This document shows, in pieces, positions 1 through 64,000 of a stretch of 64,000 nt of DNA. The notes beneath the pieces were generated by a model. It made no database searches and was not told the DNA's origin. It saw only the letters and a program-made list of their open reading frames with translations. The DNA lies in assembly GCF_026344005.1 (NCBI RefSeq), contig NZ_JAPKNH010000001.1, positions 496,001 through 560,000 of the forward strand, given 5' to 3'. The DNA comes from Kaistia terrae. Its GTDB lineage: Bacteria > Pseudomonadota > Alphaproteobacteria > Rhizobiales > Kaistiaceae. The first letter of the stretch is position 1. The number at the start of each line of letters is the position of its first letter. Both the position numbers and the translations under genes were made by a program.

Positions 1-317
1 TCGAGGCCTATTTTGATTTCGTCGAAAGCCGGCCGCGCCTCTGGAGCATGTTGTTCGAGCATCGATTGCCGGAGGGAGAGGATCTGCCCGACTGGTATCG
101 GCCGAAGCTCGCGGCGCTGCTGGCTCTCGTGGCCGAGGCACTGGGACCGCTGATGCAGGATCAGACCTTTGAGGCGCGGCAGGCGATCATCGTCACCATG
201 TGGGCCGGGTTGCACGGCATCTCGACGCTGGCGGTCTCAAGCAAGCTGACCCTCGTCGCTGAAACCGACCCACGCCAGTTGGGCCATCTTCTCGTCCAGC
301 GAATGCTGGGGCGCTAG
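1..317 (+). CDS. TetR-type transcriptional regulator, C-terminal part (5' end outside window)
   Basis: The reading frame is open from base 3 and ends at a stop at 315-317, so the gene begins before the window. About 104 residues are visible. They are helical and carry the pattern YFDFVESRPRLW near the start and WAGLHGISTLAV late, which resembles the ligand-binding/dimerisation domain of TetR regulators (WHG type). The DNA-binding domain is not in the window, so the family call rests on the C-terminal pattern alone. The next gene is convergent, with an inverted-repeat pair between. Confidence 0.6.
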   Translation, partial: EAYFDFVESRPRLWSMLFEHRLPEGEDLPDWYRPKLAALLALVAEALGPLMQDQTFEARQAIIVTMWAGLHGISTLAVSSKLTLVAETDPRQLGHLLVQRMLGR

Positions 318-363
318 GGCAAGGCCGCCGTCCTCTTGGGCATCCGGGCCGCGTGCGAGCTTT

Positions 364-556
364 CTGGACCCTCCTTCGAGGCTTCGCTGCGCGAAGCACC
401 TCAGGATGATGGCCGGTAAGGGTGAGGGGACGGGGAGCATGAGGCTTCGCCGGATGATCCCGTACCTTCGTCGGGAGCTGACTTGGTGCCCTCTGGAGCC
501 ACACGACCATCATCCTGAGGTGCCCGGCAGAGCCGGGCCTCGAAGGAGGGTCCAGA
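364..556. repeat. Inverted pair of palindromic intergenic repeats
   Basis: Positions 364-412 and 507-556 are near reverse complements of each other. The outer parts (GGACCCTCCTTCGAGGC and CACCTCAGGATGATGG) match, while the inner linkers differ (TTCGCTGCGCGAAG against CCGGCAGAGCCGG), each being itself a small palindrome. This is the layout of a REP/BIME-type element common between genes in Hyphomicrobiales. It lies between convergent genes and could fold into a large cruciform or RNA hairpin that terminates both transcripts; that role is inferred. No gene is supported in 318-571. Confidence 0.75.
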
Positions 557-571
557 AGGCTCCTTACAACC

Positions 572-1579
572 TCAGCTCGCCGCAACCTCGGCCTCGCGGA
601 CGATCCCGAGGGCCGCGTCAAAGGCCGGAGCGATGGTGCGGGGCAGGGTGCCGGCGTTGAGCCGGTAGGTCGGCGTCGCGCTGACGAGCTTGGACAGCAG
701 GCGGAACAACACCTGCTGCTGAGGCGGGACGCCGTCGTCGAACACGCCGATATTGTCGGTCAGTATGACGGAAAGCGCGTCGGCCTTGCTGAGACGAGAA
801 AGGCTTGCCTCGCCATCCGAACGCGGCCCGACCACGACCACGGCGGCGATCTTGTAGCTTCGAGTGGCGTCCGGCAGCGGCATCAGTCCGGCGAGCGCGG
901 CGCGCGTCAGCGGCGCCTCGTCCTCGTCGCCGCCAAATTCGCCGAGATGCGGCGCGATTTCCGGGAACAGCGCCGCCGTCCGTCGCTGCACCTTCAAGGT
1001 GCGCGGCATGCCCCAGCCGACAAGGTCGGTACCGTCCTGGCGCAAAATGACTGCGTCATCGCCCATATGGCCAAAGCCGCCAAGCGCCAGAGCCAGCGAT
1101 GTCGTCGTCTTGCCGAAACCACTGGGCGCGAAAAGCAGCACCAGTTCGTCGCGGTCCGGCAAAAGCAGCGATGCCGAGTGAATCGTCATCAGCCCATGCC
1201 CGCGCAGGGCGATGTCGAAAAGCACCGCGCCGGCCATCGAGCGAAGCGGCTTCTCGGCGGACCCTACCGCCAGGACTTCGGTTAACGGCCGGCCGGCTTC
1301 CTCGATGATCGAGAGCCTGCCCGGCATATAAAACTGCTGGCGCTCGCCCGAGCGATGGATCTCGGCATAGCTGCCGTCGATCAGCGTGCCGCTCCAGATC
1401 ATTGCGCCCTGGGGCGCAATGTCGTCACCGGCGGCCTCGCGGATGACAATCTCATGCTCGACAGGGCCTTCCGGCTGCACGAACTCCGCGAGTTGCGGGA
1501 AAGCCACCTCACCAGTGTCCTGGCGCTGGTCGACGAGATTGAAGGTGAGGCCGGGTATGACGAACCGGGTCGTGGACAT
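572..1579 (-). CDS. HprK-related serine kinase-like protein of a RiPP locus
   Basis: The product is 335 residues from the ATG at 1579, which overlaps the last base of the upstream stop; an in-frame extension to 1675 would run into the upstream gene. A P-loop APSGFGKT at residues 151-158 and a following GDD (173-175) match the catalytic core of HPr kinase/phosphorylase C-terminal domains. The protein lacks the bacterial HprK N-terminal domain. Relatives occur next to PqqD-like and transglutaminase-like genes: in paeninodin-type lasso clusters the kinase phosphorylates the precursor, and HprK-rel families also occur in exosortase or polysaccharide loci. Here it is the last of three tightly packed genes. 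Phosphorylating the precursor at 2440-2553 is an inferred role. Confidence 0.75.
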   Translation of the reverse strand: MSTTRFVIPGLTFNLVDQRQDTGEVAFPQLAEFVQPEGPVEHEIVIREAAGDDIAPQGAMIWSGTLIDGSYAEIHRSGERQQFYMPGRLSIIEEAGRPLTEVLAVGSAEKPLRSMAGAVLFDIALRGHGLMTIHSASLLLPDRDELVLLFAPSGFGKTTTSLALALGGFGHMGDDAVILRQDGTDLVGWGMPRTLKVQRRTAALFPEIAPHLGEFGGDEDEAPLTRAALAGLMPLPDATRSYKIAAVVVVGPRSDGEASLSRLSKADALSVILTDNIGVFDDGVPPQQQVLFRLLSKLVSATPTYRLNAGTLPRTIAPAFDAALGIVREAEVAAS

Positions 1580-2010
1580 CAGGCGGGTCTCGCGCGGTTC
1601 TTCTCGACGAAAATCGTCACCATGGACGGCTCCGGCGGATTGAGGATTTCCATATTGTCCGCCACCACCCAGCAATGCGCGGAAAGCTTCGCACTGCCGA
1701 TGCTCTTGCGGTCGACGCCAAAGTGCATTTCGGCCGGTATACCCGCGAGCGTGAGGAAACGATAAGCGAGAATTCCTTCGCGCAGGCAGCGGCGGTCGCG
1801 CATGACCCAGGGCCGCCGCGCCGCGCGCTTGGAGCGATGGGCGATATAGGGCGCAGCCAGGCCGCGATAGCGGCGTCCGGGACCGGCATCGGCAATCTTC
1901 ATGATATCGGAGAAATCACGCGATTTGCGACAGCGTAACGCCAGCGTGCGGGCCCAGAACCAGAGTTCAGTCCGGAACATAAGCCAGCGAAGGACGCCGT
2001 TGGGGGTCAT
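1579..2010 (-). CDS. Lasso-peptide B2-like transglutaminase-fold protein
   Basis: The 143-residue protein fits the Transglut_core3 (lasso B2) family in length and pattern. The candidate catalytic triad is Cys75 (in DRRCLREG), His112 (in SAHCWV) and Asp118. In lasso peptide pathways B2 is the leader peptidase that cuts the precursor after it is delivered by B1. The ATG overlaps the stop of the PqqD-like gene by four bases and its stop overlaps the kinase start by one base, so the three are probably translationally coupled. The N-terminal half is basic and contains the usual conserved Trp/Leu-rich stretch. The substrate is inferred to be the peptide at 2440-2553. Confidence 0.8.
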   Translation of the reverse strand: MTPNGVLRWLMFRTELWFWARTLALRCRKSRDFSDIMKIADAGPGRRYRGLAAPYIAHRSKRAARRPWVMRDRRCLREGILAYRFLTLAGIPAEMHFGVDRKSIGSAKLSAHCWVVADNMEILNPPEPSMVTIFVEKNRARPA

Positions 2011-2300
2011 TTTTCGACGCGGACGATCAGGCCTTCACCGGCCAGATGGTTGGCAAGTTCCGACATGTCGTCACGCAGCATGGCGGCGTCGACGTCGAAC
2101 ACCCTTTCGAGCTCAGAAAGTATGCCGGCGAAATTCCGCGTTCCATCGACGGTCGCCAGGAAGGCAGCGGTGGTGTCGTTGCAGGTGAAAAGCTGCCCGG
2201 ACACGGTGTCGAGCAGAACCCCGCCCTCACCATCGCCAAGCGGCTGGAAGCTCGTATTTTCATGCAGCGCCCAAACAACGCCCGGCTCAATTCTCGACAC
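2007..2300 (-). CDS. PqqD/lasso B1-like RiPP recognition element protein
   Basis: The product is 97 residues, the usual size of a free-standing PqqD-type RiPP recognition element. It shows the expected order: an N-terminal beta region (VLLDTVSGQLFTCNDTTAAFL) followed by helices (ILSELERVF, LRDDMSELANHL) and a final beta strand. Such proteins bind the leader of a precursor peptide, in lasso systems through a YxxP motif, and present it to the processing enzymes. It is the first gene of the left-going set and is divergent from the precursor-like ORF at 2440, 139 bases away, so the two transcripts may share control. Confidence 0.8.
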   Translation of the reverse strand: MSRIEPGVVWALHENTSFQPLGDGEGGVLLDTVSGQLFTCNDTTAAFLATVDGTRNFAGILSELERVFDVDAAMLRDDMSELANHLAGEGLIVRVEK

Positions 2301-2373
2301 AGCACGCCCTTCCGTCAGCGTTCGATTCCCGCGTGGGATAGCTCAACCACAAGTGATTGACCAGAGGCCCAAC

Positions 2374-2403
2374 TTGCGGAGGCTTCCATAAGGACGTCAT
2401 ACT
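2374..2403 (+). promoter_or_regulatory. Weak candidate sigma-70-type promoter for the precursor ORF
   Basis: TTGCGG at 2374-2379 and CATACT at 2398-2403 are separated by 18 bases and lie about 30 bases upstream of the Shine-Dalgarno site of the precursor ORF. Both boxes are imperfect. The position in the divergent gap is right, but the sequence alone does not establish it. Confidence 0.25.
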
Positions 2404-2439
2404 GATTAGGTTGATTCTAAATGTGTCGGAGGATGTTCA

Positions 2440-2553
2440 TTGGCCAATCGTAGTGAAAAAAAGCCGTACGAGAGACCCGAACTGGTAAAGCGGGATCGTG
2501 TCGCGATGATCGTCGCCGCAATTTCCGGCTCGGCGCCCCTGCCGCCGCCATAG
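2440..2553 (+). CDS. Candidate RiPP precursor peptide (37 aa, TTG start)
   Basis: A TTG at 2440 follows a strong Shine-Dalgarno GGAGG at 2428-2432 with seven bases between. The frame encodes 37 residues. The leader part reads MANRSEKKPYERPELVKR and contains Y10-x-x-P13-x-L15, the motif that lasso B1 proteins recognise. The C-terminal part is hydrophobic and then AISGSAPLPPP, rich in Ser and Pro. A good rho-independent terminator follows 65 bases later. The ORF is divergent from B1-, B2- and kinase-like genes and resembles the short YxxPxLxKR peptides found beside such genes in rhizobia. No residue can be assigned as cleavage site; Ser29 and Ser31 are possible kinase targets by inference. It was probably overlooked because of its size and rare start codon. 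Confidence 0.65.
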   Translation: MANRSEKKPYERPELVKRDRVAMIVAAISGSAPLPPP

Positions 2554-2617
2554 GCGGACCTTCCATCTCCGTCCGGATAGACCTTCGGGGGCGGAGTTTG
2601 GGGCTGAACATTTAAAG

Positions 2618-2641
2618 GGCGGTGCCAGGCACCGCCTTTTT
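2618..2641 (+). terminator. Rho-independent terminator after the precursor ORF
   Basis: Bases 2618-2625 (GGCGGTGC) pair with 2629-2636 (GCACCGCC, with a three-base loop CAG) and are followed directly by five T at 2637-2641. This is one of only two textbook intrinsic terminators I found in the window. It ends a short transcript that would carry little beyond the 37-residue ORF, which supports that ORF being a real unit. Read-through could still feed the nucleotidyltransferase gene 50 bases downstream. Confidence 0.85.
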
Positions 2642-2691
2642 CCGTGCTTAGGTGGATATACCTTGAATCGCAATGCCCGGGCTGGGGCGTG

Positions 2692-3750
2692 ATGTCCGTC
2701 GTTGAAGCTGCCGCGCTGCCTTCCTTGTCCGCTGCCGGGCCGCGCCGCCTGTCGGGCGTCGACGCCCGTATGCTGATTGCGCTCGCCGATCCACAATCGG
2801 CCATCGTTCCGCCATCGCTGACGGCGGAGAGGGCCATTCTGTTGCTGTCGCAGGCCGAGCGGCATGGCGTGTTGCCGGCCGTCTTGCGAAAGCTTCGGCC
2901 GGGCCTGGGTTCCGCCGAGCGCCTGCCGATCCGCGACGGCTTCGCCCAGCGCTATTCAGCTGGCGTCGCTTTCAACATGCAGTTGCGCGCGGAAGGCAAG
3001 CGGCTCCTGACGGCGTTACGGGCTGCCGGCCAGCCGGCGCTGCTGATCAAGGGGCAGGATTTTGCCGAGAACCTCTATCCCGATCCCCTGTTGCGGCCGA
3101 CAACCGACATCGATCTGATCGTGCCTGTCGAACGCTTGTCCGGCATCGAGGCAGTCGTGGCCGCGAGCGGCTTCGAACTGATAGCCGATCAGCGTGACGA
3201 CGAGCAGCTCGAGCGAAAATGGATTCACTCGGTTCATCGCCAGCTGATGGTGGAGATTCAGGGCAATCTGGTGCATGCGCCCGGCCTGCGTTCGAAGCTC
3301 TCCCTGGGGTTTGCCGAGCTTTGCCCCGGCGGCGATCCGGGAGAGGCGGCGCGGCCTTCGGCGCGACTGGCGATCGCCGGCGTTCATGCCGCCAGCTCGC
3401 ACCATTTCGAAAAGCTGCGACTGGTCGTCGATGTCCTGCAGGGGGCGCGCCGCCTGCAGGGAGCGGCCGAGGAAGCCGCGCTCGACGATCTCATCCGCCG
3501 TTCCGGCACGCGCCTCGCGCTGGTCGCCGCGCTCGATCTGGCGGCGCGGCTCTATGACGACGCGCGGTGCCGGGAATTGGCGCAGGCGTTGTCGCCGGTG
3601 CGCTTCCGCAGCGCCGCCAGGCTCCTGATCACGCCCGATGTCGTGATGGCGATGGAGACCGGCGAGCGGGCGTTGCAATCGTGGCGCCGCTCGCTGTTTC
3701 GCGAGTTGCTGAAGCGTGGTGAGGGAAGGGCTCCGATTCTCTCGTCATGA
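2692..3750 (+). CDS. NTP_transf_5-type nucleotidyltransferase family protein
   Basis: The product is 352 residues from the ATG at 2692; a GTG at 2644 would add 16 residues and start just three bases after the terminator T-run, so the ATG is preferred. The signature LLIKGQDFAENLYPDPLLR followed by TTDIDLIV (about residues 118-150) matches the uncharacterised nucleotidyltransferase family PF14907, with the DID pair as probable metal ligands. Family members recur in loci holding PqqD, B2 and HprK-like proteins, including paeninodin-type lasso clusters, but their substrate is unknown. Modifying the precursor at 2440-2553 is a reasonable inference only. Confidence 0.75.
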   Translation: MSVVEAAALPSLSAAGPRRLSGVDARMLIALADPQSAIVPPSLTAERAILLLSQAERHGVLPAVLRKLRPGLGSAERLPIRDGFAQRYSAGVAFNMQLRAEGKRLLTALRAAGQPALLIKGQDFAENLYPDPLLRPTTDIDLIVPVERLSGIEAVVAASGFELIADQRDDEQLERKWIHSVHRQLMVEIQGNLVHAPGLRSKLSLGFAELCPGGDPGEAARPSARLAIAGVHAASSHHFEKLRLVVDVLQGARRLQGAAEEAALDDLIRRSGTRLALVAALDLAARLYDDARCRELAQALSPVRFRSAARLLITPDVVMAMETGERALQSWRRSLFRELLKRGEGRAPILSS

Positions 3751-3814
3751 GACGAATTGAATGCTATCCGTTGTGCAGCGCGATGGGTTCGCGTGAAAGT
3801 CGACGGAGGGCAGG

Positions 3815-4492
3815 GTGCAGGTCGCCGAGATAGTTTCCTGGCTCGGTCGAACGAGCTTCTTCAATGGCCTGGACAAGGACGACCTGACGCGTCTGGCGCA
3901 GATCGCCCGTGTCTCGACCTATCCGGCCGACACGGTGCTGTTCTCGCAAGGGGACGAATCGGACGGACTTTATTCGGTCGTCGATGGCATCGTCCGTATC
4001 TTCCTGACGGCGGATGACAGCCGCGAGTTGACCATCCAGTTGTTCGAAGAGGGCGAGGTGATCGGCGAAATCGCGCTGATCGACGGCCTGCCGCGCAGTG
4101 CCGGAGCGGCGACCCTGACCGAAACGCGGATGATCTTCGTGCCGCGGCAGTCCTTCCTCAATCTGCTCGACAGTTCGAGCCAGTTGCAGCGCCAGATCAT
4201 TCTCAGTCTCTGCGAGCGGCTTCGACAGACCAACGATCAGGTCAACCGCGCCGTCTTTTCGGATCTGCGGCATCGGTTGCTGGTGCTGCTGCGCCAGCTT
4301 GCGCTGATCCACGGCCGGATCGAGCGCGACATCGCCGTGGTTGAACTCGACCTGACGCAGGGCACGCTGGCACAGATGCTGGGCGCGAGCCGCGAGGCGG
4401 TGAACAAGCAGATACGCGCGCTGATCAAGGAAGGCCGCCTCTCGGTCGATGGCCACCGCATTATCGTGCACCGCTCGACCCGGGACGCCTGA
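3815..4492 (+). CDS. Crp/Fnr-family transcriptional regulator
   Basis: The 225-residue protein starts with GTG at 3815 behind a GGAGGGCAGG stretch. Residues about 15-125 form a cyclic-nucleotide-binding-type beta barrel, including GEVIGEIALIDGLPRSAGAATL, which resembles the phosphate-binding cassette of CRP-like proteins. A C-terminal helix-turn-helix (about 175-210, QGTLAQMLGASREAVNKQI) follows the dimer helix. No cysteine cluster of an FNR iron-sulfur centre is visible, so a small ligand is more likely. It lies 241 bases upstream of the glycogen operon on the same strand and is a plausible, untested regulator of it. Confidence 0.9.
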   Translation: MQVAEIVSWLGRTSFFNGLDKDDLTRLAQIARVSTYPADTVLFSQGDESDGLYSVVDGIVRIFLTADDSRELTIQLFEEGEVIGEIALIDGLPRSAGAATLTETRMIFVPRQSFLNLLDSSSQLQRQIILSLCERLRQTNDQVNRAVFSDLRHRLLVLLRQLALIHGRIERDIAVVELDLTQGTLAQMLGASREAVNKQIRALIKEGRLSVDGHRIIVHRSTRDA

Positions 4493-4733
4493 AAGCCCTG
4501 CGCAACGCATTCCCACTGAAAATGATGACGATTTGGGCAACCGATAGGTTGTCGTCCAATCGAAACGGTCTGTGGCATAAGGTGCCCTGGCAACAAGGTG
4601 CCGACTCCTCCGCGACCCCGCAGCGGAAGAGCGCGGAAATCCGGCATCAATGTTGCATGGAACAAGGTCTGGCCTGAGCGATCGCCAAGGGGCCGGACAC
4701 GAGCAATAGCGGCGAGCAGGACGAGGACATTCG

Positions 4734-7244
4734 ATGCAGGATGCTACCATGTCGATATCGACGGACGACGCCAAGAGCGGCAAGCGTGCGCGCGTATCCG
4801 CCGCCGCGTCGGAAGCCGATGTGGCCGCTGCCCGCGACGCCATCACCGACAAGCTGACCTATGCGGTCGGCAAGAACGCCGTCACGGCAAGCGACCGCGA
4901 CTGGTTTGTCGCCACCGCCTTGGCCGTGCGCGACCGCATGGTCGATCCCTGGATCGCCTCGTCCAAGGCCACCTATGCCGAGGGCCGCAAGCGCGTCTAT
5001 TACCTGTCGCTCGAATTCCTCATCGGCCGCCTGCTGTTCGACGCGATGAACAATCTCGGGCTGACCGATGCGTTTCGCGCCGCGTTGGGGGATCTTGGTG
5101 TCGACATGGATCGCCTCAAGACCGTCGAGCCGGACGCAGCGCTCGGCAATGGCGGTCTCGGCCGTCTCGCCGCCTGCTTCATGGATTCCATGGCTTCGCT
5201 GTCGATCCCGGCCTATGGCTACGGCATCCGCTACGATCACGGCCTGTTCCGCCAGGTGGTGAAGAATGGCTGGCAGCAGGAATATCCCGAGACCTGGCTC
5301 TCCTTCGGCAATCCCTGGCAGTTCGAGCGCCCCGAGGTTGTCTACGACATCCAGTTCGGCGGCTCGGTCGAGGCGATCATGTCGCCGACCGGCGTTGCCC
5401 GCTATGTCTGGCATGCGGCCGAGACGATCGAGGCGGTTCCCTATGACACGCCGATCCCCGGCTGGCGCGGCCGCCACGTCAACACGCTGCGCCTCTGGTC
5501 GGCGCGCGCCGTCGATCCGCTGCGTCTCGACGCCTTCAACTCCGGCGATCACATCGGCGCGCTGGTCGAGCAGGTCCGGGCCGAGGCGATCTCGAAGATC
5601 CTCTATCCGAGCGACGAGAGTGCTGCCGGGCAGGAACTGCGCCTGCGGCAGGAATATTTCTTCGTCTCCGCCTCGCTGCAGGATTTGATCCACCGCCACA
5701 CCCGCACCTATGGCGACATCCGCTCGCTGCCGGACAAGGTGGCGATCCAGCTCAACGACACCCATCCGGCGATTTCCGTCGCCGAACTGATGCGCATCCT
5801 CGTCGACCTGCGCGATATTCCGTGGGACGAGGCGTGGGACATCACCACCCGCACGCTCGGCTACACCAACCACACGCTGCTGCCGGAAGCGCTCGAGACG
5901 TGGCCGGTGCCGCTGCTCGATCGCCTGCTGCCGCGCCAGATGCAGATCATCTACCTGATCAACGCGATCCATCTGGAGAAGGCGAAAAAGCTCGCGGAAT
6001 CGGACGACCGCTTCCTCTCCTCCGTTTCGCTGATCGACGAGAACAATGGCCGGCGCGTGCGCATGGGCCATCTCGCCTTTATTGGCTCGCATTCGATCAA
6101 CGGCGTTTCGGCGCTGCATTCCGACCTGATCAAGCAGACGATCTTCCGGGATCTCGACCAGGTCTATCCCGACCGTCTCAACAACAAGACCAACGGCATC
6201 ACTTTCCGCCGCTGGCTGCATGAGGCCAATCCCGGCCTGACGCGCATCCTCGTCGACACCTGCGGCCCGTCGATTCTCGACAATGCCGATGTGCTGTCGA
6301 AGCTGGAGCCGTTGGCTGGCGATGTCGGCCTGCATGAGGCGTTCGGCGCGGTTCGTCGGGACAACAAGATCGCGCTGGCCAAGCTGATCCGCGACCGGCT
6401 CGACATCCGCGTCAATCCGAATGCGCTGTTCGACGTGCAGATCAAGCGCATCCACGAATACAAGCGCCAGCTGCTCAACATCCTGGAGACGATCGCGCTC
6501 TACCAGGCCATGCGCGCCCAGCCCCACAAGGAGTGGGTGCCGCGGGTAAAAATCTTCGCCGGCAAGGCGGCGGCGAGCTACCATCAGGCCAAGCTGATCA
6601 TCAAGCTCGCCAATGACGTGGCGCAGGTCGTCAACAACGATCCGACCGTGCGCGACCTGCTCAAGGTGGTGTTCCTGCCGAATTACAATGTCAGCCTGGC
6701 CGAGATGATCATCCCGGCCGCCGACTTGTCCGAGCAGATCTCGACTGCCGGCATGGAGGCTTCCGGCACCGGCAACATGAAGCTGGCGCTCAATGGCGCT
6801 CTGACCATCGGCACGCTTGATGGCGCCAATGTCGAGATCAAGGAACGCGTCGGCGACGACAACATCTTCATCTTCGGCCTCACCACCGAGGAAGTCGCTG
6901 CACGCCGCGCCAAGGGCATCGACGCCGCCGACACGATCGCCAGGTCGCGCATGCTGGCCGACGTTCTGGAAGCCATCGATTCAGGCATCTTCTCGCCCGG
7001 CGAGCCAGCCCGCTTCGCCGCGCTGACCACGGCATTGCGCCATCACGACTATTTCCTCGTGACCGCGGATTTCGATTCTTACTACGCAGCGCAACGAGAC
7101 GTTGACGCGCTATGGCTCGACAGAGCAGCATGGTGGAAAGCGAGCCTACTGAACACGGCTCGGGTCGGCTGGTTTTCCTCGGACCGCACCATCGCGGAAT
7201 ATGCCGGGCAAATCTGGGACGTACCCGTCAAGCCGGCTGGATAG
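4734..7244 (+). CDS. glgP: Glycogen/starch/alpha-glucan phosphorylase
   Basis: The enzyme (836 residues) removes glucose-1-phosphate from the non-reducing ends of glycogen using phosphate and PLP. The conserved PLP segment [20 protein letters not shown] contains the Schiff-base lysine at about residue 683. Other family blocks are [14 protein letters not shown] near residue 142 and [12 protein letters not shown]-type sequence ([15 protein letters not shown]) near 580. Two in-frame ATGs exist (4734 and 4749); the first is used because it keeps a GAGGAC motif at a workable distance. It is the first gene of the five-gene glycogen operon, with glgB following after 22 bases. Confidence 0.97.
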
Positions 7245-7266
7245 GCAAAGCATACAGGGAGACGCG

Positions 7267-9459
7267 ATGACGGGTTGGCGGGCGAGCGTATCGGATGTTG
7301 AAGCCCTCATTGCCGCACGCCACGGTGATCCCTTCGCCCTTCTCGGGCCGCATGAAACGGATGACGGCCTCGCCATCCGCGCCTTCGTGCCCCACGCGGA
7401 AACGGTTGCCGTCGAGGATCTCGACGGCAACCGCGTCGCTCCGCTGGAGCGTCGTCCCGGCACGGACTTCTTCGAGGGCCTGATTCCAGGCCACAAGAAG
7501 CGCTTCGGCTACCGTCTCAGGGCGGAAAACCCAGGCGGCGGCTGGACCTTCCACGATCCCTACAGCTTTGCCGGCGTACTCGGCGCCACTGACGACTATC
7601 TGCTGGTCGAGGGCACCCACCGCCAGCTTTACGAAAAGCTCGGCGCGCATCTCCTGCATCATGAAGGCGTTGACGGCGTGCATTTCGCCGTCTGGGCGCC
7701 GGATGCCCTCCGCGTTTCCGTCGTCGGCAATTTCAACGGCTGGGATGGTCGCCGCCACCAGATGCGCAAGCGCGTCGATAGCGGGCTTTGGGAGTTGTTC
7801 GCGCCCGGCTTCGGCGAGGGCGAGATCTACAAATACGAGATCGTCGCCGCCGATGGCATCGTGCAGCCGCTGAAGGCCGACCCGGTCGGCTTTGCCGGCG
7901 AACTGCGCCCGTCGACCGCCTCGGTCGTGGCGCGAACCGACAATTTCACCTGGAACGACGATGCCTTCCTGCGCCAGCGCGGCGAGGGCCAGGCGCGTCG
8001 CCAGCCGATGTCGATCTACGAGGTGCATCTCGGCTCGTGGCAGCGCGGCGAGGGCAATTCGTTCCTCTCCTATGACGAACTGGCCGACCGGCTGATCCCC
8101 TATGCCGTCGAGCTGGGTTTCACCCATCTCGAACTGCTGCCGGTCAGCGAGCATCCGCTCGACGATTCCTGGGGTTACCAGCCGATCGGCCTGTTTGCGC
8201 CGACGCGCCGGCACGGCGAGCCGGCCGGCTTCGCCCGCTTTGTCGATCGCGCCCATCAGGCCGGCCTCGGCATCATCCTCGATTGGGTGCCGGCGCATTT
8301 CCCGACCGACCGGCATGGCCTTGCCCATTTCGACGGCAAGCCGCTCTACGAGCACGCCGATCCGCGCCGTGGTTTCCACCCGGACTGGAACACGGCGATC
8401 TATGATTTCGGTCGTAAGGAAGTGTCGAACTTCCTGGCCGCCAGCGCGCTCTATTGGCTCGACCGATTCCATGTCGATGGCCTGCGCGTCGATGCCGTCG
8501 CCTCGATGCTCTATCTCGATTATTCGCGCAAGGACGGCGAGTGGCTGCCCAATCCGGACGGCAGCAACGACAACAAGGATGCGGTCGCCTTCCTCTCCCG
8601 CGTCAACCAGCTCTGCTATGGCGAGCATCCCGGCACGGTGACCATCGCCGAGGAATCGACCTCCTGGCCCGGCGTCTCGCAGCCGGTGCATGAGGGCGGC
8701 CTCGGCTTCGGCTTCAAGTGGAACATGGGGTGGATGAACGATACGCTCGACTACATGTCGCTCGAGCCGATCCATCGTCGCTATCACCACGACAAGCTGA
8801 CCTTCGGCCTGCTCTACGCCTTCTCCGAAAACTTCGTCCTGCCGCTCAGCCATGACGAGGTCGTCCATGGCAAGCGCTCGATCCTCGGCCGCATGCCGGG
8901 CGACCGCTGGCAGCAATTTGCCAACGTCCGCGCCTATTACGGTTACATGTGGGGCCATCCCGGCAAGAAGCTGCTCTTCATGGGGCAGGAGTTCGGCCAG
9001 CAGAAGGAATGGAACTTCAACCAGAGCCTTGATTGGCATCTGGTCGAAGATCCGATGCATGCTGGCCTCAAGGATTTCGTGCGCGACCTCAATCGCGCCT
9101 ATCGCGGCCATGCCGGCCTGCATGCGCGCGATTGCGAGGGGGAGGGCTTCCGCTGGGTCGTGGCGGATGACAAGGACCAGTCGGTCTTTGCGTTCCTGCG
9201 TTTCGGCGGGCCAGACGACAAGCCGATCCTCGTCGTTTCCAACTTCACGCCTGTCATCCGCGATGGCTACCGCGTCGGCCTGCCCGAAACCGGGCGCTGG
9301 CGCGAAATCCTGAATTCGGACGCTTCCGTCTATGGCGGCTCCGGTGTCGGCAATCTCGGCGCCGTCGAGGCGACGGAGGTGCCGGCGCATGGTTTCCCGG
9401 CTTCGGCCGCGATCGTTCTACCCCCGCTTTCGACGGTCTTCTTCGAATACGAACCGTAA
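7267..9459 (+). CDS. glgB: 1,4-alpha-glucan branching enzyme
   Basis: GlgB transfers alpha-1,4 chains to make alpha-1,6 branches. The 730-residue protein has the N-terminal CBM48 region (about 120-210), the GH13 barrel and a C-terminal beta domain. The nucleophile Asp409 lies in [13 protein letters not shown], the acid Glu462 in [10 protein letters not shown], and the third conserved region is [13 protein letters not shown]. An extra N-terminal module (residues 1-110) is present, as in E. coli-type enzymes. The ATG at 7267 follows GGGAGA; an upstream in-frame ATG at 7201 would overlap glgP. It sits between glgP and glgC in the operon. Confidence 0.97.
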
Positions 9460-9550
9460 GGCGACCTTTGGCGCGGGCGGGCTTGGGTTGAGAAAAACTT
9501 GAGTTGATAAAAACACTGCAGGGCAACGAGCGTTTCGGGAGGGACTAAGG

Positions 9551-10816
9551 ATGGAACGGCCGCAAACCAACGCGCCGCTGGCGCGTAATGCCATGGCCTT
9601 CGTGCTGGCGGGTGGACGCGGCAGCCGATTGATGGAATTGACGGACCGGCGCGCCAAGCCGGCGGTCTATTTCGGCGGCAAGTCGCGCATCATCGATTTT
9701 GCGCTCTCCAATGCCGTCAATTCCGGCATCCGCAAGATCGGCGTCGCCACGCAATACAAGGCGCACAGCCTGATCCGGCATCTGAACCGTGGCTGGAACT
9801 TCTTCCGCCCCGAGCGTAACGAAATCTTCGACGTCTTTCCGGCCAGCCAGCGCGTCTCCGAGGATGCGTGGTATCGCGGCACGGCCGACGCGGTCTATCA
9901 GAACCTCGACATCCTGAAGGACTACGACGCCAAGTATTTCGTCATCCTCGCCGGCGATCACATCTACAAGATGGATTACGAGTTGATGCTGCAGCAGCAC
10001 GTCGACTCCGGCGCCGACGTGACGATCGGCTGCCTGGAAGTGCCGCGCATGGAAGCGACCGGCTTCGGCGTCATGCATGTCGACGATACCGACCGTATTC
10101 TCGAATTTGTCGAGAAGCCGAAGGATCCGCCCGCCATGCCCGGCAAGCCGGACAAGGCGCTGGCCTCGATGGGCATCTATGTCTTCGACACCAAGTTCCT
10201 GATCGAGGAACTGGAGCGCGACGCCAACGATCCCAATTCGAGCCGCGATTTCGGCAAGGACATCATCCCGAACATCGTCAAGAACGGCAAGGCGGTCGCC
10301 CATCACTTCGAGGATTCCTGCGTCCGTTCGAGCCAGGAATCGGTCAGCTACTGGCGTGACGTCGGTACGGTGGACGCCTATTGGGAAGCCAATATCGACC
10401 TGACCAGTATAGTTCCCGATCTTGACCTGTTCGACCGCAACTGGCCGATCTGGACCTATAGCGAGGTCACGCCGCCGGCGAAGTTCGTCCACAACGAGGA
10501 TCACCGTCGCGGCTACGCGCTGTCGTCGCTGGTATCGGGTGGCTGCATCGTCTCTGGCGCCTCGCTGGAGCGGGCGCTGCTGTTCACCGGCGTGCGTTGC
10601 AACTCCTACTCGCATGTCGAGAATGGTGTGATCCTGCCCTATGTCGAGGTCGGTCGCGGCGCCCGCTTGAGCAATGTCGTGGTCGACGCCCGCGTCCAGA
10701 TCCCGGAAGGGCTTGTGGTCGGCGAGGATCCGGAGCTCGACGCCTCGCGCTTCACCCGTTCGGCAAACGGCATCTGCCTGATCACCCAGCCGATGATCGA
10801 CGCGTTGAAGGCTTGA
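9551..10816 (+). CDS. glgC: Glucose-1-phosphate adenylyltransferase
   Basis: The 421-residue enzyme makes ADP-glucose, the donor for GlgA, and is normally the allosterically controlled step of glycogen synthesis. The N-terminal nucleotide-binding loop reads [21 protein letters not shown], and the sugar-phosphate region contains FVEKPKDPP and [12 protein letters not shown]. The C-terminal part has the left-handed beta-helix repeats (about 295-400). The start is the ATG at 9551 after GGGAGGGACTAAGG. A 271-base spacer with hairpins separates it from glgA. Confidence 0.97.
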
Positions 10817-10845
10817 TGTTTCGATACAAGAGACCCTCACCCCAA

Positions 10846-10869
10846 CCCTCTCCCGCAAGCGGGAGAGGG
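10846..10869. repeat. Perfect 11-bp stem-loop downstream of glgC
   Basis: CCCTCTCCCGC at 10846-10856 is the exact reverse complement of GCGGGAGAGGG at 10859-10869, with a two-base loop AA. No T-run follows, so it is not a standard intrinsic terminator. It may protect the 3' end of upstream mRNA or be part of the dispersed repeat family seen at 10917-11040 and 46472-46495. Confidence 0.75.
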
Positions 10870-10916
10870 GCTTGCTTTCCTGGGGCAAGAAACATCTGGG
10901 CCGAATACGACTTTTC

Positions 10917-11040
10917 ACCTCTCCCTGAGGGAGAGGTCGGCTCGAAAAGCCGGGTGAGGGTTTAGGGAACTATCCGGTGAGGCCGTAAACCCTCACCCGC
11001 CGGCCTTTGGCCGTCGACCTCTCCCTCAGGGAGAGGTGAA
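10917..11040. repeat. Inverted pair of CCTCTCCCT-type intergenic repeats
   Basis: 10917-10964 (CACCTCTCCCTGAGGGAGAGG ... CGGGTGAGGGTTT) and 10988-11040 (AACCCTCACCC ... CCTCTCCCTCAGGGAGAGGTG, in two blocks) are inverted copies of one element, and each contains its own stem-loop. A half-copy recurs at 34414-34440 (CACCTCTCTCTCAGGGAGAGGTG). The pair sits inside the glycogen operon between glgC and glgA, where it could alter read-through or mRNA decay; that effect is inferred. Confidence 0.8.
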
Positions 11041-11087
11041 GAAGGCGGTTCAAAGTAGATGGATTTTGCTCTAGAGGCCGATTGTTG

Positions 11088-12542
11088 ATGACCCTGAAAA
11101 TCCTCGCCGTCGTTTCCGAGATCTATCCGCTGGTGAAGACCGGCGGACTGGCTGATGTCGCCGGTGCGCTTCCGGGCGCGCTGGTGCCGGAGGATGTCGC
11201 GGTGACGACGCTGGTGCCCGGCTATCCGGCCGTGCTGGCGGCGCTGAAGAAGCCGCAGGTCGTTCATACCTTCGCGGGCCTGTTCGGCCATGACGCGCGG
11301 CTCTTGAAGGCCAATGTCAGCGGTCTCGACCTTCTCGTGCTGGATGCGCCGCATCTCTTCAACCGGCCGGGCAATCCTTACGTCGACGCCGACGGCAAGG
11401 ACTGGATCGACAACCCGCTCCGCTTCGCGGCGCTTTCGCGGGTCGCTGCTGAAATCGGCCAGGGCCTTGTGCCGGCGCTGACGCCGGACGTGATCCACGC
11501 GCATGACTGGCAGACCGGGCTGACCGCCGCCTATCTGCGCTATTCCGGCCGTCCCGCCGTGCCGACGGTGATGACCGTCCACAACATGGCATTCCAGGGC
11601 CAGTATGGCCGCGACCTGTTGCCCGCGCTCGGGCTTCCGGCGCGCGCCTATGCCATCGACGGGGTCGAATATTACGGCACGATCGGCTTCCTGAAGGCGG
11701 GCCTGCAGCTTTCCGACCGCATCACCACGGTATCGCCGACCTATGCGACCGAGATCCGTACCGCCGAGGGCGGCATGGGGCTCGATGGCTTACTGCGTAG
11801 TCGCGGCAATGCCGTCTCCGGCATTCTGAACGGCATCGATACCGGCGTCTGGAATCCCGCCACCGACGCCCGGATCGCCGCGCCCTTCGAACTTTCGCGC
11901 CTCGCCGGTCGCGCCGCAAACAAGAAGGCGCTGCAGCAGAGGCTGGGCCTCGACGTCGATCCGAATGCGCTGATCTTCGGCGTCGTCAGCCGGTTGAGTT
12001 GGCAGAAGGGCCTCGATCTCCTGCTCGAACGGCTGCCGGCGCTGCTCGCCGCCGGCGGGCAATTGGCGCTGCTCGGTTCCGGCGAGATGTCGCTCGCCAA
12101 TGGTTTTGCCGGCGCCACCACCCTGCACAAGGGCCGCGTCGGCATGGTCAATGGCTATGACGAGGGCTTGGCCCATCTGATCCAGGCGGGCTCCGACGTC
12201 ATTCTGGTGCCATCGCGCTTCGAGCCCTGCGGCCTGACCCAGCTTTGCGCGCTGCGCTATGGCGCGCTGCCGCTTGTCGCCCGCGTCGGTGGGCTGGCCG
12301 ATACCGTCATCGATGCCAACGAGGTGGCGCTCGCCGCCGGCGTCGGCACCGGCGTCCAGTTCAGCCCGGTCTCCGGCGATGCGCTGGAGGCGGCGATCTG
12401 GCGTACCGCCGATCTCTGGCGCGACCGCCCAACCTGGAAGAAGCTGCAGAAGAACGCGATGAAGACCGATGTCTCCTGGACCCGGCCGGCCGCTGCCTAT
12501 GCCCGGCTCTACCGCGAGCTGGTTGCCGGACGCGCGGGATGA
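11088..12542 (+). CDS. glgA: Glycogen synthase (ADP-glucose)
   Basis: GlgA extends glycogen from ADP-glucose (GT5 family). The 484-residue protein begins [24 protein letters not shown], with the ADP-glucose-binding KTGGL motif at about residues 16-20. The C-terminal GT-B half carries [12 protein letters not shown] and [21 protein letters not shown] two codons upstream (11082) is an alternative start. The final stop overlaps the glgX start by four bases, so the two are coupled. Confidence 0.97.
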
Positions 12543-14605
12543 CCGTCAGTGCGCCCGTGAGGGAAGGTTCGCCGGAGCCGCTCGGCGTCACGCCGACAGA
12601 GACCGGCGTCAACGTCGCCGTCTATTCCGCCCACGCCGAAGCGATCGACTTCTGCCTCTTCGACGCAACTGGGCAGGTCGAACTGCGCCGCGTCCGCCTG
12701 CCAGAGCGCTCGGGCGACGTCTTTCACGGCCACATTGACGGGATTCGCCCTGGCGACCGCTATGGTCTGCGTGCCGAAGGACCATGGCGACCGGAGGCCG
12801 GCCAACGCTTCAATGGAGCAAAACTACTCGTCGATCCGTATGCGCTGGCGCTGGACCGGGCCTTTGTGCTCGACGACACGATGTTCGATGCCCGCCGGCT
12901 GGGCGCGGCTGAGGACGCGCGCGACAGCGCCGCCGTAGTGCCGAAGGCGATCGTCACGGCCGCCGCCACGCCCGCACCGCGCTTGCACCCGCCGATAGCC
13001 TGGGACCGGCAGGTCATCTACGAACTGCATGTGCGCGGCTTTTCAAAACTCAATCCGGCCGTGCCGGAGGCCATCCGCGGCACCTTCGCTGGCCTCGGCC
13101 ATCCGGCCTCGATCGCGCATCTGAAGCAGTTGGGCATCACGACGGTAGAGCTGTTGCCCATCGCGGCCTGGCTCGACGAGCGCCATCTGCCGCCGCTCGG
13201 GCTCACCAATTATTGGGGCTACAACCCGATCGCCTGGATGACGCCCGACCCGCGTCTCGCGCCGGGCGGATTTGTCGAAGTGGCGGACTGCGTCGCCGCT
13301 CTGCATCAGGCCGGCATTGCCGTCATCCTCGACGTCGTCTTCAACCATTCCGGCGAGAGCGATCACCTCGGCCCGACCGTCTCGATGCGCGGCCTCGACA
13401 ACGCGACCTACTACCGTCTCGAGCAGGGCGACCCATCCGGCTATGTCAACGATGCGGGCACCGGCAACATCCTCGCCATGGACCGACCGCCTGTCATCCG
13501 CCTGGTCATGGATGCGCTCCGAACCTGGGTCGAACGCACCGGCGTCGATGGCTTCCGCTTCGACCTGGCCACCACCCTGGCTCGCCGGGTTGAGGGTTTC
13601 GATCCGGCCGCGCCCTTCCTCGCCGCGATCGAGCAGGACCCGCTGCTGCGCGAACTGATCCTGATCGCCGAGCCATGGGACATCGGACCGGGCGGCTATC
13701 AGCTCGGCAATTTCCCGCCTGCCTGGGGTGAGTGGAACGACCGTTACCGCGATACGGTGCGACGCTTCTTTCGGGGCGATGCCGGCATGATCGGCGATCT
13801 CGCCACGCGCCTCGCCGGCTCGTCCGATATCTTTACGCATCGCTACCGGAAGGTTAACAGAAGCATCAACTTCATCACCGCCCATGACGGCTTCACGCTC
13901 GCCGATCTGGTCGCCTATGAGCACAAGCACAACGGCGCCAATGGCGAGCAAAACCGCGACGGCACCGACGACAACAAGTCCTGGAACAATGGCGTCGAGG
14001 GCGAGACGTCCGATCCCGCCATCCTCGCGCGCCGCCGCGCCGATATCCGCGCGCTGCTGATGACGCTGGTCTTCTCGCGCGGCACGCCGATGTTGACCAT
14101 GGGCGACGAACTCGGCCGCAGCCAGCAGGGCAACAACAACGCCTATGCGCAGGACAATCCAATCGCCTGGCTAGATTGGTCGAAGATCGATCAGGATCTC
14201 ATTGATTTCACAAAACAATTGCTGTCGTTGCGTGCGGCTCATCCGGCGCTGCGTGATCCGCGTCCCCTGACCGGGAAAGCACTTCCAGACAGTGGCGAGC
14301 CGGATGTCGGCTGGTTTGGCCCGAATGGCATGCCGCTCGACGAAGCCGGCTGGCACGCACGGGATGGCCGGACGCTGGTTGCCGTCCTTGCGGTTCGGAT
14401 ACCGCAAGGTCCGATCGAGCGCGTCTGTATCGCGCTCCATGGCGGCACTACTTCGATCGACCTGAAACTGCCGCCGCTTGACGGCGCGGCTCCATGGCGG
14501 CTCGCTGCTTCGTCCTTGCCGCCCGAGGATGGCGGGGCGGCAGGTTACGGCTCGAGCCGGTCGCTCAGGGTGGCCCCGCGCTCGGCATTGCTCTTCCTCG
14601 GCTAG
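12539..14605 (+). CDS. glgX: Glycogen debranching enzyme
   Basis: GlgX hydrolyses alpha-1,6 branches in the phosphorylase-limit dextrin. The 688-residue protein has an N-terminal CBM48 (about 1-110) and a GH13 barrel with [23 protein letters not shown] (nucleophile Asp), LIAEPWDIG (acid Glu) and [14 protein letters not shown]. The ATG overlaps the glgA stop (ATGA). It is the last gene of the operon; no clear terminator follows. Together with glgP it supplies breakdown while glgC, glgA and glgB supply synthesis. Confidence 0.96.
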
Positions 14606-14775
14606 ATCATCCTCGGGGTAAGTCTTCGCCCGTCGAAGCGATCAGGAAGATTTTACATAAACTGGCGAGATGAAGCCGTCTCGCCATTTACGTTGTTGTG
14701 CTAATTCGATGGCTGCGCCTGGCGATTTTCGTTAAATTTGTAGGCAAGAATTTTGGGCGGCTGACGGAGGCTTTC

Positions 14776-15714
14776 GTGTCGGAAACGATTTTCAAGAATT
14801 GGACGAGCGACCTGAGCCGGGATTGGGGCAAGAAACCGATCCGGATCGATCATTCGTTGAGCCAGAATGAGCTGTTCTCCAAGGACGCCCTGGCCGAACT
14901 GATCCAGCGCTATCCGATTGAACATTACTCGCTGATGCGGACGAGCTCGCGCGGCGAGGAAAAGAAGATCTGGCGCAGGGGCGAGGTGGGTGGTCTGAGC
15001 GGCCATGAAGTGATGGCTCAGATCGCGTCCGGCGGTCTTTGGTTACAACTGCGCGAACTCAAGCTCGTCGACAAGCGCTACTACGACCTGCTGCAGTCGA
15101 TCTATGGCGAGGTTGAGCAACGCGTGCCGGGCTTCGACTCGTTCAACCATGAAATGGGCGTGCTGATCTCGTCGCCGAATGCCAAAGCGCATTATCACGC
15201 CGATCTGCCGGGCCAGGCGCTTTGGCAGATCATGGGACGCAAGCGCGTCTACATTTATCCGGCGGAAGAGCCCTATCTGCCGCAAGCCGAACTCGAGAAG
15301 ATCGCGCTGACCGGCCTGGAATCGGCTTTGCAGTACGATCCCGAATTCGATCGTCATGCGCTGGTGCTCGATCTTGAGCCGGGCCAGATGCTGACATGGG
15401 AACTGAACGCGCCGCATCGGGTCGAGAACCACGATGAGTTGAGCGTCTCGATGACCACCGAGCACTGGACGGAGGAAATCCGCCGCCAGCAGATGCTCAC
15501 TGTGGCCAACGGCATCCTGCGCAAGCACTTCGGTGTCTCGCCGAAGCGCGGCCCCGCCGACGGCGCGAGCTTCTGGGCCAAGGCGGTATTGCAAGCTGGC
15601 TGGCGTCGCAGCCCCTGGTATAAGCGCGAGCAGCGCAAGATGTTGCCGGTCGACTTCCGTCTTACTCCGGGGACGACCACGTCGATCGTCGACATTCCCG
15701 CCTATGTCGTCTGA
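14776..15714 (+). CDS. Cupin/JmjC-like domain protein
   Basis: The 312-residue product starts with GTG at 14776 behind GACGGAGG; a longer frame from 14698 lacks a ribosome site. The segment AHYHADLPGQALWQIMGRK (about residues 137-155) followed by VYIYP, and a later APHRVEN, match the metal-binding strands of cupin_8/JmjC-like proteins: His-x-Asp and a distal His would hold an iron. This suggests a 2-oxoglutarate-dependent hydroxylase or a related non-catalytic cupin. The adjacent CelD-like gene follows after 41 bases, placing it with the polysaccharide genes. Its substrate is unknown. Confidence 0.55.
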   Translation: MSETIFKNWTSDLSRDWGKKPIRIDHSLSQNELFSKDALAELIQRYPIEHYSLMRTSSRGEEKKIWRRGEVGGLSGHEVMAQIASGGLWLQLRELKLVDKRYYDLLQSIYGEVEQRVPGFDSFNHEMGVLISSPNAKAHYHADLPGQALWQIMGRKRVYIYPAEEPYLPQAELEKIALTGLESALQYDPEFDRHALVLDLEPGQMLTWELNAPHRVENHDELSVSMTTEHWTEEIRRQQMLTVANGILRKHFGVSPKRGPADGASFWAKAVLQAGWRRSPWYKREQRKMLPVDFRLTPGTTTSIVDIPAYVV

Positions 15715-15755
15715 ACGTTCGTCCGTTCGACCGCTGGCGATGGGGGAGCGACGTT

Positions 15756-16883
15756 ATGACGAACGCGCCGCGTGATCGCTGGAAGGTGACCGTGCACGGA
15801 TCCTGGCAGGAGGCCGCCACGCTTTGGCGGCCCTTCTTTGCCAGCGATTCCCCGCGGTCGCCCTTCCAGACAGAACACTGGTTATCGCATTGGTACGCGG
15901 CGTTCTCGGCCCGAGCGGATGTCGAGCCGTTGCTGGTGCTTGTCACTGATGCGAGTGGCGCTGACGCTCTCGCGCTGCCGCTGATCCTGCATCGCGACCG
16001 GCTGCGTACGATCGAGTTCGCGGATCTCGGCATCACCGACTACAACGCGCCGCTGCTCGGCCCGGCCGCGCCGGTTGACGAGACGGAGGCGCGCACACTC
16101 TGGCGCGCCGTTCGCGCCGCCCTGCCGCCGGCGGACCTGATCGAATTCACCAAGGTGGTGACGAAGATCGGGGATCGCCCCAACCCGCTGGTGCAGGCGT
16201 TGAGCGGCGAGGTCTCGCATCTGTTTGGAAATGTCGTCCAGATCGATGCCGACTATGAGGCGTGGCTGCGCAGCCTCAGCAAGGATAACCGCAAGGAACT
16301 CGGACGCTTCTGGCGGGTGTTCACGCGAGATGAGCGCGCGCGGTTCGTGTTCGCCGACACGCCCGAAGCCGCGAAGACCCTCTATGGACAGCTGACGGCG
16401 CAACAGAGCGCGCGCATCCGGTCTCTGGGCCTGCCTTATCTGCTGGATGAGCCCAACTATGATGACTTCTACCGGGAGCTTCTTCTCGACGGCCTGAACG
16501 ATGGTTCGGCCCGGCTGTCGGCGCTGGTTGCCGGCGATGAACTGGTCGCGGCCTTGTTCGGCGTCGCGCGCGGCGATCACTATTCCATGGTTCGCATCAG
16601 CACGGCGGGCGGCGAATGGGCCAATTGTTCGCCGGGGCGGCTGGTGATCGAGCGGACGATGGAGGCGCTGCATCGCCAGGGTTTTCGTACCTTCGATTTC
16701 ACAATCGGCGACTATGGCCACAAGCGCAGCTTCGAGGTCGCCCACATCCCGCTCGTCGACATCCATGAGAGCGTTTCCTGGCGCGGATGGGGAACCGTCG
16801 GCTATGAGGGCGCCAAGGCTTTCGTCAAGCGGCACCCGTCAATCGAGCGGTTTGCCCGCAAGGTCCTGCGCCGAGCTGCGTGA
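15756..16883 (+). CDS. GNAT acyltransferase of the CelD/BcsL family
   Basis: The 375-residue protein has the two-lobe arrangement of Acetyltransf_6 proteins: an N-terminal region with FQTEHWLSHWYAAFSA and a C-terminal GNAT lobe with LSALVAGDELVAALFGVARGDHYSMV and FDFTIGDYGHKRSF. Proteins of this kind occur in cellulose and exopolysaccharide loci, where they are thought to acylate a sugar or an intermediate. It is co-directional with the cupin-like gene and convergent with the flippase gene, whose end lies three bases away. Confidence 0.8.
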   Translation: MTNAPRDRWKVTVHGSWQEAATLWRPFFASDSPRSPFQTEHWLSHWYAAFSARADVEPLLVLVTDASGADALALPLILHRDRLRTIEFADLGITDYNAPLLGPAAPVDETEARTLWRAVRAALPPADLIEFTKVVTKIGDRPNPLVQALSGEVSHLFGNVVQIDADYEAWLRSLSKDNRKELGRFWRVFTRDERARFVFADTPEAAKTLYGQLTAQQSARIRSLGLPYLLDEPNYDDFYRELLLDGLNDGSARLSALVAGDELVAALFGVARGDHYSMVRISTAGGEWANCSPGRLVIERTMEALHRQGFRTFDFTIGDYGHKRSFEVAHIPLVDIHESVSWRGWGTVGYEGAKAFVKRHPSIERFARKVLRRAA

Positions 16884-16886
16884 GGC

Positions 16887-18335
16887 TCAGGCGGAGGCCT
16901 GCGCCCGACGGTCGAGCCGGCGCCGCAGGATGCCGCGCGCTTCACCGCGATAGGCGATCAGGATGGCAACCGCATAGAGGAGCATGCCGAACAGGATGGT
17001 CAGCACTAGGCCTGTGATGCTCTGCGCGGTCGGGATGGTGGCCAGACCAAGTGCCATCGCGCCAGTCGCGGCCGTAACCTTGGCAATGTCGAGTACCGGC
17101 AGGATGAAGGCGAGCTTGCGAATGGCGAGATACATGCTGACGAGCGCGGCGAGGGTCGAGCCGAGAGCTGTGCCGATGACAGCGCCAATCGGTCCATAGA
17201 GCAGCAGGCCCGCTATTGTCAGGACAATGGCGGCGACGATCTCGACGATGTCGACGATCCCCGCATAGCTCAGCCTTTTCTCCAGGATGAAGATCTGGTC
17301 GCTGACATGCACATGCAGGAACCGGAGGGCGGCGGCGAGGGCGGACAATCCGAGAATTGCCTTCGTCATTTCGCGATAGGGCTCGGCGATCAGGAGGTCG
17401 GTCGCGGGCGCGCTGATCATGGCGATACCGACGACGGTCGGCGCCATAACGCCGATCAGCAGGGCGGCATTTGTGGCCAGTTGTTGCAAAGCTTCGGCGC
17501 GCTTCCCCTCGTTGAGCAGTCGCGCGGCGATCGGGAAGGCGGCGGCGGCCACCAGCATCGCGCCGAACGAAGCGCAGCGCCGCCCGAGTCCCCAGCCCAC
17601 CGCCATCAGACCAAAGGCGGCGGCACCCGATATATGGCCGACCACGTAGCGGAAATTGTTTTCAGCGATCCAGCCGAGCCCATAGAGCAGCAGGATCGGT
17701 CCGCCATAGGCAAAGGCGCCGCGCAGGATTGCCCTGTCGATCCGGCGCGGCAGGATGGCGATGCCGATCAGCGGCGCGGCTATGAGGTTGGCAACAAACT
17801 GCGCGATGCCATAGGCGAGGATGAGCGCTTCGCCGGTGGGCTGCCACCAGGTGAGGAGCGCAAGACCGATGCCAAATCCGAGGATCGGCCCGACGATCTG
17901 CAGCAAGGTGTAGGCGAAGATGTTCGACTGCGCCCGTGCCCGTTCCGAATAGTGAGTGTTGATGCCCCGCGTCGCATAGAAGAAGGCAATGATGAGAACG
18001 GTTTGCCAGGACAGGTGCGTGACATCAATGATCGCCACCGTGGCCAAGGCGGCAATCAGGCTGATCGGGATCGAGAGGCAGACGATCGCGGCTTCGGTGT
18101 GCAGGAAGTCGCTGCGCTCGGTGCGACCTCGCTCGAACGGCATGAAGCGAAGCGCATAGACCGAGAACCATGACAGCGCGATCAGATAGGCGAATTCCTG
18201 GGTGGCAGTGATGAGGACATAGGACCCCATCTCCGCCGGCGGCAGGAAGTAGGTCCACACCACCATCGACAGAAGCTGGAACGCAGGCGACAGCAACTGC
18301 GCCGGCAGGTAGCGGATGGTCTGGCGGATCAGCAT
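16887..18335 (-). CDS. Wzx-like polysaccharide flippase
   Basis: The 482-residue membrane protein begins MLIRQTIRYLPAQLLSPAFQLL at the ATG at 18335, overlapping the end of the upstream gene by seven bases; longer upstream frames lie in that gene. It has about 12-14 hydrophobic segments and the pattern of MATE-like oligosaccharide flippases (MurJ/Wzx fold). It would move lipid-linked repeat units across the inner membrane. It closes a three-gene left-going unit with a polymerase-like protein and an acyltransferase. Confidence 0.8.
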   Translation of the reverse strand: MLIRQTIRYLPAQLLSPAFQLLSMVVWTYFLPPAEMGSYVLITATQEFAYLIALSWFSVYALRFMPFERGRTERSDFLHTEAAIVCLSIPISLIAALATVAIIDVTHLSWQTVLIIAFFYATRGINTHYSERARAQSNIFAYTLLQIVGPILGFGIGLALLTWWQPTGEALILAYGIAQFVANLIAAPLIGIAILPRRIDRAILRGAFAYGGPILLLYGLGWIAENNFRYVVGHISGAAAFGLMAVGWGLGRRCASFGAMLVAAAAFPIAARLLNEGKRAEALQQLATNAALLIGVMAPTVVGIAMISAPATDLLIAEPYREMTKAILGLSALAAALRFLHVHVSDQIFILEKRLSYAGIVDIVEIVAAIVLTIAGLLLYGPIGAVIGTALGSTLAALVSMYLAIRKLAFILPVLDIAKVTAATGAMALGLATIPTAQSITGLVLTILFGMLLYAVAILIAYRGEARGILRRRLDRRAQASA

Positions 18336-19684
18336 GCCGGACGTCCGTTGGCGGGCGCGGAAATCGCAGGGATAAAGCGGCGGTCGAGGCCGATCAGGAT
18401 CATCGTCATGACGAGCGCCATGTCGGTGGTCTTGTTGGCGATGCCGGTCGAGGTCGAGGAGACAAGGAAGAAATAGGCAAGCGGTAGCAGTCCGGGCACC
18501 CCGACCGTGCGGATGATCTCGGCGCAAAGGAAAACGAGGCCGACGAAGAACAACACGGTGGTGACAATGCCGTAATAGGCGAAGAAGGCCACAACGAAGC
18601 TCTCGATGCCGATGGCGAGATCCAGCCGCCTCTGGTTGGAGGCGACATGGGCGAGGTCGGGGGCAAAGAAGATGTCGCGCAGCGCCATGCCGTCGAAGAT
18701 GTGGAACATGGCGACGCGTGTCGCGGCGCTGCCGGAATCGTCATCGAACCGGCTCAGGAAGCTGTCGAGAATACCACCCTGGACGAGAAGCGTGCCCAGC
18801 GTTGCGATAAGGGTGAGGACGATGATTACGGCAAGGGCATTCCGGACGCGGAAAGGTCGCCCAGCGACCGCCTTGGCGAGGCTGAGCGCGCCGCGCGCCG
18901 CCAGCAGGGCAAGCACCACTACGGTTGCTGCGCGGCCACCGAAGGCAGCCAGCGCACCCAAGCTGTAGATCAGCAGGAAGGCGCGGATCGATAGGTCGAA
19001 GCGGCGACCGCCGGGGCCGGACAGGATCAGCAGATAGACGCCCGTCGCGAGTGAATTGATCAACGGATGGCCGAGCAGCGCTGTGGACCGCCAGTCATGA
19101 TAGACGAGAACGCCGCCCTCGTAGTTTGGCGTCAGCCGCCAGCTTGTCAGAAGTTCCGCGAAGCCGATGGTGGAGTTGAGCAGGAAGAACAGGTGGAGCG
19201 CGATGTTCAGGCGCTCCATGACAGGAGCGGGTAATGCCGCAATCGATATGAACAGTGCCAGCGGCAACACGAAGGTGTCGACGACCGCCGAGACGGGCAG
19301 CTTCTGGACGACGATGGTCTGGAACGCCAGAAGGACAGTGGCCGCGGCGAAAACGAGTATGCCCGGACGCCGTATCGCCAGTGCCGCCAGCATCCGGCCC
19401 GGTCCGATGGCAATCACCCAGACTGCAAGCGCCGCCAGCGACAGATAGGTCGCGGGGTGAAATTTCGTCAGGCCTGATCCGCCGGGTGAACCGTAGGGTA
19501 GTCCGATCGCCTGAAGCACCTTGGAAGAAATAAAGAACAGAACGGCGATCGCCAGTACGGTAAGGCCGGTGGCGAGGCCGACCGGACGCGCAATGCGCAA
19601 TGGCGGGCGCAAGCCCGAGGTTCCGAAGGTTCGGGAACCGTTGTCGTAAGCCGCGTAGGTCCGCTGGAGTCTCGGCGCAATCAT
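18329..19684 (-). CDS. O-antigen polymerase/ligase-like membrane protein
   Basis: The 451-residue protein has about 10-12 transmembrane segments and one larger periplasmic stretch (about residues 310-350) carrying FDDDSGSAATRVAMFH and FAPDLAHVASNQRRLDL, as in Wzy/WaaL-type proteins. It would polymerise repeat units at the periplasmic face. The start ATG at 19684 overlaps the stop of the acyltransferase gene by four bases, and the end overlaps the flippase start. Wzy proteins are too divergent for a firm call from sequence inspection. Confidence 0.7.
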   Translation of the reverse strand: MIAPRLQRTYAAYDNGSRTFGTSGLRPPLRIARPVGLATGLTVLAIAVLFFISSKVLQAIGLPYGSPGGSGLTKFHPATYLSLAALAVWVIAIGPGRMLAALAIRRPGILVFAAATVLLAFQTIVVQKLPVSAVVDTFVLPLALFISIAALPAPVMERLNIALHLFFLLNSTIGFAELLTSWRLTPNYEGGVLVYHDWRSTALLGHPLINSLATGVYLLILSGPGGRRFDLSIRAFLLIYSLGALAAFGGRAATVVVLALLAARGALSLAKAVAGRPFRVRNALAVIIVLTLIATLGTLLVQGGILDSFLSRFDDDSGSAATRVAMFHIFDGMALRDIFFAPDLAHVASNQRRLDLAIGIESFVVAFFAYYGIVTTVLFFVGLVFLCAEIIRTVGVPGLLPLAYFFLVSSTSTGIANKTTDMALVMTMILIGLDRRFIPAISAPANGRPAC

Positions 19685-20790
19685 CGCGCCACCGCTGTGT
19701 CCGTCGCGGAGCCGGTCTTGCCCGCACCCGTCTTGGTCGCCGGTCGAAGCGTGATACCGAGGAGAAGCGCCGCTGCCCAGCGCGAGCGGATCAGAACTTT
19801 GTGCAGCGCGATTGGCAGGAACAGGCCGGCAACCAGAGCCGACGCGAAGAGGATGGTGTTCGGCAAGCCTGGCGCCAGAACGGCAAGGCTCTTCCGCAAC
19901 GCGGCGGTGAAGAACACGTGGAAGAGATAGATCGTATAGGAATAGGCGCCGACGAATTCGAGCGGACGCCATTTCAGCCGCGAGAAGAACAGAAACAGGC
20001 AGGCGCACACGCCGAATAAGAGGCCGAGCACGGACTCGCGGGAAAAATCGAGCGTGTTCCAACCGCGATATTCGCCGAGATCGAGCAGGAACAGGACCGC
20101 TACCGGCAGGCCGAATAGCGCCATTGCGATGCGCCGTCCCGACACGTCGCCGATCCGTCGATTGATGGACCAGATCCGCAGCAACTGTCCGAGCAGAAAA
20201 TAGGGCAGGAGGTAAAGCGCCGAGCCGATTGAGAAAACGTCCGGATCGAAGGCGGGCGCGGCGATGAAGACGGCGCAACTGACGGGGAAGAGTGCGGTCA
20301 TCCAGGCGCGCGCATAGCGGCCGGCGATGTAGTTGCTCACAAGCAGCGCCGCCATGATCAGCATGGTGGCCTGCAGAAACCAGTAGTGCTCGTAGGGCAG
20401 CACGTAGATCCGCCAGATCGGCAGGGAAAAATCGCGATTGATCAGGCCGAAGCAGACATAGAACAGGGTCGAGACGACGACAAAGGGAACTGCGATCCGG
20501 CGCAGCTTCTTGCCAAAGGCGACGCTCAGCGCTGCGCGATCGGCGACGAAGGCAGAGAAGACAAAGCCCGACAGGAACGAGAACAGCGGCATGCGGATAT
20601 GGATGAATAGCTCCGTAAAGAGCCGCCAGTTGTCGTGAGCGGTGATGTGCATCCCGTGTTGCGGATCATTGCCGATCACGTGGTAGGCGACGAGCAGTAC
20701 ACAGGCGAAGCCGCGTAGGGTCTCGATATATCTGTCTCGTCCAGAATGGGTGGTTGCCATGCCGCTCAAATGGTCCGCTTGCAGGGTCAT
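19681..20790 (-). CDS. Acyltransferase-3 (OafA-like) membrane protein
   Basis: The 369-residue protein carries the family opening RDRYIETLRGFACVLLVAYHVIG with the conserved RG...YH pattern in the first membrane segment, and about ten hydrophobic helices. Such proteins add acetyl or other acyl groups to exported glycans. Starts at 20790 and 20760 are both possible and neither has a strong ribosome site. It is the first gene of the left-going unit with the polymerase- and flippase-like genes; the start of the chain-length gene lies 285 bases away on the other strand. Confidence 0.85.
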   Translation of the reverse strand: MTLQADHLSGMATTHSGRDRYIETLRGFACVLLVAYHVIGNDPQHGMHITAHDNWRLFTELFIHIRMPLFSFLSGFVFSAFVADRAALSVAFGKKLRRIAVPFVVVSTLFYVCFGLINRDFSLPIWRIYVLPYEHYWFLQATMLIMAALLVSNYIAGRYARAWMTALFPVSCAVFIAAPAFDPDVFSIGSALYLLPYFLLGQLLRIWSINRRIGDVSGRRIAMALFGLPVAVLFLLDLGEYRGWNTLDFSRESVLGLLFGVCACLFLFFSRLKWRPLEFVGAYSYTIYLFHVFFTAALRKSLAVLAPGLPNTILFASALVAGLFLPIALHKVLIRSRWAAALLLGITLRPATKTGAGKTGSATDTAVAR

Positions 20791-21074
20791 GCGCGAGCGA
20801 GCTTCGGAGGTGAGCTCGTCATGGGAGGCATTTTATATCGAAGCCCTTAACAAGTATCGTCTTTGGGCATCACGCAGGAGAATTGGCTGCCGCGATAGCC
20901 GCTCAGCCGAAAGACGCATTTCTCCCGCTCGCTCCAAGGATTTATGCGTCTTGGGGCAAGCGGAGATTATCGTTTAGCTATCCTTAAGCGACCCAACGCC
21001 ATAGTCGTTCGGCCAGGGGGCGGGCGTGGCGACGATCCGTGATCTTGTGTACCTAATCACGTTCGTGGAAGCCA

Positions 21075-23261
21075 ATGGCGCCCAAAGCCAATTTTTCAAT
21101 GAATCGAGCTTCGCCAACGGCGGACGAACCCGGTGGGGCGTTTGGCCCGGGCTCGGATTCGATCGATCTCTCCGCACTCTTCGCTTTGTTGCGGCGCCAG
21201 ATCCCACTGATCCTTCTGACGGTCGCACTGTTTGTCGGTGTCGCTTTTGCCTATTCCATGCTTGCCGAAAAGGTCTACCAGGCGACGACGCGCGTCCTGC
21301 TCGATCCGCGCGACAAACAGTTGGTCGGGCCTGAAGTTGTCCGTCCCACCCAGGGCGTGGATCTGAGCTGGATCGAAACGCAGGTCGATCTCGTCACGGC
21401 TTCTGGCACGCTTCGCGGTGTGGTCGAGAGCGAGCGTCTGATCGACGACCCGGAATTCGGCGGCACAGGCAACCCGGCCGATCTCGACGCGGTTCTGACG
21501 TCGCTCGCCCGGCATGTGCGCGCCGAGCGGGGCGCACAGACCTATGTGATCGATGTCATCGTTTCCTCGACATCGGCCGAGAAGGCAGCCCGTCTTTCCA
21601 TTGCCGTCGCCGATGCCTTCATGGACGGCATGACTGAGGCAAAGCAGAACGCTGCGCGCCAAGCCAGTGTCCTGATCGCGCGGCAGATCGACGACCTCAA
21701 GGCCAAGGCACGCGAGGCGGAGGAACGGGTCGAGGCCTATCGCAAGGAACATGGCGTCGTTCAGATCGACGGCCGTCCCGTCGACGAACAGACCCTGAAG
21801 CAGCTCAACGAGGCGAATGTCGCGGCGCGGATGAAGGCGGACGAAGCCTCCAGCCGGCTCGCCAAGCTCGATGCCATCTCGCGCGAGAGTGGTGGCGATC
21901 TCGCATCGGCGTTGTCGTCGGTCGATTCGCCGGTGCTTGGCAGGCTCAAGGTCGAATATGCGATGGCCGTGCGCCAGCAGGCCGAGTTGCAGCAGACACT
22001 GGGCGATCGCCATCCGCGCATGCAGGCTATCGGTGCTGATGTCGCTCGCAGCCGCAGCCTGATCACGCAGGAACTCAAAACGCTTGTCGCGCGCGCCCGC
22101 GTCGATGCCGATCTCGCCAAATCGCAAGTCGCCAGCTCGACCGCTGCTCTCGTCGCCGCGACCCGCAAAGTCAGCGAGACCAGCGACGCCAGCGTGGCGA
22201 TGCGCGATCTCGAGGGCGAGGCGGCCATACGTCGCGACGTCTATCGCGCCTTCGTTGCCCGCGCGCAGGAGACCGGATTGCAGGAGAACCTGCAGGTTTC
22301 GGACGCCCGTATCATTAGCCCGGCGCAGATACCCCTCTATCCGTCGTCGCCACGCAAGAAGATCATTCTCGGTCTCGCGGGTATCGGTGGCCTGGGCGTT
22401 GGCCTGGCCCTGGCGCTCTATCGCGGTCGCGCCAGGATGTTGCGACCCGTGGCGGCTCCGGCTGTTGCCATTGCCGATGCGGCGCCAGAGTTCCGCCGGA
22501 AGCCGGCACTCGTCGTCGACCCGCCGCGTCCACCGGGCATTGTCCTGGCAGAAGTTGCCGTGTCGGAATCACTCGCGAGTGGTGAGGGGCTTTCCGACGA
22601 AGCGGCCGGCACTGGAATCGCCAGCTTTGCCAAGGACGCCTATCCGGCGTTCCAGGCGCTTGCTGGGGCATTGACCATGCCAGCCGATACGGAGGGGCCC
22701 GCCGTCCATATTCTCTTCGGCACGGCCGCGAGCGGCGCGATCGCGACCGTCGCTCATGGCCTCGCCCGAGTTCTGGCAGAGCCGCAGGTCGAGACGCTGC
22801 TGATCGATGCCAGCTACGGTAGCGTCACGACGGGTTCGGCGCTGGTCGGCCACGATGCTCCCGGCATTCTCGATGTCGAGTTCAGTGGCGTTGATCCGCA
22901 CGCCATCGGCACCCGACTGCCTGACGCCTCCATTGTGCTCCTGCCGGCTGCGAGCGCGCGTCTTCGTCAGGAAATCGGCCACCACGGCGACCAGTTGATC
23001 CAGACGATCCGCGACGTCGCCGACGGCTTCGCGCATGTGGTGGTCGATCTTGGTCCAGCCTGTCCGCCAGCGCTGTTCAACGCGCTGGTGGCGATCGCCG
23101 ACGACGTCGTCATGGTGGTCGATGCGCAGGAAGCCGATGCGCCGGAAATTCTCGCCAGGTTCAATGAGCTTCGCCATCTCGTGCCCGAATTGCGCGGCAT
23201 GGTGACGACGCTGGCGACCTCGGCCTCGGTCGAAACACGGCCTGTCGTTACGGCAGGATAG
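21075..23261 (+). CDS. Wzc-like polysaccharide co-polymerase with degenerate kinase domain
   Basis: The 728-residue protein has a Wzz domain with a first transmembrane segment at about 37-58, a long coiled-coil/GNVR region (about 200-420) and a second membrane segment at about 433-455 preceded by IISPAQIPLYPSSPRKK, the usual Pro-rich signature. The C-terminal part (about 540-720) has the fold order of a BY-kinase. The Walker A is replaced by FGTAASGAIATV without GKS/T, Walker A' reads LLIDASYG instead of the usual DxDxR form, and there is no terminal Tyr cluster. It should therefore control chain length without tyrosine autophosphorylation. A glycosyltransferase gene follows after three bases. 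Confidence 0.85.
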   Translation: MAPKANFSMNRASPTADEPGGAFGPGSDSIDLSALFALLRRQIPLILLTVALFVGVAFAYSMLAEKVYQATTRVLLDPRDKQLVGPEVVRPTQGVDLSWIETQVDLVTASGTLRGVVESERLIDDPEFGGTGNPADLDAVLTSLARHVRAERGAQTYVIDVIVSSTSAEKAARLSIAVADAFMDGMTEAKQNAARQASVLIARQIDDLKAKAREAEERVEAYRKEHGVVQIDGRPVDEQTLKQLNEANVAARMKADEASSRLAKLDAISRESGGDLASALSSVDSPVLGRLKVEYAMAVRQQAELQQTLGDRHPRMQAIGADVARSRSLITQELKTLVARARVDADLAKSQVASSTAALVAATRKVSETSDASVAMRDLEGEAAIRRDVYRAFVARAQETGLQENLQVSDARIISPAQIPLYPSSPRKKIILGLAGIGGLGVGLALALYRGRARMLRPVAAPAVAIADAAPEFRRKPALVVDPPRPPGIVLAEVAVSESLASGEGLSDEAAGTGIASFAKDAYPAFQALAGALTMPADTEGPAVHILFGTAASGAIATVAHGLARVLAEPQVETLLIDASYGSVTTGSALVGHDAPGILDVEFSGVDPHAIGTRLPDASIVLLPAASARLRQEIGHHGDQLIQTIRDVADGFAHVVVDLGPACPPALFNALVAIADDVVMVVDAQEADAPEILARFNELRHLVPELRGMVTTLATSASVETRPVVTAG

Positions 23262-23264
23262 AGA

Positions 23265-24323
23265 ATGGCCGCCAATCCCGTCCTCTACGTCGACGAGAGC
23301 CATCTCGGCCGCCATGTAACCGGATTGGAACGGATCACGCTCGAGCTGTTCTCGGTTGCCGCGCTGGCGCCGCTTGCCGTCGAGCCGCTGCGCGCCTCGG
23401 GCGTTCGCGGCATGATCGTTGCGCAGACGCTTAGCCTGCCAGCGCGCCTGGCCGCCAATCGGAGAGCCCTTGCTCTCTGCCCGGGCTTCCCGCCTTCGAT
23501 TCCACTGTCGCTCTTCGGCGACCGCGTGATTCCCTATATCCACGACACCTTCCTGCTGAGCCGCCCGCAGGATCTGAACTGGCGTGCGAAATACTATATG
23601 GCGCCCGCGTTTCGGTTCGCGTTGCGCCGCTTGCCGTGGCTGTTGGTCAATTCCGAGACGACGCGCGCGGAAGTCGCCTCTCGCGCCAATTCGCGTGCGG
23701 AGATCTCGCTCTATCGCCCGCGCATACGCGACGTCTTCGGAATCGCGGAACAGGCGCTACGCCCTAGAAGCTGGTTGCCGGGCCAGCCGCTACGGCTGAT
23801 TGCCATTGGAACGGTCGAACCGCGCAAGAATTTGAGGGCCGCCGCTGCCATCGTCGCCGCCTTGCAGCAGAGCGGCATCGACGCGCAACTCGACATCGTT
23901 GGCCGCTTTGGTTGGGGCGACGAGATGGAAGCGCTGAAGGCGTCGCCGCACGTAACGCTGCACGGCTATCAGGAAGCGGATCGCGTTCGCGCTCTGATCG
24001 GCGAGGCCCACGCGCTCATCACGACGTCGCATGACGAAGGCCTCGGATTAACACCGCTCGAAGCGCAGCATGGCGGGCTCGCCGTCATCGCAACGGACAT
24101 CAAGGTGTTCCGCGAAGCGCTGGGCGATTCTGGCCTGTGGATCGATCCCGCCAATCCGGGTTCCGCCGCCGCGATCCTTCGCGAGCGGTTGGCTTCTCCG
24201 GACGCGCTGGCCGCGATTGCCAGCAAGGCGAGAGCCAATCTCGAGCGATGGAACGCTTGCGCCGACCGGGATCGCCAACAACTGATCGAACGCCTCACCG
24301 CGAAGCTTGCTGCGCAGCGCTAA
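23265..24323 (+). CDS. GT4-type glycosyltransferase
   Basis: The 352-residue GT-B protein contains GTVEPRKNL at about residue 182, LDIVGRFGWGDE, and the donor-site region TTSHDEGLGLTPLEAQ with the E-x7-E spacing of retaining family-4 enzymes. It would transfer a nucleotide-sugar to the growing repeat unit on the cytoplasmic face. It starts three bases after the chain-length gene and ends back-to-back with the GH10 gene on the other strand. Confidence 0.85.
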   Translation: MAANPVLYVDESHLGRHVTGLERITLELFSVAALAPLAVEPLRASGVRGMIVAQTLSLPARLAANRRALALCPGFPPSIPLSLFGDRVIPYIHDTFLLSRPQDLNWRAKYYMAPAFRFALRRLPWLLVNSETTRAEVASRANSRAEISLYRPRIRDVFGIAEQALRPRSWLPGQPLRLIAIGTVEPRKNLRAAAAIVAALQQSGIDAQLDIVGRFGWGDEMEALKASPHVTLHGYQEADRVRALIGEAHALITTSHDEGLGLTPLEAQHGGLAVIATDIKVFREALGDSGLWIDPANPGSAAAILRERLASPDALAAIASKARANLERWNACADRDRQQLIERLTAKLAAQR

Positions 24324-25421
24324 CTAGAGCGCTCTCCCCTTCAGCGCCGTCACGATGGCGTCAAAGGCGGGCTTCTTGCGGAAGCCTGAATCGAAAGGCA
24401 GTGGGCGGGGTAGTCGGGTCGCGTCCGGGTTCGCTTCGCGGGCGGCGTGCTCATACCAACTCGCGGAATCGGCCAACTGCCAGGTGATGATGGTCTTCAC
24501 TGCCGGGACGGTGAGCACAGCGTTCAGGAAGTCGCGATAGCGGGCGGCTACAGCGGCATCGCGCAATCCGATGTCGGCCGGAAAGCTACTGTCATCGACA
24601 TCAAGCTCCGTGATCCATATGTCGACCTGGCGTTCGGCCAACTGGTGCAGGAAGTCGACGAAGCCAGCATCGTCATGGGGCCGCGCTGGGTCGAGATGGC
24701 CCTGCAGGCCCACCGCATCCAGCCGTACCCCGTCATGCTGCAGCCGATCGACCAGGTTCAATAGCCCGGCGCGGACCCTGGCGCCGTCTTCTGTCCAGAC
24801 CTCGGTCATCGTTTCGTTGAGCACCAGTCGTGCATTTGGGTCCGCCATCTGCGTCCGCCTGAAGGCGCGGCTTACATAGTCCTGGCCGAAAGCTTGCAGC
24901 CAGGGGCCGTCGCGAAAATCGCCGGGCAGTCCATGTCCCGGCCAGAACGGCTCGTTGACGACATTCCAGGCTGTCAGCTTACCGGCGAAGTAGGCAACAG
25001 TTTCGTCTATGTGGCGATCCAGCGCCTTCTGCTTGCCGGACTTCGACAGTGCCATCAGCCAGTCGGGGCGACTTTCGTTCCAGGCGAGCGAATGGCCATG
25101 GACGGGAAGACCTGCCTCGTCGGCAAAGGCAAGGATGGCATCGGCGTCCCCAGGATGGAAGCTGTCGGCCTCAGGACGGAGATTGCCGAAGACCATCGCC
25201 CAGTCGACAGTGAAGATGCGCGCCTGCTCAAGATAGAGCGTTGCCTGGGCCGGGCTCGTCAGCGTATCGGCGGCGATGGAGGTGCCAAACGTGATCGCGG
25301 ATTTCGCAGCGATCGCGCCCAGGGTCTTGTCTTCGGGCGCGGCTTCCGCAGCCGCGGAGGTTAAAAGCGCGGCGGACAATCCGGCTCCCGCGCCAAGAAT
25401 ATCGCGACGCGACAGCGTCAT
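24324..25421 (-). CDS. GH10 endo-beta-1,4-xylanase-like glycanase with Tat signal
   Basis: The 365-residue protein opens with MTLSRRDILGAGAGLSAALL, a twin-arginine signal (SRRDIL) followed by a hydrophobic stretch and an Ala-rich cleavage region near residue 28. The GH10 catalytic residues are Glu157 in AWNVVNEPFW (acid/base) and Glu272 in DIWITELDVDD (nucleophile). The usual substrate of the family is xylan. Its place in the middle of an exopolysaccharide locus suggests it trims or releases the organism's own polymer instead; that is inference. Confidence 0.92.
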   Translation of the reverse strand: MTLSRRDILGAGAGLSAALLTSAAAEAAPEDKTLGAIAAKSAITFGTSIAADTLTSPAQATLYLEQARIFTVDWAMVFGNLRPEADSFHPGDADAILAFADEAGLPVHGHSLAWNESRPDWLMALSKSGKQKALDRHIDETVAYFAGKLTAWNVVNEPFWPGHGLPGDFRDGPWLQAFGQDYVSRAFRRTQMADPNARLVLNETMTEVWTEDGARVRAGLLNLVDRLQHDGVRLDAVGLQGHLDPARPHDDAGFVDFLHQLAERQVDIWITELDVDDSSFPADIGLRDAAVAARYRDFLNAVLTVPAVKTIITWQLADSASWYEHAAREANPDATRLPRPLPFDSGFRKKPAFDAIVTALKGRAL

Positions 25422-25575
25422 TGCGGTTCCTCCAATGCCCGGTTCCGGTCTTCTTAACCTTCTTGGCTATATCGGTAGCGCACCACACAATGCAAAAACA
25501 GCGCCCGGATGTTCGATGACTACAGCCGGGCCTTCCAGGGTATGATGCACTTCATGGCGATGAGAGCCTGCAATC

Positions 25576-26367
25576 ATGTCAATTCCTGACGGCCTTCCGC
25601 TACCAGCTCCGCTCGATCTGGTGCGTATCGGCGACGGGCGCATCAATGTGGGCGCACAGGATGAACTCATTGCTCGTGTTGTCGCCGACGCCCGGGGAGG
25701 TATCGGTGGCTCGGTCTTCACGCTCAATCTGGATCATCTGGTCAAGCTTCGCGACGATGCGCGGTTTCGCACTGCCTACCAGCGCGCGACTTATGTGACC
25801 GCCGATGGCGCGCCGGTCGTCAGGATGGCGCGCGGGCTTGGCGCACCGGTCGATCTCGTCACCGGGGCCGATCTGGTGGTGCCGCTCTGCGAGGCGGCGG
25901 CGAACGCGGGTGTCTCCGTGCACCTCTTCGGCACCTCCGACACGATCCGCAACGAGGCGGCGGCAAAGCTGACCGCGGCCATTCCGGGCCTTGTCATCGC
26001 AGGCTCGGAATCGCCTCCGCGCGGCTTCGATCCGGAGGGCGAGGACGCACGCGCCGCCGTCGAGCGGATAGTCGCTTCAGGAGCCGGCGTCTGTTTCGTA
26101 GCCCTCGGTGCGCCGAAGCAGGAACTGTTTGCCGACTGCGCCGTCTTGCGTTCGAGCGGCGTCGTGTACATCTGCATCGGTGCTGCTCTGGATTTCATTT
26201 CGGGTCACAGCAAGCGTGCGCCGCTGATTTTCCGGCGCACCGGCTCGGAGTGGGTCTGGCGCTTCATCCAGGAGCCGCGACGGCTCGGCATGCGCTATGC
26301 CCGCTCGATGACCTACTACATCCGCTATCGCCTAAGGCGGCAGGGCTCGCCCGGCAAGGACGTCTAG
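25576..26367 (+). CDS. WecG/TagA/CpsF family glycosyltransferase
   Basis: The 263-residue protein matches GT26 in size and motifs: TYVTADGAPVVRMARGLG at about residues 72-90, FLFGTSD-like VHLFGTSDTI, and VCFVALGAPKQELF with IGAALDFISGHSKRAP. Family members transfer N-acetylmannosaminuronic acid, N-acetylmannosamine or glucose to lipid-linked sugars, usually as an early step. The specific sugar cannot be read from the sequence. The start is the ATG at 25576. Confidence 0.9.
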   Translation: MSIPDGLPLPAPLDLVRIGDGRINVGAQDELIARVVADARGGIGGSVFTLNLDHLVKLRDDARFRTAYQRATYVTADGAPVVRMARGLGAPVDLVTGADLVVPLCEAAANAGVSVHLFGTSDTIRNEAAAKLTAAIPGLVIAGSESPPRGFDPEGEDARAAVERIVASGAGVCFVALGAPKQELFADCAVLRSSGVVYICIGAALDFISGHSKRAPLIFRRTGSEWVWRFIQEPRRLGMRYARSMTYYIRYRLRRQGSPGKDV

Positions 26368-26478
26368 AGCGCTTCTCCGTGTATCCGGAACGGTGCGATT
26401 CTCCAGATTCTTGGCGGGCATGTTTTCTTCACGGGAACCGATATTCACTTTGCTCGAAAACGCTCCAAGGAATTCATC

Positions 26479-27678
26479 GTGCATCGGCTGACCATGCTTC
26501 ATCCCATCGATCCGCGTGGCTCCAAGGTCGGCGGCATCGAGACCCACGTCCGGTTGATGTTCGAGCGCCATCCGCCGGATTTCTCGGTGCTGCTGGTCGG
26601 CGTCGACGAGCGCGGCGATCTGGAGCTTGGCAAGGTGGTCAAGTTGCCGGTCGGCGACCAAACGATCGATTTCCTTCCCGTTGTCCATATCCCCGACAAG
26701 GAAATCCACGGCGCGGCCAAGAAGCTCTGGCAATCGGTGACGTTGCGCTTTGCGCTCGGTGCGCTGCGCTATCTGCCGACCGTCCGCCGCGAGGGCGCGG
26801 CGGCACAGGCGACGACCGAGTTGCAGCGTTTTGAATTCGCGCCGATCGGGCGGATGCTCGGACGCCCCGTCGTCCAGCTCGTGCATGGCGAAGGCAGTCG
26901 CAAGGATCAGATGGATTCGCTGATCAAGCGCTTCTGGTACATCAACGCCGTCAACGAGCGCATCGCGCTGCGACTGGCGAGCCGCATCGTCTGCGTCAAC
27001 CAGAACATCATCGAGCGCTTTAAGAAGGTCATGCCGCAACTTGTTGCGAAATCTGAGCTTCTAACCGTTTCCGTCGATATGGATCGCTTCGCGCTGGCGC
27101 CGTTTCCCGAGGGCGATGTTTTCCGGGTCGTCTTCGCCGGTCGCCTGGATGCGTTCAAGGATCCGTCACTGATGTTCGAGACGATGCGCCGGCTGCATGA
27201 GGCGCGGGGCGGGCGTTTCGAGTTCCACTATATCGGCACCAGCGATCCCCATCGCTTCGCCGAGTTCCCCGCGATCGAGCCCTTCACCATCCGCCACGGC
27301 TTCCAGAATTCCAAGGGCGTCGCCGCGATCATGCGGCAATGCCATTCCGGCGTGCTGACCTCGTTCTTCGAGGGAATGCCCTGCTATCTGCTCGAATCGC
27401 TGTCGACCGGTCGTCCGGTCGGCGCCATTCGCCTGCCGCAGTTCGATCCGCTGATCATCGATGGTGAGAGTGGGTTCCTCGTCGAACGGCCGGCCGATCC
27501 GGTCGCCTCTGCCGAGGCAATGACGGCGGGCTTCCTGAAGCTCTGGGACGAAATCCAGTCCGGGCGGCTCGACCCGGCGGCGATCCGCGCCAAGGCGATT
27601 CCATATTCGACCAAGGTGCAGATGCCTAAATTGTTCGAGCGCCACCGGCAATTGGCGGCGGCTGTCGCCCGGGCTTAA
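26479..27678 (+). CDS. GT4-type glycosyltransferase
   Basis: The 399-residue protein starts with GTG at 26479 after AAGGA; an ATG five codons in is the alternative. The N-terminal acceptor loop reads GSKVGGIETHVRLM and the C-terminal donor half has FAGRLDAFKDPSLMFE and SFFEGMPCYLLESLSTGRPVGA, typical of retaining GT-B family 4 enzymes. It is convergent with the next glycosyltransferase gene, ending four bases from it. It belongs to the exopolysaccharide locus. Confidence 0.85.
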   Translation: MHRLTMLHPIDPRGSKVGGIETHVRLMFERHPPDFSVLLVGVDERGDLELGKVVKLPVGDQTIDFLPVVHIPDKEIHGAAKKLWQSVTLRFALGALRYLPTVRREGAAAQATTELQRFEFAPIGRMLGRPVVQLVHGEGSRKDQMDSLIKRFWYINAVNERIALRLASRIVCVNQNIIERFKKVMPQLVAKSELLTVSVDMDRFALAPFPEGDVFRVVFAGRLDAFKDPSLMFETMRRLHEARGGRFEFHYIGTSDPHRFAEFPAIEPFTIRHGFQNSKGVAAIMRQCHSGVLTSFFEGMPCYLLESLSTGRPVGAIRLPQFDPLIIDGESGFLVERPADPVASAEAMTAGFLKLWDEIQSGRLDPAAIRAKAIPYSTKVQMPKLFERHRQLAAAVARA

Positions 27679-27681
27679 GCC

Positions 27682-28752
27682 TCAACCCTTGCGGACGATA
27701 TCGTCGAGCAGAGACTGCCAGGCCGCGAAGCCGGCATCGCTGGAAAATAACTTTGCCCGACCGATGCGCGGTGCCGGGTCGCCCGGGTCGGCAAGGGTGG
27801 CGTCGATGGCGCGCGCCATCGCTTGTGTGTCTCCAATCGGCACGATCTTGCCGAATCGGTCACCTGCCAGAATTTCTCGCGGACCGGCACAAGCCGTCGC
27901 GACGACCGGAAGTCCGGCCGCCAGCGCTTCGACGGCGACCATGCCGAATGCTTCCGTTCGCGATGGGATCACGCAAAGTCGGGCTTGGGCGTAGAGCGGT
28001 CCAGGATCCGTATAGCCCACGAGTTGCACCCGCTCCTCGAGCTTGTTCTCGCGGATCAGCGTTTCAAGCGCGCCGCGTTCCGGACCTTCTCCTGCGATTG
28101 TCAGGGTGGCATGGTGGGTTGCTACAAGAGCAAATGCCGTGATCAGGTCATCAAAACCCTTTTCGCGAGACAGCCTACCGACGGCGACGATGCTGGGTGG
28201 CCGCGCCGTAAGCGATGCGGCGTTGATATCGGTCTCCGTGATGGGAACCGGATTGTAGATCCGCACCGTCTTCCCGGCTTCCGCGCCCCAGCGATCGATC
28301 ATCACCATTTTCAGCGTCTCGGAGACGCAGACAATCCGGCTGCAGAGCTTCGTCAGCACCGGCATGCCGTAATAGGCAGCCGCGCTCAACTTGCCGGTTC
28401 TGTATTCCTCGAAGCCATGGAACGAGACGACCAGCGGCACGCGGCTGCCGGAGATCACCTTGGCAAGTGCCAGCTTGGTGGCGCTGCCAGAAAGGGCGGA
28501 GAGCGCGACATCCGGCTTGAGGCGGCGTAGCAGCCGGGCGAGGTCGAGCACATTGGCCCGGTTGCCCGGACGCAGTATTTCGACGCGCACGGCCGGATCG
28601 AGCGGCGTTGTATCATCGCCCGAGCCATCGACGGCGAGGATGACCTCGTCGCCTTGTGACGCGAAATGGGAAGCGAGCAGCGCCCAGACGCGTTCCGCAC
28701 CGCCGCCACCAGCGAGAGACCGCGTGTAAAAGAGAAACTTACGCTTTGCCAT
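27682..28752 (-). CDS. GT4-type glycosyltransferase
   Basis: The 356-residue product begins MAKRKFLFYTRSLAGGGGAERV at 28752; an in-frame extension upstream to 28989 would overlap the divergent gene. The GGGGAERV loop, VAVGRLSREKGFDDL at about 195 and SRTEAFGMVAVEALAAGLPVV near 275 are standard family 4 blocks. It is divergent from the beta-propeller gene with a 73-base gap, which probably holds both promoters. Confidence 0.88.
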   Translation of the reverse strand: MAKRKFLFYTRSLAGGGGAERVWALLASHFASQGDEVILAVDGSGDDTTPLDPAVRVEILRPGNRANVLDLARLLRRLKPDVALSALSGSATKLALAKVISGSRVPLVVSFHGFEEYRTGKLSAAAYYGMPVLTKLCSRIVCVSETLKMVMIDRWGAEAGKTVRIYNPVPITETDINAASLTARPPSIVAVGRLSREKGFDDLITAFALVATHHATLTIAGEGPERGALETLIRENKLEERVQLVGYTDPGPLYAQARLCVIPSRTEAFGMVAVEALAAGLPVVATACAGPREILAGDRFGKIVPIGDTQAMARAIDATLADPGDPAPRIGRAKLFSSDAGFAAWQSLLDDIVRKG

Positions 28753-28825
28753 TAGCCTGCTCGTTCCGTGCGTACTGCACCGAGCCGTAAAGCCGAATGC
28801 GCCCCGCGCCAAGGAGAGAGATGCC

Positions 28826-30292
28826 ATGCGGATCGATATCCGGCTCGACCCGTCCAATCTGCGTGGCTGGCAGAGCGAAGTTGTCGCCGGATTGAAGGCG
28901 CTGCCGGAATGCGAGATCCGGCTCTCCACGGGAAGGGCCACCGGCGGCCTACCGAAATCCGCCGATACGCTATTCTGGCTGGAGCGCACGCTTTTTCATG
29001 CCGAGCACGGCGCGCTGGCGATGGTGGCCGACTGGCCGGACATGCCGATCGCGGATAGCGACTGGAGCCCTGATCTCCGGATCGATCTTTGCGGCGACGG
29101 GACTTCCGAGGGCGCGTCGATGGGCGTCCTGAGCCTCCGCTGCGATGGCGAGGCGCCGGAGGTCGGGGCGCTGGCCGCCGTGCTCGATGAACGCGCGCCT
29201 TACATGCACACCTGTCTCGCGCTCGACGGCGCGGTGCGCATACTTTCCGTCTGGCGTCCGGCGGTCGAGAATCCGCGTAGCGCGATCGCCGCGCTTGGGA
29301 TGTTGCTGGGTCGCGCCGCCCACATGCTGGTGCATGACGCGGCGCGCCTCGTGGAGGGCGTCCCGGCCGGTAGCCTTGCCGCGCCGCCTCTTCCGGACAC
29401 GCTGGGCCGCTCTGCGACCAGCTTCTTCGCGGCATCGCTGGCCGCGCGCGTGCGAAATCGGATCGAGCGGCAACTCGGCCGCGCGCCAAACTGGTTCGTC
29501 GCCTGGCGCGAACGGACGGGCGGTGAGGAATTGCCGGTGATCGGCCCGGCAGGTTTCCGCCGCCTCGCCGACGACGGCCAGCGCTTCTACGCCGATCCGT
29601 TTCTGTGGGAGCAGGGCGGTCGGCGGTTCCTGTTCGTCGAAGATTTTCCCTATGCGACGGGCAAGGGCGTTCTTTCGCTTGGCGAGATCGATGCGGCTGG
29701 AAACGCCACGACGCCGCGCGTCATCTTCGAGACCGATTGTCATCTCTCCTATCCGTTCGTTTTCGAGCATGACGGCGCGGTCTGGATGATCCCGGAAACC
29801 TCGTCGCGCCGCACGGTCGAACTCTACCGCGCCGACCCGTTCCCGGATCGCTGGACGCTGCATTCGGTGTTGCTGGAGGACGTCGATCTTGGCGATGCTA
29901 CCTTGCAGAAGGTCGGCGACACCTGGTGGATGTTCGCCGGCTCGCGCGAGCGCTGGACGTCGAGCTGGGACGCGCTGTCGCTCTATCGCGCGCCGTCGCC
30001 CTTCGGGCCGTGGCAGGCGCATCCCGGCAATCCTGTGATGGTCGATCTCCACGCGGCACGTCCCGCCGGCCGAATCCTCGATATCGGCGGCCGACTGGTG
30101 CGGCCGGTGCAGAATTGCGACGGGCTCTATGGCGCGGCGTTGGGCTTTGCGGAGATCCGCACTTTGACGCCGGAGACCTATGCGCAGACGTTGTCGGCGA
30201 CGGCGCTGCCCTGGGGCGACAATACCGGGCTGCATACCTTCAACCGCAGCGCCACTTTGGAGACCATAGACCTGTTCGGCCCACGCGGCTGA
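28826..30292 (+). CDS. Two-part protein: formyltransferase-like N-terminus and GIPC-transferase-like beta-propeller
   Basis: The 488-residue protein has a degenerate N-terminal region (about 1-200). The C-terminal beta-propeller region (about 230-480) contains RFYADPFLWEQGGRRFLFVEDF, FVFEHDGAVWMIPETS and repeats with the same SYPF/WMIPE rhythm. This resembles the domain in plant glucosamine inositolphosphorylceramide transferase and in bacterial proteins found in exopolysaccharide loci. It also recalls GH43-like propellers. A glycosyltransferase or sugar-modifying role is likely, but the reaction is unknown. It is the last gene of the polysaccharide locus. Confidence 0.65.
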   Translation: MRIDIRLDPSNLRGWQSEVVAGLKALPECEIRLSTGRATGGLPKSADTLFWLERTLFHAEHGALAMVADWPDMPIADSDWSPDLRIDLCGDGTSEGASMGVLSLRCDGEAPEVGALAAVLDERAPYMHTCLALDGAVRILSVWRPAVENPRSAIAALGMLLGRAAHMLVHDAARLVEGVPAGSLAAPPLPDTLGRSATSFFAASLAARVRNRIERQLGRAPNWFVAWRERTGGEELPVIGPAGFRRLADDGQRFYADPFLWEQGGRRFLFVEDFPYATGKGVLSLGEIDAAGNATTPRVIFETDCHLSYPFVFEHDGAVWMIPETSSRRTVELYRADPFPDRWTLHSVLLEDVDLGDATLQKVGDTWWMFAGSRERWTSSWDALSLYRAPSPFGPWQAHPGNPVMVDLHAARPAGRILDIGGRLVRPVQNCDGLYGAALGFAEIRTLTPETYAQTLSATALPWGDNTGLHTFNRSATLETIDLFGPRG

Positions 30293-30506
30293 AGGACTGC
30301 GAGCAACGATCGGGCCTTGGGAATTCTGGCGATGAAATCCATGCGCCGAAAACGCGTTCGGCAATCATGACACATCGATGAATGAGCCGGCGAACCGGAT
30401 TTTCTTAGTCTATTCGTGCGCTTCGACAGTGATCCACAGGGGAGGTCCGCTGTCACAAAAGATTTGCTTCGAAAATGCATGATCCGCCCAATCGGGAGAT
30501 CATGAT

Positions 30507-31313
30507 ATGTTGGTTCTGGACGGCGTCGCACGACACTTCAACAACAAGGCAGCCGTCAGCGACGTCAGCCTGACGATCGGTTCTGGCAGCTTTGTTGGCG
30601 TGATCGGCCGTTCCGGCGCCGGCAAGTCGACGCTGCTGCGCATGGTCAACCGCCTCGTTGATCCGACCGCTGGCTCGATCCGCTTCGGCGATGTCGACGT
30701 CACCAAGCTTCGCGGCAAGGAGTTGCGCGACTGGCGCGCCCGCTGCGCCATGATCTTCCAGCAGTTCAACCTGGTCGGTCGCCTCGACGTGCTGACGAAC
30801 GTGCTGATGGGCCGCCTCAACACCGTCTCGACGCCGCGCTCCCTGCTGCAGCTCTGGAAGGACGAGGATCGCGCCGTGGCGCTTTCGGCGCTGGAGCAGT
30901 TCGATATCTCGGCGCTTGCCGCGCAGCGCGCCGACAGCCTTTCCGGCGGCCAGCAGCAGCGCGTCGCCATTGCGCGCGCGCTGGTGCAGGAGCCCGAAAT
31001 CATCCTCGCCGACGAACCGATCGCCTCGCTCGACCCGCGCAACACCAAGGTCGTGATGGATGCGCTGCTGCGCATCAATCGCCACTACGGCATCACCGTC
31101 ATGTGCAACCTGCACTCGCTCGATCTGGCGCGCACCTATTGCGACCGGCTGATCGGCATGTCGGCCGGCCGCGTCGTCTTCGACGGCGTTCCCGAAGAGC
31201 TGACCGAGGATGTCGCCCGCGATCTCTACGGCCTCGAGGCCGATGATGTTCTCGATTTCGATCCGGCGGTTGCGCCGGACCGTTTCCGGGGCGCAATCGC
31301 CGCCGCGGCGTGA
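30507..31313 (+). CDS. phnC: Phosphonate ABC transporter ATP-binding protein
   Basis: The 268-residue ATPase has Walker [11 protein letters not shown]-loop region [10 protein letters not shown], signature [15 protein letters not shown] and Walker [14 protein letters not shown]. The opening with [14 protein letters not shown] and the [10 protein letters not shown] block are typical of PhnC. It powers uptake of phosphonates (and often phosphite) with PhnD and the two PhnE subunits. GGGAG at 30494-30498 serves the ATG at 30507. It is the first gene of the phnCDEE unit. Confidence 0.95.
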
Positions 31314-31390
31314 TCCCCAAACTGCTTCCAAATCGGTGTCGATGCGGCACCGACAACACCAAAACTACCGCCAAAACCTGGAGACTACCG

Positions 31391-32329
31391 ATGTTGAACC
31401 GTCGCACCCTTATCGGCGCCGCTGTCGCTGGCCTTGCGCTGGCCGGCGTTGCTTCGCCCGCTTTCGCTGACTGGAAGGCCGATTTCCCCGAGCTGACGAT
31501 CGCCGTCATCCCGGCCGAAAACGCATCGACCACCGCCGACCGCTACCAGCCGCTGGCCGACTATCTCGGCAAGCAGCTCGGCGTTCCGGTCAAGCTGGCC
31601 GTCGCCACCGACTACGCTGCCGTCATCGAGGCACAGCGCGCCGGCAACGCCCAGATCGCCATGTACGGCCCGGCTTCCTACGCCCGCGCCGTGCTGACCG
31701 GCGTCGAAGTCGACCCGGTCGTCGTACCGCGCCATTCGAACGGCGCCACCGGTTATTATTCGGTCATCTACACGCTCGCCAACGGCCCCTACAAGTCGAT
31801 CGACGACCTGAAGGGCAAGACGCTGGCGCTGGTCGACTCCAACTCGACCTCGGGCAACAACGCACCGCGCTTCTTCCTGCATCGCGATGGCAAGGACGTC
31901 GACTCGTTCTTTGGCAAGGCGATCTTCGCCGGCAGCCATGACAACGCCGTCCTCGCGCTCGCCCAGGGCACCGTCGACGCCGCTGCCAATTCCTGGAACT
32001 CGGAAGACGATTCCAACCTGACCCGCATGATCTCCAAGGGCATTCTCAAGAATGCCGACGGCAAGCCGATGACCAAGGAAGACTTCCGCGTCGTCTTCAA
32101 GACCGACTTCCTGCCGGAAGGCCCGTTCTCGGTCCTGTCGGCTCTGCCGGCCGACCTGAAGGCCCAGATCAAGCAGGCCTTCCTCGACATGCCGAAGAAC
32201 GACGCCAAGGCGTTCGCCGGCCTTTCGGACGGCAAGGATACCGAGTTCGTCGCCGTCGAGCCGGCCGCTCTGCAGCCGATCATCGACATGGTCAAGTTCA
32301 ACGACGAGCAGCGCAAGAAGGGCTCCTGA
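31391..32329 (+). CDS. phnD: Phosphonate ABC transporter substrate-binding protein
   Basis: The 312-residue protein begins MLNRRTLIGAAVAGLALAGVA, with a signal peptide cut near residue 25 (ASPAFA-D); the RR pair also resembles a weak Tat motif. The mature part has the PhnD pattern LTIAVIPAENASTTADRY, MYGPASYARA and SNSTSGNNAPRFFLH. It captures phosphonates in the periplasm. A strong terminator-like hairpin follows, so the binding protein can be made in excess over the membrane subunits. Confidence 0.96.
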   Translation: MLNRRTLIGAAVAGLALAGVASPAFADWKADFPELTIAVIPAENASTTADRYQPLADYLGKQLGVPVKLAVATDYAAVIEAQRAGNAQIAMYGPASYARAVLTGVEVDPVVVPRHSNGATGYYSVIYTLANGPYKSIDDLKGKTLALVDSNSTSGNNAPRFFLHRDGKDVDSFFGKAIFAGSHDNAVLALAQGTVDAAANSWNSEDDSNLTRMISKGILKNADGKPMTKEDFRVVFKTDFLPEGPFSVLSALPADLKAQIKQAFLDMPKNDAKAFAGLSDGKDTEFVAVEPAALQPIIDMVKFNDEQRKKGS

Positions 32330-32350
32330 GCCTCTTCAAGCCTTTCGAGA

Positions 32351-32379
32351 GGCGGCCGGTTCATCCGGCCGCCTTTTTT
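32351..32379 (+). terminator. Intrinsic terminator/attenuator between phnD and phnE
   Basis: GGCGGCCGG at 32351-32359 pairs with CCGGCCGCC at 32365-32373, loop TTCAT, followed by six T at 32374-32379. Its place inside the transporter operon, before the membrane subunits, fits the common arrangement that lowers expression of permease genes relative to the binding protein. Confidence 0.9.
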
Positions 32380-32420
32380 GTAACCGGCCGCATGTCGCGG
32401 TTGTCCGTCCCTCGGGGCGG

Positions 32421-33329
32421 ATGAAAAACAAGCGGAGACGGCTCTTGGCGACCGCCATTGCAAAGCTTCCGGATCACCAGGCGGCGGCCTTGAGCCGGGC
32501 TTATGCCAGCTCCGTCGCTGCCAAGCGGATGAAGACGCTCGCCGTCCTCGTTGTCTTGGCGGTGCTGATCTTTATCAGCGGCCAGATGGCGGACATCCGC
32601 CCGTGGAAGCTGATCACCAATATCGGGAATTTCGGCTCCTTCATCGGCCGTACGCTGCCGACGCTGACATTCGGTAATTTCTTCGCCGACATGAAAGCCT
32701 GGTACTGGAATTTCGGCGACTGGTTCCAACTGCTGGTCGAGACCATCCTGATTGCCTATCTCGGCACCTTCATCGGCGGCATACTCGCCTTCTGCCTCTG
32801 CTTTTTCGCCTCGGCCAACCTCGTTCGCAACAAGACGACGCGGTTCGTCGCCCGGCGCTTCCTCGAATTCTGCCGCACCGTCCCCGACATCGTCTTCGCG
32901 CTGATCTTCGTCATCGCCTTCGGCCTCGGGCCGATGGCGGGCGTGCTGGCGCTGACGATCCACACGGTCGGCGCCTTGGGAAAACTGTTCGCCGAGGTGG
33001 TCGAGAACATCGACATGAAGCCTGTCGAGGGACTTCAGGCGACCGGCGCCTCCTGGCTGCAGACGGTGCGCTTCGGCGTGCTGCCGCAGGTCTCGTCCGG
33101 CTTCGCCTCCTACGCGCTGCTGCGCTTCGAGATCAATGTGCGCGGCGCGGGCGTCATGGGCTTCGTCGGTGCCGGCGGCATCGGCCAGGAATTCCTGATC
33201 GCCATTCGCAATTTCTACTACACCGACGTCAGCGCCATCCTCCTGATGATCATCACCACCGTGATCCTGATCGATCTCGGCACGGAGCAGGTTCGTCATC
33301 GGCTGATCGGCATGGAGCGCATGCGATGA
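32421..33329 (+). CDS. phnE: Phosphonate ABC transporter permease (first copy)
   Basis: The 302-residue membrane protein has about six hydrophobic segments and the binding-protein-dependent permease loop (EAA-like, GLQATGASWLQTVRFGVLPQ, about residues 206-226). The N-terminal 40 residues are basic and cytoplasmic. It pairs with the second PhnE encoded next, the start of which overlaps its stop by four bases. The start ATG at 32421 lies 42 bases after the terminator T-run, with CTCGGGGCGG upstream as a poor ribosome site. Confidence 0.94.
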   Translation: MKNKRRRLLATAIAKLPDHQAAALSRAYASSVAAKRMKTLAVLVVLAVLIFISGQMADIRPWKLITNIGNFGSFIGRTLPTLTFGNFFADMKAWYWNFGDWFQLLVETILIAYLGTFIGGILAFCLCFFASANLVRNKTTRFVARRFLEFCRTVPDIVFALIFVIAFGLGPMAGVLALTIHTVGALGKLFAEVVENIDMKPVEGLQATGASWLQTVRFGVLPQVSSGFASYALLRFEINVRGAGVMGFVGAGGIGQEFLIAIRNFYYTDVSAILLMIITTVILIDLGTEQVRHRLIGMERMR

Positions 33330-34216
33330 ACACGGCTTCTACAGCAATTTCCCCCGGCAAGCGTGCCATCCGCGAAACGGCGCTGGCCGACCTCGACGGC
33401 CTCCGTCGACGTCACCCCGGCGCTTTCGCCAAGTCGGCGATGCGGCGCGCGTTCATGATCGGCCTGCCGCTCGTGATGGTGCTGCTGGCGTTCGGGGCTA
33501 TGGTCTGGCTCGATTTCTCGCTGGTGCGGATCTGGAACGGCTTGCACCGGCTTGGCCAGTTCGCCGTGCTGATGATCCCGCCGGCGCCCGAAGGCCGGTT
33601 CATGGCCTTTTCCATCGCGCTTGGCGAGACGCTGGCGATCGCCTTTCTCGGCACGCTGACGGCCGCGATCCTCGCCTTTCCGGTGGCGTTCCTGGCCGCC
33701 AAGAACGTCATTCCCAACATCTTCGTCCATTTCGGCGCCCGCCGGACCTTTGACGTCTTCCGCTCAGTCGATACGCTGATCTGGGCGCTGATGTGGATCA
33801 ATGTCGTCGGCCTCGGCCCCTTCGCCGGCGCGCTCGCCATCGCCTGTGCCGATTTCGGCGCATTCGGAAAACTGTTCTCCGAGGCGATCGAGGCGACGGA
33901 CGGCAAGGCGACTGAGGGCATCGCGGCGTCCGGCGGCAGCAAGGCGCACCAGGTGCGCTTCGGCCTCGTGCCGCAGGTACTGCCGGTGATCGCCAGCCAG
34001 GTGCTCTACTTCTTTGAGTCGAATGTCCGCTCGGCGACGATCATCGGCATTGTCGGCGCCGGTGGCGTCGGCGCCTATCTGACCGAGCTGATCCGCGTGC
34101 TCGAGCTGAAGCAGGTCGCCTTCCTGATCCTGATGATCCTCGTCACCGTCGCGGTCATCGACTTCATCTCGTCGAAGCTGCGCATGGCGGTGATCGGCAA
34201 GTCGAAGATGGTGTGA
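33326..34216 (+). CDS. phnE: Phosphonate ABC transporter permease (second copy)
   Basis: The 296-residue protein is a paralogue of the preceding permease, with the same arrangement of hydrophobic segments and the loop GIAASGGSKAHQVRFGLVPQ near residue 195. Two PhnE subunits are common in alphaproteobacterial phosphonate transporters and probably form a heterodimer. It ends the transporter unit; an inverted repeat pair separates it from the convergent phnF. Confidence 0.94.
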   Translation: MNTASTAISPGKRAIRETALADLDGLRRRHPGAFAKSAMRRAFMIGLPLVMVLLAFGAMVWLDFSLVRIWNGLHRLGQFAVLMIPPAPEGRFMAFSIALGETLAIAFLGTLTAAILAFPVAFLAAKNVIPNIFVHFGARRTFDVFRSVDTLIWALMWINVVGLGPFAGALAIACADFGAFGKLFSEAIEATDGKATEGIAASGGSKAHQVRFGLVPQVLPVIASQVLYFFESNVRSATIIGIVGAGGVGAYLTELIRVLELKQVAFLILMILVTVAVIDFISSKLRMAVIGKSKMV

Positions 34217-34246
34217 GGGCGGGTTCCAGCCTGTCAGGTCCGCAAG

Positions 34247-34408
34247 GCGGTGCGTGCTTCGAGACGCCCGCCTAGCGGGCTCCTCAGCATGTTGAGATGG
34301 AGGTCTGCTGACCGGTTTTGGTCGTCGCAGGCCTCTTCCTATTGGGGAAGGCTTTCAAACCCAGCATGCTGTGGAGCCGCTCGCAGAGCGGCGTCTCGAA
34401 GCGCGCAC
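34247..34408. repeat. Inverted pair of CTTCGAGACGCCCGC-type repeats
   Basis: 34247-34303 (CTTCGAGACGCCCGC...GCGGGCTCCTCAGCATG) and 34361-34408 (CAGCATGCTGTGGAGCCGC...GCGGCGTCTCGAAGCG) are inverted, partly diverged copies of the same palindromic element. Each also folds on itself at its central GC arms. Better-preserved copies of the family lie at 40371-40495. It fills the gap between the convergent phnE and phnF genes, where it may stop transcription from both sides. A CACCTCTC-type palindrome follows at 34414-34440. I see no gene in 34217-34452. Confidence 0.8.
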
Positions 34409-34452
34409 AAACCTTCACCTCTCTCTCAGGGAGAGGTGAAGGGGAGGACGCC

Positions 34453-35214
34453 TCAGCTCTCGATCACCAGCTCCGTCCGGTCGGCGGAAAACGCCGCGCG
34501 GGTGAACTGGATTGGGGTGCCGGACGGATCGACATTGATGCTCTCGACCGTCAGGAGCAGGCGACCCGGCGCGAGATCGAGTTTCTGGGCCTCCTCGACA
34601 CCTGCCGGCCGTGCCGTGATCCGCGTTTCCTGCCGGCGATAGTCGCTGACGCCGCAGGCTTCCAGCGCCTTTGTTACCGTGCCGACCGCGCGATAGGCCT
34701 CGACCAGACCGGCGAAGCGGGGCAGGGGGAAGTAGGCATTGCCGAGCGAGATCGGGCTGCCATCGGCCATGCGGACCGTATCCAGCCGGACAACCGGCGC
34801 GCCTTCCGCGATCGCCAGCGCCTTGGCAACCCCGGGATCGGCAGCCGTCTCATAGGCTTCCAGCAGCTTGCCGCCTGCCTCGCGCCCGGCGCGGGAAACG
34901 TTTTCCGAGAAGCGGGTGCGTGCGCCGATCGGATAGGGCATCGGCCTGTCCTCGACGAAGGTGCCGCGCCCCTGCGTGGCGCGCACGAGGCCGCGCGACG
35001 CGAGCTCGGAAAGGCTGCGCCGGACCGTATGGCGGTTGACCGCGAAGCGGGTGGCGAGTTGGCTCTCTGTCGGCAGCTGCATTCCGGCCCGCAGGCGTTC
35101 GCTGCGGATATCCGCCTCGATCTCGTCTGCGATCTGCCGCCAGGCGGCGATGCCGCGGCCGCGGGCCACTTCCGTCACGCCGTTGTCGTCGGCCGGGAGC
35201 ACTGTGTCTGTCAT
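34453..35214 (-). CDS. phnF: GntR/HutC-family regulator of phosphonate metabolism
   Basis: The 253-residue protein from the ATG at 35214 has an N-terminal GntR winged helix (about 20-85: RGIAAWRQIADEIEADIR, PTESQLATRFAVNRHTVRRSL, GLVRATQGRGTFV) and a C-terminal UTRA ligand domain. An upstream ATG at 35238 is possible; the frame to 35406 would run into phnG. It is divergent from phnG and a perfect palindrome lies between them, so it most likely represses the phn operon and itself until a phosphonate-derived ligand or phosphate starvation relieves it. The regulatory effect is inferred from the family. Confidence 0.9.
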   Translation of the reverse strand: MTDTVLPADDNGVTEVARGRGIAAWRQIADEIEADIRSERLRAGMQLPTESQLATRFAVNRHTVRRSLSELASRGLVRATQGRGTFVEDRPMPYPIGARTRFSENVSRAGREAGGKLLEAYETAADPGVAKALAIAEGAPVVRLDTVRMADGSPISLGNAYFPLPRFAGLVEAYRAVGTVTKALEACGVSDYRRQETRITARPAGVEEAQKLDLAPGRLLLTVESINVDPSGTPIQFTRAAFSADRTELVIES

Positions 35215-35240
35215 CAAATCGTCACTGGACCTATTCATGC

Positions 35241-35264
35241 AGTTGTCTATATCATTAGACAACT
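35241..35264. promoter_or_regulatory. Perfect palindromic operator, likely PhnF site
   Basis: AGTTGTCTA at 35241-35249 and TAGACAACT at 35256-35264 are exact inverted repeats separated by TATCAT. The site lies between the divergent phnF and phnG starts, 22 bases before the phnG ATG and 26 bases before the phnF ATG. GntR/HutC regulators bind symmetric sites of this kind with a GT...AC core. Binding here would block both promoters. Confidence 0.85.
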
Positions 35265-35286
35265 CGAATGAGAAGCCTCGTAGGTG

Positions 35287-35775
35287 ATGGATCTGGTCAT
35301 GCGACATGAAGCGAACGGCGCCAAGCCGGCAATCGACCCCGATATTGCCGCCCGGCAGGCGGTGATGGCGACCTGCACCGGCGCAACGGCCGCCGAACTC
35401 GAGCACGCGTTGCAGGGTCTTGGCGAGGCTCCCTCGGCAAGCGATTTGCGCGGTACCGAGAACGGCCTCGTCATGCTGCGCGGCCGGATGGGCGGCGATG
35501 GCCGCGCCTTCAACCTCGGCGAGGCGACGGTGACGCGCGCTGCCGTTCGCCTGGACGATGGCCGCACCGGCTTCGCCTACCAGCTCGGCCGCGATACCGC
35601 CAAGGCGCGGATCGCAGCCATTCTGGATGCGCTCTGGCAGGGTCCGGAACGCGCCGCCGTCGAGAGCGTGCTGACGCCGATCCGCGACCGGATCGCCGGG
35701 GAAGCCGCCGCCAAGGCCCGTCGCGTCGCCGCGACCCGGGTCAATTTCTTCACCATGGTTCGCGGAGAGGATTGA
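35287..35775 (+). CDS. phnG: C-P lyase system subunit PhnG
   Basis: PhnG is part of the PhnGHIJ core complex that couples phosphonate to ATP-derived ribose and then breaks the C-P bond. The 162-residue product contains the family pattern LRGTENGLVMLRGRMGGDG and GEATVTRAAVRL with the closing FFTMVRGED. ATGs at 35287 and 35299 both lie close to the operator; the first is used. Its stop overlaps the phnH start by one base. Confidence 0.95.
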   Translation: MDLVMRHEANGAKPAIDPDIAARQAVMATCTGATAAELEHALQGLGEAPSASDLRGTENGLVMLRGRMGGDGRAFNLGEATVTRAAVRLDDGRTGFAYQLGRDTAKARIAAILDALWQGPERAAVESVLTPIRDRIAGEAAAKARRVAATRVNFFTMVRGED

Positions 35776-36374
35776 TGTCCGCCCTCGCTATCACCGCCGG
35801 CTTTGCCGATCCCGTCATCGAGGCGCAGGCGCATTTCCATGCCCTGATGAACGCGTTGGCGCGTCCGGGTTCGATCCAGCCTTTCCCGGCAGCCCTCGAC
35901 GCCCCCGCGCCGCTGACGCCGGAACTCGCCGCCGTCGCGCTGACGCTCGCCGATCATGAAGCGACGCTCTGGCTCGACGAGACGCTGGCCGCCTCGAAGT
36001 CGGTCGTCGACTATCTCCGCTTCCATACTGGCGCCCGTCTGGTCGCCAATCCGTCCGACGCCGCCTTCGCGCTGGTGGCCGACGTGGCGGCCATGCCGTC
36101 GCTCGCAAGCTTCGCGCAGGGGACGGACGAATATCCCGATCGCTCGACGACGATCATCGTCGCCGTCGAGACGCTTGCCGCCGGCGGCGAACTCGAACTC
36201 GCCGGCCCCGGCATCGAGGATCGGACCCGCTTCGATCTCTCCCCCCGCCCTGCGGGCCTTGCCGCTCAACTCGCCGCCAACCGCGCGAAATTCCCGCGCG
36301 GCGTCGATCTGGTTTTCGTCGGCGCCCGCGAAGTCGCGGCGCTGCCGCGCACGACACTCGTTTCGGAGGTCTGA
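35775..36374 (+). CDS. phnH: C-P lyase system subunit PhnH
   Basis: The 199-residue protein is the PhnH subunit of the C-P lyase core. It has the family opening GFADPVIEAQAHFHALMNALARPG and the later HTGARLV and GPGIEDRTRFDL blocks. The ATG at 35775 overlaps the phnG stop (TGATG) and follows GGAGAGG. phnI begins two bases after its stop. Confidence 0.95.
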   Translation: MSALAITAGFADPVIEAQAHFHALMNALARPGSIQPFPAALDAPAPLTPELAAVALTLADHEATLWLDETLAASKSVVDYLRFHTGARLVANPSDAAFALVADVAAMPSLASFAQGTDEYPDRSTTIIVAVETLAAGGELELAGPGIEDRTRFDLSPRPAGLAAQLAANRAKFPRGVDLVFVGAREVAALPRTTLVSEV

Positions 36375-36376
36375 TC

Positions 36377-37471
36377 ATGTATGTCGCCGTCAAGGGTGGC
36401 GAGGAAGCGATCGACAATGCGCATGGGCTGCTCGCCCATGAGCGTCGCGGTCCCGTCTCGGTCCCCGATCTCTCCCCCGACCAGATCGAAAACCAGCTGG
36501 CGCTCGCTGTCGACCGCGTCATGGCCGAAGGCTCGCTCTATGATCCGGCGCTGGCCGCGCTCGCGATCAAGCAGTCGCGCGGCGATCTGATCGAGGCGAT
36601 CTTCCTCGTCCGTGCCTTCCGCACCACCTTGCCGCGCTTCGGCAATGGCGAACCGGTCGATACCAGCGCCATGGCGATCGAGCGCCGCATCTCGGCCACC
36701 TTCAAGGATCTGCCCGGCGGGCAGGTGCTTGGGCCGACCTTCGATTACACCCACCGCCTGATCGATTTCATGCTGGCCGCCGGCGTTACCCCGCCGGCAC
36801 CCGCCGAGGTCGAGACCGATTTCGAGGCGACGCCGCGCGTCACCGACCTGCTCGACGGCCAGGGCCTGATCGAGGCGGAGCTTCCCGACGATACCGCCGA
36901 AGTTGGCGACCTGACCCGCGCGCCGCTCGATTTCCCGGCCGACCGCGATTTGCGCCTGCAGGCGCTGGCGCGCGGCGACGAGGGCTTCCTGCTGGCGCTC
37001 GGCTATTCGACCCAGCGCGGCTATGGCCGCACCCACCCCTTCGTCGGCGAAATCCGCTTCGGCGAGGTGATGGCCGAGTTCGTGCCGGAGGAGCTTGGCT
37101 TCGCCGTGCCGCTCGGGCCGGTGACGCTGACTGAATGCCAGATGGTCAACCAGTTCCACGGTTCGGCCGAGCTGCCGCCGCAGTTCACCCGCGGCTATGG
37201 GCTGGTGTTCGGCCAGAGCGAGCGCAAGGCGATGGCGATGTCGCTGGTTGACCGGGCGCTCCGCACCCGCGAGTTCGGCGAGGACATCACCGCCCCGGCG
37301 CAGGACGAGGAATTCGTGCTGTCGCATTGCGACAATGTCCAGGCGACGGGCTTCGTCGAGCATCTGAAGCTGCCGCACTATGTCGATTTCCAGGCCGAGC
37401 TCGGGCTCGTCCGCAAGATGCGCTCCGAATATGCGGCGCGCCAGCAAGAGCTGAAGGAGGCGGCCGAATGA
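36377..37471 (+). CDS. phnI: C-P lyase subunit PhnI (nucleosidase-like)
   Basis: The 364-residue PhnI replaces the adenine of ATP with a phosphonate, with help from PhnG, H and L. Conserved blocks include YVAVKGGEEAIDNAHGLLA at the start, QLALAVDRVMAEGSLYD, and SEYAARQQEL at the end; FVGEIRFGEVMAEFVPEELG lies near residue 225. The length is that of the family. Its stop overlaps the phnJ start by four bases. Confidence 0.97.
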   Translation: MYVAVKGGEEAIDNAHGLLAHERRGPVSVPDLSPDQIENQLALAVDRVMAEGSLYDPALAALAIKQSRGDLIEAIFLVRAFRTTLPRFGNGEPVDTSAMAIERRISATFKDLPGGQVLGPTFDYTHRLIDFMLAAGVTPPAPAEVETDFEATPRVTDLLDGQGLIEAELPDDTAEVGDLTRAPLDFPADRDLRLQALARGDEGFLLALGYSTQRGYGRTHPFVGEIRFGEVMAEFVPEELGFAVPLGPVTLTECQMVNQFHGSAELPPQFTRGYGLVFGQSERKAMAMSLVDRALRTREFGEDITAPAQDEEFVLSHCDNVQATGFVEHLKLPHYVDFQAELGLVRKMRSEYAARQQELKEAAE

Positions 37472-38373
37472 GCGCCGTGGCAGCACCGCAGGCGAGCGGC
37501 TACAATTTCGCCTATCTCGACGAACAGACGAAGCGGATGATCCGCCGCGCGATCCTGAAGGGGATCGCGATCCCCGGCTATCAGGTTCCCTTCTCCAGCC
37601 GCGAAATGCCGATGCCCTATGGCTGGGGCACCGGCGGCGTGCAGGTGACGGCGGCGATCATCGGCCCGGATGACGTGCTGAAGGTGATCGACCAGGGTTC
37701 GGACGACACCACCAACGCCGTCTCGATCCGCAAGTTCTTCGCCAAGACGGCGGGCGTCGCCACGACGACCGAGACGAAGGACGCGACGATCATCCAGACG
37801 CGCCACCGCATCCCGGAACGGCAGCTGACGGAAAAGCAGACAATCGTCTTCCAGGTGCCGATTCCGGAGCCGCTGCGCTTCCTCGAGCCGCGCGAGACCG
37901 AAACCCGCAAGCTGCATGCGCTCGCCGACTACGGGTTGATGCATGTGAAGCTCTACGAGGATATCTCGCGCCACGGCCACATCGCCACGACCTACGACTA
38001 TCCGGTCGAGGTGGCGGACCGCTACGTCATGAACCCGTCGCCGACGCCGAAATTCGACAATCCGAAGATGCACATGTCGCCGGCGCTGCAATTGTTCGGC
38101 GCCGGTCGCGAGAAGCGCATCTATGCCGTGCCGCCCTTCACCAAGGTGCGCAGCCTCGATTTCGAGGATCATCCCTTCGAGGTGCAGAAGTTCGACAAGC
38201 CCTGCGCGCTTTGCGCCGCGACCAATGTCTATCTCGACGAGGTCGTGCTGGATGATCGCGGCGGGCGGATGTTCGTCTGCTCGGACTCGGATTATTGCGA
38301 GGAACGCCGCGCCGATGGCCATCGCGGCGAGCTTTCCGGCGAAGCGCCGCACCTCGTCGGGGGAGCGGCGTGA
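37468..38373 (+). CDS. phnJ: C-P lyase catalytic subunit PhnJ (radical SAM)
   Basis: PhnJ cleaves the C-P bond of the ribosyl-phosphonate through an unusual radical SAM mechanism. The 301-residue product has Cys246, Cys249 and Cys271 (in CALC and FVCSDSDYC), matching the three cluster ligands of E. coli PhnJ, and Cys277 at the place of the catalytic thiyl cysteine. The spacing C-x2-C-x21-C-x5-C is intact, so the enzyme should be active. The ATG at 37468 overlaps the phnI stop; longer in-frame starts lie inside phnI. Confidence 0.98.
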   Translation: MSAVAAPQASGYNFAYLDEQTKRMIRRAILKGIAIPGYQVPFSSREMPMPYGWGTGGVQVTAAIIGPDDVLKVIDQGSDDTTNAVSIRKFFAKTAGVATTTETKDATIIQTRHRIPERQLTEKQTIVFQVPIPEPLRFLEPRETETRKLHALADYGLMHVKLYEDISRHGHIATTYDYPVEVADRYVMNPSPTPKFDNPKMHMSPALQLFGAGREKRIYAVPPFTKVRSLDFEDHPFEVQKFDKPCALCAATNVYLDEVVLDDRGGRMFVCSDSDYCEERRADGHRGELSGEAPHLVGGAA

Positions 38374-38870
38374 TGGCGGACATCCAGGTTCGCAATGCGA
38401 CGGAGGCCGATCTGCCGGCGCTGCTCGCACTCTATGGCCAGCCGGACTTCAACAATGGCCGCGTCACCTCGCTTGAAGTGGCGCAGGCAACGCTCGCCCG
38501 CATGGCGCAATATCCCGATTTCGCCGCCTATTGCGTCGAGGCGGATGGCCAGATCGTCGGCACTTTCTCGCTGATGGTGATCGACAATCTCGCCCATTGG
38601 GGCATGTCGTCGGCGCTGGTCGAGAACGTCGTCGTGGCGAATGGCCATCAGGGCGAGGGCGTTGGCCGCGCCATGATCCAGCAGGCGTTTCGGCTGGCGG
38701 AAGCGAAGGGCGCTTACAAGGTGGCGCTTTCGTCCAACATCAAGTCGACCAAGGCGCACGCCTTCTACGAAAGCCTCGGCTTCGAGAAATACGGCTTCAG
38801 CTTTCGGCTGGAACCCGTTTCCGGCAAGCGCGCCCCTCAGGTTGAACTCATCGACGGAGCCGCATCATGA
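38373..38870 (+). CDS. GNAT N-acetyltransferase inside the phn operon (PhnO-like candidate)
   Basis: The 165-residue protein has the GNAT fold: ATEADLPALLALYGQP at the start, VENVVVANGHQGEGVGRAMIQ (acetyl-CoA loop, about residues 82-102) and KAHAFYESLGFEKYGF near the end. It is locked in the operon by one-base (phnJ) and four-base (phnK) overlaps. In E. coli, PhnO acetylates aminoalkylphosphonates before C-P cleavage. The same job is likely here, but PhnO orthology cannot be proven by eye. Confidence 0.75.
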   Translation: MADIQVRNATEADLPALLALYGQPDFNNGRVTSLEVAQATLARMAQYPDFAAYCVEADGQIVGTFSLMVIDNLAHWGMSSALVENVVVANGHQGEGVGRAMIQQAFRLAEAKGAYKVALSSNIKSTKAHAFYESLGFEKYGFSFRLEPVSGKRAPQVELIDGAAS

Positions 38871-39655
38871 TGGCGAAGCTGAACGACAAGCCGCTGCTTT
38901 CCGCCCGCAATCTCGGCAAGCATTACGGCCAGCGGCTCGGCTGCCGCGATGTGAACTTCGACCTCTATGAGGGCGAAGTGCTGGCGGTGGTCGGCGAATC
39001 CGGCTCGGGCAAGTCGACCCTACTCAGCCTGCTCGCCACCGAGCTTCCGCCGACGGCTGGCGCCGTCAACTACCGGATGCGCGACGGCGAGACGCGAAAC
39101 CTGTTCGACCTCACCGAGGCCGAGCGTCGCTTCCTGCTGCGCACAGACTGGGGCTTCGTCCGCCAGGATGCGCGTGATGGCCTGCGCATGGGCGTCTCGG
39201 CCGGCGGCAATGTCGGCGAGCGGCTGATGGCGGTCGGCGGCCGGCATTATGGCCGCATCCGCGACACGGCGAGCGACTGGCTCAACCGGGTCGAGATCGA
39301 GCCGGAACGCATCGACGACCTGCCGAAGAGCTTCTCCGGCGGCATGCGCCAGCGCCTGCAGATCGCCCGCAATCTGGTCACCCATCCGCGCCTCGTCTTC
39401 ATGGATGAGCCGACGTCGAGCCTCGACGTTTCGGTGCAGGCGCGCCTGCTCGACCTGATCCGCGGCCTGGTTTCCGAACTCGGCCTCGCGGTCATCATCG
39501 TTACCCACGACCTCGCCGTCGCCCGCCTGCTGTCGCACCGGATCATGGTGATGCGGCAAGGAAGGGTGATCGAGACCGGCCTCACCGACCAGGTGCTGGA
39601 CGATCCGCGCGAAGCCTACACCCAGCTTCTCGTTTCCTCGGTGCTCGCAGCATGA
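38867..39655 (+). CDS. phnK: C-P lyase accessory ATP-binding protein PhnK
   Basis: The 262-residue ABC protein docks on PhnJ of the core complex rather than serving a transporter. It has Walker A GESGSGKST, the signature FSGGMRQRLQIARNL and Walker B LVFMDEPTSSLDV. The segment WGFVRQDARDGLRMGVSAGG is typical of PhnK. It overlaps the GNAT gene and phnL by four bases on each side. Confidence 0.95.
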   Translation: MMAKLNDKPLLSARNLGKHYGQRLGCRDVNFDLYEGEVLAVVGESGSGKSTLLSLLATELPPTAGAVNYRMRDGETRNLFDLTEAERRFLLRTDWGFVRQDARDGLRMGVSAGGNVGERLMAVGGRHYGRIRDTASDWLNRVEIEPERIDDLPKSFSGGMRQRLQIARNLVTHPRLVFMDEPTSSLDVSVQARLLDLIRGLVSELGLAVIIVTHDLAVARLLSHRIMVMRQGRVIETGLTDQVLDDPREAYTQLLVSSVLAA

Positions 39656-40359
39656 CCCAGAACCTCGTCACCCTCGAAGGCGTCTCCAAGGCCTTCACTT
39701 TGCATCTGCGCGACGGCATGAAGATCAGCGTCGTCGACAACGTCTCCTTCGCGGTGAAGCCCGGCGAATGCGTCGTGCTCGGCGGTCCCTCGGGCGCCGG
39801 CAAATCCTCCATTCTCAAGATGATCTACGGCAACTACCGCTGCGATCACGGCCGCATCCTAGTGCGCGATGGCGATGAGCAGGTCGATGTCGCCAATGCC
39901 GAGCCGCGCCGCATCCTGGCGCTGCGCGGTTCGGTGATGGGCTATGTCAGCCAGTTCCTGCGCGTCATCCCCCGCGTCTCGTCGCTCGATATCGTCGCGG
40001 GCGCCGCGACCGATAGCGGCGTGCCGCAGCCCGAGGCCTGGGCGCGGGCCGAGCGCCTGCTGACGCTCCTGAACGTGCCGGAGCGGCTCTGGAGCCTGCC
40101 GCCGGCAACCTTCTCCGGCGGCGAGCAGCAGCGCGTCAACATCGCGCGCGGCCTCGCGGCGGATCGGCCGATCCTGCTGCTGGACGAACCGACCGCCTCG
40201 CTCGACGCCGCCAACCGCGCCGTCGTGGTGCGGCTGATCGAGGAGAAGAAGCGGGCAGGGGCGGCGATCATCGGCATCTTCCACGATGACGATGTCCGCG
40301 AGCTGGTGGCCGACCGCATCGTCGACGTGACGGAATTCGCCTCTTCCAAGGCGGCCTGA
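39652..40359 (+). CDS. phnL: C-P lyase accessory ATP-binding protein PhnL
   Basis: The 235-residue ABC-type protein has Walker A GPSGAGKSS, signature FSGGEQQRVNIARGL and Walker B ILLLDEPTASLDA. The segment GYVSQFLRVIPRVSSLDIVA marks it as PhnL, which works with PhnI in forming the ribosyl-phosphonate. Its start overlaps the phnK stop. A 161-base gap with an inverted repeat separates it from phnM. Confidence 0.95.
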   Translation: MTQNLVTLEGVSKAFTLHLRDGMKISVVDNVSFAVKPGECVVLGGPSGAGKSSILKMIYGNYRCDHGRILVRDGDEQVDVANAEPRRILALRGSVMGYVSQFLRVIPRVSSLDIVAGAATDSGVPQPEAWARAERLLTLLNVPERLWSLPPATFSGGEQQRVNIARGLAADRPILLLDEPTASLDAANRAVVVRLIEEKKRAGAAIIGIFHDDDVRELVADRIVDVTEFASSKAA

Positions 40360-40370
40360 GGCTCCGACTG

Positions 40371-40495
40371 GTGCGTGGTTCGAGACGCGAACCTGCGGCT
40401 CGCTCTTCACCATGTTGAGGCCGGAGGAAGCCGGAACTCACGAACCCCAACATGGTGAGGAGCCCGCGAAGCGGGCGTCTCGAACCACGCACGAA
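40371..40495. repeat. Inverted pair of GGTTCGAGACGC-type repeats between phnL and phnM
   Basis: 40371-40416 begins GTGCGTGGTTCGAGACGC and 40445-40495 ends GCGTCTCGAACCACGCAC; the outer 18 bases are exact reverse complements, and CACCATGTTGAGG/CCCCAACATGGTG pair further in. The second copy carries a perfect central arm (GCCCGC GAA GCGGGC). The RNA could fold into one long hairpin that affects read-through into phnM or stability of the upstream mRNA. It is related to the element at 34247-34408. Confidence 0.85.
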
Positions 40496-40520
40496 CCCAA
40501 ACTTCGCCACGGCGTGACGA

Positions 40521-41705
40521 ATGAACGAGAACGAGACCATGACCGAACCGACTGAATTCCTGATCGAGAATGCCAGCCTCGTCTTGCCCGATCGCGTGGT
40601 GGAAAAGGGCTGGGTCGCCGTCGCCGATGGCAGGATCGCCGAGATCGGCGAGGGTGACGCACCCGAGCGCGGCATCGACTTTGCCGGCGATCATCTGGTG
40701 CCGGGCCTCGTCGAATTGCACACCGACCACCTCGAGGCGCATTTCGCGCCGCGCCCGCACGTGCGCTGGCATGCGCTGTCCTCGGTGATGGCCTATGACG
40801 CGCAGATCGCCGCCGCCGGCATCACCACCGTGTTCGACTCGCTCCGCGCCGGCTCCGACGCTGACTCGGCCTCGATCGGCACCGATCTCGCGGTGCTGGC
40901 ATCGGCAATAGAGGAAGCCCGTGCTACCGGCCACCTGCGCGTCGATCACCGCACGCATCTGCGCTGCGAGATCGCCTGTGACGACGTCATCGAGCATGTC
41001 GAGGCCTATGCCGCGCTCTACCCGATCCACATGATGTCGCTGATGGATCACACGCCCGGTCAGCGCCAGTTCAAGGATCTCGAGACCTGGCGCCGCTACT
41101 ACATGCGCAAGAAGCCGATGTCGGACGAGGACGTGAACCGCTTCGTGTCTGCTCGGCTCGAACTGCACGCCAACAATGCCGGCCCGAACCGCCTGAAGCT
41201 GGTGGAACTCGCGGCAGCGAAGGGAGCGGTTCTGGCAAGCCATGACGACGCCACGGTGGCGCATGCGGCGGAAGCCGTCGGCAATGGCGTCGCACTTGCC
41301 GAGTTCCCGACCACACTCGAGGCCGCCGAGGCGCTGAACCAGGCTGGCATCAGTGTCATCATGGGCGGTCCGAATGTGGTGCGCGGCGGCTCGCACTCCG
41401 GAAATGTCGCAGCCGAAGATCTCGCACGCGCCGGCTTTCTCGATATTCTGTCGTCGGATTATGTGCCTGCGAGTCTGCTGATGTCCGCCTTCGAACTGCC
41501 CCGCCGTATTCCGTCGATCGACCTTGCGGCGGCGATCCGCACCGTGACGCAGACGCCGGCCCGCGCCACCGGGCTGACGGATCGCGGCGCGATCGAGAAG
41601 GGCCTGCGCGCCGATCTCGTGCGCGTGCATGTCAGCGGTCCCGATAGCGCCAATCCGACGCCGATGGTGCGCCGGGTCTGGCGCGAGGGCGAACGGGTTT
41701 CATGA
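40521..41705 (+). CDS. phnM: Alpha-D-ribose 1-methylphosphonate 5-triphosphate diphosphatase
   Basis: PhnM removes pyrophosphate from the ribosyl-phosphonate triphosphate before PhnJ acts. The 394-residue amidohydrolase-fold protein has the metal motif VELHTDHLEAHF (about residues 66-77), MMSLMDHTPGQRQF and VLASHDDATVAHA. Starts at 40521 and 40539 are both possible. phnN follows after four bases. Confidence 0.96.
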   Translation: MNENETMTEPTEFLIENASLVLPDRVVEKGWVAVADGRIAEIGEGDAPERGIDFAGDHLVPGLVELHTDHLEAHFAPRPHVRWHALSSVMAYDAQIAAAGITTVFDSLRAGSDADSASIGTDLAVLASAIEEARATGHLRVDHRTHLRCEIACDDVIEHVEAYAALYPIHMMSLMDHTPGQRQFKDLETWRRYYMRKKPMSDEDVNRFVSARLELHANNAGPNRLKLVELAAAKGAVLASHDDATVAHAAEAVGNGVALAEFPTTLEAAEALNQAGISVIMGGPNVVRGGSHSGNVAAEDLARAGFLDILSSDYVPASLLMSAFELPRRIPSIDLAAAIRTVTQTPARATGLTDRGAIEKGLRADLVRVHVSGPDSANPTPMVRRVWREGERVS

Positions 41706-41709
41706 GGGC

Positions 41710-42276
41710 ATGATGAGCATGGGTGTATTGGTGGCGGTGGTCGGGCCGAGCGGTGTCGGCAAGGACACTTTGCTCGGCTACGCGAAGGCCGCCCTGGCGG
41801 GGGAGGAAGGCTTCGTCTTCGTGCGCCGGCTGGTGACGCGCGGCGAAAATGCCTTCGAGGACCACGATACGCTGGACGAGGCAGCCTTCGCGCATGGTGT
41901 CGAGACCGGCCAGTTCGCCGTGTGCTGGCGCGCGCATGGCCTCGGCTATGCGCTGCCGATCGACACGCTGGACGCGGTCGAAGGCGGCGCCGTCGTCATC
42001 TGCAATTTCTCGCGCGGCGCCATCGACGCGGCGCGGGAAAGGTTTCCGCAGGTTCGGGTCGTCGCGATCTCGGCTCCCGACGCGGTGCTGGCGGCGCGTC
42101 TCGCGGCCCGGGGACGCGAGAGCGACGATGGCATCGCCGCGCGTCTGGCGCGCGAGGCGATCTGCGCGAGTGAGATCCAGCCGGATCTGAACATCGTCAA
42201 CGACCGCCCGATCGATCAGGCCGGCGGCGAACTGGTTGCCTATCTCCGAGGCTTGCGGGTCGGAGCGCTGGCCTGA
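41710..42276 (+). CDS. phnN: Ribose 1,5-bisphosphate phosphokinase
   Basis: PhnN converts ribose 1,5-bisphosphate from the C-P lyase pathway to PRPP. The 188-residue guanylate-kinase-like protein has the P-loop GPSGVGKDTLL near its N-terminus and RRLVTRGENAFEDHD in the substrate region. Three ATG codons at 41710, 41713 and 41719 are in frame; the first is used. It ends the operon and is convergent with the methyltransferase gene two bases away. No phnP-like cyclic phosphodiesterase gene is found nearby. Confidence 0.93.
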   Translation: MMSMGVLVAVVGPSGVGKDTLLGYAKAALAGEEGFVFVRRLVTRGENAFEDHDTLDEAAFAHGVETGQFAVCWRAHGLGYALPIDTLDAVEGGAVVICNFSRGAIDAARERFPQVRVVAISAPDAVLAARLAARGRESDDGIAARLAREAICASEIQPDLNIVNDRPIDQAGGELVAYLRGLRVGALA

Positions 42277-42278
42277 CG

Positions 42279-43067
42279 TTAGCTGGGCCTGCGCGCGCGG
42301 ACGTGCAGGAAGATCGGGGCGACCCGTGTGTCGGCGATGATCGGTTCCGCCGCCGCCTGCGCCTCGGTCGCCCTTGGCTCGCCGAAGGCTTCAATGACGA
42401 GCCCGGCGTCGACGATCATCGACACCCAGTCGGTGAGGGTTCGGTGGAAGCGCGGGACGCAGAATGGCTCGACCTTGCCGCGCTCGTCCGCCGGCAGGGA
42501 CGAAAACCACCAGGTCTCGACGGCGCCGTTCGTCTCTTCGAAATAATCGGCAACTTCGATCGCACGCGGCACGCCCTCTGCGTCGCGGATGTTTCGGCGG
42601 CGCGGTGGCACGAAGCAGGGATGCAGGATCGAGAACTGCAGGAAGCCGCCGGGGCGCAGCACGCGCTGCGCCTGCCCCAGCACGGCGTGCTGGTTGGGCA
42701 TGTCCATCAGCGACATGAAGGCGGTAGCGAAATCGAAGCTGGCATCGGCGAAGGGCAGGGCCATGCCGTCGCCAAGCTGGTAGCGGATGCCGAGCGGATC
42801 GGCAGTCTCGCTGTCCTGCGCGTGGCGAAGGAAGGTGGGCGCGATGTCGACGGCCGTCATCTTCGCGCCCAGCCGCGCGAGCTGACGAGTGTTCGAGCCC
42901 TCGCCACAGCCGATATCGAGGCCTTCAAGCCCGTCGATCGGCGGCAGCATTGCCAGGAAGGCCGGCGTGTTCAGCGCATCCCGATAAACGTCGTAGCCGG
43001 CGCGCGAATGACGGGTCCAGGCTTCGGCATTGGCTTCCCAATGCGCGGCGACGATCGAAGGGTCCAT
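42279..43067 (-). CDS. Class I SAM-dependent methyltransferase
   Basis: The 262-residue protein carries motif I LDIGCGEGSNTRQLARLG at about residues 49-66, GMALPFADASFDFATAFMSL as the acidic/post-II region, and RVLRPGGFLQFSILHPCF. This is the UbiE/COQ5-like class with an unknown small-molecule substrate. It ends two bases from phnN on the opposite strand and has no obvious operon partners. Confidence 0.85.
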   Translation of the reverse strand: MDPSIVAAHWEANAEAWTRHSRAGYDVYRDALNTPAFLAMLPPIDGLEGLDIGCGEGSNTRQLARLGAKMTAVDIAPTFLRHAQDSETADPLGIRYQLGDGMALPFADASFDFATAFMSLMDMPNQHAVLGQAQRVLRPGGFLQFSILHPCFVPPRRRNIRDAEGVPRAIEVADYFEETNGAVETWWFSSLPADERGKVEPFCVPRFHRTLTDWVSMIVDAGLVIEAFGEPRATEAQAAAEPIIADTRVAPIFLHVRARRPS

Positions 43068-43163
43068 GGGGCAGCGCCTTCCTGCTCGTGAGGGGCGCGC
43101 CTTTCAACAGATCGGGAACCGCCTGTCAAGCCGGCGGTTGCTGAGGGGAGCGGTCTCTACCGC

Positions 43164-43424
43164 TCAGTCCGTGACAGCGTCCCAGGGCAGGTCCGCGATG
43201 CGGATCGGCCAACGCTCGAACACCAGCGTTTCCTCGTTATCGGCGGAGCGCTCGAAGACGCGCGCGGCCATGCCGAGTTCAGCAGCGGAATGACCGAGAT
43301 GCTTGGCCATCGACACTGCGACGTCATGCGACGTGAAAGCTCCGATTTGCGATCCGCTCTGGCTCACGATCGCATAGCCCCGGTCTTCATTGGGCTGAAC
43401 ATAGTAGACCGCCGAATCAAACAC
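43164..43424 (-). CDS. Small hypothetical protein (86 aa)
   Basis: I do not recognise the family with confidence. The 86-residue protein has a compact mixed pattern (YYVQPNEDRGYAIVSQSGSQIG, then a helix around VAVSMAKHLG, then ARVFERSADNEETLVFERWP). This is similar in layout to small DUF2188-like proteins that hold a repeat of a beta-hairpin and helix. Codon use is like its neighbours. There is no signal or membrane segment. The neighbours are a methyltransferase and a broken MFS gene. Confidence 0.6.
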   Translation of the reverse strand: MFDSAVYYVQPNEDRGYAIVSQSGSQIGAFTSHDVAVSMAKHLGHSAAELGMAARVFERSADNEETLVFERWPIRIADLPWDAVTD

Positions 43425-43531
43425 TTAACGTCTCCTTAAGCTCTTAACGATGCTTAACTGAGTCGGCCGGTCGTGTGTGCGGCTAAAGCACGTTGTACGG
43501 GAATTTCGGTCGAGTTGGGAGAAGACTGTGT

Positions 43532-44745
43532 CTATTCGGTCCGCCGCTTCGGCAGGGAGTGTCGGTCGGCGCCACCAATCGCCAGGAAGGCGAGGACGGC
43601 GAGGGTGCTGAGGACCGCGATGATCGAAAGCGCGACCGGGTAGCCGAGGTGCTCCGTCATCAGCGCGAACGCGAAGGGCGCGGCCGAGGAGACCACCAGT
43701 CGTACCGAGGTGACCCGGCCGAGCCGCTTGCCATAGCCGTCGCTGCCGAAAAGCTCGAGCGGCAGCGTTCCCTGCACGATGCTGGAAAGTCCCGAACTCA
43801 GGCCGAAGACGATCGCAAAGGCAAAGGCGCCGACGAGGTTCGGCGCGGTGGCGAGCAGGATCACGGTAGCGAGCGGCAGGAAGGCGGAGGCGATGACGGC
43901 CAGCGTCCGTTGCGACAGCCGGCCGCCAAAGGTCATGTTGGTGAAGCGGCTCAACACCTGCGCTGGGCCGAAAACCGAGGCCACCAGCACGCTGGCATTT
44001 GCGAGGCCGAGCCCGGTCAGCATCGGCAGCATGTGGACCAGGAAGGTCGAGGTCACGAAGCTCTGGATCGCGAAGCCAACCAGCATCAGCGCGAAGGCGC
44101 GGGGCCTTGCCGCGCTCTCGATGATCCCCGCCACCGACGCGGCGCCCGGCGGCGCATGGTCCGGCAGCGTGCGTCGGTCTGAGATGGCGCGCGTCTGCAC
44201 CATCAGCCAGCCATGCACCGGCAGGCAGATGAAGAGATGCATCGCCGCGAACAGCCAGTAGACCTCGTGCCAGTCGAGATGGGCGTGCAGCGCCGTGGTG
44301 AACGGCCAGAACAGCGTCGAGGAAAACCCGGCCATCAGCGTCAGGTACGTGATCGAGCGCTGAGCCCGAGCGGGATCGAGTTGCACCAGCAGCGTGAACG
44401 AGGCGCTGTATTGCACCAGCGTCGAGGCGATCTGGATGGCGATCAGCCCGAGCACCAGCATCGTGCGGCTGCCAGACATCGCGCAGAAGGTGAGGGCCAC
44501 CGCCGCCGTCAGCGAGCCGATCGTCATGATCCGACCGGCGCCGCGCCGGTCGATCCAGCCGCCGACCCAGGGCGCGCAGAGGCCGCCGGCCAGCAGCGAG
44601 ACGGAGAGGGCGCCGAAGATCCATTCGGTAGAAAGCCGAACTCGCGCGCCATTGCCGGCGCCAGGACGCTGAAGCTGTAATAGAGCGTGCCGTAGCCGAT
44701 GATCTGGGTCAGGCCGAGGGCGAGGACCGCCGTGCGGGAATTCAT
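43532..44745 (-). pseudogene. MFS transporter gene broken by a one-base frameshift
   Basis: The N-terminal part starts with ATG at 44745 (MNSRTAVLALGLTQIIGYG) and reads through AMAREFG, then leaves frame. From base 44632 downstream the MFS sequence continues in another frame as STEWIFGALSVSLLAGGLCAP and on to the stop at 43532. At 44632-44637 the minus strand reads GGC TT TCT where a three-base codon is expected; one more T (GGC TTT TCT, Gly-Phe-Ser) would restore about 404 residues and 12 helices. The rest of the frame is intact, so either the gene was lost very recently or a base was missed in a short homopolymer. Confidence 0.85.
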
Positions 44746-45097
44746 GGTCGATCGCCCTGGAAGGTGCCCGTCTCGGGCAGTTTCCGGCACCGCGCGACCT
44801 CTCGCGCCGTGATTCGTGCCGGTCACGGTTCTATGCGCGCTCCCGGCCCGAAAGGACAGCCGGAAACAGGCGGATACGCGGTCTTTCGCCAGGCGTGTAG
44901 CGACGGCGGATCGTGCCGCACGGAGCCGGGCGGGAACGTATCAACAGGGGACGGACAGGCTTGTCGTAGCGTCGGGCGAGCTTCGTATCGGCTTCGTTCT
45001 CCCCTTAGCCGGCGTGTCATCCGAGCGTTACGGGCGGCGGGCTAAGCGGTGGCCGTCGCGCCGGACCCCGGCGCTCCCTTTCCTTCGTGAGGCTCTC
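44746..45097. other. Gene-free region upstream of ugpB
   Basis: This 352-base stretch separates the divergent MFS and ugpB genes and must hold the ugp promoter. I see no convincing Pho box (two CTGTCAT-type direct repeats), no strong -35/-10 pair and no hairpin with a T-run. Short frames through it are GC-rich shadows. Confidence 0.5.
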
Positions 45098-46447
45098 ATG
45101 AACGCCAAATTCCTCGGCGCCGTCGGCACCTTCGCCGTTGCCGCGCTGCTCGCTGGCCCGGCCGCGGCCGACAAGACCAAGATCGATTTCTGGTTCGGCA
45201 ATTCGGGCGATATCGCCAAGCGCGTCCAGGAACAGTGCGAGCGTTTCAACGCCAGCCAGGCCGACTATGAAGTCGTCTGCACCAGCCAGGGCACGTATGA
45301 CGCCTCGCTGCAGAACACCATCGCGGCCTTCCGCGCTGGCCAGCAGCCGACCATCGCCCAGGTTTCGGATGCCGGCACGCTCGATATCATGCTGTCGGGC
45401 GCCTATTACCCGGCCAATAAGCTCATGACCGACATGGGTTATACGGTCGATTGGAAGGACTATTTCTCCGGCATCGCCAGCTATTATGCGACGTCGAAGG
45501 GCGAGATGTACTCGTTCCCCTTCAACTCCTCGACCGCGCTGCTCTACTGGAACAAGGACGCCTTCGCCAAGATCGGCAAGGACCATGCTCCGGCGACGTG
45601 GGAAGAAGCCGCAGCCGATTTCAAGGCGCTGAAGGCGGCCGGCTATGCCTGCCCGCTCGGCTTCAACATCTCGCGCGACGAAGTCTGGCAGCTTGGCGAG
45701 CAGTTCATGGCTGTCCATGGCGAGCCGGTTGCCACCAAGAAGAACGGCTATGAAGGCCTCGATGCCGAGCTGACCTTCAACAAGGGCAAGTGGGTCCAGT
45801 TCGTCAAGGATCTCAAGGGTTGGTACGACAATGGCGAAGCCGCCATCAAGTCGAAGGAAACCGGCCAGACCTTCGTCGAAGCCTTCGCCAATGGCGATTG
45901 TCAGGTCATCCTGACCTCGGTCGGCGACCACGGCAATATCGGCCGTACCGCCAAGGAAGGCATGAACTGGGACGTCGCCATGCTCCCGGTCTATGAGGGC
46001 ACGCAGCGCAAGAGCTCGTTCGTGGGCGGCGCATCGCTCTGGGTCCTGACCGGCAAGTCCGACGCTGAATACAAGGGCGCAGCCGCCTTCTTCGACTTCA
46101 TCGCCAAGCCGGAAGAAGCGCTGACCTGGTCGACCGTTACCGGCTATATCCCGGTCCGTAACTCGGGCTTCGAATATCTAAACGAGCAGGGCTTCTACGG
46201 CAAGGCGCCGTACAAGGGCCGCGAACTGGCGATCTCCAGCTTGACCGCTTCGCCGGCCGATGACGCCGCCCCGCATGGCATCCGCCTCGGCGGCCTGCTG
46301 CAGATCCGCCAGGAAATCTCGAACGGCCTCCAGGCGATCTTCATCAAGAACGAAGACGTCCAGGCCTCGCTCGACACGGCGGCCGATCGCGGCAACCAGA
46401 TCCTGCGCAAGTTCGAGCAGACCTACTCCGGCAAGACGCTTCCGTAG
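45098..46447 (+). CDS. ugpB: sn-Glycerol-3-phosphate-type ABC transporter substrate-binding protein
   Basis: The 449-residue protein begins MNAKFLGAVGTFAVAALLAGPAAA, a cleaved Sec signal peptide. The mature sequence follows the E. coli UgpB pattern: IDFWFGNSGDIAKRV, FNSSTALLYWNKDAF, GGASLWVLTG, TGYIPVRNSGFEYLNEQGFY and AADRGNQILRKFEQ. It would capture glycerol-3-phosphate or glycerophosphodiesters. The start ATG at 45098 is chosen by the signal peptide; a longer in-frame reading from 44816 has none. It heads the ugpBAEC cluster. Confidence 0.92.
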   Translation: MNAKFLGAVGTFAVAALLAGPAAADKTKIDFWFGNSGDIAKRVQEQCERFNASQADYEVVCTSQGTYDASLQNTIAAFRAGQQPTIAQVSDAGTLDIMLSGAYYPANKLMTDMGYTVDWKDYFSGIASYYATSKGEMYSFPFNSSTALLYWNKDAFAKIGKDHAPATWEEAAADFKALKAAGYACPLGFNISRDEVWQLGEQFMAVHGEPVATKKNGYEGLDAELTFNKGKWVQFVKDLKGWYDNGEAAIKSKETGQTFVEAFANGDCQVILTSVGDHGNIGRTAKEGMNWDVAMLPVYEGTQRKSSFVGGASLWVLTGKSDAEYKGAAAFFDFIAKPEEALTWSTVTGYIPVRNSGFEYLNEQGFYGKAPYKGRELAISSLTASPADDAAPHGIRLGGLLQIRQEISNGLQAIFIKNEDVQASLDTAADRGNQILRKFEQTYSGKTLP

Positions 46448-46471
46448 TCGTCGCACCGAGCTCCCACCCCA

Positions 46472-46495
46472 CCCTCCTCGCCAAGGCGGGGAGGG
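46472..46495. repeat. Stem-loop between ugpB and ugpA
   Basis: CCCTCCTCGCC at 46472-46482 pairs with GGCGGGGAGGG at 46485-46495 (one G-T wobble) around AA. No T-run follows. It resembles the element at 10846-10869 in form and loop. Placed just after the binding-protein gene, it could protect the ugpB mRNA segment or reduce read-through into the permeases. The rest of the 189-base gap shows nothing else. Confidence 0.7.
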
Positions 46496-46636
46496 GCATG
46501 GGAGGCCGGGCGGAAGGTGGCCCGTTCACGTTCCGCCTATTCCTCGATCCGGCCGTGTGCCCCATGCGCCGAGCCGGATCCAGGTTGTCGTCGCCCCGTC
46601 GCGGGGCGCCGGCCGCCTGAAGAATGAGACCGTCCA

Positions 46637-47521
46637 ATGGAAAAGCGCGCTACCTTCTCCTCCACGACGATCGGCCTGCTGTTCGCGGCGCCGATGCTCG
46701 TGCTGATCTTCGTCTTCTTCTACTGGCCGAGTGGCCAGGCGCTCTATTGGGCCTTCACGCTGGAACAGCCCTGGGGCGGTGGCAACACCTGGGTTGGCCT
46801 GCAGAATTTCCGCCAGCTGCTGATGGATCCCTATTACTGGGGTGCGATCTCGCGCAGCATGGTGTTCGGCCTGGGGGCGACCAGCATCGCCATGGGCGTC
46901 GCCCTTCTGCTGGCGCTGTTCACCGATCGCGAGATGCGCGGCCACAAGGCCTATCGCAGCATCTTCATCTGGCCCTATGCCATCGCGGCGCCGGCGCTTG
47001 GCCTCGCCTTCCGCTTCATCCTCGCGCCCGAGGCCGGCTTCCTGTCGCTGATCAACCAGATCTGGCCGGGACTGTGGAATCCGGCGCTTGATGGCACCGA
47101 CGCGATGATCGCCGTCATCGTCGCCTTCTCGTGGAAATATATCGGCTACAACTTCATCTTCTTCCTCTCGGCGCTGCAGAGCATCCCGCGCTCGCTGATC
47201 GAGGCGGCCGCGATGGACGGCTCCGGCCCGATGCGCCGCATGTGGGATATCCAGTTGCCGCTGCTGACGCCGACCCTGTTCTTCCTGCTGGTGATCAACA
47301 TCACCGAGAGCTTCCAGGACTCCTTCGGCATCGTCGACATCATGACCCAGGGTGGCCCGGCGAGGGCGACCGAGCTGATGGTCTACAAGATCTATTTCGA
47401 CGGTTTCAAAGGCCTCGACTATTCCGGCGCTGCCGCGCAGTCGATCATCCTGATGGGTCTCGTCGTCCTCCTCACCATCGTGCAGTTCCGCTTCGTCGAG
47501 CGGCGCGTGCACTACAAATAG
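46637..47521 (+). CDS. ugpA: Glycerol-3-phosphate-type ABC transporter permease UgpA
   Basis: The 294-residue membrane protein has six hydrophobic segments and the permease loop LIEAAAMDGSGPMRRMWDIQLP near residue 190. The motif ITESFQDSFGIVDIMTQGGP is typical of UgpA/MalF-type subunits. It pairs with UgpE. The start ATG at 46637 begins MEKRATFSSTTIGLLFAAP. Confidence 0.94.
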   Translation: MEKRATFSSTTIGLLFAAPMLVLIFVFFYWPSGQALYWAFTLEQPWGGGNTWVGLQNFRQLLMDPYYWGAISRSMVFGLGATSIAMGVALLLALFTDREMRGHKAYRSIFIWPYAIAAPALGLAFRFILAPEAGFLSLINQIWPGLWNPALDGTDAMIAVIVAFSWKYIGYNFIFFLSALQSIPRSLIEAAAMDGSGPMRRMWDIQLPLLTPTLFFLLVINITESFQDSFGIVDIMTQGGPARATELMVYKIYFDGFKGLDYSGAAAQSIILMGLVVLLTIVQFRFVERRVHYK

Positions 47522-47533
47522 GGGGCGGATCCG

Positions 47534-48448
47534 ATGGTCGAACGCACACCCATCTTCAACGCCATCTGCCAGATCGTCCTCTTCATCGGTCTGCTGACGG
47601 TCCTGCTTCCCTTCGTCATCGTCATCGTCGCGGCGACGCACGATATCCGCGCCGTCAACACGGTGCCGATGTCGATGGTGCCAGGCTCGGAGCTGTTCAC
47701 CAACCTGCACGAAGCCTGGGTCCGGGCCGATCTCGGCCGCAAGCTGCTCAATTCGTTCCTGTTCGCGGGGACGGTGGCGGCCGGCAAGGTGCTGCTGTCG
47801 TCGATGGCGGCCTTCGCCATTGTCTATTTCCGCTTCCCCGGCCGGATGCTGATGTTCTGGCTGATCTTCATAACGTTGATGCTGCCGCTCGAAGTGCGCA
47901 TCGTGCCGACCTATGCCGTCGCTGCCAATGCACTGGCGCCGTTCCAGGCGATCCTCAACATCACCGGCATCACGTGGCTGATCCAGACCGTCTCCGGCCT
48001 GCAGGTTAAGCTCGAATGGGGCCTGCTCAATTCCTATACTGGCCTGATCCTGCCGCTGGTCGCGACCGCCACCGGCACGTTCCTCTACCGCCAGTTCTAC
48101 CTGACGGTGCCGGACGAACTGGCGGAAGCCGCCAAGATGGACGGCTCCGGCCCGGTGCGCTTCTTCGTCGACATCCTGTTTCCGCTGTCGAAGCCGAACA
48201 TGATCGCGCTCTTCACCATCATGTTCGTCTGGTCGTGGAACCAGTATCTTTGGCCGATGCTGATCACCACAGATCCGAATTTCGGCATCGCCGTGACACA
48301 GCTGAAGCACCTCATTCCCTCCGAATTCGGCTTGCCGGACTGGAACGTCGCCATGGCGGGGACGCTCATCATCATGGCACCGCCGCTCATCGTCGTGATC
48401 TTGATGCAGCGCTGGTTCGTGCGCGGCCTGATTTCGACCGAGAAGTGA
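47534..48448 (+). CDS. ugpE: Glycerol-3-phosphate-type ABC transporter permease UgpE
   Basis: The 304-residue permease has six hydrophobic segments and the loop ELAEAAKMDGSGPVRFFVDILFP (residue about 195). The block NLHEAWVRADLGRKLLNSF and the end RWFVRGLISTEK fit UgpE. It follows ugpA by 12 bases and precedes ugpC by 16 bases. Confidence 0.94.
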   Translation: MVERTPIFNAICQIVLFIGLLTVLLPFVIVIVAATHDIRAVNTVPMSMVPGSELFTNLHEAWVRADLGRKLLNSFLFAGTVAAGKVLLSSMAAFAIVYFRFPGRMLMFWLIFITLMLPLEVRIVPTYAVAANALAPFQAILNITGITWLIQTVSGLQVKLEWGLLNSYTGLILPLVATATGTFLYRQFYLTVPDELAEAAKMDGSGPVRFFVDILFPLSKPNMIALFTIMFVWSWNQYLWPMLITTDPNFGIAVTQLKHLIPSEFGLPDWNVAMAGTLIIMAPPLIVVILMQRWFVRGLISTEK

Positions 48449-48464
48449 TTGAAAGGACAATCCG

Positions 48465-49574
48465 ATGTCATCGATTGCCATCAAGGGCGTCAAGAAGGCC
48501 TATGCCAAGAACGCCGTTGTGCACGGAGTGGACCTCGAGATCGCCACCGGCGAGTTCATTGTCATTCTCGGTCCGTCCGGCTGCGGCAAGTCCACGCTGC
48601 TGCGCATGATCGCCGGGCTCGAGGATATTTCGGGCGGCGAGATCTGGATCGACGGCAAGCTGGTCAACAAGATGGAGCCGCGCGCGCGCGGCTGCGCCAT
48701 GGTGTTCCAGAACTACGCGCTCTATCCGCACATGACGGTGGCCGAGAATATCGGCTACGCGCTCAAGGTAGCCGGCGTGCCGAAGGCCGAACGGATGAAG
48801 CGCGTCGCCGCCACTGCCAAGGTGGTGGGCCTCGAAGCCTTCCTCGACCGCCGGCCGGCAGCCCTTTCCGGTGGCCAGCGCCAGCGCGTCGCCATGGGCC
48901 GCGCCATCGTGCGGGAGCCCAAGGTGTTCTTGTTCGACGAGCCGCTCTCCAACCTCGACGCCAAGCTGCGCGTCGCCATGCGCGCCGAGATCCGCCGCCT
49001 GCACCGTCGCCTCGGCGCCACCTCGGTGTTCGTCACGCATGACCAGACCGAGGCGATGACGCTGGGCGACCGGCTGGTCGTCATGAATGGCGGCCGGATC
49101 GAGCAGGTCGGCACACCGGCCGAAGTCTATAACCGCCCGGCCACCCGCTTTGTCGCCAACTTCGTGGGCTCGCCATCGATGAACCTGATGGAAGGCTCGA
49201 TCGATCGGCATGGCGTCTTCGTCTATGACGAGCAGCGCCGGATCCCGCTGCCGGGCGCGATCGATGCCCGTCTCGTCGGCCACAAGGTCACGCTCGGTGT
49301 CCGCGCCGAAGCCGCCAGGCTTGTTGCTGCCGGTACGCCCGGCTCGCTCCCTGCCACGGTCGATTTCATCGAGGAACTCGGCGCAGGGCGTGTTGTCCAT
49401 ACCGATTTCGACGGCCTGTCGTTCGCCGTGGCGCTCAGCGACCCGGCCGCATTCGAGACCGGCGACACCGTCGGCGTCATGATCGATCCGGCCGACGTCC
49501 ATCTGTTCTCTGCCGAAAGCGGCGCCCGCATCAACGCGCTGGCGCAGCTCCCACCGGTTCCTGTCGCGTCCTAA
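48465..49574 (+). CDS. ugpC: Glycerol-3-phosphate-type ABC transporter ATP-binding protein
   Basis: The 369-residue ATPase has Walker [10 protein letters not shown], signature [15 protein letters not shown], Walker [14 protein letters not shown] and a C-terminal TOBE/regulatory domain (about 235-369), as in UgpC/MalK proteins. The C-terminal domain in E. coli UgpC mediates inhibition by phosphate. It follows ugpE and precedes the isomerase gene by 22 bases, so all five appear to be one unit. Confidence 0.94.
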
Positions 49575-49596
49575 TCAAACTCACGAGAGACTTGTC

Positions 49597-50517
49597 ATGA
49601 CCCAAGACCTGATCACGCATGTGGGCTTCAGCACCACGTCCGGCGAAGGCGATCTGAACCATCTTGAGGCCTCGCTCGCCCGCATCGTCGAATTGGGCGC
49701 CGATGTTGCCGAGCTTTCGCTCTGTGGTGACGACCTGATCACCGGCGGCCGGGTGATCGAGAGCCGGGCCAAGCGTCTCGCCGATATCTGCGCCAAGTTC
49801 CCGCTGCGTTACAGCGTTCACGGCCTGATCGTTTCCAACTTCATGGACGCGGTGAACCTCGACTACCAGACCGCCGCGGCCCGCGCTATGGTCCAACTCT
49901 GCGCCCGCGTCGGCTCGGACACGCTCGTCCACCACAGCGGCCATGCACCGATGGCGCCGGCCCGCGTCATCGCCGGCTACGACCGGATGCAGCAGGATGC
50001 GCTGACGGAATTGGCCGATTTCGCCGGCAAGCATGGCGTCCGCGTCGCGCTCGAGAACATCTTCTCAATCGGCGACGAAATGTATCGCCAGCAGCCGTCC
50101 GAGGTTGCCGCGACGGTCCGCGCCATCAACCACCCGAACGTCGTCGCCACCATCGATTTCGGCCACGCCTATATCGAGGCGACCCGCACGGGCGGCAACT
50201 TCCTCGACGAAGTCACGGCGATGGGACCGGTTGCCGGCCATCTGCACGTGCATGACAGTTTCGGCCGTCCCTACACGATGTCGAAATTCTACCACGCGAG
50301 CGAGGCGATCGCGCTCGGCATCGGCGATCTGCACCTGCCGCTCGGCTGGGGCGACCTGCCGTGGGAGACGGTGTTCGACACGATCGACGTCCTGCCGGGC
50401 ACGTCGCTGATCATGGAGATCGGCGAGCGCTTTGACGCGGACCGTGCGGAATCGATCGAGCGCGCCCGCGCGCTTGCCGCTCGCCTCAACGCCCGCCACG
50501 CTGCCCTCGCGGCCTGA
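49597..50517 (+). CDS. Sugar phosphate isomerase/epimerase-like TIM-barrel protein
   Basis: The 306-residue protein belongs to the xylose-isomerase-like TIM-barrel superfamily. The metal-ligand patterns are VALENIF (Glu), VVATIDFGHAYIE (Asp and His), HLHVHDSFG (His) and SLIMEIGERF (Glu). The substrate cannot be read from the sequence. Its place directly after ugpC suggests it handles a sugar or polyol released from an imported phosphodiester, which is inference. The EEP-fold gene follows four bases later. Confidence 0.8.
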   Translation: MTQDLITHVGFSTTSGEGDLNHLEASLARIVELGADVAELSLCGDDLITGGRVIESRAKRLADICAKFPLRYSVHGLIVSNFMDAVNLDYQTAAARAMVQLCARVGSDTLVHHSGHAPMAPARVIAGYDRMQQDALTELADFAGKHGVRVALENIFSIGDEMYRQQPSEVAATVRAINHPNVVATIDFGHAYIEATRTGGNFLDEVTAMGPVAGHLHVHDSFGRPYTMSKFYHASEAIALGIGDLHLPLGWGDLPWETVFDTIDVLPGTSLIMEIGERFDADRAESIERARALAARLNARHAALAA

Positions 50518-50521
50518 TCCG

Positions 50522-51592
50522 ATGAGCCCCGCAATGCCCCTGAACGAAGCTGCTGCTGCCTCGCTGGATCTGGTGACCGTACTGGTGCCGAAACTGCCGG
50601 CGCCGTCTTCCGCTTTGCTTCAGGAGGCGTTGCGCTCGGACAAGACGAGGGCGGAGCATGATCGCCTCGCCCTCGACCTGCCGGCGTTCAATGCCGTCGA
50701 GACGCGTGGGCCAGCGCCTGTGATCCGGCCGGATGGTCCACTCCGCATCGCGGCCTGGAATGCTGAGCGGCTCAAATATCAGATGCCTTCCGCCGATCTG
50801 GTCGCCGGCGTCTCGCCGGACATCCTGCTTCTGTCCGAGACGGACCTCGGCATGGCGCGGGCCGGCAACCGGCACACGACGGCCGATCTCGCGAGCGCGC
50901 TCGGCATGGGCTACGCCTATGGTGTCGAGTTCCTCGAACTCGGCCTTGGCGACGACCGTGAGCGCGCCTGGCATGCCGGCGAAACCAATGCCGTCGGCTT
51001 CCACGGCAATGCGTTGCTGTCGCGCCTGCCGTTCAGCGACGTGGCGCTGATCCGGCTCGACGACGGCGCCGTCTGGTGGGTGGATGCCAAGGATGGCGAA
51101 CATCGGCTCGGCTGGCGCATGGCGATCGCGGCGAAGGTCGAGACAGGGCAGGGGCCGATCTGGACGGTCGTCGTCCATCTCGAAAGCAAATCCGACGCGG
51201 CCGACCGCGCGCGGCAGACGGCAAGGCTTCTGGTGGCGGTCGAGGGCTTGGCCGGCGACCTGCCTGTCGTCATCGGCGGCGATCTCAACACCAATGCCCT
51301 GATGGGGCATACGCCCGCAAACTGGCTGGCCGGACCGCAGAAGCACGAGCCTCTGTTTGCGTTGATGGCCGAGGCCGGTTTTGGCTGGCAGGAGGCGAAT
51401 ACCGCAGATGCGACATTGCGCATGCGCCCGGACGGCACGCCGCTGCCGCCCTATTGCCGGATCGACTGGCTGCTTTCGCGCGGTCTGACGGGCTCGAACC
51501 CGCGTACCGTGTCGGCATTCGACAAGGCCGGCAACGCAATCTCCGACCACGATTTGATCGTCGCAGATTTCGCGTTCAACGACAGGGTCTGA
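50522..51592 (+). CDS. Endonuclease/exonuclease/phosphatase-fold enzyme
   Basis: The 356-residue protein has the EEP metal and active-site motifs in order: RIAAWNAERLK (Asn), ILLLSETDLG (Glu), HLESKSDAADRARQ (His), VVIGGDLNTNA (Asp and Asn) and AISDHDLIVADF (Asp-His). The family includes nucleases, sphingomyelinases and inositol-phosphate phosphatases. Its position at the end of the ugp cluster argues for a phosphoester or phosphodiester substrate rather than DNA. No signal peptide is seen, so it is probably cytoplasmic. Confidence 0.82.
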   Translation: MSPAMPLNEAAAASLDLVTVLVPKLPAPSSALLQEALRSDKTRAEHDRLALDLPAFNAVETRGPAPVIRPDGPLRIAAWNAERLKYQMPSADLVAGVSPDILLLSETDLGMARAGNRHTTADLASALGMGYAYGVEFLELGLGDDRERAWHAGETNAVGFHGNALLSRLPFSDVALIRLDDGAVWWVDAKDGEHRLGWRMAIAAKVETGQGPIWTVVVHLESKSDAADRARQTARLLVAVEGLAGDLPVVIGGDLNTNALMGHTPANWLAGPQKHEPLFALMAEAGFGWQEANTADATLRMRPDGTPLPPYCRIDWLLSRGLTGSNPRTVSAFDKAGNAISDHDLIVADFAFNDRV

Positions 51593-51612
51593 GCCTAGAC
51601 ACCCTACCTCGG

Positions 51613-51720
51613 GCGTCATCCCGGACGCAGCGAAGCGGAGATCCGGGATCCATGCAGCTGGGTTCCTCTCTCGGCAGCCGCTTCGGCGGAATGGATCCCC
51701 GGTCGAGCCGGGGATGACGG
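51613..51720. repeat. GTCATCCCGGAC-type palindromic intergenic repeat pair
   Basis: 51615-51654 (GTCATCCCGGACGCAGCG...GATCCGGGATCCATG) and 51691-51720 (ATGGATCCCCGGTCGAGCC...GGGGATGAC) form an inverted pair with matching outer ends GTCATCCCGG and CGGGGATGAC. This element type is widely scattered in Alphaproteobacteria. It lies between convergent genes and may act as a bidirectional terminator. Confidence 0.8.
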
Positions 51721-51741
51721 TGGGGATATGCCTGAGGGGCT

Positions 51742-52971
51742 CTATTCCCAGCCGAACACACTGCGGCCGGCATAGCTCGCCGACCGTTCGCGTTCGTCGG
51801 CGATCATCTCCTCGACGCTCGGGCCCGTGGCGATGCGCTCCAGCCGCCGCGACTGCTCGTCGAGCCGCTTTAGCGCCGCCATTTCCTCGGCCTCGCCGAG
51901 CTTCGCCTTCTGCACGGCCGAGGTCATGACGCGGATCGTGTGGTCATAGACCCTGAGCGGCACGGGGAAGGGGTGGCGGTCCTTGCCGCCATGCGCGAAC
52001 GAGAAGCGCGCCGGGTCGCTGAAGCGATAGGGCGCGCCATGCACGACTTCCGCCACCATGGCCAGCGCCTGCACCGTGCGCGCGCCGACACCCGGCACCA
52101 GCAGCAGATCGGCGAAATCGACCGGCCCCTGGTCGGCCGCCGCCGCCAGCGCGCCATGTAGCCGCCGGGTGACGACATCGCTGGAGCGGACGTCATGATG
52201 CGCCGGCATGATCAGGTGCGGCAACAGCATCTGGTCAGTCGCGGACGGCGGCGGGGCCGTCTCGGCGCGGATCGCGGCGAATTCGAGAGCGATCTTGTCG
52301 GGGCCGAGGTCGGCCAGCATATCGAGTTGGCCGCTGCGCGACGCCTCCGCGCGCTTGTCGGTCAGATTGACGATCTCGCCCTGTCGCTCGCCATCGATTG
52401 CCGCATGCGGCTCGTCGACGAAGCTTTTCAGGCCTTCGGACTGCCAGTGATAGCGGCGCGCCTGATGGCTTTCCTCGTTCATGCCCTGCTGGATTACCAC
52501 CCAACTGCCGTCATCTGTGACGATGAAGCCGTGCAGATAGAGGTCGAAACCGTCCTGGATCGCGGCGCTGTCGACCTTGGCGACGAGCCGGCTCGCCTTG
52601 GCCATCGCCATGCCGTCAAAGCCGACGCGGTCGCCGATGCCGATCAGTTCCTGCGGCGTCAGGCGCGAATGGCGGCCCTTGCCGCCGCAGACATGGATGC
52701 CGAGTTCGCCAGAGAGTGGCGCGAGCCCGCGCTTTAGCGCGCCGAGCACGCTGGTGGTGATCCCCGACGAATGCCAGTCCATGCCCATGACCGCGCCGAA
52801 AGACTGGAACCAGAACGGATGGGCGAGACGGCGCAACAATTCGTCGCGGCCATACTCCTGGACGATCGCCTCGCTGATGACGGAGCCGAGCTTCGTCATC
52901 CGGTCGGAAAGCCAGCGCGGCACATGCCCGCCATGCAGCGGCAGATCCGCGCTCCCGGCTCGCTTGGCCAT
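51742..52971 (-). CDS. DUF763 domain protein
   Basis: The 409-residue protein opens with KRAGSADLPLHGGHVPRWLSDRM, the DUF763 signature, and carries VCGGKGRHSRLTP, DGFDLYLHGFIVTDDGSWVVIQQGMN and a C-terminal LLLVPGVGARTVQALA, a helix-hairpin-helix-like DNA contact. The family is conserved in archaea and scattered bacteria and has no established reaction; a nucleic-acid function is suggested by the HhH segment. There is no operon partner. Confidence 0.88.
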   Translation of the reverse strand: MAKRAGSADLPLHGGHVPRWLSDRMTKLGSVISEAIVQEYGRDELLRRLAHPFWFQSFGAVMGMDWHSSGITTSVLGALKRGLAPLSGELGIHVCGGKGRHSRLTPQELIGIGDRVGFDGMAMAKASRLVAKVDSAAIQDGFDLYLHGFIVTDDGSWVVIQQGMNEESHQARRYHWQSEGLKSFVDEPHAAIDGERQGEIVNLTDKRAEASRSGQLDMLADLGPDKIALEFAAIRAETAPPPSATDQMLLPHLIMPAHHDVRSSDVVTRRLHGALAAAADQGPVDFADLLLVPGVGARTVQALAMVAEVVHGAPYRFSDPARFSFAHGGKDRHPFPVPLRVYDHTIRVMTSAVQKAKLGEAEEMAALKRLDEQSRRLERIATGPSVEEMIADERERSASYAGRSVFGWE

Positions 52972-53065
52972 GGTTCAATCCGTTTGTGATGATGCGTTTG
53001 CCGTCATCCTAGCATAGCGGATACAGCTGCAGGCACGCCCTTGAGCAGAGCAGACGCTGCGCAGG

Positions 53066-54856
53066 CTACATCATCTGCCCTGGTCTCAATCCGCGAAGAC
53101 TATTGCCCAAGAACCAACGGGGCGCGGTGGCGAGGTCTTCGGGGGTGAGTTGCTGTTCGATCGCGTCGCCCGTTTCGAGCAGGTGCTGGCGCAGGATTCC
53201 GGGCAGGAGGCCATCGGCGAGTGGCGGCGTCAGGAGCAGGCCGTCACGCTCGACGAAGATATTGTTGCGGGTTGCTTCCGTCACGAAGCCTGAACGGTTC
53301 ACGAGGATCGCTTCGTCCGCGCCCGATGTGGCCGCCTCCGCGAAGGCCGTTTCATAGAGTTGGCGACGCGTCGTCTTGTGGCGAAGGAAGGGATCGCCGG
53401 CATCGGCGCGCAGGCTGGCGATGATCGTCATCACCGGCCGATCCGGTTCGGCCGCCAGCGGCGGGGCGATGATGTCGAGAGTTCCGTCACGGCGAAGTTC
53501 GAGCCGCACGCGGTGATCATTGTCCGGATGGAACGTTTCTGCCAGCGCCTCCAGTCGTGCCTCTGTGTCTGCCCAGTCAAAGCGGAAACCGAGTGCCTTG
53601 GCCGATGTGGCGAGGCGGGCCAGATGCAGATCTAGGCGGGCTAGTCCTTGATCCGTCGATCCACGCAGCGTTTCGATCAGGCCGTAGTCTTCCGCGAGAT
53701 CGGTCAGCACGCGGGCCTTGAGCAGACATTCGGCATATTCGGCCGAAGCCTGCGAGTCCGCCACGATGCCGCTGCCGACGTCGTAGCGGCCATTTCCATC
53801 GGCGAACAGGGTCGCGGTTCGAATGGCGACGTTAAAGCGAAGGTCGCCATTTGGTGCGATAGCACCGAGGGAGCCCGTATAGACGCCGCGGGGTGCTGTC
53901 TCCAGTTCGCGGATGATCTCCATCGCGCGTAGCTTCGGCGCACCCGTGATCGAGCCGCAGGGGAAGACTGCCTGAAGCAGCTGCGTGAGCGACGTGTCCG
54001 GCAACAGGTGCGATGTCACCGTCGAGGTAAGGGCGTGGAAGGTCGCGTAGCTTTCGACCTCGAACAGGCTGGGCACCGTGACGGACCCGATTTCGCTGAT
54101 CCTGCCGAGGTCGTTGCGCAGCAGATCGACGATCATCAGATTTTCGGCCCGCTGCTTCGGGTCTTCGCGAAGCTCGACCTTTGCGGCGCTGTCGGTCTCT
54201 CTTTGACGGGGCACCGTGCCCTTCATCGGGCGAGTCGTGGCCTTGCCGTCCGAGATTTCCAGAAACAGTTCCGGCGAGACGGAGAGAATGGTCGTGTCGT
54301 CGAAGGCGACGATGCCGCCATGAGCCACGGGCTGGTTGGCGCGTAGCGCAGCGTAAAGCGCCAGCGGGTCGCCCTCATAGCGGAAGTCGATCGGGAAGGT
54401 GAGATTGACCTGGTAGGCATCCCCCGCTGCCAGATAGTCGAGGACGCGATTGACCTTCTCCGCATGGGCGAAGGCGTCCATCCTCGGCTCGATCGGACTC
54501 GGCGGTTGGGGTGGTGGCAGTTCCCCGAAAAATGCGTCGAGATCCCCGCCCGCGATGGTCGTGGGCTCGCGAAAAAGTCCGATCCACAGCAGCGGCAGCG
54601 CGCTTCCGGCCGGCATGGAGGCGATAAGGCGCTCTTGCAGCGCGTAGCCAAGTTCGTAACCGAAATAGCCGGCCGCATGCAGCCCGCGCGCAAGGCCCGC
54701 CTCAACTCGTCGCAACGCAGCCTCGATATCCTCGCCCGCGTAGCAGCGGATGATCTCGACCGGATCGTGATAGAGCCTTGCGGCGGCCGAGGTTGAGAGG
54801 CGGTCTTCCAGCAGAACGAAGGGGCGCGACAACAGAGCGGGAAGGGCAGGCGGCAT
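53066..54856 (-). CDS. pabB: Fused aminodeoxychorismate synthase component I / 4-amino-4-deoxychorismate lyase
   Basis: The 596-residue product (from the ATG at 54856) joins PabB and PabC, making 4-aminobenzoate for folate. The chorismate-binding half (about 1-350) has RPMKGTVPRQ, DLLRNDLGRI and FPCGSITGAPKLRAMEII. The C-terminal half (about 370-596) is a class IV aminotransferase-fold lyase with EAILVNRSGFVTEATRNNI and LLPGILRQHLLE. An upstream in-frame start at 54910 lacks support. Fusion of the two steps is common in Alphaproteobacteria. The glutaminase PabA is not in the window. Confidence 0.94.
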   Translation of the reverse strand: MPPALPALLSRPFVLLEDRLSTSAAARLYHDPVEIIRCYAGEDIEAALRRVEAGLARGLHAAGYFGYELGYALQERLIASMPAGSALPLLWIGLFREPTTIAGGDLDAFFGELPPPQPPSPIEPRMDAFAHAEKVNRVLDYLAAGDAYQVNLTFPIDFRYEGDPLALYAALRANQPVAHGGIVAFDDTTILSVSPELFLEISDGKATTRPMKGTVPRQRETDSAAKVELREDPKQRAENLMIVDLLRNDLGRISEIGSVTVPSLFEVESYATFHALTSTVTSHLLPDTSLTQLLQAVFPCGSITGAPKLRAMEIIRELETAPRGVYTGSLGAIAPNGDLRFNVAIRTATLFADGNGRYDVGSGIVADSQASAEYAECLLKARVLTDLAEDYGLIETLRGSTDQGLARLDLHLARLATSAKALGFRFDWADTEARLEALAETFHPDNDHRVRLELRRDGTLDIIAPPLAAEPDRPVMTIIASLRADAGDPFLRHKTTRRQLYETAFAEAATSGADEAILVNRSGFVTEATRNNIFVERDGLLLTPPLADGLLPGILRQHLLETGDAIEQQLTPEDLATAPRWFLGNSLRGLRPGQMM

Positions 54857-55022
54857 CGGTAGCGTTGTCCTGAGCGTATGGGAGCGCCTTGTTCGGCTGG
54901 CACACTTCATAGCCTGAGGTATGCCGATTTACGACACCCAGTCCGGCTCCAGAACCCGCAGGCGCGGCATCCTCCAGCCAGAATGAGGACGGGATGCACT
55001 TGTCGACGAGTTAGGCACCCGC

Positions 55023-55670
55023 TTATGCCGTTAGCCCCAGTGCCTCAAAACGGCTGGCAACAGTTGCTGTATCCGAAACCCAGCAGTAGCCGCCAAATGC
55101 CTTCAAGGCATTGGCATGCCGTTCGGGGGTCGGCGCGGCGCAGGCGTCGGCGACGCAGGTAACGAGAAAGCCGCGATCTGCGCCGTCGCGCACTGTCATG
55201 TCGACGCACTGGTCGGTCAGGATGCCGGCAACGACCAAATGGCGAATCCCGAGATTGCGAAGCAGATAGTCGAAATTGGTCGAGTTGAAGATACCGGATG
55301 AGGTCTTCGGCAACAGGATCTCGTCACCGATTGGGGCAACAGCCGGCGAAGGCAGCCCAGCCGCGAGGCTTGGCGGAATGTGGATGGGTGTCAGCTTGTG
55401 GTCCAGCGAGCGATCGCGGCCATCCTCGGTCAGGCTCCGAATGATGGTGTGCAGCACTTCAACGCCAGACGCCCGCGCCGTCGCCAGTAGCCGCTGCTGG
55501 TTCGGAATCACCGTCTCCCGGGTCTGACGGTAAAAGTAGTGATTCGGCCCCCAGTCCGCGTGATCGGGATCCAGGCCGGGCTCCAGCCAGATCCGTTGCA
55601 TATCAACGATAAGCAGCGCAGTCTCGTTGCGTCGGAAGGGTTCATTGCGGCGTGGTAATGGCGAACTCAT
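55023..55670 (-). CDS. Isochorismatase-family cysteine hydrolase
   Basis: The 215-residue protein has the family triad region: ALLIVDMQRIW (Asp, about residue 23), KTSSGIFNSTNFD (Lys) and LVVAGILTDQCVDMTVRDGADRGF with the catalytic Cys. These enzymes hydrolyse amides or isochorismate; the substrate here is unknown. It follows the pabB gene on the same strand after about 165 bases, which may be chance. Confidence 0.88.
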   Translation of the reverse strand: MSSPLPRRNEPFRRNETALLIVDMQRIWLEPGLDPDHADWGPNHYFYRQTRETVIPNQQRLLATARASGVEVLHTIIRSLTEDGRDRSLDHKLTPIHIPPSLAAGLPSPAVAPIGDEILLPKTSSGIFNSTNFDYLLRNLGIRHLVVAGILTDQCVDMTVRDGADRGFLVTCVADACAAPTPERHANALKAFGGYCWVSDTATVASRFEALGLTA

Positions 55671-55731
55671 GAGGCGGAATTCTCTCTGGTTTCAGCTTGG
55701 GCGGTGACCGCGCTTGTTCGCACTCCGGCAG

Positions 55732-56940
55732 CTAGAGCTGCTCGATCTCAGGGCGAATGTCCGCCTGCACGAGGGTTGGCTCCAACTTCGCGATCGCCGG
55801 TTGTGAATCGGTCAACTCGATGTCGCGCACCCACTCGCGCCAAATCGCGACGAGCAGGGCCATGAGGACGGGACCGATGAAGAGACCTAGAAAGCCCAGT
55901 GTCTTGACGCCACCAACGAGGCCAAAAATCGTCGGCAGGAAGGGCAGCTTGATCGGTCCCCCGACAAGCTTCGGACGCAATGTCTTGTCGACGATGAACA
56001 GCTCGACCGTTCCCCAGATGAACAGGCTGATGCCTGCGACAAGCGATCCGCTGGCTGCGAGGTATATGGAGACCAGCGTCATCGCCAGCGGCGCGCCACC
56101 TGGAATGAGCGCCATCATTCCGGTGATGACGCCGAGGGTGATCGGCGACGGAGCTCCGGCGATCCAGTAGGCGAGGCCGAGCACGATGCCCTCGCCGATG
56201 GCGATCAACGTCATGCCAGTGACGGTAGCGCTGATCGTGGCAGGAACGACGCGCGAGATTCGCTCCCACCGCATCGGAATGATGCGCTCGCCGATCAGGT
56301 CCACCTTGGCGACGAAAAGCTCGCCGTCGCGGAACACGAAAAACAAGGTTATGAGCATGAAGATGAGGGTCAGCAGCAGGCCGAACAGGCCACCACCCGC
56401 CGCGAGTACCGCGCGATAAATGTTGCCAATATTGGCGCCGCTGACTGCATAGATCATTTCGCCAATGGCGCCGGGACGCCCGACATACTCCGCCCAACGT
56501 GCCGAAAGCCATTCGCCGATTCCGGGGATGTTAGACATCCACGCGGGGACATCGGAGCCAAACCGGTTCGTCTGAATTGCCCAGGCCGAAAGCGCACGAA
56601 CCTCGTCGATGGCATACCAGGCCGCGATGGCGATCGGTACAATCAGGAACAATGTGAAGAGCGCGAGCGCGACGGTCGCCGCCACCGTCCGGTTGCCGCC
56701 GGTAAAATCCACGATGCGGCGATAGATCGGCCATCCGGCAAAGGCGATGACGAGGGCGGCCAGAACCGGAACGACAAAGCTGTGAAAGAAATAGATTCCG
56801 GCGATGGCGATGAGGATCAGGAGCCAGCGCGCGGCCGAAAGCGGAGCGATCAGCCCGGATCGCGACGAACCGGCGAGGCCTAGAAGACGTGGTTCACGCG
56901 TCGGTATTTGAGTTTCCGCAGGGGGGCGCGTGTCAGGCAA
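55732..56940 (-). CDS. AI-2E family transporter
   Basis: The 402-residue membrane protein has about eight hydrophobic segments and the family pattern VVPVLAALVIAFAGWPIYRRI, GVITGMMALIPGGAPLAM and LFIGPVLMALLVAIWREW. Members export signalling molecules, act as Na+/H+ antiporters or are uncharacterised, so no substrate is assigned. The start ATG at 56940 gives a 40-residue cytoplasmic tail before the first helix. Confidence 0.9.
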   Translation of the reverse strand: MPDTRPPAETQIPTREPRLLGLAGSSRSGLIAPLSAARWLLILIAIAGIYFFHSFVVPVLAALVIAFAGWPIYRRIVDFTGGNRTVAATVALALFTLFLIVPIAIAAWYAIDEVRALSAWAIQTNRFGSDVPAWMSNIPGIGEWLSARWAEYVGRPGAIGEMIYAVSGANIGNIYRAVLAAGGGLFGLLLTLIFMLITLFFVFRDGELFVAKVDLIGERIIPMRWERISRVVPATISATVTGMTLIAIGEGIVLGLAYWIAGAPSPITLGVITGMMALIPGGAPLAMTLVSIYLAASGSLVAGISLFIWGTVELFIVDKTLRPKLVGGPIKLPFLPTIFGLVGGVKTLGFLGLFIGPVLMALLVAIWREWVRDIELTDSQPAIAKLEPTLVQADIRPEIEQL

Positions 56941-57325
56941 GTCATTCTCTCCAATGGGTTAGCGCGGATGAAGCGGAATACCGATATGGCTTGATCCCGG
57001 CGAACGCCAACCCAACGCCAGTGTGGCGGATGCAGCCGCCCATGCCAACGCACCCAGTCTTGCATATTTGGATGTCACCTTGTGATCAGGCGGGATGGCC
57101 GTTCGTCGCACCGGTCCCTCAAGCGGAAGTGGGCGCGGTTCGCGCGTGGGTTGCCATCCAAGGTCGCGCGCCTTTTAGGCGCGTCTTCAGGGTGCCGCCT
57201 TGGTATGGCTTGGTTGTCTTTTTGTCGATGCGACTAGATCTCGGGTCCATTTGAGAGAATCGCTATTGCCGGCAAATGTTCAACGTGCCTGAATAGTCAT
57301 GTTGTTCGCAGAACGGGAGGTCAGC
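56941..57325. other. Gene-free region
   Basis: This 385-base stretch lies between the divergent AI-2E-type gene and the small stress-type gene. I see no gene with a ribosome site, no hairpin with a T-run and no repeat family member. It presumably holds promoters for both neighbours. GGGAGGTCAGC just before 57326 is the ribosome site of the next gene. Confidence 0.5.
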
Positions 57326-57577
57326 ATGGACGACACTAGCGTAGGTTGGATCGCGGCCATCATCATCGGCGGTATCGCCGGCTGGATCGCTTCGAACATC
57401 ATGAAAAGCGATACCGGAATTCTCACCAATATCATTCTCGGCATCGTCGGCGCGGCTGTGGCCAGCTTCCTGCTGGGCCTCGTCGGTGTCGGCTTTGCAG
57501 GCTGGCTTGGCTATCTTATCGCCGGCCTCGTCGGCGCCTGTATCCTGATCGGTGTTGTGCGCGCGGTGAGGCGCTGA
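57326..57577 (+). CDS. GlsB/YeaQ/YmgE family membrane protein
   Basis: The 83-residue protein starts with ATG at 57326 behind GGGAGGT; an upstream ATG at 57299 lacks one. It has three hydrophobic segments rich in Gly (IAAIIIGGIAGWIASNIM, ILGIVGAAVASFLLGLVG, LIAGLVGACILIGVV), the usual form of this transglycosylase-associated family. Members are often induced by general stress. It stands alone. Confidence 0.92.
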   Translation: MDDTSVGWIAAIIIGGIAGWIASNIMKSDTGILTNIILGIVGAAVASFLLGLVGVGFAGWLGYLIAGLVGACILIGVVRAVRR

Positions 57578-57959
57578 TCTCGTTCGACTAAACGCCCGGT
57601 GCGGTCGCAGCTGTTCTGCGACCAGCGCAACAGCCAAACATCGCTCCGGGCGGATGCGAAACGGCTATGCATTCCAAGCTATGGCTTGAATGCGGCATGA
57701 ACTGCCGGTGCCATGGCGAGCCTCTTCTCAGCCAGCCGCGAATTCTTCCGACGGACAGGGAACTGCTCTAAGGCCATCTCCCCTCACGTAGGGCTCGCCT
57801 TGGATCGTGCCGGCGATCGCCTCGACCTATGGCGAGGCCTCGACGAAGCTCGCGAGCAAGGCCGAGCAACCGAGGATCGACGGGGTCATCAAGCCCAGCC
57901 CTCCCAACCGGACCGAATGACCCTGCCATCGACCAATTATTCTTCGCCTTGCTGACAAT
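57578..57959. other. Gene-free region, possible decayed coding sequence
   Basis: A 382-base stretch between convergent genes. A short frame from about 57795 to the TGA near 57919 reads IVPAIASTYGEASTKLA, which looks protein-like but has a stop upstream, no start codon with a ribosome site and no family match. It may be the tail of a lost gene. No terminator or repeat stands out. Confidence 0.4.
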
Positions 57960-59567
57960 CTATTTCTTTTGCAGTGCCTGGAAGGTGTCGACATAGCCGC
58001 GCCCTACAGCGCGGACTGCGCGGCCGATGTCGTCATAGGCGTCATCAGGCAGGTTGGCGAACGACACGCGCACGCTCCAGTTCGGCGCGTCGAACCCGCC
58101 CCCATTCAGCAGCACGATCGAATGGTCCTCGGCTAGACGATAGACAAGGTCGAGCGGATGCAAGTTCTTCTTCAACCAGGCGACGATGTCCTCGCCGACG
58201 TAGCGGCGAAGCCAGAACTCGAAATCGATGGTCCCATAGTATCCGGCGAAATTCGGATTGGGCTGGACATCCAGCGGCAAGCCCTCAAGCAGGCTGTTGA
58301 CGCGACGGTTGCATATCTCCATGCAGGCTTTTTGATAGATTTTTTGGGTGTCCATCAGTTCGCTGATGGAAAACATCGTCATCATCACCTGCTGGGGCAA
58401 AGACAGGCCGGCCGTGTGATTGAGCGCGACGTCGCGGCTGTCGGCGACCATCCGGTCGATCATCTTCAACGTTCGAGGCTCGAGCGTGATCGAGATGTAG
58501 CGCTTGTCGAGGGCTTCCAGTTCCTTGGCCGGAAGCTTGGTCAACATGTCGTCGAGGATGTTCTTCTCATGCAGCGCGATCACGCCGAGGCGCCACCCGG
58601 TGCAACCGAAATACTTTGAATAGGAATAAACGCCGATCGTGTTGTGCGGCAGTTCCGCCATCAGCGAGCGGAAGCCGTTCACGAAAGTGCCGTAGACATC
58701 ATCGGTCAGCAGGATGAGGTCCGGCCGCTTCGTTTTCACAAAGTCGACGAGCTTCTTCATTGTGGCAGGGTCGATCGCCATCGAGGTGGGATTGCCCGGG
58801 TTGACGACGAAGAACGCCTTGATCTTCGGGTCCGCGAGCTTCTGGATCTCCTCGTCGGAATACTGGAAACGGTTCTCCTGCGCGGCCTTGATATGCACCG
58901 CGTGGAAGTCGTAGTCCTCCAACTCGGCGATCTCGATATAGGGGGTGAAGATCGGCGTGCCGATCGCGATGGTGTCGCCCTTCTTGAGGATGCGGTTGGC
59001 GATCAGCGACTTGAAGATGTAGCACATGGCCGCCGTGCCGCCCTCGACCGCATAGAGGTCGTATTTGCCCGAAGGCGGCTTGTCGCCGCACATCGCCCAC
59101 ATCAGGTAGCGGTGGGCGACCTGCTCGGCGTGGACCAGCATCCGGTCTGGAACGGGATAGTTGTCGCCAATGATCGAGTCGGTAAGCTCGAAGACAAAGG
59201 CGTCGGCGTCAAAGCCCATGACCTTCACGCCGTGATCGACCATCCTGGATAGGAAGTCGGCGCCGGGCATGTCGGCATGCTTTTCCAGCCACGCCTCGAG
59301 GCGCTCGGCGATGCCGCGCATCTGCGGCATTCCAGCGAGCCCGGCCTTCGGATTGTCCATCGAACGGCGGCATTCGGTCAGGGCGAACTGGCCGAACAGA
59401 AAGAAGCCCTCGCGCGCCGCCGTTGCAACCCAATTGGGGTTGCCGCGGCCGGCATTCAGTAGGGCATGCGCGGACTTCTGCGCGCTCCGCTTGGCAAGCT
59501 TGAGGAGGCCGTCCTTGATCTCGAACGGGCTCATCTTCTCGTATTCACGGTAGTCGATCGTGGTCAT
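57960..59567 (-). CDS. aspD: Aspartate 4-decarboxylase (bifunctional with aspartate transaminase)
   Basis: The 535-residue PLP enzyme converts L-aspartate to L-alanine and CO2. The PLP lysine is Lys318 in SYSKYFGCTGWRLGV; TDDVYGTFVNGF and FFVVNPGNPTSMAID are the other fold-type I blocks. The long N-terminal region (AHALLNAGRGNPNW) and the length match the family, which is longer than plain transaminases. With aspT at 61644 it forms the aspartate:alanine cycle, here divergently placed and separated by a porin gene. Starts are clear at the ATG at 59567. Confidence 0.95.
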   Translation of the reverse strand: MTTIDYREYEKMSPFEIKDGLLKLAKRSAQKSAHALLNAGRGNPNWVATAAREGFFLFGQFALTECRRSMDNPKAGLAGMPQMRGIAERLEAWLEKHADMPGADFLSRMVDHGVKVMGFDADAFVFELTDSIIGDNYPVPDRMLVHAEQVAHRYLMWAMCGDKPPSGKYDLYAVEGGTAAMCYIFKSLIANRILKKGDTIAIGTPIFTPYIEIAELEDYDFHAVHIKAAQENRFQYSDEEIQKLADPKIKAFFVVNPGNPTSMAIDPATMKKLVDFVKTKRPDLILLTDDVYGTFVNGFRSLMAELPHNTIGVYSYSKYFGCTGWRLGVIALHEKNILDDMLTKLPAKELEALDKRYISITLEPRTLKMIDRMVADSRDVALNHTAGLSLPQQVMMTMFSISELMDTQKIYQKACMEICNRRVNSLLEGLPLDVQPNPNFAGYYGTIDFEFWLRRYVGEDIVAWLKKNLHPLDLVYRLAEDHSIVLLNGGGFDAPNWSVRVSFANLPDDAYDDIGRAVRAVGRGYVDTFQALQKK

Positions 59568-59774
59568 GATGATACTCCCAGAATACCGAGCAGGACGTCA
59601 TTGCCTGCTTTGCCTCTAGAGCCGTTCATCGGTTCGTCGAAATTGCTTGGCGGCTCTATCTCTTTGCTCAATCGCGCTTTCTTCACCCGCGAACCGGCAC
59701 CCACTTCGCTCGAAGTGGGCGGCTAGCGGAATGCTGGATCATCTTCAGGATGCGGCGCGGCTTGCCGGCCGGCC

Positions 59775-60956
59775 TCAGAACTTCACCCTGGCTCCCGCCA
59801 GGACGGCATAGCTTTTGTCGAGTTCCGCACCCGGCTCCTCGTAGGAATAGGACCGAGCGCCGAGATAGAGCTCGGTTTGAAGGTAGTCGAGGTTCTGGAC
59901 GAGTTGCGCGCCATAGGACGTGCTGCTGCTGTCGGCGGCGTCTATGTCCTCGCCGAAATAGGCGTCGACGGAGAACGCGGTCTTGCCGACCTCGAAGATC
60001 TCGGTCTGATAGCCGAGCTTGAAATAGCCATAACGACCGTCAACGACGTCTTCATCCGAGTAGGCGGCAGCGACAGTGAGGCTCAGTCCTGACGGCTGAT
60101 GCAGTACCGATATCGATCCGTCGATAAGCGACTGGTCGTCCGCCGGCTGCGAATAGGCCAGGGCGCCAGAGACTTTGAAGGTGTCGAAGGTGTTCTCGTA
60201 GCGCGCAGCCACGTCCCAGACCGTGACGTCCGTCGTCTGGGGCACGACCTGCGTGCCGACGGATGTGGACAGGCTGAAACCGGAGAATTGCGGCGTGTCG
60301 TATCGAATCCGCATCTTGCGGCTCAGGCCGTCGAAATTAGTGAAGGTGTCCTTGACCTGGATCGAAGAGAGCTCTCCGTCCGAGAGCCTGTAAAATGGTC
60401 CGCCGGCCATGTCTGCAACAAGCGAATATCCGACCACGCTGGTGCCGGAAAGATCGACTTCCGCCGTCGAGTCTGAAGCCATGCTGCCCTGTCCGAGCCA
60501 CAGCTTGCCGTAAGTCTTGGACTCCAGATAGAGCTCGGCCTTGCGGAGCAGGTTTGTTTCCCAGTCGAAGTCGCCACGATTGAGCTGGTTAACGTAGTTG
60601 GTCGAATAGGGATTCCATTCCCATTCGAGATTGCCGCCCATTACCCAGTCATCGTTGATAACCCCGTAGAGGCGGAGGCCGGCGCGGGTCGACGAGTTGC
60701 CGTTGTCGACCGGGCCGTATCCCAGCGTCGAGCCGCCATCATCGAAGATCAGCAGCCCCTTGTTGATCTGGCCGTAAAGCTCAATGTAGTTGTCGGGCGT
60801 GCCTGAGCGAAGTTTTGGTATCAGGGTCGCCTTGGCCTTGGTGGTTTCGGCCGCCGTCGGGGTCGCGGCGTCGGCTGCACTGGCCGGTACGGCCAAGCCC
60901 ATCGACGCGAAAGGCAAAAGCATGGCTGCAGCCAACGCCCGTCGATAAGATCGCAT
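59775..60956 (-). CDS. Gram-negative outer-membrane porin
   Basis: The 393-residue protein has a Sec signal (MRSYRRALAAAMLLPFASMG, cut after ASA near residue 28), alternating beta-strand patterns and a C-terminal Phe (GARVKF) needed for outer-membrane assembly. A block rich in DDG/NGN with an RAGLRLYG strand resembles general porins of the Porin_4 type. It lies between aspD and aspT on the aspD strand, with 207 bases to aspD, and may serve uptake of anionic substrates such as aspartate; that link is inferred. Confidence 0.88.
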   Translation of the reverse strand: MRSYRRALAAAMLLPFASMGLAVPASAADAATPTAAETTKAKATLIPKLRSGTPDNYIELYGQINKGLLIFDDGGSTLGYGPVDNGNSSTRAGLRLYGVINDDWVMGGNLEWEWNPYSTNYVNQLNRGDFDWETNLLRKAELYLESKTYGKLWLGQGSMASDSTAEVDLSGTSVVGYSLVADMAGGPFYRLSDGELSSIQVKDTFTNFDGLSRKMRIRYDTPQFSGFSLSTSVGTQVVPQTTDVTVWDVAARYENTFDTFKVSGALAYSQPADDQSLIDGSISVLHQPSGLSLTVAAAYSDEDVVDGRYGYFKLGYQTEIFEVGKTAFSVDAYFGEDIDAADSSSTSYGAQLVQNLDYLQTELYLGARSYSYEEPGAELDKSYAVLAGARVKF

Positions 60957-61505
60957 CTCCCGTCTCCGCTCATTTCGATCCGCAGTTGCAAGCGGCGACC
61001 GCCTGACGGCGTGCGTCGCAGGGGGTATTCAAGTCGAAAGCAACTTGGAACATGACTTTCGTCGCTGTTCTAGACGGACATCTGGCGAGCGCTCAAGCGC
61101 GTTGCCGTTGCCAAGAGAGGCCTTTGCGGCGAGTAGCTGGATCGCCCCGGCGCCGTCGATGCTCCGACCGGATGCGGCGGCGCTAGCCTTCGCTGATCCT
61201 GCGCAGGACACGAAGCCGCAAATCGTTGCGCCGACACAGCGCAGGTCGCTTTTAAAACAACCCCTCGTTGGTATGCGCGAATGAAAGCCTCCCCTGACCT
61301 GCAGGTTTACGAAGTATTGTTCGGCGTTGTCGTCCAGATAAGAAGATAGTTAACTAGAAAAGAATAGGAAAAATGGCTTTACCATTAACTGCCGATGTCT
61401 GGGTATCAACGAATCGCAGTTATCGGAGGCTTTGTGGTTTTTATTAAGAAATTTTAATGTCGCACGAATTATTTTTGAATTAATGTCGTGCCGCATTTTG
61501 CAATC
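60957..61505. other. Gene-free region with an AT-rich segment
   Basis: A 549-base stretch between the divergent porin and aspT genes. From about 61310 it turns clearly AT-rich in an otherwise GC-rich window, with near-direct repeats TAATGTCGCACGAATT (61457 on) and TTAATGTCGTGC (61480 on). A 70-residue minus-strand frame at 61350-61562 needs a TTG start without a ribosome site and is not accepted. The base shift suggests a strongly promoter-rich or horizontally acquired control region. Confidence 0.6.
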
Positions 61506-61536
61506 TTTACATTGATTACCCTTCGTCACATATGAT
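61506..61536 (+). promoter_or_regulatory. Candidate promoter of aspT
   Basis: TTTACA at 61506-61511 and TATGAT at 61531-61536 resemble sigma-70 boxes, separated by 19 bases, one or two more than ideal. They lie in the AT-rich segment, with the palindrome at 61544-61564 falling at the expected transcription start. The leader to the aspT ATG would be about 100 bases. Confidence 0.4.
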
Positions 61537-61543
61537 CGTAGCA

Positions 61544-61564
61544 TCTTGAAAGAATCTTTCAAGA
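61544..61564. promoter_or_regulatory. Perfect 9-bp palindrome upstream of aspT
   Basis: TCTTGAAAG at 61544-61552 is the exact reverse complement of CTTTCAAGA at 61556-61564, with AAT between. It lies 80 bases before the aspT start and just downstream of a possible -10 box, so it is well placed to be a repressor site; it could also form a hairpin in the mRNA leader. No T-run follows, so it is not a terminator. Confidence 0.6.
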
Positions 61565-61643
61565 GAGTAGGGTCTGATCGTAATCATGGTACTTGCAGTT
61601 AAAAATTTCTGCTGACCGTTCTGATGCATGGGGGGATTCCGCT

Positions 61644-63335
61644 ATGTTTGATTGGTTTGTGGCCACGCTTCGCAGTTATCCGGAAATCGCTTTATTCCTT
61701 TCGCTTGCCTTAGGTTATTACTTTGGTTCCTTTACTTATAAGGGGCTCGGTCTTGGCGCCGTAACGGCGACGCTGATCGCCGCGGTCATCATCGGCCAGC
61801 TCGGAATCACAATTTCCCCGCCGCTCAAGGCGACCTTCTTTCTTCTGTTTTTGTTCGCGATCGGCTACGGCGTGGGGCCGCAATTCGTGAGGGGCATCGC
61901 CAAGGACGGTGTTCCGCAAGCGCTGTTCGCGGTGGTCGTCGCGGTGTTCTGTCTCGGCGCGCCGTTCATCGCAGCCAAGCTCGCCGGTTACGACGTCGGA
62001 TCGGCCATTGGACTCTATGCAGGGTCCCAAACCATCTCTGCCTCGATGGGGCTGGCGACGGACGCCATCGGCCGGCTGGGCTTGCCGCCGGAGGAGACCA
62101 AGCGGCTGCTCGACGCCATGCCGGTCGCCTATGCCGTCACCTATATCTTTGGAACCGTCGGCTCCGCCATTGTATTGGCGCTGCTCGGACCGGCGCTGCT
62201 CGGCATCGACCTCGAGGCGGAATGCAAGCGCTATGAGGAAGAGCACGGCGGCAAGAAGCAGGAAGGTGGCGCGGGCACCGCTTGGCATCATTACGAACTC
62301 CGCGCCTACAAGGTGCGCGAGGGCGGTCCGATCGTCGGCCAAACAGCCCACAACGCCGAGTCGATGGTCCCCAATCAGCGCTTGTTTATCGAGCGCATCC
62401 GCCGCGACGGGAAGATCATAGACGCGACGGCGGAAACGGTGATCCAGGCGGATGATATCGTCGCCGTCGCAGGCCGCCGCGACGTATTGGTCAGCCTGCT
62501 TGGCCACGTGGCCGACGAGGTCGATGATCGCGAGCTACTCGCGGTGCCAACGGAAGGCGTCGACGTGCTGGTCACCAACAAGCAGGCAGACGGCAAGACG
62601 CTCGCCGAGCTGGCGCAATTGCCGGCGTCGCGCGGTGTGTTCCTCCGCCGGATTACGCGCGGCGTCACGGGGACCGAGATTCCGATCCTGCCGAACACGA
62701 AGGTGAACCGCGGCGATATCCTGACGATCGTCGGTCGGACCCAGGACACGACCGCGGCAGCAAAAGCGCTCGGCGTCGCCGATCGCCCCAGCGATATTGC
62801 CGACGTCGCCTTCATTGGCGCCGCGATCGCGATCGGCGCGCTGATCGGTGCGATCGTCTACAAGATCGGCAGCGTACCGCTGACGCTATCGACATCGGGC
62901 GGCGCGCTGATTTCCGGCCTCTTCTTCGGTTGGCTGCGCTCTGTCCACCCGACATTCGGACGGATCCCGTCCTCGACAGTCTGGTTCATGAATTCGGTCG
63001 GCCTCAACATGTTCATCGCCGTGGTCGGGATCTCGTCCGGCCCCGGCTTTGTCTCCGGCCTGCAGCAACTCGGATTCAGCCTGTTTCTCTGGGGCATCTT
63101 CGCAACGACCGTGCCGCTGGTGCTGGCGATGTATGTCGGCAAATACGTGTTCCGGTTCCACCCCGCGATCCTGTTAGGGGCCTGTTCGGGCGCCCGAACG
63201 ACGACAGCTTCGCTCGGCATGATCAACGACCGCGCCAAGAGCCAGATTCCCGGGCTCGGCTATACCGTCACCTATGCGGTCGGCAACACATTGCTGACGA
63301 TCTGGGGAATGGTCCTCGTGATGATGATGGCCTAG
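61644..63335 (+). CDS. aspT: Aspartate:alanine antiporter
   Basis: AspT exchanges external aspartate for internal alanine, and with the decarboxylase makes a proton-motive force and consumes protons. The 563-residue protein has an N-terminal set of about five membrane helices, a central cytosolic part with two TrkA-C/RCK-like domains (about 205-375), and a C-terminal set of helices (about 385-563). The duplicated AspT/YidE/YbjL motifs are [16 protein letters not shown] in the first half and [16 protein letters not shown] in the second. The ATG at 61644 follows GGGGGATTCC; an in-frame extension to 61593 is not needed. Confidence 0.93.
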
Positions 63336-63520
63336 CGGCAGGGGCTCCGGATCAGGCTCCTCGCGGGAACTCTGGACGAGGGGGGCGTCCATCCGTGGCC
63401 GGCTCATTCGTGATGCGTCGGGCTCGTTCCAGGTGCATGCCATCTGCCGCCGGAAAAGAAAAATCGCGATGAAGTCGGCGGCAGGACCGCTGGCACCAAT
63501 CAGGACATTGGGAGCGCGTC

Positions 63521-64000
63521 ATGGCACGCAAGAACGCACGGATCGACCAGTTCCTCCTCATCCACTCGGCCCGCGCCGATAACTGGCGCGAGATCACGAC
63601 CCTGGCCGATGCGTGGGCCGCCGGGCGCGGCGAGCGTGCGGCGCTGGAAGCCGCCATCGCCGAGATGGATAGTGTGGAGGAATTCCATGCCTATCCCGGA
63701 GCGCGGCTGCGCGGGGCGCTGACGGAGCGGATTGCCACCAACGATGCCGGTGGGGCGGCGAAGCTGGCGCGCCGGATCTCCAACGGACTTCTCACCCGGG
63801 CCTATCGTGATCGTCCCGGCGAATGGGACGTGCATGATGAAGGGGCGACGGGCGAGCTGGCAGACCTGTTGCCGCCGACGACGGGCGATGTCGGATTGCG
63901 ACGCCCCTATTTCGAGGTGTTGTTCGTCAATAGCCAGCCGGCCGCCCGCTGGCCCGCCTTCACGGCGGAAGTGCGAAGACTGCGCCGAACGGAGGATGCC
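63521..64000 (+). CDS. Orn/Lys/Arg-decarboxylase-family protein, N-terminal part (3' end outside window)
   Basis: The frame is open from the ATG at 63521 (GGGAGCGCG upstream) to the window end, giving 160 residues. The end of this stretch, RRPYFEVLFVNSQPAARW and EVRRLRR, matches the N-terminal region of large PLP Orn/Lys/Arg decarboxylase-type proteins in Alphaproteobacteria; the catalytic domain is not in the window. It follows aspT by 185 bases on the same strand, which would put a second amino acid decarboxylase beside the aspartate system. The call is moderate because only the least conserved part is visible. Confidence 0.5.
   Translation, partial: MARKNARIDQFLLIHSARADNWREITTLADAWAAGRGERAALEAAIAEMDSVEEFHAYPGARLRGALTERIATNDAGGAAKLARRISNGLLTRAYRDRPGEWDVHDEGATGELADLLPPTTGDVGLRRPYFEVLFVNSQPAARWPAFTAEVRRLRRTEDA

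Follow-up and report, generated by a model that had tools for sequence, protein, structure and literature searches.

The closest described systems are the linear polyphosphorylated peptides (LPPs) of the Bacillota and the phosphorylated lasso peptides. Phosphorylation of serine in LPPs has been demonstrated experimentally (PMC13381572), and the main text of that paper, which calls LPPs restricted to Bacillota, makes no mention of Alphaproteobacteria, Pseudomonadota, Proteobacteria or names in Rhizob-. As described there, an LPP cluster has one to three precursors (with a 45-residue core in the case studied) and the leader consensus YxxPxVLxHQxIxFETxxS, and it combines a discrete RiPP recognition element (RRE), an HprK-like kinase and an NTP transferase with an SpI-like leader peptidase and an MsbA-like exporter; deletion of lppN was without effect in the heterologous host. 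The phosphorylated lasso systems, in the accounts of Bsf (PMC10368454) and of paeninodin and pseudomycoidin (PMC9266682), also have B1, B2, an HprK-type kinase and a nucleotidyltransferase. The Bsf kinase acts on Ser-3 of BsfA and is sped by B1, and Ile or Val at position -2 is described for phosphorylated lasso precursors (PMC10368454). The paeninodin kinase acts on the C-terminal serine, and in pseudomycoidin, where the kinase phosphorylates a serine, addition of a hexose depends on the nucleotidyltransferase gene (PMC9266682).

We found no description of an alphaproteobacterial system of this kind in one library of open-access papers; some rhizobial entries may already carry the name putative RiPP precursor. 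Here we analyze a locus near one end of a window of 64,000 nucleotides of Kaistia terrae DNA, the window being the whole stretch examined. The first-pass annotation had proposed that a short, unmarked frame in this window encodes a RiPP precursor flanked by B1-, B2- and HprK-like genes. These neighbors hold up against curated families, B1 and B2 above cut-off and the HprK-like gene weakly (Table 1). The annotation missed the nucleotidyltransferase gene on the other side, the absence of a cyclase and the membership of the frame among five dispersed precursors in the genome.

Table 1. Features of the candidate precursor locus, in window coordinates
Feature	Coordinates	Strand	Evidence
HprK-like peptide kinase, 335 aa	572..1579	-	TIGR04352, 25.6 bits (cut-off 200)
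B2, lasso-type leader peptidase, 143 aa	1579..2010	-	NF033537, 52.8 bits (cut-off 33); PF13471 above cut-off
B1, PqqD-like RiPP recognition element, 97 aa	2007..2300	-	PF05402, 38.5 bits (cut-off 23.4)
GGAGG ribosome-binding site	2428..2432	+	7 nt 5' of the TTG; read from sequence
Candidate precursor peptide ORF, 37 aa	2440..2553	+	Sequence, ORF list, register of 61 other precursors
Terminator-like hairpin, 12-pair stem, 3-nt loop, ending in U	2614..2640	+	Folding
NTP_transf_5 nucleotidyltransferase, 352 aa	2692..3750	+	PF14907, 94.5 bits (cut-off 31.2)

The PqqD, B2 and HprK-like genes run divergently from the precursor and overlap by a few bases, the start of the B2 gene lying over the end of the PqqD gene and the start of the HprK-like gene over the end of the B2 gene. 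Among 14 aligned B2 homologues, C75 and H112 are invariant; McjB has a third catalytic residue, an aspartate, which was not evident in this alignment, and the B2 profile gave no matches to PDB sequences. In the HprK-like kinase, H134, G154-x-G156-K157 and D174-D175 are invariant in 20/20 homologues, an H/GxGK/DD motif being described for peptide kinases (PMC10368454, PMC9266682). The best named kinase family was HprK_rel_A (TIGR04352), which all 20 homologues matched at E <= 0.001 and whose curated cut-off the window kinase misses. A PEPCK/HprK fold is predicted for this protein: its model (pLDDT 89.9) had its best matches among PEP carboxykinases and also matched HPr kinase 1ko7 with an E value of 8e-7, at moderate TM-scores of 0.25-0.49 by query length. 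Residues D139, D141 and E188 of the nucleotidyltransferase are invariant in 21 homologues, and matches of its model to the PDB were weak (best E 0.03; ANT(2''), LnuA and FKRP at 0.1-0.25).

Among the ten ORFs flanking the module we saw no dedicated exporter (they include an ABC ATPase ~11 kb off beside an Fe-S biosynthesis gene and one MFS-acyltransferase fusion), and a scan of the same ORFs returned no peptidase family; where LPP clusters have an SpI-like leader peptidase, the module has B2. Two copies of a repeat in inverted orientation, TCTGGACCCTCCTTCGAGGC...ATCATCCTGAGGTGC, were noticed by eye at 365-410 and 505-555, on either side of the interval separating the TetR and kinase genes. On the other side, the module adjoins the gene of a Crp/FNR-like regulator, after which come glycogen genes (3815-14605; phosphorylase, GlgB and GlgC were assigned by Pfam and the GlgA and GlgX genes by eye), and a Crp/FNR-like regulator adjoins the module in five relatives too.

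The precursor frame, which begins at a TTG (2440-2442) and runs for 37 codons and a stop, translates as MANRSEKKPYERPELVKRDRVAMIVAAISGSAPLPPP. Both the sequence and the ORF list agree with the first-pass account of a short TTG frame preceded by GGAGG at seven bases, and the leader motif Y10-x-x-P13-x-L15 and the C-terminal SGSAPLPPP lie where they had been placed. Read in the register of the family, the peptide is predicted to divide into a leader, M1-A26, and a core, A27-P37 (AISGSAPLPPP), with YxxPxL at -17 to -12 and Ser29 at core position 3. The ORF itself had no match in NCBIfam or Pfam. Downstream, the claim of an intrinsic terminator stands as regards the hairpin, which at -19.2 kcal/mol (z -4.05) was equaled in stability by 0/200 shuffles and which has a counterpart in the same place in both relatives folded (z -3.31 and -2.50), but a consensus scanner run over 2250-2760 reported neither promoter nor terminator, probably because the T run is absorbed by the stem.

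The PqqD gene occurs in 8 of 28 family genomes, namely that of the window, five others from its genus (G014, G017, G018, G022 and G024) and G006 and G027; B2, kinase and nucleotidyltransferase genes accompany it in all seven other loci. When the frame was sought beside the module of the five same-genus relatives, four (G014, G017, G018 and G022) were found to encode MKKTYEKPxLLKRxRVAMIVAAxSGxxPPPP or close to it in the same place, keeping both frame and YxxP, and the proposed precursor role is thereby well supported. In the fifth, G024, what remains beside the module is a decayed relic that runs into a long frame (E 0.023). Among the 10 pairs computed over the 20 leader codons, the differences at codon positions 1, 2 and 3 numbered 2, 1 and 11 between the window and G017 and 0, 0 and 6 between G017 and G018, and the most distant pair, the window and G014, differed by 5 synonymous and 6 non-synonymous codons. 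Differences falling mainly at third positions are the mark of a translated frame, and we reject a chance ORF on account of the conserved frame. Serine is present at core position 3 in the window precursor and in all four orthologues.

It is conceivable but unlikely that the family is real and the window copy a decaying or mis-started gene that is not expressed. This copy is the only one of 62 catalogued precursors to be read with TTG, the other 61 being read with ATG; the codon aligned with the ATG of its relatives is GAA, so that translation would have to begin at the TTG that follows the GGAGG, and the orthologue in G024 has decayed. However, the GGAGG is ideally spaced, leader and core are intact, the substitution pattern is synonymous and the hairpin has been kept. 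The window copy may nonetheless be drifting, like the G024 orthologue.

The window precursor is one member of a wider family. With a profile (A1) made from 13 precursors of the genomes searched at the outset, 62 precursors were recovered in the eight module-bearing genomes: 16 in G018, 11 in G014, 10 in G017, eight in G022, six in G024, five in the own genome and three each in G006 and G027. The 20 module-less genomes gave three single matches at chance level (G010, E 0.011; G005, 0.035; G015, 0.049). At E <= 0.01, precursors are therefore present in 8/8 module genomes and 0/20 others (Fisher 3e-7, with kinship ignored). The catalogue leaves out the G024 relic (L025), the chance-level L087 (G015) and L088 (G010) and the G005 match. 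Only 10 of the 62 lie beside the module (one each in the own genome, G014, G017, G018 and G022, three in G027 and two in G006), and the remaining 52 are on other contigs or at least ~380 kb off on the same contig, a remote count in which distances within G022, a fragmented MAG, are not meaningful.

Many of the remote precursors share one conserved array site, between an FGGY-like kinase gene and an adenine-deaminase-like gene (both named by eye), where G014 and G017 have five, G018 and G022 four, G024 six and the own genome one. The deaminase gene is found in 12 of 14 genus genomes, six of them module-less: in one of these, G020, the same two neighbors stand 344 bases apart with no precursor between them, and in the other five there was neither a kinase gene within the 1.5 kb examined nor a precursor. 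In G024, the module (1.89 Mb) and the six-precursor array (0.62 Mb) lie ~1.27 Mb apart on the same main contig, so maturation, if there is any, must be in trans. As side observations, a remote Kaistia type (L069, L082 and L086, at about 3.07, 4.13 and 3.06 kb) differs from the array cores in that its core, SPVIWxPS/T, shows unusual conservation across three genomes, and in the own genome a remote precursor, L020:7371 (-), is preceded by a tandem run of four genes that by eye are outer-membrane-protein-like.

Because the profiles were built from genomes first searched, it is the absence at the genus level and a test at the order level that carry weight. For the latter we used a second profile, A2, hand-picked as 46 of the 62 precursors with close copies dropped. 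Of 297 order genomes, 11 contained precursors (A2, E <= 1e-3) and 19 contained B2 (NF033537); all 11 precursor genomes are among the 19, against 0/278 without B2 (Fisher 2e-15, the genomes not being independent). When the 1.5-kb flanks of all 25 B2 genes were examined, an HprK-like gene was present at 13, a cyclase-like gene at 10 and neither at two; one cyclase-side B2 (G250) had an additional weak HprK match. An HprK-side B2 is present in all 11 precursor genomes and in two more: G182, whose precursors have YVKA or YAKA in place of YxxP and were missed by the A2 search, and G102, where the module is present and no precursor was found. The five genomes of genus g69 each contain a lasso B2 accompanied by a cyclase and, 12-29 kb away, a second B2 of the HprK-side type. 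This pairing of a lasso cluster that has a cyclase with a distinct module that has none is seen in Mesorhizobium genomes (L153, 3547-5822 and 14889-17671), much as LPP and lasso clusters occur in Bacillota. In a B2 tree, 17 HprK-side and 9 cyclase-side proteins separate at 100/99 support, with G037, G249 and G105 excluded and G155 replaced for wrong or partial frames, with which the split is not clean. Outside the order, a search of 367 class genomes returned no precursor beyond Kaistia terrae's own.

When GTDB contigs were scanned with the B2 alignment, 91 relatives were recovered, of which the best 80 were analyzed: 64 are from Mesorhizobium and the rest from Kaistia, Aquibium, Ancylobacter, Hoeflea, unnamed Hyphomicrobiales and, in a few cases, MAGs from other groups. 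A PqqD and an HprK-like gene were found in all 80 of these loci and a nucleotidyltransferase gene in 78, and a lasso cyclase in none within the locus DNA examined (ten loci < 14 kb), a zero that is conditional on the scan pattern, since RRCLR[EQ]G[LI]L[AG] favors this type of B2. Precursors lay near the module in 37/80 loci at E < 1e-3, and in 43 at E < 1, some of these spurious; proximity in only 37 fits action in trans but also fits a weak model. A tblastn search of plasmids with a Mesorhizobium B2 gave no matches.

Across the 62 precursors the leaders are conserved and the cores variable. In the fixed register, cores are 7-15 residues long, the residue before the core is alanine in 61/62, and position -2 is occupied by Ala (44), Val (9) or Thr (9). 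Serine occurs in 60/62 cores, its first position being 5 in 32, 3 in nine, 6 in seven, 4 in six, 2 in five and 1 in one. Of 59 distinct cores, 57 contain serine (mean of 20,000 shuffles 43.9, maximum 53), and serine followed by Gly, Asn or Asp was observed in 40 compared with a shuffle average of 12.9 and a maximum of 24. Both Ser-less cores come from G006, all three of whose cores contain Thr-Gly. Among the named relatives, 47/51 cores have serine, and the four that do not are from Aquibium and share a conserved Val/Ile-Thr, in which threonine may be the acceptor. On the Aquibium locus L232 (8567-9379), five precursor-like ORFs, four with Ser-less cores, are opposite to the module strand. At least two cysteines are present in 21/62 cores. 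Against named families, the 46 A2 precursors had weak matches to DUF5972 (27/46, best E 0.0014) and lasso_cyano (13/46, best E 0.016).

Two other readings bear on these peptides as a family. The leader-bearing peptides might act without any modification of the core, for instance as intracellular ligands or regulators of B1 or the kinase, which would suit the lack of a dedicated exporter among the ten ORFs near the module and the variability of the cores; yet the leader-core boundary is conserved, B2 is always present, the catalytic residues have been kept and serine is enriched in the cores, and we regard this reading as improbable. We reject as scarcely credible a true lasso peptide precursor with its cyclase encoded elsewhere, for although B1, B2 and the leader are of lasso type and the leader matches the lasso register, no cyclase (NF033535) was found at E <= 1e-5 in the Kaistia terrae genome (a 37-contig draft with a completeness of 99.35%), nor was one present in the DNA examined at the 80 loci above, none of the 62 cores combines Gly1 (the only first residue scored) with Asp or Glu at 7-9, the window core lacks both Asp and Glu, and the two kinds of B2 separate in the tree.

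The locus compares with both known systems. In common with LPPs as described in PMC13381572, it has a discrete RRE, an HprK-like kinase, an NTP transferase, a YxxP leader, no macrolactam cyclase and a product that is linear, here by prediction; of the LPP leader consensus, YxxP alone is shared. The family here differs in that its cores are shorter and a genome can have as many as 16 precursors, most of them remote from the module. The BsfA leader has YxxPxL at -17 to -12 (PMC10368454), the register found here, its acceptor Ser-3 parallels Ser-3 of the window core, and we counted the Ala, Val or Thr at -2 as a match to the description of BsfA. In contrast to the phosphorylated lasso systems as described, with their cyclase C and ring residues, neither was found here, and only 4/62 cores end in serine, the residue on which the paeninodin kinase acts. 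The overall layout has a further parallel. Prochlorosin-type lanthipeptides share with the family here a one-enzyme, many-precursor layout, in which a single maturation enzyme set serves numerous dispersed precursors whose leaders are conserved and whose cores vary, their enzymes and chemistry being unrelated.

Taken together, these data suggest that the window ORF is probably the leader-core precursor of a linear, Ser-phosphorylated, lasso-related RiPP and that one module serves dispersed precursors. Set beside the observed gene set, its conservation, the genome-level co-occurrence and the cyclase search, homology suggests how binding, phosphorylation, cleavage and maturation in trans would proceed. 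PqqD (B1) would bind YxxPxL of the leader and present the core to the kinase and then to B2. The HprK-like kinase would phosphorylate the conserved core serine (Ser29, core position 3 here), perhaps repeatedly, and B2 would cut after A26 and release the phosphorylated linear core, on which the nucleotidyltransferase may then decorate the phosphate. With no cyclase the product would stay linear, at about AISGSAPLPPP plus phosphate, and a phosphorylated product would fit the kinase gene. The remote precursors carry the same leader and so could be served by one module, which would mature four further precursors of the own genome in trans and up to 16 in one relative. Several points count against the preferred reading: the serine position wanders, where BsfK and LppK are described with one fixed position in the published accounts; some cores have no serine; the kinase is far below the TIGR04352 cut-off; the start is a TTG; no exporter was seen among the ten ORFs; and G102 has a module with no precursor found.

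We put at about even chances the broader proposal of a hub-and-spoke RiPP class, in which one RRE/B2/HprK/nucleotidyltransferase locus and scattered precursors would yield a library of linear phosphopeptides, possibly sugar- or nucleotide-bearing, with cores that vary except for an acceptor serine that is movable or replaced by threonine. Most such precursors are located at a distance from all biosynthetic genes and are missed by cluster-based mining. In Kaistia and the rhizobia, the tolerance of the kinase and B2 for many cores, the addition made by the nucleotidyltransferase and the role of the peptides can be tested. If true, this reading would mean that linear phosphorylated RiPPs occur in Hyphomicrobiales as well as in Bacillota, that their leader is cut there by a lasso peptidase B2 without ring formation, and that a lasso-type recognition system is used in trans for many dispersed precursors.
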